In this document: positions 1 to 64,000 of the stretch, piece after piece
Layout of the letters: each line of letters opens with the position of its first letter
Position numbering within the stretch: position 1 is the first letter of the stretch
Assembly: GCA_011319805.1 (NCBI GenBank)
Contig: SJRY01000146.1
Span: 186,001-250,000, forward strand
Direction of reading: 5' to 3'
Origin: Macrocybe gigantea
Taxonomy: Eukaryota > Basidiomycota > Agaricomycetes > Agaricales > Callistosporiaceae
Length of the DNA: 64,000 bases
Notes under the pieces: model-generated
The model's database searches: none
The model's input: the letters and a program-made list of their open reading frames with translations, nothing else
What the model was told of the DNA's origin: nothing
Made by a program: the position numbers and the translations under genes

Positions 1-90
1 GTCGTGCCCTCTCTGTATCAGTATGTCTTCCTCCTGTGTTCGGCGATTATAGTTTTCGATCTGTTGTCGCCTAAAGTCTCGGGCTTGTGT

Positions 91-489
91 TCATTCTTCT
101 CTCGTTTTCTTGCGGATGGGTTCGTCCTCTTCTTCGGCAAGAAGATTCTGGTCTGACCACAGCTCTTCTGGGCTTATCCCGTATTCTCCTTCTAGGAAGA
201 GTTCTGCAATGAGTTGTGCTGCTCCTTCGCTGAGGATCTCAGCGGGCTCGTCTGTGGTGGTGAAGGCAAACTCTCTCAGAAATGCCTGTTCTTCGTCGTC
301 ACTACTTGGTGTAGGTGTGCGCTCTCTCTTTCGTTTGTTTGGATTGCTAGTGTCTCTGCGGGTGGCGTGGACTGTCTCTGCGAATGGCGTGGACTGCAAT
401 GTCTGGTCTACTTCTCTGAGCCAAGTGCTCTCGTCGCTCGTGCTAGTGCTCGCTGGGTCGGCGACCGCTTGTCGTCGAATGTTGATCAA
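91..489 (-). other. Leader open frame of the left-edge chromovirus (about 132 codons, no ATG)
   Basis: This is the same acidic, Ser/Thr-rich frame as that at 6843-7319, with motifs such as STWLREVDQ and NPNKRKRER. It stays open in both copies although neither has an in-frame ATG near its start; the frame opens with TTG. It lies between the primer-binding site and gag. It may be translated from a non-AUG codon or be a remnant of a longer Gag polyprotein. No known domain was recognised. Confidence 0.5.
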
Positions 490-555
490 GTCTTTGATAA
501 AGCGTGACGTGGTGTGTGTGTGAGTCTGAGCGAGTCTCGACGAGGCTTAATATCT

Positions 556-874
556 TGTTAGGCTAGACGAATCTCAGAAGGACTCGGGCAGACTAAGTGC
601 GAGAGTGGTCTTGAGATGATGGCAAAAGGAATATTAAGCCTAGTGCTACTGGTACATCTGGGAGTCCTTATATACATTACAGTACTCGAGCACGGACCAT
701 GGGCTGCGCAATGCTGTGGACTGCGGATGAGTAAGACTGGAAGGAGATGACTCAGGATGACTAGGGAAGTGGAATGACTCGAAGGCTGCACGCTGCGCAG
801 CATGACGGGGGAGATAAGGATGTGGGAAAGATAAGATAAGAAATTGAATGGTCCTTTGGGCGACGTCTGTAACA
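556..874 (-). repeat. LTR of the left-edge chromovirus copy
   Basis: The LTR is about 319 bp and, read on the minus strand, starts TGTTACAGACG and ends CTAACA, giving the inverted TGTTA/TAACA tips seen in the two LTRs of the complete element. It carries the same TATATAA box and the R-start motif AGGCTTAATAT (reverse complement at 631-641). Confidence 0.92.
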
Positions 875-959
875 GTCAACTTGGGTACGACATGAAGCAG
901 ATAGGACAACTACCTTTTCAAAGAAACTCTGCGTGTAAATGAGCTCAGCATGTCATTCA

Positions 960-1858
960 ACAGGGGTCATGCTCTTGATAAAGCCCACACTGGACGTGGC
1001 AATAGTGGAAACGACATAACCAGTGAGTCGAGAGCCAAGGAACTGGGCTTTCTTGCAGTGGCAGAGAGAGGTCCTATGAGAAAGTGAGAGCTGGACGCCA
1101 TTGAGACAGAAGTAGCCAAGCAGACCTCGTCTTCATCTGACATAAGCCCCTTGACACGTTGGATCAGACCGTAACCCATGGCGAAGTAGAGACGCTCCCT
1201 AAATAAGTATTGTAGCGCTCGATGTCCTTGGCTCAGTGTTGCTCGCTACAGATCCAGCAAGAATGCTTGCACCCATATGGGCAAGGATCCATGCATTTCC
1301 CCTCATTCCAGTTCTTGCACGACATTTCTCCTCGCGGTCTCTTCATTCCCATTTTTCTCTGTCCAATCTGTCCTTGATCGCTGCTATCGGCGATTTGTCC
1401 GAACATGGGAATCTGATGATATGAGCTGTCATCGAGCCGAAAAGCAGACTTTGCATAATTTTCCCTGATTTCCTCGTTGAACTTGATGGCGACATGCGGC
1501 TTCCCCGCGCAATGCCAGAAAAGCTGCTGCACCACCGTCGGTAAACTCCAAGTTCCTCATCGCAATGGGTATAGAGCTTAACCACCCCGGCCATCCAGGC
1601 ATCAAACACGTGGAGCCATTCCGCCTCGGTCTGGATTGCTTGCTTAGAGGTGAGCTGCCCCTCGTGAATGAGCTTGAAACCCGGCACAAAAGGAGTCGCC
1701 TTGTCCTTGAGGTCATAGCCTCTGTCGAGTTTAGCGAAGAGTTTTGAGAAGTCGACGTACTTGTCCTGAACAATGAGCTTACAGATGCTTTCCAGAAGAG
1801 GCTCGAGAATGATGGAGTTTTGCATCTTTGAAATGATCACTTCGCGGACATACTCCAA
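960..1858 (-). pseudogene. Gag-like / nucleic-acid-binding ORF of a DIRS-like (YR) retroelement, frameshifted
   Basis: From an ATG at 1858 the frame reads about 110 residues, then shifts by one base near 1530 into a second frame ending near 1233. That second frame has a cysteine-rich motif, CKNWNEGKCMDPCPYGCKHSC, of the kind that precedes reverse transcriptase in fungal YR retroelements. A third stretch (967-1179) continues the same protein after further damage. The RNase H and recombinase of a comparable element lie on the opposite strand to the right, so the element has been inverted or assembled from two copies. Not functional. Confidence 0.6.
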
Positions 1859-1867
1859 CTTATTGGA

Positions 1868-2676
1868 AGGTAGGGCTCACAGAAAACCCGCACACATCAC
1901 GGGACGTGACTGGCTGTGACCAGGGTTGCAAAAGGGACAGAAACGTGTCATTAGATGGGGGCGTGGACATGCCTGGATGCACCTGATAGATCGAATATAG
2001 CTATAAAACATGTTCTACGTTGTCGTATGAGATCAGAAAGGGTATAAAGTAATTCTAAATGAGTTGAACTTCGAAGTTGGTCACTATTTGGTTGCTAAAC
2101 ACAAAGATCATCAACAGCATTGAGCTCCGCGAGAATTGAGTTAGGAAGCACTCAATGACCGCGGTACTTTTTTCCTGCCCACGCAGCTTGTCTTGCATCC
2201 AATCCTTTGTGGTATGCATCCATAAACCATCTAGATCGACAAGCAAACCTGTTGCAAGGAGGAAGTGAGTTTTCTCTCGAGATAATCACTGATCTTCACG
2301 TCTTCATTTTCCTTATTGGCCCCATCATTTTCTCGACAGCGCTTAGTCCGATTGGTCCTTCTCGTGTTCGAAGTGGCCCAGTTCTTCAGGTTCTTTAGGT
2401 TATGAAGAGTGTGCAAAGGCATGAAGACGTGTCGAGATGGTTTTTGACGTGTTCAGTATACCATAATTTTAATGGCACACATAATTTTCGAAATTTCAAA
2501 AATCTGTCCGCATAGTTCGATGCATTTTTACCATCTCTAGAAGTCTGCATGAACCGATTTTTGATTTCTATTGATTTACAAGTGCCATTAAAGATTTATT
2601 GGAGATCCCCGCCAAATGTAACACTCTGTCACTCTTTGATCATGTGATGTGCGCATGTTTTCTGTGAGCCCTACCT
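1868..2676. mobile_element. Non-autonomous TIR element, copy 1 (about 809 bp)
   Basis: Both ends carry AGGTAGGGCTCACAGAAAAC as an inverted repeat, continuing imperfectly for about 33 bp. A second copy of the same length lies at 34888-35696, differing by a few percent. A TA dinucleotide follows the right end; the left flank is GA, so the TA duplication is only clear in copy 2. The interior has no intact transposase; a short minus frame contains a repeated RFMDAYHKGLD-like stretch. It separates the two halves of the YR retroelement. Confidence 0.8.
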
Positions 2677-2679
2677 TAG

Positions 2680-3302
2680 GCGTGGCAGAGCTCCAGGGTC
2701 TGAGCAAGATGAGGGTCGGAAGAACTGCAGGAGACCAACTTGGCAAGATGAGGGGCGATGGCAAGTACAGATTCGGGGAGAGTATCCTTGTTCTCCCGAG
2801 CCTTGTTATATGGACGGATGCGAGCCTTAACAAGGCCTTGGCCTTCGTCTTTGCTAATAAGGGATTTGTGTATGAAATTCAGGTGCCACCCCCAGGAAAG
2901 AAGGTGGATATATTTTTCCTGGAACTGATTGCGATTTTCTCAGCAATCTTTCACATGGGATCACTGAAAACGCCTCCGAGGCAGGTGCTCCTCTTCTCAG
3001 ACAGCCTCAATTCGGTGTCAGCCTTCAACTCGTTATCCGTTTCCAAGGCAATACATAACGGCCCACTTTTAGGAGTTGCGGAAATTGTCTTGCAGTCCAG
3101 GATGAACATCTGTGTGCGACACATCGAGGGGAAGTCTAACACATGCGCCAATATGCTCTCATGCTGTCTCTTCCAGGAATACTCCCAGCGCTTCCTGCAG
3201 ACCAAATTCCTTTCTTTGAACCAGCACGGGAGCTGTTGCCATGTCAATGGAGGGATTGCTTCTGAAGGCCCTTGGCCCCAGGAATTTTTGCCTTGCTCAT
3301 GA
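2680..3302 (+). pseudogene. RNase H domain remnant of a DIRS-like (YR) retroelement
   Basis: The frame contains LVIWTDASLN (first acidic residue of RNase H), a middle FSDSLNSVSAF segment, and VRHIEGKSNTCANMLS, which corresponds to the usual G-K-x-N-x-x-A-D-x-L-S block. The reverse transcriptase that should precede it is missing and is replaced by the 809-bp TIR element. The end of this frame overlaps the recombinase start at 3241, the arrangement expected for RT/RNase H and YR genes of DIRS-like elements. Confidence 0.65.
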
Positions 3303-4248
3303 TCCCCTTCGCTTGGAGGAACTTGACAATTTGGTGGCCTGCCTGCAATCAAATGCCATCGAAGCATCCACTAAGAAAAACTATGCTACAGGAGCTCGTA
3401 GCTATATTGCCTTCTGCCTCCGTCACTCCCTTCCTTTACAACCGACCCCTCAGACTCTCTGCCGCTACATTGCTTACTCATCAAAATTCATCGCATCTGG
3501 CCCGAGGTACTTGTCAGGAGCACGCCACTTCTTGCGACAGTTCTTTCCCGACTTCGACAATAACAGAGCACATCCCACAGTACAGGCTACAATCTGCGGC
3601 ATGAGAAAGACTCGGGCAGATGCCGTGAGACGAAGACTTCTCTTCCGCATTCCCCATCTTCTCCTGTTTGAGGCCCAGGCATTGCGCTCCGAGGTTTACA
3701 ACGACCTGCTCTTTGCTGCCATTCTGGCATGTGCCTTTTATGCATGCCATCGGATTGGCAAACTGATTGTATCAAACGACCTGGAGCTGCAGGACTGGCG
3801 TAAAATTGTGAAGTGGGGTTCTCTCACATTCAAAAATGGACAGGCCGGCTATCTTCTGCCATATCACAAAGGGGATCCTTTGAACCAGGGAAGCCCGATC
3901 CTTTTTACAAGGCAAACTCATGCTGACCCGGTCCACCTCCTGCGAAGATACATTCAGCATCGCGACGTGATCCATGGCCCTAGAGCAGCTTTGTTTCTGC
4001 ACGAAGATGGCTCTCTACCTCATCGGGCATGGTTCGACGCCAGGCTGTTTGCCGTCTTGCCTTGGGATTATGGCGGTCATTCAGCTCGCGCTGGAGGAGC
4101 AACCTTTTATGCCTCACTGGGATTGCCTTCCGAAATCATACAAGCACTGGGGCATTGGTCATCCAGCACATGGCTGATCTACATCAGGGAGAACCCTGCC
4201 GTGCACGCGGAGCAACATTTGGCTCGTGAACGCGCTCTTCCTCTTTAA
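3241..4248 (+). CDS. Tyrosine recombinase of a DIRS-like retroelement (335 aa)
   Basis: An uninterrupted ATG-to-TAA frame. The N-terminal part (about 20-130) looks like the SAM-like/core-binding domain of tyrosine recombinases (TKKNYATGARSYIAFC). The catalytic part shows R171 in YACHRIGKL, a candidate K210, H280-x-x-R283 in GGHSARAGG, H305 in LGHWSSS and the nucleophile Y314 in WLIYIRENP. All key residues are present, so the reading frame could still be active although its RT partner is lost. In such elements the enzyme integrates a circular DNA intermediate without target duplication. Chosen start: ATG at 3241, overlapping the upstream frame. Confidence 0.82.
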   Translation: MSMEGLLLKALGPRNFCLAHDPLRLEELDNLVACLQSNAIEASTKKNYATGARSYIAFCLRHSLPLQPTPQTLCRYIAYSSKFIASGPRYLSGARHFLRQFFPDFDNNRAHPTVQATICGMRKTRADAVRRRLLFRIPHLLLFEAQALRSEVYNDLLFAAILACAFYACHRIGKLIVSNDLELQDWRKIVKWGSLTFKNGQAGYLLPYHKGDPLNQGSPILFTRQTHADPVHLLRRYIQHRDVIHGPRAALFLHEDGSLPHRAWFDARLFAVLPWDYGGHSARAGGATFYASLGLPSEIIQALGHWSSSTWLIYIRENPAVHAEQHLARERALPL

Positions 4249-4398
4249 CGTGCTCCCCTCCTGGTTTTTCTCTGAGGCTCCTCGCTTACATCACTTTGCA
4301 CCACTGCCACCCCCACACACATCATTCATGCCTCAATGGGCCCTCTTGCTTGGTTGCCTGTCGCCTTTCTCTTCTGCTCAATCATTATTTGGGGAGCA
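4249..4398. other. Short spacer, no gene seen
   Basis: Pyrimidine-rich DNA between the recombinase stop and the decayed host gene. It may hold the terminal repeat of the YR element, but no matching partner was found. Confidence 0.4.
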
Positions 4399-5698
4399 TC
4401 ACGTGGTGCTTCCCGGTTTAGGCCTAAGCTTGAGTGAGCAGCAGAGGCCGAGGTAGTTGCCTAAGCCGAGCTCATAGGCGGGGAAGTGGCTGCCTCTGGA
4501 ACCGGCAGAACGGTGTGAGTGTACGCTTCCACTATGTTCTCTAGCACTGCCTCGGAGCGCACTAATATGAGAGTAGGACTGTTGGGCAATCAGGAGAGGA
4601 GGTGAGGGAGATGTGCCAGGTGCGACGCCGGAGCTAGTGGGCGATGGGGTGGGGAGACTGTGAGATGTCGCTGGTGGAGTGAAGAGGCTCCTCTGGACCT
4701 GAATCATCATCTGTTGCTGCTGCTGCTGCGAGTACGAAGGAAAGGATTGATTAAAGGGACCGCCCTGCTGCCGTGGAGGTATGCGGGCAGTAGGCGAGGG
4801 CCCCTTCGGATTGGAACCCGAGGTCAGGTACATCATTCCGTTCCAAGCTTTGTCTTGATCCTGACAGTGCGGCATCATGTGGTGGTCTCGATCGCAGGCA
4901 TGCTGATGTTGAACGTATTGCTGCTACTGGAGATGCTGAGAATGCTGCATGTGAGGATGGTCGTACATTCCATCATAGATGTGGGCAGGAATATTCGTAG
5001 CATTGCTGCCGATGGTAGGGTGAGGAAGGAGAGTCGGCAGCGAGCCCGCCGACAGGCCCACGGGAGGAAGGGTGGCAACTGATTCTGAGGTTAGATTGGA
5101 TGCTGTCTGACCCTGGACAATACAGCACAAGGGAGAGAAAGTGAGCAGAGGGCGCTGAGGATAGGGGTGATGGAGAAGATGTTGAAGGCCTAGGCAGCGC
5201 CATCAGGATTGTTGGATGTGACAGGAGGAATAAGCTGAGCGATGATGGAGTTGAGGAGAAGAGAGAGGCTGAGGTTGCCATGAAAGGGGATGCGAGGGGT
5301 TCGTTGGTAACTGAGTCCGCTGCAGCTGCAAGAGAATCAGCAAGGAAGGATCGAGGCAAGAATGAACAAACATGCCTAAGGCCCGGTTTTCAATGAATAG
5401 CCACCGAGTTTGACAGAGCCCTAGACCATGGGATGGCTGACATTGCCCTGGAGGTAGTTTATGCTGAAGGACCAACCTGTGGGCGTCGAGCTCACAGGGC
5501 TGAAAGTGTGCCCACCGGGTCTGTGAGCAGGCAGAAGAGGATCACAAAAGATGCCTTTTTTGATGGCGTACTGCTCGCGTCCGATGCCAGAGTCGTGTCT
5601 ATGTCTGTGTCAAGCTCCACACCTTCGCCAGGTGAACCGGCATTCGCGAAGCTGCAACCGGTCACATGAAGGTCTCTTCTCGAGCTATCCAATCTCAT
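4399..5698 (-). pseudogene. Decayed host gene, Gln/Ser/Pro/His-rich (possible transcription-factor tail)
   Basis: Read from right to left, several frames join into one low-complexity protein. A Thr/Asp/Ser-rich part (5492-5698) shifts frame near 5550 into PVSSTPTGWSF. A later part (4399-5130) contains runs such as HMQHSQHLQ, SYSQQQQQQMM and PTPSPTSSGV. A TAG at 4924-4926 replaces what reads as CAG in a Gln run, and further stops lie between 5160 and 5420. The composition resembles the disordered tails of fungal transcription factors. No DNA-binding domain is seen, so the function is unknown. Confidence 0.5.
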
Positions 5699-6510
5699 GT
5701 GTCATCAATGTGATCTGTCTGAGTCGGACAACAAGCTGCGCGGCCTGGGTAGCAGAGGAAGCAGTGATGTCGATGATAGTTTGGATATAGACAGGAAGGG
5801 CCTGTCATATCATGAAGAGGAGCGCGAATAGAAGAACTGGTTAGCATGTTGAAGTTAATGACATGGGCTGCAGGTCGGGGGCGGAAGGGTTCAGCTAGCA
5901 GCACTAGGAGCAGAAAAATCCGATACATGAACTCTAAGTTCTCCAAAACCTCGCCCTGCACAAATGTTCCACTCCATTGTGGTATTGGTGCCATTGACCG
6001 AAATGGCCAGCGCATAACATTCTGGAAGTACAATTTCATGCACCACATAGTCAACTATCACTCCGAGCTCCACACCACACATTCCATACCTTTGGATATG
6101 TATTTTCTAACTCATATCAAACGGGCAGAAGAAGCAATGGATATTGGGCCAGCAGCAACAGGTGTTGAGCAGGAAACAAGTTACTGGACAGTGATGATAA
6201 TCGAAATACAGAAAGAAGCACGCAGTGTCGAATCTATCACAGGCATCGACAGTTTCACGACAACCTAGCTCTCATCTACATGAGCATACCTTCCTTATTC
6301 ATGGCGTACCTTCTTGATATATACATGAGACCCCGTGAACTCATTCGGTACCCAAGGTGGGGGAGTTCGTGTATCGGATTTTTCCGCTGACCGCCCCCTG
6401 CTTTGGATGTTCCATGTATCCTGACACTACTTCCAAACTATACAGCAAGCCTTCCGTCCCCACGTGATATCCTGTGTGCATTCAGTGTTCTCTTTCCGCT
6501 ACTACATACT
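5699..6510. other. Unassigned spacer with one open frame (5846-6268, plus)
   Basis: A 140-codon plus-strand frame beginning TTG (MLKLMTWAAGRG in the six-frame sense) is present, but it overlaps equally protein-like fragments on the minus strand and has no recognisable domain. I cannot decide which strand was coding. The last bases before 6511 give the left copy of the ATACT target duplication. Confidence 0.3.
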
Positions 6511-6711
6511 TGTTACAGACGTCACCCAAAGGACTATTCATTTTCTTATCTTATCTTTCCCACATCCCTTATCTTCCCCGTCATGCTGCGCAGCATGCAG
6601 CCATCGAGTCATCCCACTTCCCTAGTCATCCTGAGTCATTTCCTTCCAGTCTTACTCATCCACAGTCCACAGCATTGCGCAGCCCATGGTCCGTGCTCGA
6701 GTACTGTAATG

Positions 6712-6718
6712 TATATAA
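6712..6718 (+). promoter_or_regulatory. TATA box of the LTR promoter
   Basis: TATATAA lies 33 bp before A6745, where the 11-nt self-priming motif begins. This spacing fits an RNA 5' end at or near 6745, which would define the U3/R border. The same box is present in all three LTRs. Confidence 0.75.
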
Positions 6719-6744
6719 GGACTCCCAGATGTACCAGTAGCACT

Positions 6745-6755
6745 AGGCTTAATAT
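6745..6755 (+). other. Predicted RNA 5' end motif complementary to the primer-binding site
   Basis: AGGCTTAATAT here is the exact reverse complement of ATATTAAGCCT at 6833-6843. As in Tf1 and related self-priming elements, the transcript 5' end could fold onto this site and, after cleavage, serve as primer. Confidence 0.7.
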
Positions 6756-6832
6756 TCCTTTTGCCATCATCTCAAGACCACTCTCACACTTAGTCTGCCC
6801 AAGTCCTTCTGAGATTCGTCTAGCCTAACAAG

Positions 6833-6843
6833 ATATTAAGCCT
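6833..6843 (+). other. Self-complementary primer-binding site (11 nt)
   Basis: ATATTAAGCCT starts 3 bases after the 5' LTR, where a tRNA-type primer-binding site would end in TGG. No tRNA 3'-end complement is visible. The 11-nt perfect match to the LTR interior matches the length of the known Tf1 self-primer. The left-edge copy has the same pairing (543-553 with 631-641). Confidence 0.75.
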
Positions 6844-7319
6844 TGTCAAGACTCGCTCAGACTCACACACACACCACGTCACACTTCATCAAAGACTTGA
6901 TCAACATTCGACGACAAGCAGTCGCCGACCCAGCGAGCACTAGCACGAGCGACGAGAGCACTTGGCTCAGAGAAGTAGACCAGGCATTGCAGTCCACGCC
7001 ATTCGCAGAGACAGTCCACGCCACCTGCAGAGATACCAGCAATCCAAACAAACGAAAGAGAGAGCGCATGCCTACACCAAGTAGCGACAACGAAGAGCAG
7101 GCATTTCTGAGAGAGTTTGCCTTCACCACCACAGACGAGCCCGCTGAGATCCTCAGCGAAGGAGCAGCACAACTCATTGCAGAACTCTTCCTAGAAGGAG
7201 AATACGGGATAAGCCCAGAAGAGCTGTGGTCAGACCAGAATCTTCTTGCCGAAGAAGAGGACGAACCCATCCGCAAGAAAACGAGAGAAGAACGAACACA
7301 AGCCCAAGACTTTAGGTGA
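6843..7319 (+). other. Leader open frame between primer site and gag (158 codons, TTG start)
   Basis: The frame is acidic, with a basic patch (NPNKRKRER) and a C-terminal KKTREER. It has no ATG at its start, yet it is conserved in the left-edge copy. It ends 190 bp before gag in the same frame. It could be an N-terminal Gag extension made by non-AUG initiation, or a structured leader that is open by chance. Function unknown. Confidence 0.45.
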
Positions 7320-7511
7320 CAACAGATTGAGAACTATAATCGCTGAACACAGGAGGAAGACATACTGATACAGAGAGGGCACGACGCACAGAGCATACGA
7401 CAGAACCAACCAGAACGACACCAGAGTCAAGGACACATAGGAACGAAACCACCGAACCCCTTCAGAGGACCAATCTGCTGAAGCACTGCATAAGGAAAGA
7501 ATTGCACCACC

Positions 7512-8660
7512 GTGGCGAAAGTAAGCAACAGCGACTGGGATGAATACTATCGGTGGAGGGAGCGAAAAGGATTACCAAAGACAAACAGACTGACCGCCAC
7601 AGAGTGGGCCGACTTTGAACAAGCTTGTAAAATCACAAGAGTCGACCTAGACTACTGGAAAGAACAGAGAGAGGAGCGAAGACAGAAACAGCTCCAAGAA
7701 CAGCAAGCCCAAGTACAAGCACAGCAGACCCAAGAACAATAGATCCAGGAATAGGAAAACCAAGATCAAGAGAACGACGAAGAAACCCCCCAAAGGATGA
7801 CAACAGAATACAAGGGAATCATTGCCGACCCGAAATCCTTTACAGGAGATCGAACATCCTTCGATATTTGGTGGAGGAAGATGAAACTCTACATAACCGC
7901 ACATGGAGACCTCACAGACACACAGAAGATTGGAGCGGTCCTGTCTAGAATGACCGACGGACCCGGAGCCCACTGGGCGTCAAAGAAGATCGACACCACT
8001 ACCAACCAAAGCACATGGGCTGACTTCATAACCGAGATAGAGACACGATTCAGCAACGTCATGTTGCCATCACAAGCAGGAAGCAAACTATTCAATATCA
8101 GACAGGGGAACCGACCCATCGATGAATTTCTGGATGAATTCGTAGACCTCGCAGGGAAAGCAGGAATGACAGGAACAGCCCCTCATTTCCTACTCGAGAA
8201 GAGCTTAAACCGAAGGACAGCAGAAGCCGTACACTCGATCTCCACACTTCCAACAGATGGAGATGAATATATCAAGACAGTTCGAGCGATTGGACGAAAC
8301 ATCGACGAACACAGAAATGTGATGAGAGGAGAATTCACAAGCAATCAGCACAAGATCAGAAATCCAAGCCGAGGAGCAGGACAGGCCATGGAAGTCAAAA
8401 AGTACGAAGCAATAACTGCTTCAACTGCAATAAACCAGGACACCTCTCATGAAACTGCCCGGAACCACAAAAAGGAGCAGCGAATGTCACATGTTTCAAT
8501 TGTGGCTTAAAGGGATACTATGCACGGAACTGCAAGAAGAAGAAGAAAGGAAAATCCTGGGTCAGAGAAGTGAAAGAAGAAGAAGGAGAGGATGAAGAAG
8601 ACAAGGATGAAGAAAGCTCTGATAAAGAGGGTTTTGCTGAAGGGTCCGACTAAGAGGTGC
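7512..8660 (+). pseudogene. gag: gag of the chromovirus, broken
   Basis: The frame starts GTG in the context CACCACCGTGG, which looks like a lost ATG in a strong start context. Two TAG codons (7740 and 7752) fall in a Gln/Glu-rich stretch where CAG fits. The capsid-like core (7797-8400) has WADFITEIETRF and IRQGNRPIDEFLDEF. A 1-base frameshift near 8405 moves to a second frame with two zinc knuckles, CFNCNKPGHLS-stop-NC and CFNCGLKGYYARNC; the second has Tyr where His is expected. The protein would package RNA and form the particle. Confidence 0.8.
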
Positions 8661-8769
8661 TAAATCGCGACCCATACAACTGAAACAGACTCACTTCGAT
8701 ACCGGATGTAGATCATCCCATACTCTGAAATACACCATTCCCACCAAGCGATCTGAAGCACCAAGGAAA

Positions 8770-11700
8770 ACCATCCAAGGGGACAAACCACCAAAGAGGA
8801 AAGAACTCGCAGTACCAGCAAGAATACGAACACGAAAAGGAATCGCAACGATAACACCAGAAGTCGATAGCGGAGCAGATAGGACCTGCATCAACACCGC
8901 GATAGTAGCGAAAACAGGACTGAAAACACGACGAATCAAGAAGATTCCCATCATAAATGCAGACGGATCACCCAACCGCCAGAAAACAGCAGACCGGGTA
9001 GCGGAGGTCCACATTGACATTAAAGGACACAAGGAGCACATGGAAGCCATCGTACTCGACATCGGAAAAACCGACATGCTACTAGGACATGACTGGCTTG
9101 TCTACCACAACCCAACAATCAAATGGAGGACAGGAGAAGTTGTCTTCGACAGATACCCTAAAACATGCAAAATAAACCACCAGACGATTAAGATACAGAA
9201 GATGGCTGAACCAGCGAAAACCACAGCTAGCGACAAGACAGGAACCCAGATACCCCCATATCTGATCAGATTCAAACACCTCTTCAAGGAGAAGAACTTT
9301 GATCGCTTACCAGACCACAAAGAATGGGACCATGAAATAAACTTAACAAAGGATGCACCCAAAACGATACCGAGCAAGGTTTATCTGATGACACAGAAAG
9401 AACTAGAGGAGCTAGATGCCTTCGTTGAAGAAGGATTATGAACAGAAAAAATACGCCCATCGAAATCGCCTTACGCAGCACCCTGCTTCTTTCGCAACAA
9501 GAAGGATGGAAGCAAACGACTCATCCAAGACTACCGAGAGATAAACAAATATACAGTCAAGGACAAGTTCCCACTACCACGCATCAGCGAGCTCCTTGAC
9601 GTATTACAAGGAGCAAAGTACTTTAGCAAGATCGATATTATCTGGGGATACAATAACGTGTGCATCTGGAAAGGGGATGAATGGAAGGCAGCCTTCCTAA
9701 CAGCAAGAGGACTCTTCGAACCAACAGTCATGTACTTTGGGCAGTGCAATGCACCAGGCACTTTTAGCCGAATGATGGCGAGCCTCTTCCAAGACCAAAT
9801 ACGAAGGAGAGTGTGCATAATCTATATGGATGACATCATAATCATCAGACGAACATGAGAGGAACTCCAAAAGAACACCATAGAAGTCATGGAAATACTG
9901 AACAAGAACGACCTATTCATCAAAGGACCGAAATGCGTCTGGGAATCATCAAAAGTCCCAGTACTAGGATACATCGTAGGAGAAGGGAAGGTAGAAATGG
10001 AACCAGAAAAGATCACAGCCATACAATCCTGGCCAACCCCAAAGACGAAGAAAGAACTACAAAAGTTCTTGGGATTCACGAACTTTTACCGACGATTCAT
10101 CAAGGGATATGCAAAGGTCGCTAAACCCCTGATGGAGTTGACTGGAAACAAAGCATTCCAGTGGACAGACAAGCAACAGGACGCTTTCAAAGAGCTGATC
10201 CGACATATAACCTCAGCACCCATTCTAGCACTACCACAAACAGAAGGAAAATTCTGAGTTGAAACGGACGCCTCAGGATATGCCATTGGAGCGGTACTAT
10301 CACAACAGCAGAAAGGACTATGGCATCTGATCGCATTCATTTCGAGATGCATGACCCCAGCGGAACAAAACTATGAAATCTACGACAAGGAACTTCTTGT
10401 GATAATGGTCGCACTAAAGACATGGAGACAATACCTCCTCGAAGCTCAAGAGAAGTTCGAAATATTGACGGATCACAAAAACCTATCATACTTCCAGAAG
10501 CCACAGCGACTCAATTCGAGACAGATTGGCTGGTACCTGAAATTACAGGAATATGACTACGAACTACGACACATACCAGGAAAGGCGAATGGAAAAGCGG
10601 ATGTCCTGTCACGGATGGCAGGATATGGAGAAAACCTAGCAGAGCAGGACGACATACAAATGATCAAAGAAGCAGCATTCATTCGACATCTGAAAGAGAA
10701 TAATGAACGAGACTTCGAATTTATGATGTTTGAGGATGAACACCCACGGAAAGAAGAAGCAGAAAATAACGAAACAATACAAACAAGAGGAATCATGATG
10801 ATCGAAACCTCAAGGATAGAACAAATTTGACAATGCACACGAAGGGAAACGATCGTAACAACAGGACTGAAGGAAAAACCACACTGGTTCACAGAAGACG
10901 ACCACATCATATATGTAGGAGGAAAAATCTATGTTCCTCCAGACAACAAACTGAAGGAAAACATCATGTTTGAACACCACGACACACCCATCGGAGGATA
11001 CCCAGGGCAATACCGCATGCACGAGCTCATAAGCCACACCTATTGGTGGCCATCAATGCTAATGGACATCAAGAAGTATGTCAATGGATGTGAAACATGT
11101 CAGTGAAACAAAATCATCCGACAAAAGAAACACGCACCCCTGCACCCACACGAAGTCCCACAACAACCATGGGAAGATATTGGAGTAGATCTCATAGGAC
11201 CGCTACCCAGCTCGAATGGCTTTAATGCCATCGCTGCAGTCACAGACCGCCTGACCAAGATGATCCACCTAGTTCCCACAAAGACTGAACTCACAGCAGA
11301 AGGTCTCGCATGACTATACCGAGACAACATGTGGTGGCTTCATGGAATCCCATGAAAGATCATCAGTGATCGAGAACCCCAGTTCGCAGCGCGATTCATG
11401 ACAGCACTTCTAAAATTACTCAGAACAAAGCAAAATCTATCAACGGCCTATCACCCACAGACAGATGGACAGGCAGAACGATCCCACCAAGAAACGGAAG
11501 CCTTCCTCAGAAGCTTCACAAACAACTTACAGGACAATTGGGCAGAATGGATAGCAATCACAGAATACCAGTACAATGACAAGATGCACCAGGGAACGAA
11601 GGAGACACCATTCTACCTCAACTATGGAATGCACCCCTGGAAGGGAGAGCCACAGACGACAGAAGGGAATAACCCTGCAGCAAAAGACTTCATCAAAAGA

Positions 11701-12279
11701 ATGAACCAAATACGAAAGGAAGCAAATGCTGTGCTGCAATATGTACAAATATGAGCCAAAGACAATTACGATGCAAGATGAAAACCCACCCGTGAATACA
11801 AGAAAGGGGATAGAGTATGGCTAGAGGCCACCAATATCACAGTCAATCGACCATCAAAGAAGTTATCGGCACTCCAATATGGACCATTCAAGGTGGTTGA
11901 AAAGAAAGGAGCCTCGGCATATCGCCTGGAACTCCCAGCATCATGGCAGCTGATACACCCCGTGTTCAAAGAAACACTGCTCATGCCTTACAAAGGACCC
12001 CATTTCAAGATACAAGAGCGACCATCACCACCACCTCCTGAAATCATAAATGATGAAGAAGAGTATGAGATAGAAGAGATCCTAAAAAGGAAGAAACAAG
12101 GGAGGGGGACGCTATTCCTGGTCAAATGGAAAGGATACGGATACGAAGAGAACACATGGATCAAAGAGAAGGAACTGGGGAATGCGCAGCAAGCTCTAGA
12201 CCACTTCCTAAAGAAGACTGCGAACCAGGATAAAAGGATCATGACAAGAGGGAAGAAGACCAAAAATCGCACTTCATGA
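8770..12279 (+). pseudogene. pol: pol of the chromovirus: protease, RT, RNase H, integrase, chromodomain; nine TGA stops
   Basis: One frame runs throughout. Protease: VDSGADR (8863-8883). Reverse transcriptase: KSPYAAPCFF to IIYMDDIII (YMDD near 9820). RNase H: VETDASGYAIG and TDHKNLSYF. Integrase: zinc-binding CETCQ, a DLIGPLPSS core, and STAYHPQTDGQAERSHQ. Chromodomain: IEEILKRKK, LVKWKGYGYEENTW (about 12070-12200). Stops at 9439, 9856, 10255, 10828, 11104, 11311, 11353, 11752 and 11779 are all TGA, and at each the family pattern suggests Arg (CGA). The final TGA at 12277 is the natural end. This copy cannot make Pol. Confidence 0.93.
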
Positions 12280-12674
12280 CCACCAACGCCCCCATCAGCA
12301 TCAACAGCAGCGAGGACAGCCACGCACCTACCCCCAACCACCCAAGCGACCTTGAGAATCTAGCAAAGATTCTCAACGCTAGCGACTACATGGACCCCCT
12401 CGCCATCACACTTGGCACATATATGCACTATGTTATGACTGTCCGCACACACCTCTGGACCGGGCGAACCCCTGATGGGACTGGTCCCACTGCAGCTGAA
12501 CGTATTGCACTTCGCAAGGTGATGGAAATGCTTTGCACAGAAAACTGGCAACTTAAACTCCTCACCACCACACTCCATCACATCCGTGCCTATAATGAAG
12601 AGCTCATTCATACATGGGCCCCGTGTGCTGTGACCGCCTGGGAGACCAATACTGGGTGGGGACAGCTGGACTAA
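12276..12674 (+). CDS. Extra ORF after the chromodomain (132 aa), function unknown
   Basis: Its ATG overlaps the pol stop as ATGA (12276-12279), the layout used for termination-reinitiation. The frame is intact, unlike gag and pol. It is predicted soluble and helical in the middle (PTAAERIALRKVMEML), with Trp- and His-containing ends. I know of no common chromovirus gene here. It could be a structural or regulatory accessory protein, or a captured host fragment. It ends 37 bp before the 3' LTR. Confidence 0.55.
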   Translation: MTTNAPISINSSEDSHAPTPNHPSDLENLAKILNASDYMDPLAITLGTYMHYVMTVRTHLWTGRTPDGTGPTAAERIALRKVMEMLCTENWQLKLLTTTLHHIRAYNEELIHTWAPCAVTAWETNTGWGQLD

Positions 12675-12699
12675 AGTTTTTCGCAAGGACACGAATCTA

Positions 12700-12711
12700 C
12701 AGAGAGGGTGA
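12700..12711 (+). other. Polypurine tract
   Basis: CAGAGAGGGTGA directly precedes the 3' LTR, where plus-strand DNA synthesis would be primed. Confidence 0.6.
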
Positions 12712-13031
12712 TGTTACAGACGTCGCCCAAAGGACCATTCATTTTCTTATCTTATCTTTCCCACATCCCTTATCTTCCCCGTCATGCTGCGCAGCACGCA
12801 GCCATCAAGTCATCCCACTTCCCTAGTCATCCTGAGTCATCTCCTTCCAGTCTTACTCATCCGCAGTCCACAGCATTGCGCAGCCCATGGTCCGTGCTCG
12901 AGTACTGTAATGTATATAAGGACTCCCAGATGTACCAGTAGCACTAGGCTTAATATTCCTTTTGCCATCATCTCAAGACCACTCTCACACTTAGTCTGCC
13001 CAAGTCCTTCTGAGATTCGTCTAGCCTAACA
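12712..13031 (+). repeat. 3' LTR
   Basis: 320 bp with the same tips as the 5' LTR and followed by ATACT, the right copy of the target duplication. Confidence 0.95.
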
Positions 13032-13159
13032 ATACTACACAGCCAGATTTTTTCTTCGTGTAAGTTATCTTCCCGATTTTCTTCTCATACTTAGATATTG
13101 ATGCAGTTTTTCCACGAACCTTGCAATGCTTATCTAGCCTGTCATGTTAGTGATGAGCT

Positions 13160-15653
13160 ATGCCGAGGAGCCACTACATCCAAATTATTGACGGCACCAT
13201 TATCTACTCTCCCAACTCTTCCCGCACAGTTGAAGTTCCACCTATCCGGAACACAGACCACTATCCATTTTTTGAACGCCAGTTAAGCCTCTTTGGGAAA
13301 CCTCGTTGGTGGGCAGACCAAACTGGTTGGCTGAGCTTTCTCCTGTTCAATCCTTCTTTTGCTCGCTACCCTTTCAATCACCTCAATCCAATACCACCGA
13401 TAGTCAATGTTCCAGGCAGTTATGCTTTGCATGCCTCGGCAGCACAAGATTGGAAATGCTTGGAGAACAGACTTATTCATGCGACATCTTTCTTGGGGAC
13501 TTTGTGCAATCTGCCATCCCTCCTTCCGCCTCCGCCTTCAATCTTACATTATGAAGAGACATTTAGATTCCATCACTACATCTATGAGCAAGTCACCTTG
13601 GCAAGAGACTGGTTCGTGACGTGGATGGGGATCTTTTCTTATCGAGTGGCTGTCGCGCTGTCAAATCATCGTAATATTCACGGCCAAGGGGAAGCAAATG
13701 TGATCCCTGAGTGGTTTGAGCCTCTTTCTGCTCAAGGCATCTCCCAAGCATGGCTGAATGGCCTCATCGAGGCTGATTTGGCGACTTTTTCAGCAGATGT
13801 TCCTCGCATTGGTATTTTCCTAAATCTCCTGCGACCCCATGGAACAACTTATTGGGCACCTTCTGTCGACTGGTTTTGCTCGTTCTGTATATCTGTGTGG
13901 TACCCGTGGACTGCAGCCATCTCAGAACAGGCTAAATACAAGAAGGAACTAGCCGCTCTTGCACCACCATCTCATCTCCTGTAAGATGCCTCGACTTGGA
14001 TCTCACATTCCCCCACTCCTCCACGCATCACGCCCATTTTCGTTAGAAAGAGTTCAGCACCGCTGCTTCAAGTTCCACGAGAACAAGAGCCTCTAAGCGC
14101 ACCACCGAACACCCATCCTTCATGGCAGGCATTTTTTGCTCTTCGGGAGAAGCACCATCAACAGAGGATACTTGTTGAAACAGATGTCCAACGCCATGCC
14201 CGTCTTCAGCGTGAAACAAACCCCGCCATCAAGAAGGCCAAAGTCTTTATTTGGGAATGGAGCAACGACGACCCATCGCATTTCGTACGGATCAAGGTCA
14301 CTCAGCGATTTAACGAAGATTATCTCAAAGGTTTTAGTCGACATCAAAGGCGATACGATGCCTTCGAAAATGAATGGGATCTGTGCGAAGAGTTTGGGCC
14401 CGATTCGGACGACGATTCGGACGAGGAAGATCCGATCCCTCCGATCCTGGATGATATCCCTCATATTGAAGATACTGCAGTGGAGTTTTTGTCTTCCCAT
14501 CCCCTTGATCGAGCCAACACTCCCGTACCTGATGAAGAGGGCGTGCAAATTACTTCTCCCAACCTTTTGGAGACACTTGTTCAGCATTTCGGATTCGTTT
14601 CACCTCTTACAGACATTGCCCCTAATTCAGAGGACTTGAAGACTTGGGAGCATTACCAGAAGGCTGTCGGTTTAGTAATAAGTCGATCCCAACAAGAACT
14701 TTCACCGGTTGAAAGGGCCATGTATCATTTCATCCAGAAATTATCGGCAAAAATCCCCAGGTCGATCGGCACTGCAGAATTCGACCATATTCCTCCCGAT
14801 GAATGCATGTGGGATATGAAGGATTCAAATCGACTGGCACTTGCACACTCCCCGATGTTAATGCAAATTCATAAGGTTTCCGAATCGCTTTTCTTACTTC
14901 CTTCTCTGCCGGGGTCTACATATCGCTGGAGACTGGCCTTGATGTCCGCCAGGGATGTGTTGTATGTTTGCCGGCTCACTGAAACTCATTCCTTTACTAT
15001 CGACGGCATAGTGCAAGCCTTGGTTGAACGCGGCATTCCATTTCGCACTTTTGTCCCTGTCAGGAATGCCAATATTCCGCAGCCCCTTTTTAGCATTGTT
15101 GTCTTTGTCCCTATCCGGCTGTCTGGATATTCCTTTTCCTCATATGATTATATGACATATGTCCAGCAGCGTCAAGCTATCCTCACTCAATCTCGTGGTC
15201 GCGCAGCTTTTCTCAAGGGCGGAATTCTGTGGCGACTAGCAAAAGAGTCGCTTACACAGGATTGCGCGCTCAACGGACCTTCCTCGGACATCCTCGAGCA
15301 CAAATTTGCAAGATCAGTGCAAGACCGTCTTTCAGATTCCCAGATGTGGGACGATGAACTTGCTACCGACGAGATGAATATGATATGCGGCCTTTATCGT
15401 TGCTATACAGTATAGTTAGCTGGTGCAACTTCCGCACAGGTACAGTCAGTTAATGATGCTGATCCTAGCATCGAAAAGCAATGAATTTTCATCGCCATCG
15501 AAGACATGGACGAGGTCGCCATCGTTTGCTGGCATCCCACGGCTGAAAATGACATATATGTTGCTTGTCCTTCCCAAAGAAGACTTCTCCATCGATTCCC
15601 AGTGTGGTTTCCTGAGCAAGACAATCAGGGAGGCATCACCGTGAGTCATTAAT
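13160..15653 (+). pseudogene. Large unrecognised protein gene (about 830 codons) with three nonsense changes
   Basis: One frame runs from ATG 13160 to about 15653 and is interrupted only by TAA at 13982, TAG at 15413 and TGA near 15482. Reading through them gives a continuous, well-balanced protein: an aromatic-rich N terminus (PRWWADQTGWLSF), a basic coiled region (ETDVQRHARLQRE), an acidic stretch (FGPDSDDDSDEED) and a C-terminal part with YDYMTYVQQRQAIL and RAAFLKGGILWRL. Each stop is one C-to-T change from CAA, CAG or CGA. The protein resembles dispersed, uncharacterised agaricomycete families; I do not recognise a domain. Confidence 0.65.
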
Positions 15654-16178
15654 CTCGAGGCGGTACTGATTATGATTATGATTACTCGTACTATTGTCAA
15701 TCCCTCTAGAAGCGTTTCGCCTACCTCACAAGATGTGTCTCTTTTGATATATTGTTGCTATGGCTGTCCACTCTGCTAGAACCAGCTTGGCTATAGCAGG
15801 CTTTGAAGGAGCGGGCATCTTTGACATAAATGACGGTATTTGAATTTTTGGAGAAAGTCTGGTACACCTTTTCTCAAGGCCGATTTGCTTTTTCAACAGA
15901 CTTTTCACTGGGTGGCAAATACCATCCCATTCATTGTGTGATCTAGAAGAGGAAATTGATTGCAGCACAATGTTCTTTTTACATGACAAACTTGTCGTTC
16001 TTTGTAACGGAGGGCTTGGTATCCAGAAAGTATAATTTATATTTCATGAAGTGCTGCAGCTAAATCGTGAGACACGTACAGGGTTTTCGACGCAGTCAAA
16101 CCATATCGCTTCCTTTGGAAGATCCCTATTTTCCATAGCAGTCCTAACTTTTGCTATCCGTAAGTTGTTCACAGCCGT
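15654..16178. other. Spacer without a clear gene
   Basis: No convincing frame. Short stretches just before 16179 may be degraded exons of the following remnant. Confidence 0.4.
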
Positions 16179-16831
16179 ATGTCTGATTATTTATCTATTA
16201 TATCATTTAGGCTATATGCTGCCATCTCACCCGATGGAGGATTCATGGTGACTGCACAAGGTCGTACAGTTGCTTGGTATTCGCTAAACGACAGAAGACA
16301 TCTTCGAACACAAGTATACCGGGAATTGAGTATATTTACTGCGATCACATTCCTCGACGGTGAAACAGCCCTTATCATGCAAGATAAGGGTGATATTTTC
16401 GTGACACGACACTCGGTGGGCGAGGGTGGCACCATGATCTTAAGAGTATCCATCAGGCATGCAGGTACACAGAGCACTGGTATGTCTTTGACCTTACTCA
16501 GACACAATGGGAAGATGACTCAGATCGAAAAGATGAAGTTCGACCTCTTCTGGTGAGTCTCTCTTCCTATTGTCGCCTTCTACAAGCGCGTTGAACACCT
16601 ATCACGTTGGTTTCAATCCGGATAGGCATCCCCAATCGTCGCAGGCTGTGAGCCTCTTGTCGCTGTCCACGATATTGAGGGAGCCATGTGCATTGTTAAA
16701 TGCGACGATATTGCCGAGCTATATGCATCGTACCGAGCGAAAGTCTCAAGCTGTCGTGATTTTGTCATTGCATTCTGTGGGGTTGTTATCGGGTATTTCT
16801 GGGCATTCGCTCTCAACCTGAATGGAACCAC
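16179..16831 (+). pseudogene. Remnant of a beta-propeller-like protein with a C-terminal membrane segment
   Basis: The first part (to about 16552) reads like propeller blades: YAAISPDGGFMVTAQG, VAWYSLNDRRHL, ITFLDGETALIMQDKG. After a likely intron (GTGAGT at 16553 to AG at 16625) a different frame reads GCEPLVAVHDIEGA and ends in a hydrophobic segment, FVIAFCGVVIGYFWAFAL, then a stop at 16831. The splice phase does not join the two frames cleanly, so a small indel or another intron is needed. Function unknown. Confidence 0.45.
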
Positions 16832-17156
16832 ATAAACTTTTGCTTCGAAATCGTTGTTCCATTAGATATGATTATATGATGTTTCTCTCAAGTTTCTCTA
16901 TGCTCTGACATATCTTTCGACCAATCCGGAGTCTTTGTCGGTCGCTGTGGAGGTGAGCCACGTGAAGTGGGTCGCGATGTGGTGGGGGAAAGCGTTAGCT
17001 TTCTGACTCAACCATTGACCTGAGCCTGGCCGGGACGAGCTGCTCCCATTGCTGCCAGGAGTCTGCGACGCGCTCGAGAGGCTCGGGCTCCCTTCCTGCA
17101 CTAGGAGGAGGCTCAGGGCAGAGGTGACTCGACTGTGTACAATGTGCTCATTGTTA
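16832..17156. other. Spacer / likely end of the second YR retroelement
   Basis: No clear gene. The terminal repeats of the YR element should lie here, but I could not match them to sequence beyond 21730. Confidence 0.3.
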
Positions 17157-18188
17157 TGTACTCGTTTGTATGTAATCAGCTACGGAACGGTGTGCTACTG
17201 GGTTTGCCTGTAAGTGTGGGGCCATAATCTGAGCATGTTTTCTGAGGTAGACTAGGAAGGCTCGGCTCTCCCATCGACCCATGACCATCATCACGTCGAT
17301 GGGTATGCCCCGCAACAGGTACTCAAGGGTGGCGCCTATTCGAATTCCATGGCCCGGGATATTTGGGAGGTTCGCGCTCTTTGCTGCTTCTGCAATCCGT
17401 GATAGGAAGACTCATCGGGAGAGAGGTCGTCGAGCTTTGGAGGGTCTGGGGGTGTGGGTGAATAGATGCTCATTGGGACTAGGGTTGTTTATTGCTATGT
17501 GCTGATGAAGAGCAGCATCCGGATCGATCGTGCCTGGTTGTGCTGCCCAATAGATGTCTTGTCCATTGATGGGTGCTGTTTTAGTGTGAGGGATATGAAG
17601 GACAGTTACGCGGTCTCCTTGGCGAGACTGGTCTTGTCACAGGTCGGAAATCTTCACATGGTTCTCTGGAATGAAACGATCGATGGCTGGAACTGTGAGC
17701 TCGCCAACCCTTGCTGCCACAAAGAAGCATATGGTCAGGCATGCAAAGACAGCTGCGTCCAATGAGTTGGATGTATCCAGCTGCTGTTTGATCATCGCTA
17801 ACATGTCCGTTGTGAACGGCTCCCGTGGTGGGCATTTGGAGGCAACGGGGGCAATCCTATTTGCTGCCTGCAACATAGCTGACATTTCGACTTCATTGAC
17901 TTCCCAGGGGAGGCCGTGTAGGATGTGCCATGCTCAAATTCCACAGATGTAGTTTTTGACTGTCGTACCTGAGTACATTCCGGCCAAACTCGATGCGAAG
18001 GCCGTTAGAATGGTGGGGGATGCTGGAGCGCGAAGTGGCTCTTCGAATTCTCGTTGGTCACAGAACTGGTGGAAGGCTGCCAAGCCTGTTCCGTATGTCT
18101 CCTGGGTACTTGGTGCCCATGCTTGCGATATGACCTTGATGACTTGCCTAACGTCCTCCTCTGTGAGGGTATCTCTTCGGATATTCAT
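17157..18188 (-). pseudogene. Tyrosine recombinase of the second YR retroelement, two TGA stops
   Basis: The frame opens at ATG 18188 (MNIRRDTLTEEDVRQVI). It is interrupted by TGA at 17934-17936 and 17637-17639 but continues in phase after each, and Arg (CGA) fits both places. The catalytic region reads FFVAARVGELTVP (first Arg), LHIPHTKTAP (Lys), HGIRIGATLEYL (H-x-x-R), MGRWESRAFLVYLRKHAQ (Trp and nucleophile Tyr). All catalytic residues survive. The overlap with pol suggests coupled translation. Confidence 0.82.
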
Positions 18189-20734
18189 AGGCGGGAGCCA
18201 TAGCCATAGGCGGTCTCTGGCTGGGCATAGGGGCGAAGGACGGGGTGGACTACCTGGTGTGTTGTCGTCCTATCAGATTTCGAGGTATGGGAGGAATTCG
18301 CGGAGTAGATCCTCATCGTTCGGTTCTGGGAGGGTTGCTGGGAGTGGAGCGAACTGGGGCAGCTTACTGGCGGGGTGGGGTGCTCCATTCTGCTGTTGAT
18401 GGCGGAGCTCAACCTCTCGCGGGGGGTCATCAAAGTTTGCAACGAAGGGTTGGAGGAGGTGGGGGATGGGAATGCAGGGGAGTCGTCTTTCGATGGGGGA
18501 TATCTGCCTCGGGATGGGCCATCTGCTGGGTTCTCCTGGCTTGTAACGTAGCATGTAACAAACGCGCGCTTGAACTGGGTGACTGTGTTGTGGACTCGTC
18601 GGAAGATGTTGTTGGCTTGTGCATTGCGGCTCCGGCCTTTCCACCATCCTTCGACAACTCCTTTGTTGTCGCCATAAACCTTGATTGCATCGCCCGCATC
18701 ACCAACTCGTGTGAGGTAGGATGTGACGAGCTCGAAACCGACAGCTTCTGCCCAGGTGATGTCTCGTCCGTCTGACTTCCATCCTGGGAGGAGCCTCCAT
18801 GCCTGCCATCGATCACCGATCGTAACGCCGATGCCAGTCTCTGAGCTTGCATCTGAGTAGGCTAGGGGATTGATTAGTCTGTTGGGGCCGGGGATGGGGC
18901 GGGCAACTGAGGGTGCATGGAGGGTGTCTAGCCACCAGGTGAGGTCTGCAGGGGTGTGTCTCGGGGGAGTGCGTGGCATAAAGGGTTTATCGGCACCCAG
19001 GGACAGCATTGTTTCAAGGTTGGTCAAGTAGGCCCGACCTGCTGGGACAATCAGTGATGTGTGGAGCAGCTTGCCGTATAACTTCCTGACTTCATCTAGG
19101 GTGTGCGTTCTCGTGGATTGCCATTCCTGGATAGCTGCGATGTACTTTTGCTTTTTGCTGTCTGGGAGCGCTACTGTTCTATGTGTGATGTCCCACCGAA
19201 AGCCAAGGTAGTCGAAGAAGTGCCGGAATGGGGTCGTTTTGGATGGTTCCCATGGTATACCCATCAGTTTTGACAGGTGCTCGATGTCTCGTTCATCGTA
19301 TGCAAACCATTCTGGGTCTCGTGCTTGAGGGCTCGCCAGCACTTTGACAGGGAAGCTCATGTCTTCGTTAAACTCTGTGCACCTTCCCAAAGGGTCTAAG
19401 GCTCCTTTGTACCAAATGCGGCTCCCCTGATGAATCTTCCCTTCATTAGCGAGAATATCTTTCCTCCATTGCGCTCGCAATGCATTGTATGCTTCGACAT
19501 ATTCGGCTAGAACACGAAAGAAGATATGGTCGTCGACCCATTTTGCAATGGGGCCGATGCCTTCTGCTCGGAAGATGTCTGCACAGGCGTCTGCCAGCTG
19601 GCCGTAGACTCCACCTGCTGCTGTCAGACCGAAATTGTTGCATGTGTTTATGGCGAACGCGTCCTTCTCTCGTAGTCTTACCACCAGCCCTGGCCACTGG
19701 TCGGGGCAGACTGGAACTGTTCTGTAAGCTTCGGCCACATCTCTGACTGAGGCTTGGGATCCCGGTGGAAGGGACCAGATGATGTGACAAATTGTTGTAA
19801 ACGTACCCCATGTACATGAGTATATACTAGCGTCGATGGTGTAATTAATAGAGTGGATCGTCGTGCCATTTCGTAACACAGGAGAGTGCGGATAGGAGAA
19901 ATTATGAATAGCGCGGAATTTTCCAGGTTTCCCTTGTTTTGGAATGAGCGACAGCGGCGAGGATTGGAATGGGCCTATGAGGTCCACAACCTGATCTGCG
20001 GTGAATGGGCCTATGTATCGTCCCTTTCGAAATTCCATATTAATAATTTGTTCATAGGCGGTATGGTACGTTAGGATGGATTCATTATTTTCTGGAGTAA
20101 ATGAGTGTTGGATCTTGCGAATGCCGACGTCGAAGCCCTCCCGTAGGCCTTTCACGATCCGGGCATGTGTGCTGAGGAGGTCATGCTTTGCTAGGAGGGT
20201 TGCTATTTGATCAGCATTGTATGGGGTGCAGGGTTTATCTCGAGTCCGCCTTAGGACAGGTTTGAGCTCCATGGTCTTTTCGACCGCACCCGGAGCACTC
20301 GTGAGTGTGGGTTCCGCTGTCATCAGGGCATCCTCTGGTGTTATTCCAGTTTGAGCAGATGATGGTTCCATTCGGATTGGCGATTCGGCCGTTTGACACT
20401 CGCCGACAGCGAGCTTGCGTGCCATCCCAGCATTCTTCACGGCGGCATGCCGAGGTCTTGTGGGGGTCCCTGCCGAGGCAGATTGGGCATGCAGCAAGTC
20501 TCGAGGACTGTGCTGGAGTCTGGGACGGGTTCGGAGAGGAGGAACGTCGCCGCCGAAAGGAGGTCGCTCTTGATGCTTTACGGCGTGGGGACTGGGCGTC
20601 CCTCTGCGGGGAGCGGGATGGCCTGTAGTAATCGCCGGGGCGCGGGGAGAGTGTGATCCAGAGCGACTGTGACGCCGCTTCCGCTGCGAAGACCAGGAGG
20701 CGGACCTTGAAGCTTGGGGCTGGACAGCGCCCAT
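18185..20734 (-). CDS. Reverse transcriptase-RNase H of the second YR retroelement
   Basis: The frame is open for 849 codons; the first part overlaps the gag zinc-knuckle frame, so the true start may be the ATG at 20274 (MELKPVLRRTRD). Motifs in order: FSSPLSLIPKQGKPGKFR-like finger region (SPLSLIPKQGKPGKFRAIHN), VRDVAEAYRTVPV (first catalytic Asp), NNFGLTAAGGVYGQLA, and KWVDDHIFF, which is the x-x-D-D catalytic pair. A thumb-like region follows, then RNase H with AYSDASSETGIG, WAEAVGFELV and YGDNKGVVEGWW, ending ENPADGPSRG. Uninterrupted, unlike its neighbours. Confidence 0.88.
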   Translation of the reverse strand: MGAVQPQASRSASWSSQRKRRHSRSGSHSPRAPAITTGHPAPRRGTPSPHAVKHQERPPFGGDVPPLRTRPRLQHSPRDLLHAQSASAGTPTRPRHAAVKNAGMARKLAVGECQTAESPIRMEPSSAQTGITPEDALMTAEPTLTSAPGAVEKTMELKPVLRRTRDKPCTPYNADQIATLLAKHDLLSTHARIVKGLREGFDVGIRKIQHSFTPENNESILTYHTAYEQIINMEFRKGRYIGPFTADQVVDLIGPFQSSPLSLIPKQGKPGKFRAIHNFSYPHSPVLRNGTTIHSINYTIDASIYSCTWGTFTTICHIIWSLPPGSQASVRDVAEAYRTVPVCPDQWPGLVVRLREKDAFAINTCNNFGLTAAGGVYGQLADACADIFRAEGIGPIAKWVDDHIFFRVLAEYVEAYNALRAQWRKDILANEGKIHQGSRIWYKGALDPLGRCTEFNEDMSFPVKVLASPQARDPEWFAYDERDIEHLSKLMGIPWEPSKTTPFRHFFDYLGFRWDITHRTVALPDSKKQKYIAAIQEWQSTRTHTLDEVRKLYGKLLHTSLIVPAGRAYLTNLETMLSLGADKPFMPRTPPRHTPADLTWWLDTLHAPSVARPIPGPNRLINPLAYSDASSETGIGVTIGDRWQAWRLLPGWKSDGRDITWAEAVGFELVTSYLTRVGDAGDAIKVYGDNKGVVEGWWKGRSRNAQANNIFRRVHNTVTQFKRAFVTCYVTSQENPADGPSRGRYPPSKDDSPAFPSPTSSNPSLQTLMTPRERLSSAINSRMEHPTPPVSCPSSLHSQQPSQNRTMRIYSANSSHTSKSDRTTTHQVVHPVLRPYAQPETAYGYGSRL

Positions 20735-21730
20735 TAGCTGACGAAGCTGTGCTTCGGCGCTGCATTAGCAGAAGGTGGGGAACGGCGAACGGAGAACGGG
20801 GAGTGGTAGAACGGGGACGGGTAGCACGGAGAGAGTGCACAGTGCATCACATGTCGAAGGGAGGGGGAGGGAAGAGGAAAGTTAGTTTTGCTTATGTTTC
20901 GCAGGTTTATGCTAACCTTCTGGTGGTTGCTTCCCTTTGTTCGTCCCATAGTTCTCTTTCGACCGTGTCCAGCATCCGCTGGTTGAGGACGGATATGTCG
21001 AATACTTCTCCCGCTTGAGGGCGTCATGCCATAGCCTCCTCATGCGGCCCATGTACCTCATTAGGATTTCGTCGCCGTTCCTGCGATTCCTGTAATCGTG
21101 AGTGAGGAGCATGATGTAGAACTCGGAGAAGCTGTCGATGTACGAGGTTGGCCACTTCGCATCCGAGATTGCGTCGAGGTAATTGGCCTGAGTTTTGGCG
21201 AATTGGCCCCATGTGAGCTTTTCGTCCGCTATGGCATTTGGCGACGGCTTGACTGTGGAGATAGGTTGCAGAGAAAGGCCGTGATGGTTTTTCGAGAGTG
21301 TCAACGTTTCTTCATCGAGGTGGCGAACGACCGTGGGGAGTTAGGCCTCCATGTACGCCTCCGGAGTGAAGTACCATAGGTCAACGAAGCTCATGGAGTT
21401 GAGTTGCTTGATTGCGTATGCCGGCGGCCTGTGGTGCACCCTGTCGGAGAGGCCCTTGCCTCGCTGTAACTCCGGGGTCTTGTTCTTTGTTGGTGGTGCA
21501 TCCTCCTCGAGAGTGGGGGATCTGCTCCGTGGTCTCTCGTCTCCTCCCTCGTCCTCGCCTGGCTGCGGTCCTTGGTTTGGGCCTTGCGCCAGGTTCCTCA
21601 GTCGGTCGATGGTGGCTCGCTGGGCTGCGATCGCTCTTGCTTGTTCCGGTGTTTGCCCCCCGGCGATGAGAGCAGCGACGAGGGCTTCTACCAGTGGGTC
21701 TTGAGCTGGAGGGTCGGGTTGTTGTTCCAT
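20235..21730 (-). pseudogene. Gag-like ORF of the second YR retroelement, damaged
   Basis: Starts at ATG 21730 (MEQQPDPPAQDPLVEALVAA). A TAA at 21341 interrupts it, and the same frame continues with TWGQFAKTQANYLDAI. Near 21010 a 1-base change shifts to VLNQRMLDTVERELWDEQ. A later frame (20235-20840) carries cysteine-rich motifs: CPICLGRDPHKTSAC, ICSNWNNTRGC and CSGCGRKDHGAQTC, typical of RNA-binding Gag tails in this class. Not functional as one product. Confidence 0.72.
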
Positions 21731-22030
21731 TGTCCGCGTGGGTTGCGAAGCGGGTCAGCGACCGACGTGGGTGAGGTGAGGGGAGGAGACAACACGGGAC
21801 GGGGTCACGTGTCATGCTCCTCCGCTCATACAGAGACCTCAGTCTTAGACGCTCAGGCCTCAGGTCTCGCGCCGAAGACCTCCAATGTCAACTTGCGAGA
21901 AATATCAGAAATAAACATAAACAAACAGCTGCTTGTAACTCACGCTCTTTTGATCATCGCCTGCCATGTATGCCTCCCCCCACTGAACATCGACCCATCT
22001 GCTTGATTTACAAGCCTAGATATGTGAACT

Positions 22031-22336
22031 CGCATTGTTTGCGCTATGTTCCATAACTCTACCATCACATATAGGGCCTTCCGGCGCACTGTTTGCGCTG
22101 GTCTGCGTTGATGAGCTTGACTCGGTGTTTCCGATGGGTTGGATCCAGATCTAGAGCGTTTTCTTTTTCATGATCATTTTCATTTTCATTTTTTTTTTTT
22201 GGCTGAATCGTCCTGACGCCAGCGATCTGCTGTTATCACGCATTGTTTGCGTCGTTCCTGCAATTTATAGCCCTCATCACAGACACCTTGGCGTTCCAGA
22301 TCGCTTCATGTTCATGTCCCTGCGCATTGTTTGCGC
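22031..22336. promoter_or_regulatory. Four copies of a palindromic motif, CGCAxTGTTTGCG
   Basis: CGCATTGTTTGCG or CGCACTGTTTGCG occurs at 22031, 22085, 22239 and 22323. The outer CGCA/TGCG pair is an inverted repeat. The bases around the motif are not shared, so it is not a recent tandem duplication. The cluster lies between the YR retroelement and the broken helicase gene. It could be a protein-binding site cluster, but no factor can be named. Confidence 0.4.
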
Positions 22337-22494
22337 TGGCATTGGCCATGGGTGACTTTTTTTATGTGCACTTGCTTGAATACGTGAAGTTGTCTCGATC
22401 CAGAACCTTCATTCGAATATCACGGATGACGGTAAGTCGTCTTAGAAAATGAAACCCTCAAATTGCTGAACTGTGGCATAGGCAATTGTTTCGC

Positions 22495-24340
<1,846 letters not shown>

Positions 24341-25434
24341 GCCAGTCCCCCAAACTGGGCCGGAATTACCGCATATAGCTACCCCGGTATTGTAGTACTT
24401 CGTACTCTACAGAGACACAAGGGCGCCACTCCTTGTTTGACGCTGAAGGGCAACCGGAAGGTGGAAGTAGGGTTGAGTTGTCGCCGGAGATCGTACGCCC
24501 GCACTGTTGGGGTCCAGTGACGTCTGTCAATAGGCCGCGATCACCTGTCGCTGACTTCCCCGAGCCATCGCCATCTGAACGTCATCCCGACGTGCCGTAT
24601 CTTGGGGTTCCGGACCTCGACTTATGCACTGGACTTCGTAGATTATCCTTCATCTTTCAGATCACCCACTTCCCTCGAGACGTTTTTCTTTTTTTTATCT
24701 ATGCACTACATCGGTACTCATACCCAACGACGTTTGTAACGCTCTCGAGTCTAATCGAGCCCCATCTGTTGAACACCGCGCGAACAACGCGCCTCGTCTT
24801 CAAGTTCTCGTTGATCGACTCTTGCGGGATTTTCTCACAAACCTTTCACTACAACCAAATTTACGGCCACGAGGTGGTTTTTCTCCCTTCGACACCAGCC
24901 TGACATACAGGCTTCAAGATAGGAGCGTGCGGGACTTTTTCTACTAGTTCATTGCTTTCATATTTAGGGTAAGCGACTATCATACCTACTGCGAACGAGA
25001 CTGCCATTCAGAGCAATCTACGCGCTCAAGCAGCCTAGGCATGAATGTGACCAACGTCCCCTCGTCCTCCCTTTGCGGCCTGTCGGGGTCTGACTGTTCC
25101 GTCGTTTCCGTGGGGGCGGTTTGTAACTCGCCATCATCCAACTTGATGTTCAAAAAAAAGTGAGAGAAGTACCCCAACACTCCGGACTGAACTAAATAGA
25201 GCAGGACAAGTGCGTGGATTGATAGGGAGCAAGTAAGAGATGTAAGTGAAAGCACGGAGGGGGAAAGAAGGGGGTGAGATAAGGGAAGGCATGATCCAAG
25301 GGAACTCTCCTCCAGGCATCCATATATGCCATAACCGAACCCAAAATGCTATGCATACACCAACTGCTGCAATTCGTCGAGCAGAGTCATGGTGCATGCA
25401 GCCCATGTTCGATTTTTAGCAGGCAATCGCACCT
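24341..25434. other. About 1.1 kb without a supported gene
   Basis: A 156-codon plus frame (24433-24903) has ordinary composition but starts without ATG and shows no domain. Pyrimidine-rich tracts and short simple repeats are present. It separates the truncated helicase from the 3' end of the next gene. Confidence 0.45.
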
Positions 25435-27179
25435 GCATGACGTTTTCTTGCTGTTCTAATGACTCTTTTGAATAAATAGCTGCGTAAATCAACCAGATCA
25501 CTTACTGCCCTTGTCAATCCATCCTGAGAATGGTAACGCTTCCCATCCGCCCTTTCCGGCCACTTTGACCCACTTATGACGCATTTCTGGTGGTGTAAGT
25601 CGAAATTCCGCGCAACAAAGAGGATTAGTGCATAGAAAGTGAATGTAATCATAGCACCCCTTGTTGTTCTTGGGCCATTTGTCCCTGAGCGATTCCATGG
25701 CGCAACAGACCAGGCATTGGCCCTTTGGGCAATCAAACCCAAAGGGTCGTTTGTCTGCATGGTGCCAGATGTATTCCGTCATCTTGACGCCATCCATGGA
25801 ATTACCAGGATCGGAATGGAGAAGAACCACAGACGTCAGCGCTCCAAGGCCCGTATGCTCAGCAACGATATTTTTGAAGCCACGTTCGAGGCTCATGCCT
25901 TGAAGAAAAATGCCCTGGACCACATCGACAAGGAAGGTGCCCATTGCAGCGCCAATCATTTGCGGCGTCGTGAATGCGATCAGATCATTTATGACGCCAC
26001 TGCATAAATGAAAGGATTTGAGCATAAGGGAGCCTAATAATATGCAATAGCCCTACCTTGAGATGTATTCCTTTATTTTATCAAGTGAGTCACCATGCAA
26101 ATATGGTCCTCCGCACACCGAAAGATACAGGAGTGTGCGCTTGGCTGTCAAAATAGAACACAACTGTTCGGGAAGTAGATGTTGGAGTAGCTAAAGAAAA
26201 ATTCAGCTTTCAGTCTTTTCTGCTGCAAAGCATGTAGCTCACCATAAAAGCGTCATCTTGAGCACTAAGGTTAGGCGCATAATGCCACTCTGCAGCATGA
26301 GGATCGGAATGTGTCTGAATGACGAGCATAACACAGTCAAAACTAAGGTGATATATGAGCCAATGTATGGTATTTCAATGCAGCACTGACCGGGTGAGGT
26401 CCTCACAGAGCTTATCAATATCTTGCGCGTATCTTTTCCTTCCTCGTGCCGTTCCAAAGTTGAAGGCAATAGTGCGTGCATACAAGCGATTGCTTATTGC
26501 ATCCTCATGACGGTACCAGGATTTGACGCTGTGGTATAAGACATCCGATGCATCAGGATGGAGACCCTCGAGTACTATTGTGACCAAGGCCAAGGGAGTG
26601 CCCGTGATGTTGTCGAAAGAAGTGCGGCCGCGAGAGGTGAAACGGATGACGAAATTTGGATTGTAGGGTTCCAGAGATGCATCTTTGACCAAGGCCTATA
26701 TTAACCTCGTCAGTCTAGGCCGTCCATGTTTGAGAATAACTTACCGGATAAGGCTTCCAAACATGATCAACCTTTTGTTTTTTTGCCTCATCTCTCCTGC
26801 GCCTCATCCTGGTAACCCAGCAAGCCGGGCAAATGGCTTTTGCATCCTTGGCCACTGGGCGGGGAACAGGAACGCAACTGGCGCACATGACTTTGGGGCA
26901 AAAATCGCACTCCAGTACATCTCCTCCATCACCGCAACCTCCACACCACTAGAAAAGCATGGCATTAGCTGAGTCTTATTAAAAGTGATAAATACTTGCA
27001 ATTCGAGGATTTTTCTCAGTGGCCTCTGGTAACTTAGCCTGAGACTGTGCGATTCTGGCTGATTTACGTGCTTTCTGAGCAGCTGGGACACCCGTGGTTA
27101 CATCGGAAGGATCCCCTAGAGGCTTCTTGGGCGCAGTTGCTCCAGTGCTCTTCTTAGCGGTTTGACGAGTGCGGGCCAT
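25435..27179 (-). CDS. Histone-H3-tail-like N terminus + PHD-like zinc finger + caspase/CHAT-like domain (about 477 aa)
   Basis: Exons on the minus strand: 27179-27000, 26948-26745, 26695-26391, 26342-26243, 26190-26057, 25999-25506, and a short last exon near 25434. Introns are 48-57 bp; the first is GC-AG. Residues 1-20 (MARTRQTAKKSTGATAPKKP) match the H3 tail closely, and KARKSAR repeats an A-R-K-S motif. Residues 62-103 hold four CxxC pairs with PHD spacing (CGGC, CDFC, CASC, CPAC), Cys replacing the PHD His. Residues 170-340 resemble a caspase fold: strand-His (VMLVIQTHSDP, H241) and strand-Cys (LLYLSVCGGP, C289). A Cys-rich tail (CPKGQCLVCC) may bind zinc. No stops or frameshifts. Likely nuclear; substrate unknown. 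Confidence 0.75.
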
Positions 27180-27596
27180 AGGGGAGCAGGTTATAAACGT
27201 TGGGTTGCAGTTGGATTCTCATTTGTTAAAGGGTTTTTATACGTGCTACTGGCCTACCATGACTTTTTGGGCACAAGAGGCCCAACGATATGTCGTCTAT
27301 TTTACGTGTATCATAGCTAAAATCATCGCACCGAGCATGTCAGATCAAGAGCGAAGGTTGGCCCTTCCCTTGGCACAGTCTGACAGGTGGCCGGCATCAA
27401 TCCGAAGCGCATAGCCATGCCTCATGCAACCACCCACTGGCGGTGCTGGGCCGAAGCATGCCACGCAACAATGACGCAAAGGGTATGAACAGCCCTTCGC
27501 ATCACGCCCATGGGTTGATGGTTGCAATGCAATGTAGCATGGGGGACATGGACCGTCCACCCTCACAGCATCATTATTGACCAATGACGCTGGGCC
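27180..27596. other. Upstream region of the H3-mimic gene, no gene seen
   Basis: Contains the promoter region of the minus-strand gene. No clear TATA box. Degenerate GCATG/CACGCC-rich sequence related to the repeats that follow begins near 27410. Confidence 0.4.
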
Positions 27597-28146
27597 ACAA
27601 GATGCCCCGAAGGGATGCACGGAAAGCATGGGCGGCTTTCCCCACGGCGCTGCCATTGACAGACCACGCCGGGCATATGAAAATGGCACTGCAACACCAC
27701 ATAGAGAGCATGGACAACTCCCTTCAACGCGCCGCCATGGACAGACGGCGCGGGGTGATAGTTACAGCGCTATGCGGCCGATCTGATGGAGATGAATTCA
27801 AGTGAGCTCGTAATCCCGACGTGATGCGTAGAGCCAGGGGTGACTCATTCACACCAGTCAAGGATCAGCAGGCACACTTGCCTCCAACATGCCTGCATGA
27901 GAAGCATGGGCAGCTTCCCTCATGGTGCTGTCATGGACCGACATCACCAGGCGGACAAAAACGGCACGCAAACACCACGTGGAAAGCATTGACAACTCTC
28001 CGCACCACGCCGCAATGGACAAGCGGCGCAGGGTGATGGCTGCGGTGCAATGCAGCCGATCTGATAGACATCAAACAAGTCAGCCCAGAATCCAACCCCT
28101 GATCCAATGCGTAGAGCCAGGGGTGACTCATTCACACTAGTCAAGG
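27597..28146. repeat. Two degenerate copies of a 283-bp repeat, each with two 52-bp subunits
   Basis: GTAGAGCCAGGGGTGACTCA occurs at 27828 and again at 28111, 283 bp apart. Within each unit a block of the type AAGCATGGACAACTCCC...ATGGACAGACGGCGCGGG occurs twice (near 27626, 27707, 27902, 27985). Short open frames across it are by-products. Confidence 0.6.
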
Positions 28147-28389
28147 GTTGGAGTTCATGATCAAGTTAGTTGGAGGGCACGCCCACTCTGAAGAGGCTGG
28201 AAGGAGAAGCATGGTGAGCGTTGAATGCAAGCATGGATGACGTGGCACGGATGTCAGCTAGAAATTATCAACATAGTCACATGCTTCAACCCTGCATCAA
28301 TCTCGCTTATCTTGCCTGCGTACTGATGGCGAGGGGGACTTTTTTGATCTCTGCTAATCTAGGGGAAAAGATGGAGTATGAAGGCAAAG

Positions 28390-29330
28390 AAGAAGGAAAA
28401 ACGCAAAGAAACATACCTTTGAATGTCGCCGCTGGACGACAACGATGACGACGCAGGCGATGCATGGAGGGGGCACTCAAGCTGACGTGGTGGGAAGGGT
28501 GTAGGCCGTGAGCATGGGGCACGGGAGTCTAAGCTGGAATGGCAATGCCAGCATTAAGAAAAGGTATGAGGGAGAAACAGAAAAGGGGCTTACATTGATA
28601 GTAGAAGAAAGCGTGAATGCTGATGAGGCCGACATAATCTCCAGACGAGCACAGAAAACCGGACAGGGTTGTCCTTGCGATGAACGAAGAGCTGGCGTGA
28701 ATGCGAGTCTCTCAGCTACCCGTCGCGTCGGACATGGCTTCCGGCGAGGAAGCAACGGATCCATGTCTGTGTTGAAAAGGCTAACTAATCGGGATGGGGG
28801 TGCAGGGGATGAGGAAATCTTGAGTCGACGAGAAAAATCGTGATAAAATCAGAAGAACTCACTGTTGAACACCGTTAGAGACGACACTAATGCTGACGTG
28901 AAGAGCTGCGTATCACAACGCCGAATGCCTATGGCGACGTGAGGCGTTGGTGCATGGAGTGGTGAGTGTTGGAGGCGGCGGGTGAGGGGACGATGGACGG
29001 AGGGAGTGTTGGACGGGGTGAGGGGGCGGGGCGATGGGGGATGCTGAGACGCGATGAGAAGAAAGAAAAAAGAAGAACTCACTTTTGAAGGTCGCTGCTT
29101 GGACGACGCCGATGCCTACGTGAAGAGTGGGGAGGCGGGATTGGAGGCGGTGTAGCAAGGAGAGTCGAAGCTGTGACGCGGTGAGAAGACGAGAAAGAAA
29201 AAAAAAAAAAAAAGAAAAAGAACATACCTTGGAAGAGTGAGTGCTGGAGGACACCGATGGCGACGTGGAAGGCGCTGCAGGGGAATGTTGGAACCAGCAT
29301 GGCGGCAAGGGGAGGCATCTGACGCGACAA
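28390..29330 (-). repeat. Tandem array whose units look like small exon-intron pairs
   Basis: On the minus strand each unit ends in a splice-donor-like GTGAGTTC or GTATGTT (near 28419, 28862, 29083, 29229), followed by a pyrimidine tract and, in at least two units, a CAG or TCAG acceptor. The exon-like parts repeat motifs such as LHVGIGVVQAATF and FHVAIGVLQHSLF and A/G-rich runs. Unit spacing varies (about 145-220 bp). It may be the repeat domain of a decayed gene or a minisatellite that includes splice sites. Confidence 0.45.
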
Positions 29331-30204
29331 TGCCAGCCGGAGGGCCTGGGACGGCGGGGCGTGGGTAGGGACTTGGGAAGACAATGACAGCGCGCCAGTC
29401 ATCGTCGTTCGTCATCTCCGCTATCGGCTCGGCGGGGCTGGTGGGTGGCCTGGGCAGGGAGGGGAAAGGGGAGACGACAACGACGACGCACCGGTCATCG
29501 TCGTCTCCGTTGGGCATGGCTGGGGGAGTGGTCAGCGGAGGAAACAGTGAGAGATCAAAAAGATCATGCTGCCGATGACTCACCTTAGCTCTCCGAGATG
29601 ACGAGAAAGTGAAGGGGAGAGAAAGAGATACGCTAGAAGTTGGAGGTCGACAAACAAGGGCCGTTATCGTCCCCGAGCTTGTCGTCGCCATCATCTCATC
29701 CCGCTCTCTGCCCGCCACTGGCCCATCACGCCCGGCTGAGGGCAGTGGCGCGTCAACGATGAGGTTTCACTGTCTCCCTCCGCCCCCACCAACTTCCCTC
29801 GCGTCACCGGCCAGACGACGATGACGGGCAGTCGTACCACCTCCCAGCCTCCAGCACTGCCTAGCTCCCAAGACGGGGAGACGACGATGCAAGCCGACAA
29901 TGTTCGATGACGCCCATCATCTGCCAATGCTGCCACATAGCACTGAACTGCGGCGTGCATTCCATGTCCGATACATGACGCTCGAACAGACACACGAGCA
30001 AGTGCAGATCATGATCGCTCGTATTGACATGGCCGACCGTATTGCAACACCGAAAGCGGAAAACACGACGACGAGTGACTGACGCGCCCTTGTTGCTTCG
30101 CACATTCAATCCTGATTCTAGTCATGTACATAATAACTCCTCACCTAATACAGAGCCTGCCCCTATCCAATTGAATCAAGCCGCGTCCCAAAACCCTAAG
30201 AAAC
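29331..30204. other. Spacer, no supported gene
   Basis: GC-rich, with simple repeats of GACGACG type near 29470. A short plus frame near 29900-30080 (ELRRAFHVRYMTLEQTHEQV) may be a Gag remnant of the Ty3 fragment that follows. Confidence 0.35.
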
Positions 30205-31190
30205 ATGAACTCTGACGTGTCGATGGGAGCGAGCCCTGGCGCGACCAACTCAAACTCACCCCAGCTCAAGATTAAGGTCCAAACCGCAGATACAGGGGAG
30301 ATCTTTACCATCAAGGCCCTTCTCGACTCTCGAGTGGCGGGCCTTATTCATGGACCCCGCCTTTTTAAAGAAACACCGCATCTCAACACGCCCCCTCACC
30401 CGACCGCAATGCAGACGGCACCCCCTGACGAGGACGGCATGATCTGTGGAGTCATCGATCTAGTAATGCGCTACCAAGACCACTCGGAACACGCTGTCTT
30501 TGCCGCCACAGGCTTCGGGCACCAGGAAATGATCTTGTGCTTCCCTTGGCTGAAACTACGCAAACCCGACATCGATTGGAAGGAGGGAATGGTCAAGATC
30601 AACCGATGTGAACGCGCCTGCCACATCTGTGCACGAGAGGCCATGGAAGAGTGCACACAGGTGCCACCAGACCAAGGTAGCTACCTGCATGTGCCATGCA
30701 GGCCCTGCGCCACACCTAAGCACAGGCGAGGACAAGGACGAACAGCTGGCAATCGGCTGACCCCGAAGAACTGACTGATGAAATCATTGAGTTAGAGTGA
30801 CTGGCCTGCTGAGTCCATCCATGCGACCGCCAACACCTCGCAACGGCTAGCAGTTGCACACGAGTAAGAAGTAGCATACGCGCCATTTGTGACGCCATCC
30901 CTGGCCATCCCTGACCACTTGGCACGAATTCGAGGATATATTCTCGAAGGTGGCATTCGATACTGATGTGATGGGACTACGTGATCGAACGAGTCGATCT
31001 TGCATGGCAGGGTATCTCGATGACACGACAGAATCACACACCTCATTCTGGATCGCTTCCAAGAGCACAAGCTCTACCTCAAGTGGGAAAAATGCGAGTT
31101 CGAATGCACCGTCAACGTTCACGACAGACAGTTTGGGAATTCTGAGCCGAGGAGAGGAAAGGAAGGAGCTGAAGTAAGTACTTTTTCTGC
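30205..31190 (+). pseudogene. Remnant of another Ty3/gypsy pol: protease and RT fragments
   Basis: The first frame (30205-30774) matches a retroviral-type protease followed by its strand-rich tail: KALLDSRVAGLIHG where D-S-G is expected, VMRYQDHSEHAVFAATG, PDIDWKEGMVKINRC. Further on, HEFEDIFSK (near 30920) and RFQEHKLYLKWEKCEFE plus GILSRGEERKE (31050-31165) belong to the region before and after the RT palm. The palm with its catalytic aspartates has been deleted. The family differs from the complete chromovirus. Confidence 0.72.
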
Positions 31191-32524
31191 CAAACAAAAG
31201 GCTCAAATGAGGGACACCTATCGTAACGTAGACGTACAGGTCTTGAAATACTCCACAGAACTCAGAAAGGAGAGGGGTGGGAGTAGGAGATTGACCCTTT
31301 CACTTCGACCACCCCTAAAACGGTCACATGACCAAGTGAGTGCTCGCACTTGATCTTGTGACTTGCAATGGAGGTCACAATTAGCCCGTGGTTCAAGTAA
31401 AACGTTCCATTCAGAGGCGCGTCACAGCCACACCGAAGCAGAAAATCCAATTCCCTTGGCCTCCTCCCATATGATGTCATCCAAAAACTCGCCGCCGCTG
31501 TTCAACCTCCTGAAATACCACCGGCCGAAATTCCGTATAGCCGACGTTGCGCGGGGGAGCTTGGACAACGCACCACCTTTGAGTGAGCAGTCGAAACGGT
31601 GGGCATCATCTTTCATCTCGCTTCGTCGCGTTTAGAGTCTAGCAGCTAATCACCCGATTCATTGCCCTCCCCCTGGCACAATCGCCTGATTCTGCGTCCT
31701 GGTTTGCAGCACCTCGCGGCGTACCGCCCGCCAGAGTCGCGTATAACCGCAAAGTGTACGAGAAGGCTAACAGCTTAGGGTTAGGGCGACAGACCTGTTC
31801 TCGGCGAATAAGCCGTGCATCCGAATCACGAATCTGGTCTGTGCGACACATCTCGATCATCAAGTCATCACACGAGCGTTTTTCGTGCACTTGGGATCGA
31901 AGGTGTTTCTCCAAGTCGCGGTTAGTGATGTTCTGCGCGTAGCCACTCAACAGTCACACAAGAGCCTGATCTTCACGTTGCTGACGAGAGCCCTGAGAGT
32001 CACTGGTTCGGCGCAAGGCCTGCGAAAAAAGTGTGACACGAAAAGTGGACTTTCCCGATTTAGATGTAGCTCCGCGTATCATCCATTTCCCTTATCTCAT
32101 CAATCGATTCAACGTTCCGGAGGTCTACACTATATGGATTGTAAGGATAAATTATTAATGTCTTTTGTAAAGGAGAGCGGCGCTTGCCCATTCTGCCTGC
32201 TCTGCAGGCAGTTTGGAGATATTCACAATACGACGCGTCGACGCGACACGATAAATTGGATTAGTCAGCAGATTGATCGTATTCTGGCCGCCCTCGCTCT
32301 TCGTTCACTTAGATACTCATGCACAAGCATACAGAAAACGAAACTGAGTTTGATTATGAAGTATTAGCCCAATACCTTCAAATCCTTCGGAATGGATTTT
32401 CTCTCTTGGTCCTCAAACTCGAGATATCAGAGGATAAAGGTCTTCGGAACACAGTTTTGGGAGATTGAACACCGATAACGAAAATCCATACCGAACATTT
32501 TCTTCTACGGTACATTTAGAGTTA
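31191..32524. other. About 1.3 kb without a supported gene
   Basis: Only short frames. One (32100-32360) has a CPFCLLC motif but no context. The end of the preceding Ty3 remnant and possible LTR debris may lie here. Confidence 0.4.
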
Positions 32525-32547
32525 CAGTCGGATGTCTCATAATGCAT
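32525..32547 (+). repeat. Left TIR of the pogo element
   Basis: 23 bp beginning CAGTCGGATGTCTCATAATG; perfect match to the reverse complement of 33834-33856. Confidence 0.92.
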
Positions 32548-32639
32548 AACGTCGGGGCGGCCTCAAACCCAATGCATTATGAGATATATTCCGTACCAGA
32601 GTACTTAAATACAGGCAAATAATTACATAACATTCGGAT

Positions 32640-33562
32640 TCTCCGGGCCGTCCCGGGTGAAGTAGGTGTCAATGGCTGTTTGTTTCGCGTTCTGAAGCTG
32701 AGTGCGATGCAAATGAGCAACGAAATGTCGAAGATGCTGTGCAACGCGGTTTTTTGGACTTTCCGATGTAGACAGGATCCAGTTTATCGCTTCCATCGGC
32801 ATTACAACCGAACATAATCGTAATACGGAATTTCGCCTTCTTCTTGCCAGGAAGCTTCTTCGTGGCCAGTCCTTGATCAGGGCGTGAATACGGGAACAGT
32901 CCGGTCTCGTTGACGTTGTACCAATCTCGCTTTGGATATGATGCGAGAATCCCAGCAATTCAACAATGTTCGGCTTCGACAGCAGCAAGGTCGACAGACC
33001 CTGCCTCGCCATGACATTTCTGGCTGTGAATCTTGTGGGCTGCATAGAACTTGGCGACCCATCCAGTCCCTGTCAGTCGTTCTTCTTCTGGAATGTTGAA
33101 TTTCGTCTCGAAACGAGCTCACTTCTCACGCAACATTGCCCCGGTCACTGTCTCTCCCTTACTCTCCATCTGTTTGACCCAAAGATAGAGTGCATGCTCA
33201 ACGTCGGGTCTTGTCATGATGCGAGCACATTTCGAGGATAACGCGTTTGCATATGACCCGGCACGCTCTTCCAGGGCCTCTCGTTCCTTCAGCTTCCGAG
33301 ACAGTGTCGACTGATTGAACGTCAAAACTCCCTCGGATCGTGTTTTGAAATGAGCAACAACCTCTTGTTGTGACATTGTTGGGTGATCATCCATGAAGGC
33401 AAAGACTGTCAGCCAGTCATTCAGGGTTAAGTTCTCGCGTGAAGTCTTTGCGATTGGTTTTGCAGAGGTCTTGGGCGCATTTTTGACAACTTTGGGGCGA
33501 GGCTGATGAACATAGTGTTGAGGCTTGCCTCGGGGCTTGCGATGCAGCTCAGAGGGATCCAT
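32640..33562 (-). pseudogene. pogo/CENP-B-type transposase, truncated and frameshifted
   Basis: ATG at 33562 starts MDPSELHRKPRGK. A first helix-turn-helix (LTLNDWLTVFAFMDDHPTMS) and a CENP-B-like second domain (RPDVEHALYLWVKQMES) are visible. A shift near 33120 leads to GWVAKFYAAHKIHSQ, then the start of the DDE domain, WYNVNETGLFP, where the usual first catalytic Asp is Asn. Another shift near 32750 precedes VAHLHRTQLQNAK. The rest of the DDE domain is missing. Inactive. Confidence 0.82.
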
Positions 33563-33833
33563 TACAGACGTCTCGACACAGTACTACCGATATAACATGC
33601 AATCCAGCTTTGAAATGTGGGCAGAAACCGCTCTGTAATGGTATGTGGCCACTTCAATTCCATATTCGGCCAATGTGAGTGGTGCAGCCATTGTCCTTGC
33701 ATTGTCCACTGATGCATAATCTGGCCACAAGCCCGATGCATTATGCATTATGCAATATCGTCCCTTTTCCCCGCGCCCCACGACGGTTCCCGGCCATTGC
33801 CCATGCAGAATGAGATTTATGCATTACCGGCTA

Positions 33834-33856
33834 ATGCATTATGAGACATCCGACTG
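33834..33856 (-). repeat. Right TIR of the pogo element
   Basis: Reverse complement of the left TIR, ending ACATCCGACTG before the flanking TA. Confidence 0.92.
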
Positions 33857-34016
33857 TATTTCGGTCACTCCAACATTTTACAAATATGCCTGTATGATGC
33901 TGCGCAAACTCTGGGCAACTCGCCATGCATGCGTCGGAGTTTCAATTGGCGGTTGCGCCGCACCAGAGTCACGGATAATGGCCTCGAGCAACACGTGCAC
34001 ATCAAAAGCGCCTTCA
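33857..34016. other. Short spacer
   Basis: No gene seen between the pogo element and the next minus-strand frame. Confidence 0.4.
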
Positions 34017-34403
34017 GACTGAGATTGTATCTCTCTGCTTCGATTCTAGAAAAGAACCATGACAACGAGTGGGAGGCGAATGATCTAGGAAGCAGCAGAC
34101 TTTGAACGTCGGTCTGTTCTTGGGTATGTCTGGCAGAGCATCATGTACATATATGCGCATCATCGGGATCGCACGGGCCTCACCATCTCCATCATCTGCC
34201 TTGGGTTCGGCGTCAGTATCCTCTTGGGTCACTTGCTCGTCCAACTCGATAGAATCATCGTGAGAGATAATTTCTTCAACCGTCTGCATAATCTGATGAG
34301 CGTATTTGAGCAGGCGTTTATTGACGCTGGAATCTTCAAGCGTCGGCATGTGCTGGAGAGAGCGTGCAGCCTTTTTCAATAGAGCAAGCGCCTCATCGGA
34401 CAT
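34017..34403 (-). CDS. Small acidic hypothetical protein (about 129 aa)
   Basis: ATG at 34403 (MSDEALALLKKAARSLQHMP). The first 60 residues look helical (SVNKRLLKYAHQIMQTVEEI), followed by an acidic, low-complexity part (DTDAEPKADDGDGE). Splicing near 34100 is possible and would change the C terminus. It lies 82 bp downstream of the disrupted minus-strand gene and may be a separate gene or its last exon. No domain recognised. Confidence 0.4.
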
Positions 34404-34484
34404 AGTGGTCAAAGCAAAAGGTGATAACGTTTATTTGTGCTTCCAAAGAAAAACAAGAAACAGAGGGCCAAACAATTGTGATAT

Positions 34485-35752
34485 TTACTCGTCATCGTAT
34501 TCATCCGACAAGTCAGATTCGGCAGCCTCCTCGATCAAAACTGAACGAATCTCCTGACCGATAGGGGTTTTCCATATGTCGGTGGAAGGATTGGCCATTT
34601 CTTCGTAGGCTTCGTCAAGAGCGCCGAGGCCCTTGTCTGGATATTCCTCAAGGACACTCCCTCCCAAGATGTGGACGCGGAGACAGCGAATGAAATGAAT
34701 ACGCAGATAGTCCACTTGCGCAGTGGAGGCAAAGGGAAGGCGTGATGGTAGCCTGATACCACCAGGTAGGTCTTGAAAGATAACAACACGAAGGTTGTCC
34801 TGCACGGTGTTCAGTTATTCAACCCCACTGATAGTGAGATAAACGCACATCTACATCTACACCAAACGCGTTATCAGAAAAGATCTAAGGTAGGGCTCAC
34901 AGAAAACCCGCACACATCACGGGACGTGACTGGCTGTGACCAGGGTTGCAAAAGGGACGGAAACGCGTCATTAGATGGGGGCGTGGACGCGCCTGGACGC
35001 GCCTAATAGATCGAATATAGCTATAAAACATGTTCTACGTTGTCGTATGAGATCAGAAAGGGTATAAAGTAATTCTAAATGAGTTGAACTTCGAAGTTGG
35101 TCACTATTTGGTTGCTAAACACGAAGATCATCAACAGCATCGAGCTCCGCGAGAATTGAGTTAGGAAGCACTCGATGACCGCGGTACTTTTTTCCCGCCC
35201 ACGCAGCTTGTCTTGCATCCAATCCTTTGTGGTACGCGTCCATAAACCGTCTAGATCGACGAGCAAACCTGTTGCAAGGAGGAAGTGAGTTTTCTCTCGA
35301 GATAATCACTGATCTTCACGTCTTCATTTTCCTTATTGGCCCCATCATTTTCTCGACAGCGCTTAGTCCGATTGGTCCTTCTCGTGTTCGAAGTGGCCCA
35401 GTTCTTCAGGTTCTTTAGGTTACGAAGAGGGCGCAAAGGTATGAAGACGTGTCGAGATGGTTTTTGACGTGTTCAGTATACCATAATTTTAATGGCACAC
35501 ATAATTTTCGAAATTTGAAAAATCTGTCCGCACAGTTCGATGCATTTTTACCATCTCTAGAAGTCTGCGCGAACCGATTTTTGATTTCTATTGATTTACA
35601 AGTGCCATTAAAGATTTATTGGAGATCCCCGCCAAATGTAACGCTCTGTCACTCTTTGATCATGTGATGTGCGCGTGTTTTCTGTGAGCCCTACCTTATG
35701 AGAGTTTGATGAAAATTCGGCAAGTGTGCGAGCCAGTTCAGCTGAGTGTGTG
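34485..35752 (-). pseudogene. Unrecognised host gene disrupted by the 809-bp TIR element
   Basis: The 3' part (34485 to about 34802) reads DNLRVVIFQDLPGGIRLPSR and YLRIHFIRCLRVHILGG and ends in an acidic tail (ESDLSDEYDDE). Upstream, across a likely intron ending GTGCAG, the frame NSHRSFLITRL is cut by the TIR element. Beyond the element the same frame continues as AELARTLAEFSS (35700-35745). Removing the element and one TA joins the two halves in phase, which shows the insertion hit an exon. Family not recognised. Confidence 0.6.
34888..35696. mobile_element. Non-autonomous TIR element, copy 2 (809 bp), TA duplication
   Basis: Ends AGGTAGGGCTCACAGAAAAC and its inverse, with TA at 34886-34887 and 35697-35698. 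Same length as copy 1 at 1868-2676 and nearly identical; most differences are C/T or G/A. The element has no complete transposase and must be moved in trans. Confidence 0.88.
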
Positions 35753-35916
35753 TGCACGCCGCGCAGGACGGATTCATTTATTCGAAGTCCGCTAGGTTAG
35801 GTTTTCATACTCCGATAGGTCCTAATAGGCGTACAAGTATAGTTCGACCGCCTCGTTCAGTGCTGCAACCCTGTGGTTGAACACCGTTCCGCTCTCTCCT
35901 CATCTGAACATTAACA

Positions 35917-38380
35917 ATGCCGTCGACCCCGCCACCTGACAATCGCGGTGCATCGCAGATTAAGTCCACGCCCGCCCATCGCGGCTCTGGCTCTGCCCAC
36001 AGCTCCTTTGTTAAACACACGTGAGTGGTGACCACATCGCGATGCTGCGTGTTGAACTTGATTCCAGCTATACGGAGATGCGGGACCCACTTTTCGACGA
36101 TCTCAAAGAGCATGTGACATGTGAGGTCTTAGCGGTCTTGAAAGCCTTCCTGAAGCGATGTTTGGAGGAGGAACAACGCGACGGCGTGAATCTGGAGGAG
36201 CTTTTGCAGCAATGTTGGGATGCCGTAGTGAATGCATTGAGGGATGACGAAGACGCTCGTGGAAGGCTCTTGGAGCATCTTCAATCCTAGTACGTCGTTC
36301 CGCTTCATCCCCATCCATCTATCAGCTAAAGAACATTCCCAGTTGTGGGGAAACAAACGAAACGGCCAAATACACACCCTTCGCCGAGTTCTGCAACACC
36401 TTTCTTGACCTATTGCGCGACATTCGTATCGGCGGTCTACGTGAACCTTCCCCACTAGACATTGAATTCTTTCGAAACGACCCAAGGCGGGTTGTTGGCA
36501 ATTACGGGTTTGGTCTGTCACCCGACTGTGGCATCAGGAGGTCAAGCCCAGATCGCGATGAATCCAAAGATGACGATGATGATCGAGTGCAAGCAAAACG
36601 GAGACGAACCATGGTTTCCACGCAGCCGGATAGAGAGCCGTTTCAGCAGCCATGCAAACCTCTGTCGTGGGACGTCTTTCTCTCGACGGTGGAGGGCAAA
36701 TTGGGCACTCGTAGGGCTATCGATTCTCTCTGCATTGATGCAAAAGAAATCAAGGAAATCCTTCCGCAAGCACACAGGGATGCACTGAAAGCTTACGAGG
36801 AAATGCCACAAGAGTTCGATCGGATGTCACAACCGTTTGATCATAGCAACGCAGGTAAGTTTGACCACGTCTTGATTATATCGCTTTGACAATCAAGCAG
36901 GAAGCATCCGTACCAGCAGCAAAAGGAAGGCAGAAACATCGACCGCAATGGTGTCGACGGCGGAGAGACCCCCAATGCTGCAGAACGCCAAATATGCCGC
37001 GGCGCGCCTCTCTTCTTCGCCCGCGATTGCACATGTGATCAATATCATCTTCAAAGGTATGCCTTCTTTATGTACTTTCGTTCTTTTTCTCCCGAACTCT
37101 TGACATATTTCTGCTTTGGTAGGCACGGTAATCTATCTGTGGTATTACGACAGCGAATCGTCCATCCAGTCGTACGGCCTTGATTTCGTCGACAACCTCC
37201 CCCACTTCGGCATTCTACTCCTTGCATTTCAACGATTTACCGAAGCAGACTGGGGCATCATATCTGAGCTTCGTGATACTCTTTCCGAGCATTCCATTCC
37301 TCTCGCCTTTCCCTCCACCCTACCCAACGAAAGAATCACAATTGATAGGAAGCGACTACTTCGTGGCTCCCATGCGCTATGCGGGCGCCGGACTTGCGTC
37401 TATGAAGCCCGAAAGGAGGCCAATGACACCAATGCCAATGATCTGGTCATCAAAATCTACTTTCCGGAGCGCGCCAGGGTTAGCGAGGTGGAGATTATCG
37501 CAGAAGCATCAAAATGGGAAGAAGACCGCTATATACGCGGCCATTTGCCACATGTCGTCTGCCATCGGGATTTTGGCGAGTTTGGTACCGATCTCATCCG
37601 CCGTGACCTAGGCCTGCTGAATGATGCGGATTCGGTGGGTTCACGGATCCCCCGGATTATTGTTTTCGACAAGTACGAAAACATAGTGATGGTGGCTGAA
37701 AAAGATGAGGCGAACTTTGAGGCACACTTTTGGGACCTCTTCCGATGTTCGTGCCATTTTATTCTCTCTTGTCATGCATCAGCCAATCTCCCGCAGGTCA
37801 TTATCGTCTTTGGCTTCGTGGGGTGGAACACGGTGATATCAGTCTCAGCAATTTGATGTGGGACCCACATACGGGACAGGCAAAGCTAAACGACTTTGAC
37901 CTTGCCCGCCTACGCGAACGACCGGTCAACATTGGCCGCGCTCGAACGGGCACAATGGCCTTCATGGCGTACGACTTGCTTTGCGACGCCGGACTTGCAG
38001 GTCGCTTCCCGAGATTGTATCGGCATGATGCCGAATCATTCCTCTGGGTTTTCCTTTGGGTTCTCGCTAGGTATAAAGGTGGTAAAGAGGTCGACCGACA
38101 TTTCCAATCGTTTCACGCCGCATCATATGAAGTCTGCTACAAGGAGAAGTTGGCTTTCATGCAGCCCGCCAAAAGCGTCAAAACCCATAATCAAGAGCTC
38201 TGGGAGTGCATCCGTGGTGTATTGCTCGAGTTGGGGAACAAGCATCGCAAATTATATGATTCTTACGTTGACACTCTGCCAGCCTGGAACGAGGATCCAA
38301 AGGAGATGATAGACTGGCTGAGGGAACAACATCAACACCTAGACAAAGCATTAAATGACTTTGACCTAACGTTGGGCTAA
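35917..38380 (+). CDS. FunK1-type protein kinase (733 aa)
   Basis: Six exons: 35917-36020, 36068-36289, 36343-36854, 36901-37056, 37123-37746, 37797-38380; introns 46-66 bp. The N-terminal half has a helical part and an acidic/basic linker (DRDESKDDDDDRVQAKRRR). The kinase half shows LVIKIYFPER (likely ATP-site Lys), HGDISLSNLMW (residues 551-561, catalytic loop with HGD for HRD), LNDFDLARL (DFD574 for DFG) and GTMAFMAYDLL. This fits the basidiomycete-expanded FunK1 family (Ser/Thr kinase-like, role mostly unknown). The gene is intact. The last intron has a weak GTTCGT donor. It stands alone between transposons. Confidence 0.9.
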
Positions 38381-38482
38381 TTTACATAACCTTGCGGTGC
38401 ATGAGTTGGGATTTTATTCGTGTACCCTTTCTTTTTCTGAATGAATAGAGTGTATTTGCAGCAGTGTTGTGCCAGTCGACGT

Positions 38483-38975
38483 CTTAGATTATTAAGACTT
38501 GCTAGGGTGGACTAGGGTGGAAAATTCTGGCCGCTAGGGTGAGCTAGGATGGGCCTTTTGGATGGCTAGGATGAGCTAGGATGGCTTTTTGCACTGCTAG
38601 GATGAGCTAGGATGAGTGGTTCCTGTAGCTAGGATGAGCTAGAACATGTACTCTAGAACATGTACTCTAGAATAATATAGACTGTTTCTTTGACTGCTAG
38701 ACAGCTTTTCTGGCAGTACATCTGCTCTATGACTTTCTGTTACTCTGCGTTACCTTGGCTTCCCTGCCATTACCTTGACTTACATTTGCTCATGCATTTT
38801 GGTGGCCGTCTTAGACGCCTGTGATTTGACTTGATGACTTGCATAGCATGCTTGAATCTGTGGCCTCATAGACGCCATTGATTTCAGGTGCCATGGCAGT
38901 CATATGATCCATGGCGTCTATGAGGCCTTGAATTTCTGATGCTCCATGGCCTTGCAGACAATATGGATCATGTGA
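38483..38975 (+). repeat. Long direct repeat R1 (left of the Crypton)
   Basis: Starts CTTAGATTATTAAGACTTGC, with internal GGATGAGCTA tandem units, and ends near CATGGATCATGTGA equivalents. It is repeated in the same orientation at 44375-44810 with small indels, 5892 bp apart. The last part carries TAGACGCC motifs in both orientations. Confidence 0.8.
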
Positions 38976-39479
38976 ATGGCATGACTCAAGAAATCCATGG
39001 CGCCTATGAGGCCATGGATTTCTGGTATCATTTTGGTCATGTGCTCCATGGCCTCGCAGACGCCTTTGATTTCTGGTGCTGGCCTCGTAAACACTATTGA
39101 TATTAGCCAGTTGCTGAATTTGACTATAGAGGTCTTGAGTTCGAATCCTGGTAGCTGCATGCATGCACGTATACCGTCATAGACGCCATTGCTTTCTGTG
39201 AGAAATTTACGCCCCGTTGGCGGGGGTGGGAACGACCGCGTGATCGCCGATCGGTAACGTGAGGCCAGGTGATGGGCGGAGTTCCGGCATCCCCGGCATG
39301 GGCGGGTGCCGCTGATGTAATGCTGCCGTTTCGTCACCGTTTCGCGGCGCGCTGGGGCCTTGGTACAAACAGCAGAATATATGGACCCATAGGTGCGCGT
39401 GGGGGCCCCATGCAGCCCGCTCGTCGGGCGTCGACGTGGGGACGTGGACAGCTCGATATGCACGAGGGAGCATCAGCGC
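38976..39479. other. Spacer with TAGACGCC-type motifs, no gene
   Basis: GGCGCCTATGAGGCC and CATAGACGCCATTG forms recur (near 38998, 39055, 39176). Short frames are not supported. Confidence 0.45.
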
Positions 39480-40480
39480 ATCGAAACTCCAATACATCTT
39501 TTAGGAACGATACTGGTAAATAGTACATGAGTGAGGTGTGACCCCATCAACCTCCCCATATCTCGACAACACCATGCCGCACCGTAACGCCCCTTGTACG
39601 CCCGTGTTCTGCATGCAAAATAGGTCGAGTTTGAGTTCGGGATCATGAGGAGATAGGCAGAACTCACCGAGATGGGGCTGTGGCTCTCCGTCACTCCACC
39701 CATGTCCCATATCTCCTCTCAAATGACGCACCGCGCAACAGCGCCGATTGCACGCCAGCAATTGTTGCCCAAACGATTGCACGCCAGCAATTGTTGCCCA
39801 AATACAGGCTAGTTTCGAGGCTAGGACCATGAAAAAATATGCACGACTCACTGAGATGGGGCTGTCGTTCTCCATGATGCCACGACCTCACATGTCATAT
39901 CTCTGCAACGGCGCACCGCGTGGCAGCGCCAATTGTACACCTGGATTCCTCGTCAAAAATAGGTCAGGTTGGAGCCCAGGACCACGGGGGAATGTGCAGG
40001 ACTCATCGAGCGTCGAGATGCACCTCTGTGTCGCCATTAGCCCATTCACCTCCCATAGCTCCATGACGACGCATCACGCGGCAACAGGCATTGCACGCCC
40101 GTAATCTACGTCAAAAAATAGGTCGAGTTTAAGCCCATGATCATGAGAAACAATGCAGGACTCACCGAGGCAAGCTGGGGTGCTCATCAGCCCTCCCCTC
40201 CACCTCATCTCCACAACAACATGTCGCGCGGCAACAGGCGTTGCACGCCCGTAATCTACGTCGGAAATAGGTCACGTTGGAGTTGAGGATCATGAGGAAC
40301 AATGCACAAGTCACTGAAGCAAGCTGTGGTGCTGTGCTCATCCCCCCTCCCCCATCTACCTCCCATATCTCCACAATGACGCATCGCGCGGCAGCGGCCG
40401 ATGTACGCCCGTAATCTACGTTGAAAATAGGTCAAGTTTAAGCCCAGGATCATGAGTAACAATGCAGCAGTCACCGTGAT
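39480..40480 (-). repeat. Tandem array of about six 150-170-bp units with splice-like borders
   Basis: A block of the type AAAATAGGTCGAGTTT recurs near 39618, 39790, 39956, 40115, 40262 and 40424. On the minus strand each unit has a GTGAGTCC-like donor, a stretch of about 60-70 bp and an acceptor-like ACGTAG before ATTACGGGCGTGCAA, so units resemble one exon plus one intron. A 28-bp direct duplication lies near 39765-39800. No complete gene can be built. Confidence 0.6.
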
Positions 40481-40931
40481 TGAGATAGCTTGTAGTTGTG
40501 GTTGTTCTCTATACCTCCTGCCCTGGGATAACCGATCCATAACCCAAAGGTTACGAGCTGTGAGATGGTGCCCGTTGCATACGTGTAATCATCGTAAAAA
40601 AAAAAAAAAGAGGGAAAGATCGAGCCCGAGGGTGCAGGGTGCAGGGTGGAGAGGAATAATGCGGGCCATGTCCAACCATGCACGCCACATCGTCCTCGGC
40701 ATTTCTTGCTCATTGCCAAGAGAACATCACAAAAAAGAGACGATTAAAATTCTTGAGTATCATATCAGCAGAATTACATGGTGCAGTTACCTGTCTGTAA
40801 GATAAATCGGAAACTACGGGAAAGCGAGTGACGAAAGCGACGAAAGCATTCCAGAGGAGTAATACGAAGACTATGTAAGCTATCAAGGTGGAAGGACGAA
40901 GGAAAAAAGAAAGGAAAGGGACTCTGGCAAG

Positions 40932-43457
40932 TCACCGCTTGCGAGGCTTGAGGTCGCCGCGCTTCTCTCGTGCAATATTGATGGCTGCGAAGAGAGCTGA
41001 ATGGCCATTGTTGGCCTCGGGATAAGCGCTGAGGAACTTTGCTTCGTCTCGTCCATACCTTGAGCAAGGGGGGCACGAACAATTAGAATTAGCACGATGA
41101 GAAATTGAGGTTGAAATGAGAACTTACGTGCAGAGGAATTCCTCGGCGATGATGCGCCGCATATGATACTTTGACCCAAAAAGCTTCCTGTTGCTGCCCT
41201 TCAGCCACTCCTCCAGCCAATCCTTCAGTGCCGTTTGCAGCCCACGAGATGGCGCGCCGTGCTCCCAGTGCTGCACAATCTCACGCCATGAATCCGAACG
41301 TGGCAGTGATCTCCCCTGGCCGTCCTTCCCTGGAACATCCGGAATCACCAGCTTGAATGGTGGGACGATGTTCGAGCTCGCTTTCGGTCGGCTTGTCCTG
41401 GCCATGCTAACTGGATCTGGCTGGGAATGGTCCATGAGGCCTGAGGGAACAGGAGCTGTGGGTGTCATGGAGAAAGATGGAGGAGTTGAGGAAATGGTGT
41501 GAGGAAGGAGATAGTCACTGGCAGAGGACGGAGGGGGTGGTGGTGCAATCAGAGTGGCATGGCGATCTGATTGCATGTGGAGATGAGTGCTCCCGAGGAC
41601 CTTGGAGACAGCTATAGGATAGCCTGTTAGTCAGAGAGAGACTGCGAAGAAAGAAATGGAGAAGAACGTACCGCTAGTGCAAGCAATGGCAGCAAGACTT
41701 GCAACGGCCACTTCTCGGAGTGCCGTGACATGACTCTCGATCCGCGCAATGTCTGCTGATAGTGCGGAATACATTGTCCGCATCTCTCCAACCGTGGCAG
41801 GTGCCACAAGCTGATGCTCGCCCAAGAATGAGATGTCAGTGTTGTGCTGGATGGAGGCAAGTGCATCGCTGTGGTCATTCTCGTACCACTGAAGCTCGTC
41901 CAGAAGGTAGCGGATGAGGGTATCACGCTGGGATGAAGGTAAGAATTTCAGTGATGGAGAGCGGCGTGAATACTGGCACTCACCTGTTCCCCTTCAGCCC
42001 ATCCACCCCACCATCTCACGACACGCAAGCTCCACCGCTGACCAACAGGTGCGAACATAAACCGGTACTGGGCTCCACCGCGTCGGAAGCAATGTGTTGA
42101 GAAACTAGCTCCATTCACCCGTGGAAGCTGTGCATTCATGGTAAACTCATTCAACCACTTTTGCACCATGTCATAACTGATGTGTTCACCCGGCTGCACC
42201 AGTCCATTGGCACCCATGGCAGGAAAGATGTAGTCTTCTGGTAAGAGGTGCCGTCCATAGATCTCGTTTTCCAAAAAGTGAATCCATTTTCGTAGCCAGA
42301 CATGGGCGTCGCATGCAGGAAGGCTGGGCTGGGGGAAGATCTTGAACGTGTTACCTGACCATGTGAGTTTCTCTCATCAGCATTACATTCCATGGACATG
42401 AGTTTGACGGCACACATACTTCTCAGGTCTGGCTCCTTTAATGTCTTGTCCAGTTGCCTCAACCAGCCCTTTCGATGTTCAAGGTGCAAGGTGAAGTACG
42501 GCCTGTTGTACCTCGATGGATCAGACGTGATGTCGCTGATGTCCTTCTTCCGTAGCTTGACTAGCTCAAAATTTCTGAAGACAGCACACATGTGGGTCAA
42601 TGTCGTGAGTGTTTTGAATAATGCACGATGTTCTGTACCTTGACCAGATCGTCCAGCCAGTCGCTGCGAATGCGCGAAACTCAAGATGCTTCACCTTCAA
42701 TGCTCGCTCTGCTATCAGCTCTGACGGCGACTCAAACAAGGCTGCTGGGCATGCCTTTTCTGACCATGCAAACACACGGTCCATATATTCCTTCGACATT
42801 GGCAGAGAATGCTTGCGGTCTCCTCGGTCAGTTCCACACTTGTTCCTCACGGCCTTTCGCACACGCTGGACCTCAGGTGATGTCGCCGGGTTGCCTTCCC
42901 ACCGGTCCTGCAGTGGATTATAGCCCCACTTCCCATTGTAGATGCCCTCTCCACTGTTTCAAGTTGAATTTGGTGAGTTGCCCTATGTGACAGCAATGGC
43001 TTACTCACATCTGTTCCCAAAGAGCCTTGAAGGCTGAGTAGGCATTTTCGGCCGTGTTCTGGCCACAGTTCTGGTGGAAAACCTTGAAGAACATGTACAG
43101 GGCAAGGGCCTTGTCTGAGTATTGGTTTGGTACGTCGCTGAGTGCATGCTTGAATTGAGGGTCATTATAGATGTTGTCGTCCACCATAGGAGGCCCAAGC
43201 TCATCTTCATCGCTGGCCATCACCATGACACCCCTCCCATCCTCGTCTTCCTCCTTTGGACATTGAAAATAGCTTGCCAACCATCCGCGGGCACGCTTGA
43301 CATTTTCGTCATACTTCTTGACGGTTGTAGGTGCGCGACTAAACTTGCGGCTCTGCTCGTTCTTCTGTTGATTGACTTTGGACAAGGTCTTGGGTTGCCG
43401 TGAAGCCTCATATGGCTTGGTTCGTAGCATGTGAGCTGAAGAAGAAGCTTTAGGCAT
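40932..43457 (-). CDS. Crypton-type tyrosine recombinase with GCR1_C-like DNA-binding tail (718 aa)
   Basis: Exons: 43457-43009, 42953-42639, 42574-42420, 42354-41984, 41927-41672, 41611-41128, 41058-40932; introns 55-69 bp, all in phase, no stops. The N-terminal SAM-like part is helical (TAENAYSAFKALWEQ). Catalytic residues: Arg in WSRNFELVKLRKKD, Lys in LEHRKGWLRQ, H-x-x-R in STHCFRRGGAQY, Trp in RWWGGWAEGEQ and the nucleophile in TLIRYLLDEL. The C-terminal part, SWREIVQHWEHGAPSRGL to YHMRRIIAEEFL, fits the GCR1_C family found in fungal Cryptons. Cryptons move by recombination through a DNA circle. It is intact and lies between repeats R1 and R2. Confidence 0.88.
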
Positions 43458-44374
43458 CAGATAGCATGCTAGACAGCCTGGATAATGACAAGAGAACAGC
43501 GACCTCAGCCTCTGAGACGGCGGAGTAAATGTAAGAGGTGATTGATTTGAAATTTCACTAACGGCGACTTGTCCTTCAAGATGTGAGTGGTCCGCGTCCT
43601 TGGGCCAGGGATGCAGAGGTTAAATTTAACCACCATTTTCCTCTTGCAGGAGGAAAGCTTGGAAAGTGAGCTGATGACTTTTTTTTACAGTAAAAATCGT
43701 AAATATCTGAGGTGATCGTACAAAGGGTGCAGAGGATCCTTTGCACTGGATACACTTTCCAGCTGTCACCTTCTTCCGTTTCACAGATCTAATCATCATT
43801 GTCGCAAGCTGTTCCTGATACTGTTTATTACTCTAATTGCTTGGCCTCCATGGAGGTGAGCTCTGGTACAATTCTCAGTGTTTTCTTTCCTCAGTACTAC
43901 CCCAGAACAGCCAGTAATGTACCAAATTCATGTAAACTACATTCTGCCAGTAGCCTTGCTCTTTGCAGGAGATGGAGCACACCTTGCGAACCCGAACAAG
44001 CGCGCGGCGTCCGCGCCTCGAGGCTCTCTCATTTCGCAGGGCTCACTTGGCGCTGGCGGACTTTGAAATCCCACCGGCACGGCACTGGCCTCGTACGATC
44101 ATTTACCGCTGATCGGTTTGTCAGCGTAAATATCCCCAGAAAAAGATGCTTTGCGGTAGCCATGTCAGTCACGTGCTAGAAGCCTCACGGATGCAGTCAC
44201 ATCCAAATGGCGTCTACGAGGCTGTTGATTTTTGGCACCATGTAGTCATATATAAATAGCCTCATAGACGCCATTGAGTCACTAAGTTTGAGTACAGAAC
44301 AATAAATTCAAATTCTGATAGCAGCATTCTCATGCATAGATTCATGGCCTCATAGACGCCATTGATATTCTGTG
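43458..44374. other. Upstream region of the Crypton, no gene
   Basis: No supported frame. TAGACGCC motifs reappear from 44205. Confidence 0.45.
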
Positions 44375-44810
44375 CTTAGGTTATTAAGACTTGCTAGGGT
44401 GGACTAGGGTGGAAAATTCTGGCCACTAGGGTGAGCTAGGATGGGCCTTTTGGATGGCTAGGATGAGCTAGGATGAGCTAGGATGAGTGGTTCCTGTAGC
44501 TAGGATGAGCTAGAACATGTACTTTTTACTGCTAAACAGCTTTTCTGGCAGTACGTCTGCTTCATGACTTTCTGTTACTCTGCGTTACCTTGGCTTCCCT
44601 GCCATTACTTTGACTTACATTTGCTCACACATTTTGGTGGCCGTCTTAGACGCCTGTGATTTGACTTGATGACTTGCATAGCATGCTTGAATCTGTGGCC
44701 TCATAGACGCCATTGATTTCAGGTGCCATGGCAGTCATGTGATCCATGGCGTCTAAGAGGCCTTGGATTTCTGATGCTCCATGGCCTTGCAGGCAACATG
44801 GATCATGTGA
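44375..44810 (+). repeat. Long direct repeat R2 (right of the Crypton)
   Basis: Same sequence and orientation as R1 at 38483-38975, shorter because it has fewer GGATGAGCTA and ACATGTACTCTAGA units. Confidence 0.8.
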
Positions 44811-45051
44811 CTGCCATGGCACTGGAAATCAATGGCGTCTGCGAGGCCATGAATTTCTGATGCCATGGTAGTCACATGATCCATGGCATCTAAGACGCTC
44901 TTGATAGAATAGTTATGGGAGGCCTTGAGTTCAAGTCCCACTCATGACATTTTTATATTTTGCTCAAATCTTGTCCGTCCTAGACGCCCTCAGATTCAAG
45001 TCATTACTCTTTGCTCAATTTATGTCCCTCTATAACGCCTTGTATTTTTAT

Positions 45052-46423
45052 TTATACATGTTCATTCATACCATAGCCTGTCTCTTTGCCCCATCCCTTT
45101 GGCTTATCCCGCAAGATCTCAAAGCTGCGCTCTGGAAAGAAAAAAACCGAGCTCATACGCCCAGGCGTCAATGTATCATCACTCTCCCTCATTGGCATTT
45201 CAAATGGCGCAACTTCATGGTATATGTCTGCTGCATAAAAAAGGCAAACATGCCCAGGACGATACCTAAGTCCTTTGTAAATAATTAGACTAAATTATTA
45301 AAATTATGACTTACGAAAACTTGATGTTAAACTGAGGTACGACCATTTCACCTCCTCTAAAATTGCCGCACGGAAAACAGGCTGAAGGACCAATATCTCG
45401 GTCGTCTATATGAAGATCGCCTTGAAGCTTGAATATTAATGCGCGGCCTAACCATGGACCGGGATCTTCTGAATACCAGACGCCCGCCTCGAACGCTTTC
45501 TTGTATTCTTCGTAGACTCCAGGAAAGAGAACTTCGAACATCGTTGCGAGAACAAGAGCGGTTGGTCGTGTTAATCGATAGTATTGAACGATAGCCATGG
45601 TTGAGATGCCACTCTTAGTAAAAAGCGAACACAGGTACAATCCCTGTCGAATTCGTTAGTAGTTTTTTTTTTGATGTTAATATTGGGCTTACCTGATTCT
45701 CTTTGCCTCGCTGAGTCCAAGCGTGTACGAGGTGCATGAGACCTTTTCGCTCCTTCATGTTTTCCATTGTCTCTGTATCCGTATACCTATTGATCCGCGG
45801 GTTTTCGTCATCCAGGTCCCATTCATGGCGCTTTTCGGGTTGGTTCAGAGTTGGTTGTATGTGAGAAAATAATTTCTGCATTTGTTCGGCATAACTTTCT
45901 AGTAGATTGCTCTAAAAAAATTCCTCATTAGTGTTAAGCATTAATAAATAGATAAAAGAGAAGTGACCGTCAAACCGTCATGAAGAATATTCCTCTCTGT
46001 GTCAGATTTTGATTTGTCGTTAACCTCCTCCGCTTCTAATCTTGCTAGAGAACGCTCCGTTAGCTGAGCGTCAAAGTTGCGTTGGATATTATTCGCCGCA
46101 TCCTCCTCTACGAGCTCAAGACTGACTTGAATGTCTGTCTTCAACCGATCGCCGAGGTAAAAAAAAATTGGCCGCCCGCTGGCATCATAATATTGAGCGG
46201 AAAATGGTCGCGAAGGGACGTCCGCTGCCAGAAGAGATACGCAATGATCCTGCAGTTGATCTTTAGTACGCCGATCTTTGGAAATATTCCGAAGCTCTTC
46301 CAACGTAAATGGTAAGCGATACTTGTCCGAATATTTTAGAAAATTGAGAGCTCTTCTCTTAGCTCGTGCGATCGTCTCTTTTAGACGGACGTTTTCACTC
46401 CGAGTAGAGCCAGTGTTCGACAT
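45052..46423 (-). CDS. TET/JBP-family 2OG-Fe(II) dioxygenase (405 aa)
   Basis: Exons 46423-45968, 45911-45693, 45643-45315, 45265-45052; introns 49-56 bp, all in phase. The catalytic domain (about 225-385) has the iron ligands H303 and D305 in GDLHIDDRDIG, the GGEMVVPQF strand, H351 in DIYHEVAPF and the 2-oxoglutarate Arg R370 in LTPGRMSSVFFFP. Fungal members are expanded in basidiomycetes and are predicted, some shown, to oxidise 5-methylcytosine; they are often associated with KDZ transposons, but no KDZ transposase is seen here. The N-terminal 150 residues are helical, family not recognised. A further 5' exon around 46550-46620 is possible. The gene is intact. Confidence 0.85.
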
Positions 46424-46721
46424 TAGCGGATCCGTTGGAATACCGTCAATAAAAATGGGGGAGGAACAGCCTGGTCATCTTCGTATGGCTAGAAATTGAT
46501 TAATATTAGTACGTATGCGCAATAATAATAATAAAAAAATACCGCAAGCTCGAGTTTTTGTTTTTTCTTATGGGAGGGTTTTGCATCGGGGGAGCTATCA
46601 GCTTGACGGCGGTTCTAAAGATAGAAAAAGTGAGCGATATTGATATAATCAAGGTGCAATGCACTTGCGCTTTGCATTGGAAGAGATTGGGCGTCGTTGA
46701 GTCCCGGACTAGCCAGCAAAA

Positions 46722-46850
46722 GAAGGCGGCTTTATAGGGCTTGAACCATGTGTTGATCTTGGAGCGCACTGCATGGCAGCGTCGTAGACGCTGCCGAGCA
46801 ATCGCTCCCTGATCAACACATGGTTCAAGTCCCTAGAAAGCCGCCTTCTC
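46722..46850. repeat. 129-bp near-perfect palindrome (long hairpin)
   Basis: The outer arms GAAGGCGGCTTTATAGGG (46722 on) and CCCTAGAAAGCCGCCTTC (to 46850) are complementary with few mismatches. Next come TTGAACCATGTGTTGATC and GATCAACACATGGTTCAA (perfect 18 bp), then GGAGCG/CGCTCC, and at the tip GGCAGCGTC-GTA-GACGCTGCC. It lies upstream of the TET/JBP gene, on the side shared with the 681-aa gene's 3' end. Confidence 0.85.
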
Positions 46851-47003
46851 TTTTTTGAAATGAATCTATCAATCAATATGTGATCGTCACATTTGCAGGC
46901 TTTCTCGGACACGCTTCACGTATTACAGAAATGAGGCAAAGGTTTTTTTTTTCATTCGTCGGCAGGGGAGGGATGTTGTAATACAGGCGTTGTCCGTTCG
47001 TAT

Positions 47004-49099
47004 CTAATTAGTCGGATAGAGGCGGTGAGGTATTTGAGCGGCACGTCCGAAATAATCGTAAAAGGTCTGCGTATAAAACTTTGCTACCGTGAACTCCAGC
47101 TCAATTGCCTGCTCATCAGAAATGTCCCGAGGAGATCGGTTTGATAAGACAAATATGGAGGGAGACCCTCTCCACGATCGGAGGATACGGCTCATAGCGA
47201 TGATGTATGGAAGTCGATCCCTAATGTTATTAGCGGCGAGGCCTTGATTTGATCGGGGAATGATGGGCAATATAAACGGATTATGCACGAAGCAGTCCGA
47301 AATGAGTTCCTGACGGGAGAAACGATGACCTGCATTTGATGTGTTGAAGTCCACGCAGGCGCGAAGATCCAAGGAGAAAAATTCGTGGGCAAAGTTGAGC
47401 TCGTAAAGCTCCCAGACGATCTCTTGAATGACGCGAACAGGCGGTAGTCGCTCTGGCAGATACTCGGCACCTTGCCACATGATAGGTTCGCCATAGCTGT
47501 TGCGGGCTTGGAGGAGTTGTTCGCCAAAGCTTCCGGACTTCGGTAGCATAGTATCCACCATAGCTCGGTAGTGTTTAGCTCCTCGCGAATCTCCTTGGAC
47601 ATCTATTTTAAGACCCGTGGCCAGAAAGTCACGCCATGATTGACTTGACATGGCCAAGTGCTTCTCTGTCTTGATGCGCATGAGCCAGAAATGACGCGCT
47701 CGTAACCAAGACGTGATAAACTTAGCCTTTCTCTCGTCTTTCGTGCTGCTAATCAAAAGACCGCCATCGGGAAAAGTGTAGTGGGCTGTCTTGGATTTAG
47801 ATTGAATAGGCCGAACGACCTGTCGAAGGGCAGAGCTCCATGCCGAAATAGAAAAGGGTGCGAGGGCATTCTCGAGAGGGGAAAAAGAATCGCGTCCACC
47901 CGTTTGAGATTTCTGAGACTTGGACGCTAGAGATTTACGTCAGAAATAAATTCGCAAGAGCAAAAGAAGTCTTTACGATAGGTTTCCTTCACTATATTTT
48001 GTCTCTGCTCTGTCGTGATAGTTGAGGAGGGGTGGGACTGGAAAGAGAACGCATTGCGGGGATGAGTTGCTAGAGTACCGGATGACTGAGAGGATGTATC
48101 GTTTGCAGAAGGAGCAAGGTTATCTCCGAACGCATCCTGGTATGTCAGCCATTGTCGACAGTAAAGATGGATAGCCTCGTGTTTGTGGGGGCTCATTGAG
48201 CTGCCAGAATAGATGGTCGGAAAGGGCGGATTATGGGGTTCGACGCAAATCAGACTAGGCGCATATGAAACAGGGACAACTTCCCAGATATTGCAGTTGA
48301 ACCCAGTTGACGCGAAGAGTTTTGTTTCCCGAATAAGCCAGACTGGCAGTCCAGCGGTGAACAAGTCTTCGGCGGTGCGGACAATGTTTGTGAAAGCACC
48401 AATACAGTTAGCAATATCCGTTGCGGGAGGGAGTCTACCGTCCATTCGAGGCTTGTAGATTTGAAGGTAATCCAAAAGCCCGTGCATTTCGAGGTAGTGG
48501 CGTTGAAAGTCCGTTACGCCGAATCGCATCTGTTCATATGTTGTGTAGAGAGAGCCGAGGCGAACGCATGCGTAATGCATTGTGCGCTCTAGAGTAAGAA
48601 GGAAAGTGTTCGGATCTGGTGTAGATGACTTATATTGTCCGATGCGACGCTGCATCTCCCGTTCCATCCCTTCAAAAACATCGAATTTCGTTTTCACAAG
48701 TTGGCCGAGGCCATTCACAAGGCCACCCGTTAAAGGCAAGAAGTCGGCAGGGGTAGGATCCCACCACATGATGGACAGCGGATCATTTGAATTTAATGGT
48801 TTTTTGGGGATCGCACCAAGATGAGGATACGGCCGGACCCAAGGCTGGGGCCAAAGAGTATAGTCATTGAAACCAAAACGAAAGTCTTTGCCAAGGGAGA
48901 CATCAATGTTCTCCAATTGCGGGCGGTATATTAGATTCTGATTAGGTGTTGTGCATACAAATCGCCCTCCTCCAACAAAAGCCGCAACTTTTCCATCATA
49001 AGCATTGAGAGGTTCTGGAAATGTCATCAGAAGAGTATTACTAAGGGACGATTGTTGGCATACTGTATAAGTTTTTTCCACCCAAGAGGTCGATATCAT
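47004..49099 (-). CDS. Unrecognised 681-aa protein, single intron
   Basis: Exons 49099-47977 and 47926-47004 with a 50-bp intron, in phase and open. Start chosen at ATG 49099 (A at -3); an upstream spliced leader is possible, since the frame before it contains a donor/acceptor pair. Recognisable blocks: DYTLWPQPWVRPYPHLGAIP, DPLSIMWWDPTPADFLP, GLVNGLGQLVKTKFD, HYACVRLGSLYTTYEQM, and in exon 2 RARHFWLMRIKTEKHLAM and LNFAHEFFSLDLRACVD. No membrane segment or known enzyme motif. Similar sequences recur as uncharacterised proteins in agaricomycetes. Its 5' end was copied into 51955-52250. Confidence 0.72.
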
Positions 49100-51165
49100 T
49101 TTGCAACATTTCTGAAGAGGATTGTAGGAGGCTCTATCTTTGTAAAATTGACAGTAATCCAAGAGAAAAAAGGCGATTAGTTGTACAGAATTGATCAAGA
49201 GAATCGTAGACTCACCAAAAAAAAAGAACTGCACTACCGTCTGAGAAGACACGGCCGTCAGTGACGGACAAGGACAGCAGGGTCATATGAGTACAAAGAG
49301 TTGAGAGGGAGGCATGATCGGACGTGGAGAAAATGACCGTCAATGACGGACGAGATAACGGTTAGGATGGCAGCAAGGCAATGCAGAGGTGGACGGGCAG
49401 GCGTCAACGACGGACGGCCAGAGCAGCCAAGGCAATGATGGGAGATGGTGGCAAGGCAAGACGTGCGTAGAAGAAGCGGGCGTCGAAGACGGAGGGGAGT
49501 GGCAAGACAATTCAGGTGTGCAAGAGGTGGGCATCAAGGACGGACGGCAAAGGTGGGATGATACAGTCAAGGTGACGACGGAGGGTGGTGGCAAGGCAAC
49601 GTGAATGAGAAAGAGGCGGGCGTCAATGACGGAAGGCAACGGAAGCCAGGGCGATGATGGAAGATGGCAGCAAGGCAAGACGTATGTGGAAAAGGCGGGC
49701 GTCGACGACGGACGGAACGGTGAGGCGATACGGTATAGAAGAAATCGAGGTGATGGTGGAGAGTGGCAGGTGTGGAAGAGGCGGGCGTCAATGACGGACG
49801 GCAAGGTGGGATGATGCAGTCGAAGTGATGGCGGCAAGGCGATATGGGTGCGGAAGAGGCAGGCGTCAACAATGGATGGCGAGACCGGTATAGAAGAGGG
49901 CGCGGCGATGACGAAAGGCGAGCGTCGGTGACGGATAGCAAGGCGGATGGGACCATGAAAGAAACAACCGTCAATGACGGACAAGAACGGCAGGACGATA
50001 CGGGAATAGAAGGGGCGGCCATCGACGACGGATAGCGATGGCAAGGATACCGGACGTGAAGGAAATGAGCGTCAACGACGGCTAGTAGACGTCAAGTCAT
50101 ACCAGCAGACAGTCCGACAACATGTCAGGACCGTCAAAGACGAGCTCGAGCGACTTCAAGTCAGCCCGAGCTCGCCTAAACGTCGGAGGGAGGGAAAGGG
50201 AAAAGAGAAGGGGGGAGGACTTACTTGGGCACCGAGGGTTGAGGCGAGAACAATGAGGCGGCGAGAAGGCGACGAGGAGGCAAGAAAGAGGCGACGAGAA
50301 GCGGAGGAGGAGGAAGATAAGATTGAGTCGGTCGGCCGGGCGTTTGTGTTGCGTTGTTTGCACTCTTTGTCAGCAGCGCGTCCTTTGTTTGCACCGACTT
50401 GACGAAATTTGGCCAAGTCCCTCCTACCTCCGTTCCGTCATCCGTCTTCCCTTCCGCTCTCCCGCTCTCCCCGCTCCTCCTCGCTCCTCCCCTCCCCCTC
50501 CCGCTTCTCTTCTGCTCACCTCACCGCGCCTATCGTTAGGACAGCAACCCTGACTTGATGTCGGGTTGCTTCCAGGACATGACTTGACGTCTGTCCTTGA
50601 TTGAATGACTGGACGTCTTCGATCTCGACGATCATCTGGATCAAGACCCGCACTCCCGTTGTCTCCTCGTGCTAATCGCCGGACGCTACGACCTGGACTT
50701 GTATTGACAGTTCATTCGGTAAGCTCTTCGATCTTTATCCCTAGAACTTCGCCTGACCGCATCCATTTTATACGCTGCCTACGCATGCTAACGCCAGACT
50801 TTCCCCTCAACGTTCTGGGAGTTCATCTCTTACGCCACCCGGGCATTCGACGAACTGTTCTATCGCTATTAAGGTGAATCGCAGTTCTACATACAGTCGT
50901 GACCCAGATCTTTTTTTCCTTCTCTTTTTGGTTTCTTTTTATATCGTTCTGCCGAATGACCTTAGAGCACGATTTCTCCATAGTTGGTCGTGAGGCCTTT
51001 TCCTTTTCTGTTCCAATAGACTGGCAGTTTCTTTTACTTTGCCGCGTCGGTATTGCGTTTCACGTGAACGAGATGAAAATGTCCTGTGCATGTGATCTAT
51101 TACATAATCCTATATTAGACTTTTGGAAAACATACGAGTTGGCGTTGATTTTCTGATTCCGGTTG
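48980..51165. repeat. Duplicated block A (5' end of the 681-aa gene, minisatellite, 5' region of the JmjC gene)
   Basis: Homologous, same orientation, to 51955-54480. Matching anchors: AGCAGACAGTCCGACAACAT at 50102 and 53204, and the CACGTGAAC...GATGAAAATGTCCTG stretch near 51060 and 54375. Here the minus gene is intact while the plus gene is cut. Confidence 0.85.
49255..50100. repeat. GCGTCAAxGACGG minisatellite, array A
   Basis: Short units of the type GGCGTCAACGACGGACGGCA and CGATGATGGAAGATGGCAGC recur irregularly, about every 40-75 bp. Long frames here on both strands are by-products of the repeat. Confidence 0.75.
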
Positions 51166-51954
51166 ACTGGGATAAAGCGCTTCATGATCAGCATCTTTTC
51201 CTTCCTTATCGACACCAAACTCGTGACAAGTAAATGATCTAATGGCGGCATTTACTCGTCTTTCACTAGGTTCAAGAGGTCCGGCTCCTCATATTCCTGC
51301 GAACACCAAGCCTATCCGGATTTCGAACAAGTAAGCATTCTCTGACTTTGCATTTGAAACAGTCCAACTGACGACTAAGCAGCGACGATTAATTTATTTT
51401 GCTGCGTCTATTCACATATTGCTTATAGTCAAGTTGTAGATGATAATCCATCCGATTTATCACGAAATATTATCTTGCGAGAACTATATATATAATCGAT
51501 GCGGGCATTCGAATTCAAGCGCATACTTTATTCGGCAGCAAGGAAATCGGTACGGTTTTATGACAATGCATAGCAACAGGTCGTCAAGGACAATACTAAA
51601 TATCAGAGGATTACTGACAGTTTTGATTCGGCCATAAATCTTAATCAACCTACCAGTAGACTATTAAACAGTAACAGTTACGGTACAGTACCATTATCAA
51701 CAAAACAGATGGTTGGGATTTGCCTAGGGCAGTCGAAGATGTCTTAGGTAGTTGCGTAGCGGACGTATCCACGTAAGTTAGGCAGTGGCATCCGAGAGAT
51801 AGAACCAAGGAGTTAGGGCCGAACTAGTTTGAGAGTGAATGCCAAAACGTTTGAGACGGGGCTGCAGATGATATTTGAGGACTCACGCTGAGGTACAAGG
51901 ACCTTAGAATAGCGAAGAGAACGAGCGCCACCAACGCACTAATGTAACTCCAAT
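51166..51954. other. About 0.8 kb at the duplication joint, no gene
   Basis: A short exon-like stretch around 51240-51330 is followed by AT-rich, unassigned DNA. The duplication joint lies in this interval. Confidence 0.4.
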
Positions 51955-54480
51955 ACAAGCCGCGACTTTTTTATCATAAGCATTGAGAGGTTAGTAGGGA
52001 GCGGTTAATTGGCGTGCTGTATAAGCCTTAGCCGCCCAAGAGGTCGATATCATTTTGCGACATTTCTGAGAAGGATTGTGAGATATTGTACAATAATAGC
52101 AGTCAAACGAAGAGATTTACTCACCGATTGCGGAGGCTTCGTCTTTGTAGGATTGACAGGTTGTCCAAACAAAACAAAAAGGCGATTAGTTCTGCAGAAT
52201 TGATCAAGACAATCACAGACTCACCAAAAAGAAAAAGAACTGCGCTACCGTCTGAGAAGATGTGACGGACAAAGATAGCAGGGTCATATGGGTATAAAGA
52301 GTTGAGAGGCAGTCATGATCGGACGTGGAGAAAACGACCGTCAATGACGGACGACAAGGGCGAGCGATAACGGAAGATGGCAGCAAGGCAATGCAGAGGT
52401 GGAGGGGCGGGCGTCAACGACGGATGGCCAGAGCAGCCAAGGCGACGATGGAAGACGGTGGCAAGGTGACACGTGTGTAGAAGACGTCGAGGGGATGACG
52501 GAGGGCAGTGACAAGGCAAATCAGGTGTGGAAGAGGTGGGCGTCAATGACGGAAGATGGCGGCAAGGCAATAAGTGTGTGGAAAAGGCGGGCGTCAATGA
52601 CGGAAGGCAACAGCTGCCAGGGTGATGATGAAAGACGGCAACTACATATGTAGAAAAGGCGGGCGTGGACGACGGACAGTAACGGTGGGGTGATGCGGTA
52701 GAGAAGAGGTCGAGGCGATGGCGGAGGGTGGCAAGACAGTTCAGGTTTGGAAGAGGGAGGCGTCAATGACGGACGGCAATGGCGGGATGATACAGTCGAG
52801 GTGATGATGGAAGATGCCAAGGCAATACGTATGTGGAGAAGGCAGGCGTCAAAGACGGACGGTAACAGCGGAACGATACGGTAAAGAAGCGGTCGGGGCG
52901 ATGACGAAAGGCGGGCGTCGGCGACGGACAGCATATCAAGGCGATATGGGTGCGGAAGAGGCAGACGTCAACAACGGTGAGGTGATACGGTATTGAAGAG
53001 GTCAGGGCGATGGCGGGAGTCGGCGACGGTTAGCAATACCAAGGCGGATGGGACGTGGAAGGAACGACCGTCGATGACGGACAAGAACGGCAGGACGATA
53101 CGGGAATAGAAGGGGCAGCCATCGACGACGGATAGCGATGGCAAGGCGATACCGGACGTGAAGGAAATGAGCGTCAACGACGGCTAGTAGACGTCAAGTC
53201 ATACTAGCAGACAGTCCGACAACATGTCAGGACCGTCAAAGACGAGCTCGAGCGACTTCAAGTCAGCCCGAGCTCGCCTAAACGTCGGAGGGAGGGAAAG
53301 GGAAAAGAGAAGGGGGGAGGACTTACTTGGGCACCGAGGGTTGAGGCGAGAACAATGAGGCGGCGAGAAGGCGACGAGGAGGCAAGAAAGAGGCGACGAG
53401 AAGCGGAGGAGGAGGAAGATAAGATTGAGTCGGTCGGCCGGGCGTTTGTGTTGCGTTGTTTGCACTCTTTGTCAGCAGCGCGTCCTTTGTTTGCACCGAC
53501 TTGACGAAATTTGGCCAAGTCCCTCCTACCTCCGTTCCGTCATTCCTCCTTCCCTCCCTTCCGCTCTCCAGCTCTCCGCTCCCCTCGCTCCCTCCCCTCT
53601 CCCGCTTCTCTTCCGCTCCCCTCTCCTCGCCTATCGTTGGGACAGCAACCCTGACTGGATGTCGGGTTGCTTCCAGGACATGACTTGACGTCTGTCCTTG
53701 ATTGAATGACTGGACGTCTTCGATCTCGACGATTATTTGGATCAAGACCCGCGCTCCCATTGTCTCTTCGTGCCAATCGCCGGACGCTACGACCTGGACT
53801 TGTATTGACGGTTCATTCGGTAGGCTTTTTGATCTTTATCCCTAGAACTTCGCCTGACCGCATCCATTTTATACGCTGCCTACGCATGCTGACGCCAGAC
53901 GTTCCCCTCAACATGTTCTGGGAGTTCATCTCTTACGCCACCCGGGCATTCGACGAACTGTCCCATCGCTACTAAGGTGAATCGCGTTCTACGTACAGTC
54001 ATGAACCGAATCTCTTTCTAACTGATATTTGTTCACAATCAGGTCCGCACCCTTATGGCTAGACATGCTCGAGCGGGAAAAGAGTCGGAGGAGAATGACA
54101 TTCGGTCTGTTTTCTATTCTTCCTTTTTCTTTTTTGTCTTTCGGCGGTAGCTTCATTCGCCGCTTATTTTCCTTTCTTTTTTGTTTCTTTTCATTTCGTT
54201 CTGCCGAATGACCCTAGAGCGCGATGCCTACATCGTCGGTCATACGGTTCTCTTTTACAAATTTGCACCAAACGACCCTAGAGTACGATGCCTACATCGT
54301 CGGTCATGGGGCTTTTCCTTTCTTTCTATTCCTTTCTGGCAGACGCGGAGGGTTACTTTACCTATATTTTGTATCACGTGAACTAGATGAAAATGTCCTG
54401 TGCATGTGACCAATTATATAATCATATTTTCGACCTTTGGAAATCATATGAGTTGGCGTTGATTCTTAGTTTTCTGATTG
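51955..54480. repeat. Duplicated block B (truncated 5' end of the 681-aa gene, minisatellite, JmjC 5' region)
   Basis: Copy of 48980-51165. Here the minus gene is only a 5' stub (51955-52250, with extra indels) while the plus gene continues intact into 54486-58563. A minisatellite like array A fills 52262-53190. Confidence 0.85.
52262..53190. repeat. GCGTCAAxGACGG minisatellite, array B
   Basis: Same family of units as 49255-50100, expanded and reshuffled. The last 130 bp before 53190 match array A almost base for base. Confidence 0.75.
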
Positions 54481-54485
54481 CAGAA

Positions 54486-57400
54486 ATGGCATCGCACGCG
54501 TGGATTGTCCAGTCAAAGCTCTTCCGTTCCACTCCTTGGCTTTGCAACTTCGTATCGCAACCGGAGTTGCATTGTTTTGAACCGCGGTTTCAGGTGGGTG
54601 TTTGCCAGTTTACGCGCGCGCGCACCCAACGACCAATCTGACTTATTGGAACGAAGGATATTCTGGCACAGTTGCAGTTCATTGAGCAAGGGTTGGCATT
54701 GCCCGCCCGTGGTGTAGGGGACGAAGTTCATCGCCAGCTATTCCTAACTGCTGCGCCGGACGACAAACACTCTCAACATGCGGCGAAGGGCGCGGCTATA
54801 TTTTTTTGCTACGCGGTCCTGGATCTTTTCGCATTGAAGACTCAACGTTTCGCACAAAGGCCGCCCCGCGAATTGAATTTGAAAACCATCGACGTTCACG
54901 AATCGGTAAGTCATACGCAGTTGTTCGCAATGCGACAAATGAGTAATGAATAAAAAAAAGTGGTTGCATTCCTTCAAGGATTGGCCGCGGCGAATTTTGT
55001 CAGCGGTCTCCACTTTTGCCAAATCCTTGCCATCCCAGCCTCGCCTGGCGTCGAATTCCGATGACGTTATCGCCCGCATCGCATTGGATATATCGGCGAA
55101 CGTGGCTAACGCGAAGCAGGTTAAGCTCCTGCGAATTTTTCAAACACTCTCCCTGCATCTAGCGTATCTGTTGAAGGTGAGTTCAAGTGAGGGGCCTATT
55201 GCAGCATTAGTATATTGATCTTCTGCCAGGGAGACGTCGACGGCCCAGGCTCCTTGAAAGAATTAATGGAGGCTTGCGGGTACGTGATTCTTTTTTGTTT
55301 GACAACTCTCTTTTTAATCTGCAGGTTTGCAGAGTTACGGATGCTTCCCTCTTGGACGCTATCGCGTGCTGGAAAAATGGCACAACCTATCGAAATGCGT
55401 TGTTCATGTTCCGCGCCATCTCTCCCATGATCATCCTTTCAGATCAGAATATCTTCACGATTTCTGCCAGGCGATATGAGCTTATATATGTGAGTCTTCC
55501 AAGTCTTCATTTAATTCACTTTTTATTAAAGTCCGCCTTAGATTATGCACGTTCTGGATTCGTATGACCGACCGACGACCATTAAGACTATCGAGGAAAT
55601 CGCATTTGATTCCATCGAGCGATATCTTACCACGGAGGTCCCAGCTTACGACGTTTATAAATCGATGTTGGACAAAATTGCTCCCTTGGCAGGGCAAGCT
55701 ACGGAAGAAGAACGGAACTGGTTCACGGAGGCGATCGCAAAAGGCCCTTCAAAGCTTCCGTCGCAGGCAACGACGTCGCTTGGCTCGTGCCCTCCTTCTC
55801 AACCCAGAACTCCGTGCAGAACGCTGCCTCCGCCTCCGCCTCTGCCTACCCCAACTACGCCTCTTTCTCCAACTCCGCCTTCCCAAAGCACGCCTCCGTC
55901 TCCTATCTCGCCTTCCCCAAGCGCGCCTCCGTCTCCTCTCCCGCCTTCCCCAAGCGCGCCTCCGTCTCCTCTCCCGCCTTCCCCAAGCGCGCCTCCGTCT
56001 CCTCTCCCGCCTTCCCCAAGCGCGCCTCCGTCTCCTCTCCCGCCTTCCCCAAGCGCGCCTCCGTCTCCTCTCCCGCCTTCCCCAAGCGCGCCTCCGTCTC
56101 CTCTCCCGCCTTCTTCAAGCACGCCTCCGTCTCCTCTCCCGCCTTCTTCAAGCACGCCTCCGTCTCCTCTCCCGCCTTCCCCAAGTACGCCGCTTTCTAC
56201 ACCCTCCGGAGATATGGACGTGGACGGAACTTCCCGTCCCCCCAGCATCCGATCCAAAAAACTTCGCCACAGCAAAAGAAACAAAAGGCCTGCAGAGGGC
56301 GCGGGACGGGTGGATTCAGCGGCCTCTAGGTCCTCGCGCAAACGTAGGCGATCATCGACGCCCGAAAATCCTATTGGGAAGCTGATTCCAACGGTTATCG
56401 ATGTTGAGGGAATTGTACGTGTCTCTATTTTCCCATTTTACTCTATGAAATTCAATTTATCATCTTAACAGTACGGGGGCGGAAGCAGAAATGCTATGAA
56501 GGAGAAGTTGGAAGAAGGTGACGCAGAGGTATGAGCCCTTTTGTCTTCGCCACTTCTAACGACTCAGCTCCTCTTATACAGAGACAGCCAAGCATTCGAC
56601 CTTACACCCTCTATGACGCCTTCGGCGGAACCGAGTTATGGACGCCAGCTTTTCATGTATTTAATTCACCTTTTATCAAATTCCGTTGCAAATCAACTAA
56701 CTAGCTCCCCCTTATGCAGTTCTTTCGCGAACGCAAGCAGTTGGCGCTCATGATGTCTGCTGTCCAAAAGCTCTATGAAGATGGGAAGCCGGTCAACGTT
56801 CGAGGCAATAAGGACTCCCCCATTCACATATATACGAAAGAGGAGTGGCTTAGCCTCTCTCCGCATGCGGTGGTGCAGGCTTTCTCTGAGAAACCAATCG
56901 TCGTCTGCGGAAATCATGAGCCGAAGTACGCGTTTGACGTCAAAGGTTGGGCGGAGGCAATTGGAGAAGATGTTTACAAACAGATAGACATCGTTGGTAA
57001 GCCCTAATTGCCGCAATCCAGCAATTCAGCTCACCTGTAAGGCAGACCTGTCCATCCCCATTTTTCCAGGTGATGACGACTTTACGGACAAGGAAAGTGA
57101 ATCTGGTGAAGAGAACGACGCTGACGAAGAAGGTGGAGAAGCCGTTGAAGTCGTAGATGATCAGCTCCGGCATGTTGCTGGAACGCCACTGGACGTCATC
57201 GACGCCGCGGGGAAGGACGGCAGCAAAATTCTCAACGCACTTAGCTTGCCGCTCAACGACGAAGCTAGACGAACTATGCCCTTACCTTTTCGCACTGACT
57301 CCTTCGCATATAGTTCTAAGGAGGGCGAGGCCTGGTTTGATCCCAAGGACTCCCCGTATCCGTCCTCTGTAATGAATTGGAGTATAGCTGGGACCAAGGA

Positions 57401-58563
57401 TGCCAAATCCTCCTGGCATCTCGATACTTGCGGCTTCTGTACGCGAGTGGATGTCGAAAATGGTTTGAAGTGGTGGATCATAGGTTTTCCCAAACCGCAC
57501 TGGTCTTTGGACAGGCCAGATTTTTTCGCAAACAGGGCATTTGACAGCAACCGGCCAAACTCGCGTCAGATGAAACTATACGCTATTCTTCTAAGGCCGG
57601 GTGACACTTTGTAAGTTGTTTAAGTTATACTCAAAAGATCTGTCTAACGTTTCACGTTTAGGTACATGCCGCCTGGAACCATCCACTACGTATATACGCC
57701 CAAGTCGAGCTTCTGTCGAGGCCGATTTTTCTACGTCACTTGCCATCTGGACCGCACCGTCACCACCGTCTTTCATATTTTTTGTGCCACGTACTCAATC
57801 ACCAACCAGGAGCACGTTGGTACGATGGTCCTCCTTCTACGGTCAATTTTAGCGATGTTTTACGATTTTTTCAACGGCAAAAAATTTCCCATGGGTGAAA
57901 TCCACCTTCCTCGCTTGGAGGATTTCTCAGATCTTCTGAAGGTCTGCTTGTTATGCGTTTGCCTGGAGCTACAGGAACACTTGTCCGAAAACTTGGATAT
58001 CCGCCTTCGTCTAGACATCTACCATACTCGCCAACAAGCCGCCCAAGTTGTTTCTTGGCTTTCGCATCGCTGCAAGCTCAAGTCAGAGGGCAAGGACGTC
58101 CATTTTATGGGGGGTTCTATAACGTCCTTCTCCAAGATCAAATTCTGGCACTCATCGAAGGCTTAAACTATGCTCACGCCCAAAAAATGCCTAGCCACTC
58201 CAAAATATCTCCAAGGGCCTTTTCCCAGAGGCTTCGCCAGACTTACTCCGCGCCAAATGGCTACGAAGCCATCTACCCTCCTCGTTACGGCTGGCACAGA
58301 CCTTTCTTTGACGTCGAGCTCCAAGACGCTCCTTCTCAAGGCAAGTTTCTATACTTTTCATTTATTTTTCCCTCATCCAATCTTTATAGATTCTATTCCC
58401 CTCCCAACACTTCCTACTCGAGACAAAGGAATCGCTGCAGCGTTAGATCTCTCAGGTAAGTTCGAACTTGTCTCCTACCAGCCAAAGAATAATACGTAAC
58501 GCATAATCAACCGATCATCCAACTTTTCTAGTCGCATCTTCAAAGCGCTCTCGTACGGAATGA
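54486..58563 (+). CDS. JmjC-domain protein with Pro/Ser repeat (about 870 aa; possible frameshift near the C terminus)
   Basis: Exons, all in phase: 54486-54593, 54657-54905, 54961-55176, 55230-55279, 55333-55489, 55542-56414, 56472-56528, 56582-56656, 56720-56996, 57070-57610, 57662-58340, then 58390 on. Start: ATG 54486 in GAAATGG context. Exon 6 carries an 11-residue PPSP repeat. The JmjC core has [14 protein letters not shown] (H-x-D iron ligands), GLKWWIIGF and [13 protein letters not shown] (third His), fitting an Fe/2-oxoglutarate demethylase or hydroxylase. Exon 11 needs one more G in the run at 58109-58114 to reach the last exons; as read it stops at 58166. The intron at 58341-58389 is GC-AG. 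Substrate unknown, nuclear role inferred. Confidence 0.78.
55878..56190 (+). repeat. 33-bp coding minisatellite (11-residue PPSP repeat)
   Basis: Eight full 33-bp units plus partial ones. Units at 55911, 55944, 55977, 56010, 56043 and 56076 start CCTTCCCCAAGCGCGCC; those at 56109 and 56142 start CCTTCTTCAAGCACGCC. The JmjC frame reads [11 protein letters not shown] in each. Because 33 is a multiple of 3, other frames are open as well. Confidence 0.9.
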
Positions 58564-59641
58564 TCCCAATTCGGTGTAATTAATCCCGTGTATCTAGCTG
58601 CTTACATATATACGTTATACGCATTACACACGTTGCGCCCCCTATCAAGATACAATCAGGGGGCCAGCTTTGGCCTTGGAACAACGCACTCTTTCTTAAG
58701 TTGGCTCAGGAACTAGGTAACCTTCTTTAGAAGACGCCCGAATGCGTCGCTGATTGCTATCAAATATTTTGAATAGCGGAATATTCTGCACAAACTCAGG
58801 AGGCGTAACGTGGCTTAGGTGCGTCGTTTCCCTTTCATTTTGGCCTTTCATGACATGTATTCAAATAGATCATGGTGAGGCTTAAAATCATTCTCCTCAA
58901 TTAGATTGGAGTGCATTAAGGGCCTTTTCGTTGTCCGTCCTTGACGCCAGATATTTGATGAGCCCCTTTCTATATATTTGTTCCTCCGCCAGGGTTGCTG
59001 GGCCTGTTGTTTTTCAAATTAGGCTGTTAGTCAGTTGTCACTTCCCGTCCATCGGAGACGCCGGCGTTCAGCTCGTTTCTATCTGTATTTAACTTCCAAC
59101 TGTCGACTACCATTGTCCAAAAGAAAACTAACTGAACTGTACTGATTATTTCTTTGGTTGGAATGGCTTTTCTTCATCGGAGACACCGACTACTCGAACG
59201 TTACTCGAACGTTACTTTTGTTCGGCCGTCGGGGACGCCTAAGTTCAGTAATGAAATTGGCTAAACCTTTGGTGAGAATAGTCCTTGTTCCGTCCGAGAC
59301 GCCTCACATCTTAGATTAATAACCAACCAATCTACCATGGCCTCCAGGGACGTCAGCCCGCAATCAACTTGCAGTCCATTCCCCGTCCGTCGTCTAGGAC
59401 GCCCAATCGCCTCGTTTTCATCATATCAATGAATTTATCAAGCCCCTAATCTTTTTTACACAACGTAGTTCGCCGTCTACGATGCCTCATATCTGAGATC
59501 AATTCCTATCTATTTGCAACAGACCGGTTGTTGTTCCGAAAGGCGAAGGTGCGCTCAGCAATATCAAGCTATAGCGGTCTGAAATATTGACCAAGATCCA
59601 TTTCATCCGCAACTCTAGCTCACCCTCACCTATCATCTGCA
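58564..59641. other. About 1.1 kb spacer with recurring GACGCC motifs, no gene
   Basis: Seven GTC-x-GACGCC-type motifs recur every 60-110 bp (near 58944, 59060, 59180, 59235, 59300, 59395, 59480). It is the upstream region of the SNF2 gene. Confidence 0.5.
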
Positions 59642-62600
59642 ATGCCGAGCCATACTGCTGCCAGCGCTTTAATTAAACTATTCCATATGAAAGAAGCTCC
59701 CTGGCACTGGCCAAGGTGGCAGGAAATTACCGGTATCCAACATGGTCTATTTCCAGATGACGACGCACTTCTCCCTAAAGGCTGGACCCAGCGAGACGCT
59801 CAGGATGTCAAGTCATATTTCGAACACTATAAGAAACTCCCTAGTGAGGAAGCCAAATTGAAGTTCGCCGCAAACGGCAAGGACGGAAGAGTAGCTTTTC
59901 CGGGCCGTGACAAATGGGCCACCTTCGTCAATAAAATGTGGGAGAAATCCAACATCCACGGGTTGATCGTAGAGGGTCTAAACATCCACGGCGTTCATCC
60001 ATTCACTCTTTTGGAGCACGAGGACTCATCTGCGAGCTGGCCTAATGCCGATTCCTATATCCCTATCGCTCTCGATTCTGTTGCCGTTCTTCTGTTTGGA
60101 AAGGAAGCGCTTGGCACTGGAGATCTCTTGCCATCGATTTATCGTGCACCTATGGCCATTTTCATTCAGCGCTCCTGGTCCAACCTTCGCAAACGACGAA
60201 AGACAGATCAAAAAAGGCTTCAGACGTTTGAGGCTGCGGCTTTGGCTGCCTTCAATGGTATAGTCATCAAGTTTATCATTCTTCATGGCTAATTTTAACC
60301 CTCTCAGCTGTGATGGATGGCCCAGTTACGAAGAAGAAGATTGTCGCTACAATTACCGCTGTCTCAAAATGGAAGAACCTCGTCGACGTTTATAGCAACA
60401 AAGAAAACATCGCTAAAGCTGACGAAATGCTTTCCGAACTGAATCGGTTGCTTGAGGCCATAGGCGTTAAAGTTGCAAAAAAGGAGACCAAGGGCAAGAC
60501 TGGTCAGTATTTATATATTACTTATTTTCAAAATATAACGCTATTATTAGCACTTTTCAAGGGCACGCCGAGTACGTTAGCGAGCGAAGCGGATCTTGAC
60601 CAGCTTCTGAATATTTATTCGGAATATTTCGGAGGTGACGAAGACCAGCAAGGCGTTAATCCAGACTCTCTGCTTTCTTTCGACCTCAAGGACGTAGAGG
60701 CGGGCGATCTGGGGATGGAGATAGAGAAAGTTCTTGATCCCGACACTCTCGCGAAGAACTTGGGCTTTCTACGCCAATGCCTTCCCCACCAATTCCAACC
60801 GCTCCGCCATCAGGCTGGCCTTACTGCCTGGGACCAACCTGCTCTGTTTGATGAAACCAAGGGAGCCTCGGACCTTTCCAATCTTCTTCTCCACTGGCAT
60901 CAGCTCGCCGGCGTTCATTCTATCATCAGAAATGCATTTACGTCAGAATCCAACTCAAATAGCCATGGCACGCTCATCGCGGACGAGGTCGGTCTCGGAA
61001 AAACTGCTTTAGCCATCTCCGTAATAGCGTTTTTAAACCAAGTCATATTGTTACATCAATTTCAGCAACCAATGCCTCCGATTCTGCGTGAGTAAAGTGC
61101 TGAATTTTTCTAAGTATTCCTATTACTGAACGTCAGCATTACAGAACGCCAATCTTACCTGGGAGAGAGCAAACTTGAAGAGGCACATCCGCACCTTATA
61201 GTCGTACCTGGTACCCTTCGCCACCAGTGGATTCAGGAGCTCAAAACGTTTTTTCTCCCCAAAAGTGTCGACATCTTAGTATATGACTCTCCAAAATCGG
61301 GCAACTCTGCCTTTTGGCAAGAAGGAGGGCCATTATCTACTTCAAAGCAAGGCCTTCAAAACATCATTATCATCGCTAATCATACGGTACGCCCATGCCA
61401 TGTATTATTCCACATTTTCTAATACTTTACAAATTATAGTCCTTGCAAAACGATTTTAATCGAGTCTATCAAGGAAAGGTAGAGCGAGGACATCTGCCGT
61501 GGAACTTGCCCAAGAAAAAGAGCGATGCTGAGGGAACTCTTTTTGGCATCAAATACCTCACCGTCATCCTGGACGAGCTCCATCTAATGAAAAATGTGGG
61601 CCCAAGATACTTCGCAGGACTTGCCATATTTCAGCGGGCGAAGCTGCGCCTAGGCCTAACGGGTACTCCTTTGTTGACTTCTCCCAAGGTACGTTGCTTC
61701 TCACTGACTTGGTCATGACTACCGGTTGAATTGATTATTGCGCAACAGGATATCGCTTCTATGGGACGGCTCATTGGAGTGCCGCATTTCTTCACTCATG
61801 TCTCTCTAGACGAGGAACGCGAGGACGCCGCTGTTATCCGCCGTGCCAAGAAGCTTGACGATAACGGACAGTCTGTCAGACTGGCCCAAGTAGAAGCTGT
61901 ACGTCGTATGCAAGCAAATTTTCAAGGTTACGTTTTGCGGCGAACTACCGATAGCGTCAACTGGGAAGGCAAAACGTTGCTGAATTTGCCACTTCACAAG
62001 ACTATCAAAGGCGTGCTGAAGCTTACGCCTCGAGAAACTCGTATACTTGATGCCAGGGCTCAAGCGGCGAAGGAAAGGTTAGTTCTATGCTGAATACTTA
62101 GTGACTTAAAGCCTGATATTTTGGTCAGCGTCATGTCCGCAAATGATTCCGGCAAAGTACAAACAAAGGTAATTCTGATATCGAGTTTGATCTGATAGCG
62201 CTGACGCTAGGATTCCTGTAGCAATTTTATTTAGAATACCGCATGGCAGTATGCTTTGCAAACGATACAGATAAGGAGGATGAAGGTGAAGAGCAACCGA
62301 CCGACAATGATCTTAGTAAGAATAAACGGAACGAGAAGGAGAAAAGCCCCAGGTTTAGCAGCCTTGATGATTGGGAAAAGGTCAAGTCAACTAAGATGGA
62401 CGTTGCTGCAAGAATTATGCGCCATTATTCTTCCTGCGACCATGCCCCCGATGTCTATTTTGAAGACGGTGAACCCATTTTCCCAGAGCCTCCTGCTCTT
62501 CCACCCGGTACTATCTCGAAACGCACCAGAAAACTGCTATGCTATAACGAGTTCTGTTCGTTAACGCCAATCTTCCAACAGGTGCGGTTTTTGCTGGACA

Positions 62601-64000
62601 GATTGATTATCGAAGATGTTACTAATATTTTATAACAAGGTTTTGCAACTATATGGTGTCAAAAGCCTTAGCATTGATGGCAGTATGCCCTTCGAGAAGA
62701 GAGACAAAATAGTGGCACAGTTTCTGGAAGACGAGGGACCTCCTATTCTCATCTTTTCTAGCGTCGGATCAGCAGGGCTCAACTTGTCAAAGGCTACTGT
62801 CGTCCTTTTCCTGGTGCGTCTCATTTATGAGTATTCTCACCATCCTTTCTGATCGCTTCTAGTCTCAACCTTGGAGCGCTCAGGATGAACGTCAAATTCG
62901 TGGCCGTGCTCATCGGCAACCTCAGCAAGAAGTAGTCAGATCTATTCATCTTCTCGCTGCAGATTCCGCGGATCTTATATTGAATGATATGGCTCATGGC
63001 AAAAGAGACATGTTCGATGCCTTTGTTAATAAGGAGCTTGGTGAAGGTGACGTTTTCGATTCTTTGATAATAACTCGTTCTCTTGACAATTTTATATATC
63101 TAGAACTTCAGAACCTCTTAAGCGGCAAGCCTGTAGAGGAGGCAGATGGCGAAGACGTCTCTGAAGGTGAAGGCAAAGTTTTGCGGAAGAGAAAAAAGGC
63201 CGCCAGAAAGCAAAACCCACAGAAGCAGCAACGTCTAGAGGAACTACAAGACAAAGCACCAGTTCCTTCTGCCGATGCAGAAATAGCGATGGCTCCAGAA
63301 AGAGAAGACCATTATCGGTCAGATGCATCTATGGTTTCCTTAGCTCCAAGCGCCGGCGTTCTTTACACCAACACCAACTCTTCTAGAGCGTCTTTGACAT
63401 CTGCTGGTAAGTCTTTCAGATATAAAAATACTATACGTCAAATTATTTCCTCATTTACAGATGAGGGTATCATTGATGAGAGCAACGCAAGCATTCCAGA
63501 TACTAGTTCTGAACCGTCTCATTTTCCGACAAGGGAATCAAGTCCGATCTTCTATCCGTCTTCTGAGGATGAAGAAATAAATTCTATTCCTCAGAGACGC
63601 GAGGAAGTTTCGTCTCTTCCTGAGGAGCCTGACCTTGGTAACCAGAGTACGTCGATTTTATTCTATTCTCATCAAGTAATTCATCTAATCTATATCCAGC
63701 TGGAAGAGCCGCTAGACCTACGAAGACTGGTAAGTAGATATAATACCTGAATATAGTATTCACGTATTCAGTACTCTTGTTTTAGATTCACGACCACGTC
63801 TTTTTCTGCTCAAGCAACCAACAAAGGCGTATCCGACCATCCATGAACCTGCATCTAAGCAAGCTCAGCCATTAATGACGGCTTCTGTTCTTACAGATCA
63901 GACTCGCCAATTAACTAAAGGATCCCTTCTCTCCTCATCAGCTAGGCAAGCGCCTCGGGTTCCTTCCTCAAGAGCGTCTATGACGCCATCTGATCCTCAT
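59642..64000 (+). CDS. SNF2-family ATPase/helicase, 3' end outside the window
   Basis: Exons begin 59642-60257, 60308-60502, 60551-61087, 61145 on; introns about 48-57 bp. Motifs in order: TLIADEVGLGKTALA (Walker A, near 60985), HLIVVPGTLRHQW, VILDELHLMKN (DELH for DEAH, near 61570), LRLGLTGTPLL, then the second lobe with SLSIDGSMPFEKRD, IFSSVGSAGLNLS and WSAQDERQIRGRAHR (near 62880). The N-terminal 300 residues show no clear domain. The C-terminal tail is acidic/basic and low-complexity (EGEGKVLRKRKKAARK). The protein would move or remodel nucleosomes or other DNA-bound proteins. No stop breaks the joined exons I checked. Confidence 0.85.

Follow-up and report, generated by a model that had tools for sequence, protein, structure and literature searches.

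The minus strand of the window (the whole stretch of 64,000 nucleotides of Macrocybe gigantea DNA analysed here) carries a gene predicted to encode a protein of 474 residues, in which an N-terminal near-copy of the histone H3 tail is joined, in the same chain, to a PHD-type cysteine finger. Judged from its sequence, this protein is best read as a candidate H3 mimic that would be hard to methylate and could be bound by its own finger or by other H3 readers. More specifically, we favour, while granting it somewhat less than an even chance, a chromatin-associated protein that repeats the H3 tail in its first ~20 residues and whose own finger takes that tail as a ligand. The six exons of the gene, all in phase, are separated by introns of 51, 49, 48, 52 and 57 nt (introns 1 to 5); intron 1 opens with GCAAGT and the other four with GT, and all five close with AG. 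The features of the locus are as follows:

27234..27241, minus strand: TATA-like box TATAAAAA, 55-62 nt 5' of the ATG, from reading of the sequence
25498..27179, minus strand: complete gene model with six exons, 474 codons and a stop, introns of 48-57 nt
27000..27179, minus strand: exon 1, residues 1-60, with the H3-like tail (2-21) and ARKS (37-40)
27117..27176, minus strand: codons 2-21, 14 of 20 residues as in H3 1-20 by residue comparison
26949..26999, minus strand: intron 1 of GC-AG type (GCAAGT...TTTCTAG), junctions without difference in three other copies of the gene
26745..26948, minus strand: exon 2, residues 61-128, with the C8 PHD-type finger
26391..26695, minus strand: exon 3, without a recognised domain in Pfam and PDB searches
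26243..26342, minus strand: exon 4, THSD motif from residue 240
26057..26190, minus strand: exon 5, SVCGG motif from residue 287
25498..25999, minus strand: exon 6, coding for the C terminus, which includes another Cys-rich stretch (about residues 396 to 440)

The initial annotation had proposed a gene at 25435..27179 with all exons open and in phase. The six exons do join in frame, intron 1 by way of its GC-AG junction, and the start at 27179 is retained, but the gene model stops at 25498 and no exon end is placed at 25435. This ATG is favoured by the TATA-like box and by an in-frame TGA 42 nt upstream; as no in-frame ATG lies between the two, exon 1 holds no earlier in-frame start, and an unseen upstream exon is possible. 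A possible alternative donor (GGCA/GTAAGT) near 25503, just before the stop codon, makes the C terminus uncertain. An intact finger requires the GC-AG junction (GCAAGT...TAG) at intron 1; four bases further on, a GT donor might be joined in frame to a poor GAG acceptor (found by eye), with loss of C62.

Residues 2-21, ARTRQTAKKSTGATAPKKPL, coincide with H3 1-20 at 14 of 20 positions, and the 13 of 19 previously reported for this N terminus are the same match without Leu21. Numbered without the initiator Met, the tail reads A1-R2-T3-R4-Q5-T6-A7-K8-K9-S10-T11-G12, with A1, R2, T3 and K9 as in H3, and with Arg in place of K4 and Lys in place of R8. The ARKS site that had also been pointed out is present (by eye) at residues 37-40, downstream of the H3-like stretch. 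The match lies far beyond chance for the composition of the tail: in 2,000,000 composition-preserving shuffles the highest count was 12, reached once, and none attained 13, while the analytic probability of at least 14 matches is about 3e-9. Among 8,207 distinct post-ATG peptides from the window and the loci compared, four score 14, namely this gene and the starts of three H3 genes, and the next best scores 8. A phmmer search of the PDB with the full protein matched the tail to H3 peptides at E 0.017. At the level of sequence, the resemblance to the H3 tail is thus genuine and notable. It does not extend to the histone core: Pfam reports no histone family in the 474 residues. Searching the genome with the 45-residue tail retrieved only the four copies of this gene, a weak result as true H3 genes were missed too. 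Family searches of the same genome listed 34 PHD, 29 CHAT and 6 C14 matches, of which the scan of ATG starts covered the loci of 30, 8 and 0, respectively; no further H3-like start was found at those 30 PHD and 8 CHAT loci.

The genome holds six H3-type places, one on C233, three on C40 (one of which looks degenerate), one on C120 and one on C125, and codons for the tail were compared with three of them (C233, one C40 gene and C120), with expected values based on 2,016 codons taken from family matches. Codon identity with the C233 gene holds at 10 of the 14 residues in common, against 4.1 expected (P 0.001 before correction, near 0.006 once the choice among six places is allowed for); for the C40 gene it holds at 4 of 14 (expected 3.8) and for the C120 gene at 4 of 10 (expected 2.8). 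At H3 positions 4, 8, 10 and 17 the codons disagree in every base, which fits poorly with simple descent from H3. Upstream DNA is not shared with the three H3 loci, the best match, at E 0.033, being 24 nt long and located right at the start codon (others E 0.12 or worse). Resting on 14 codons and on the best of six H3 places, this comparison is suggestive only of a tail descended from, or shaped on, an H3 gene. Codons vary between the H3 genes themselves (C233:945074; C40:387k, 408k and 411k; C120; C125); ARKTA replaces ARKSA in the C233 gene and in two of the C40 genes, and the start of the gene at C40:411k looks degenerate.

The finger, C62-x2-C65-x8-C74-x2-C77-x4-C82-x2-C85-x14-C100-x2-C103, has eight ligands with the spacing of a PHD finger, just as had been claimed for residues 62-103. 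The fifth ligand is Cys82 rather than the His of the C4HC3 pattern, and the Pfam PHD profile does not report the finger (no family at E ≤ 10). Its PHD-like nature is borne out by the closest solved structures, which are PHD fingers. In phmmer searches of the PDB, the full protein matched CHD4 through the finger at E 3e-4, and the finger alone matched CHD4 (E 5.6e-5), PHF21A (4.6e-4), TRIM24 (7e-4) and CHD5 (0.0013) and, further down, PHF12 (0.0014), AIRE (0.0042) and TRIM33 (0.0056); with residues 61-88 alone, TRIM33 and TRIM24 came out on top (E about 0.005). Several of these fingers read the unmodified H3 N terminus. The fungal finger shares with those of CHD4, PHF21A, TRIM24/33 and AIRE the spacing and a C-x2-C...GG-[DE]-x-L-x-C core, and differs from them in the Cys ligand for His, the lack of a Trp before the last CxxC and the silence of the Pfam PHD model. 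The ADD finger of ATRX also has Cys at the place of the His; its match is weak (E about 0.03) and covers only part of the fungal finger (residues 62-86). AlphaFold models were too poor to use, with a pLDDT of 57 for exon 2 alone (without an alignment) and of 51 for exons 1 and 2 joined by the translated intron.

In BAZ2B, D1950 and D1953 hold R2 of the H3 tail and D1941 contacts K4, and mutation of D1950 is reported to cut H3 binding 100-fold (PMC5663869). D75 of the fungal finger aligns by eye with BAZ2B D1950, and Pro78 stands at the place of D1953, so that the R2 pocket appears half kept in this alignment. D67 and D70 lie in the loop before D75, and no acidic residue directly precedes C62. 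We count D75 in favour of an H3-binding finger, and the Cys for His, the lack of an acidic residue before C62, the Pro at the D1953 place, the missing Trp and the silent Pfam PHD model against it.

A caspase-like domain had also been proposed for this protein. THSD (240) and SVCGG (287) do follow one another as the His and Cys of a caspase-like pair would, and similar THSD and CGG motifs are known from agaricomycete protein families. The 474 residues matched no Pfam family of any kind at E ≤ 10; a PDB search with the C-terminal part returned a single match at E 0.7, not named a peptidase; and, when compared as a profile with eight CHAT sequences from the genome, the protein scored 20.4, against 20.3 for the best of five shuffles, a comparison in which the single-sequence profile is weak and which indicates lack of support rather than disproof. 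The protease claim is thus unsupported by Pfam, the PDB or the CHAT profile, and is left out of our main reading.

Four copies of the gene, identical throughout the exon-1 protein, are found in the genome: that of the window, on C146, and three on C310, the splice junctions of intron 1 being unchanged in the latter. The C310 copy near 160 kb is complete, making two complete copies with that of the window; the alignment of the copy near 87 kb ends within exon 3, at 26460, and that of the copy near 56 kb at 26696, the exon 3 border, other DNA following the break in both. The window and the 160 kb copy have in common a block that spans roughly 24212 to 34883 and contains a small inversion (24361-24589); the pair could be allelic, one in each of two nuclei, or could stem from a duplication. 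Their coding regions differ by five silent changes and one Ile/Val exchange, an excess of silent changes over the neutral expectation of 25% (P 0.005), although six differences are few. From these sequences, the complete pair look as if under selection. The initial verdict that the gene looks functional accordingly finds mild support in this bias and in the TATA-like box just upstream. Residues 129-474 revealed no diverged paralogue in the same genome, matching only near-identical copies at E ≤ 1 (five candidates in a first look). No homologue was found in the protein collection for the full protein (E ≤ 1e-3), for exon 6 alone (E ≤ 10) or for residues 1-128 (E ≤ 10), which says little on mushrooms as the collection is presumed to be poor in fungi.

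The surrounding DNA is rich in repeats. Just upstream of the gene lie two direct copies, about 77% alike (27624-27863 and 27902-28146), and the same pair accompanies the C310 gene copies. An extra ~1.3 kb at 32524-33857 is absent from the C310 copy, has a 95% relative on C304 and encodes a Tc5-type transposase DNA-binding domain (33122-33583); a MITE-like repeat of ~813 bp with inverted ends of ~35 nt (34885-35698) recurs, with 75-100% identity, in about nine other locations. Elsewhere in the window are a helicase-like piece recognised from motifs by eye (22743-24323; repeats on C310 at 97% and C111 at 91%), a retroelement end with Tf2-like SH3 and chromodomain (11785-12276) and a piece of a fungal-type protein kinase (37724-38377; PF17667, E 1.5e-15). 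With the kinase region 36000-39500 as the query, no C310 match was listed. The kinase piece, like the short introns of the gene, agrees with a fungal origin of the DNA.

Our reading of the protein as a blank, H3-like ligand may be laid out as follows. A tail probably derived from, or shaped on, an H3 gene would, upon removal of the initiator Met as in H3, expose A1-R2-T3-R4-Q5-T6-A7-K8-K9-S10-T11-G12. A1, R2 and T3, the positions used by readers of unmodified H3, would be kept; Arg for K4 would make the tail a poor substrate for K4 methyltransferases, and Lys for R8 probably a poor one for K9 methyltransferases of the G9a/SUV39 type, as the specificity of these enzymes implies. The finger might then hold the tail as a standing ligand, either in cis across a linker of about 40 residues or between two chains, until the H3 tails of nucleosomes displace it. 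The ARKS at 37-40, still a possible methylation site, is a misfit with a purely unmodifiable decoy. Binding of the tail by the finger, or competition of the tail with H3, both put forward in the initial annotation, are plausible. We infer expression, Met removal, nuclear localization, binding and regulation, and the mechanism is a well-motivated guess. Doubtful, in our estimation, is a more ambitious version in which a PHD-type reader acquired, by fusion, an H3 tail from a histone gene that was later changed at K4 and R8 so as to escape marking by writers. Such a reader would carry a permanent blank-H3 pseudo-ligand in cis, would open only where nucleosomal H3 outcompetes it, and would gate a C-terminal, possibly cysteine-peptidase-like, activity.

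Histone mimicry is already known, and so is a PHD finger modulated by a histone-like segment within the same protein. In BAZ2B, a histone-mimicking linker lowers the binding of the same protein's PHD finger to H3 (PMC5663869). The fungal protein similarly combines an H3-like basic stretch with a PHD-type finger, but the mimic of BAZ2B is a lysine-rich linker inside the protein that resembles H3 only in a general way, whereas here a true N terminus matches residue by residue; the self-interaction was measured in BAZ2B and is only inferred here. Among the matches listed from the open-access literature, no title or abstract opening described an H3-tailed PHD protein in fungi, which is a weak absence.

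Rather unlikely, although the closest competitor of a tail held by its own finger, is a tail acting in trans as a histone mimic for other chromatin proteins (readers, demethylases, or HP1 after methylation of the ARKS or KKS lysines), which it would recruit or for which it would compete with H3, the finger doing other work. The H3-like match runs beyond the first residues, which are those mainly held by PHD fingers, into K9-S-T-G and APKKPL, and is followed by ARKS, as such a role might lead one to expect. Against it, K4R and R8K take away features that the main writers use, and a suitable finger lies in the same chain. A precedent is offered by PAF15, a non-histone protein whose true N terminus, VRTK, is H3-like and is read by the PHD finger of UHRF1 (PMC12704277, PMC8034647); there, however, tail and finger belong to two separate proteins, while here they share one chain and the match reaches residue 20.

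The remaining explanations dispense with mimicry. The 5' end of an H3 gene might have been joined on as a relic or convenience, supplying a start and a basic tail. The ten codons identical to those of the C233 gene speak for this; yet idle drift would not leave ten codons intact and alter four others in every base, no upstream DNA is common with the three H3 loci, and the exon-1 protein is the same in all four copies, recent as these are. We regard this as improbable, and slightly more so that the gene is a duplicate in decay, set in repeat-rich DNA, from which no protein is made. The four copies lie in recent duplications, and two of them break off at or within exon 3 and give way to other DNA; together with the unusual GC donor and the lack of a homologue in the protein collection, this would suit such a fate, but two copies are intact, five of their six coding differences are silent and the splice junctions are unchanged. 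That a basic N terminus rich in Ala, Thr, Lys and Arg came to resemble H3 by chance is very improbable: the composition lends itself to it, but 2 million shuffles of that composition gave at most 12 of 20.

Should the tail indeed be a ligand of the protein's own finger, this gene would provide a simple natural test of whether a pseudo-ligand can switch readers. By uniting a near-copy of the H3 tail at its N terminus with a reader-type finger, the protein would also exemplify a histone tail enlisted for regulation.
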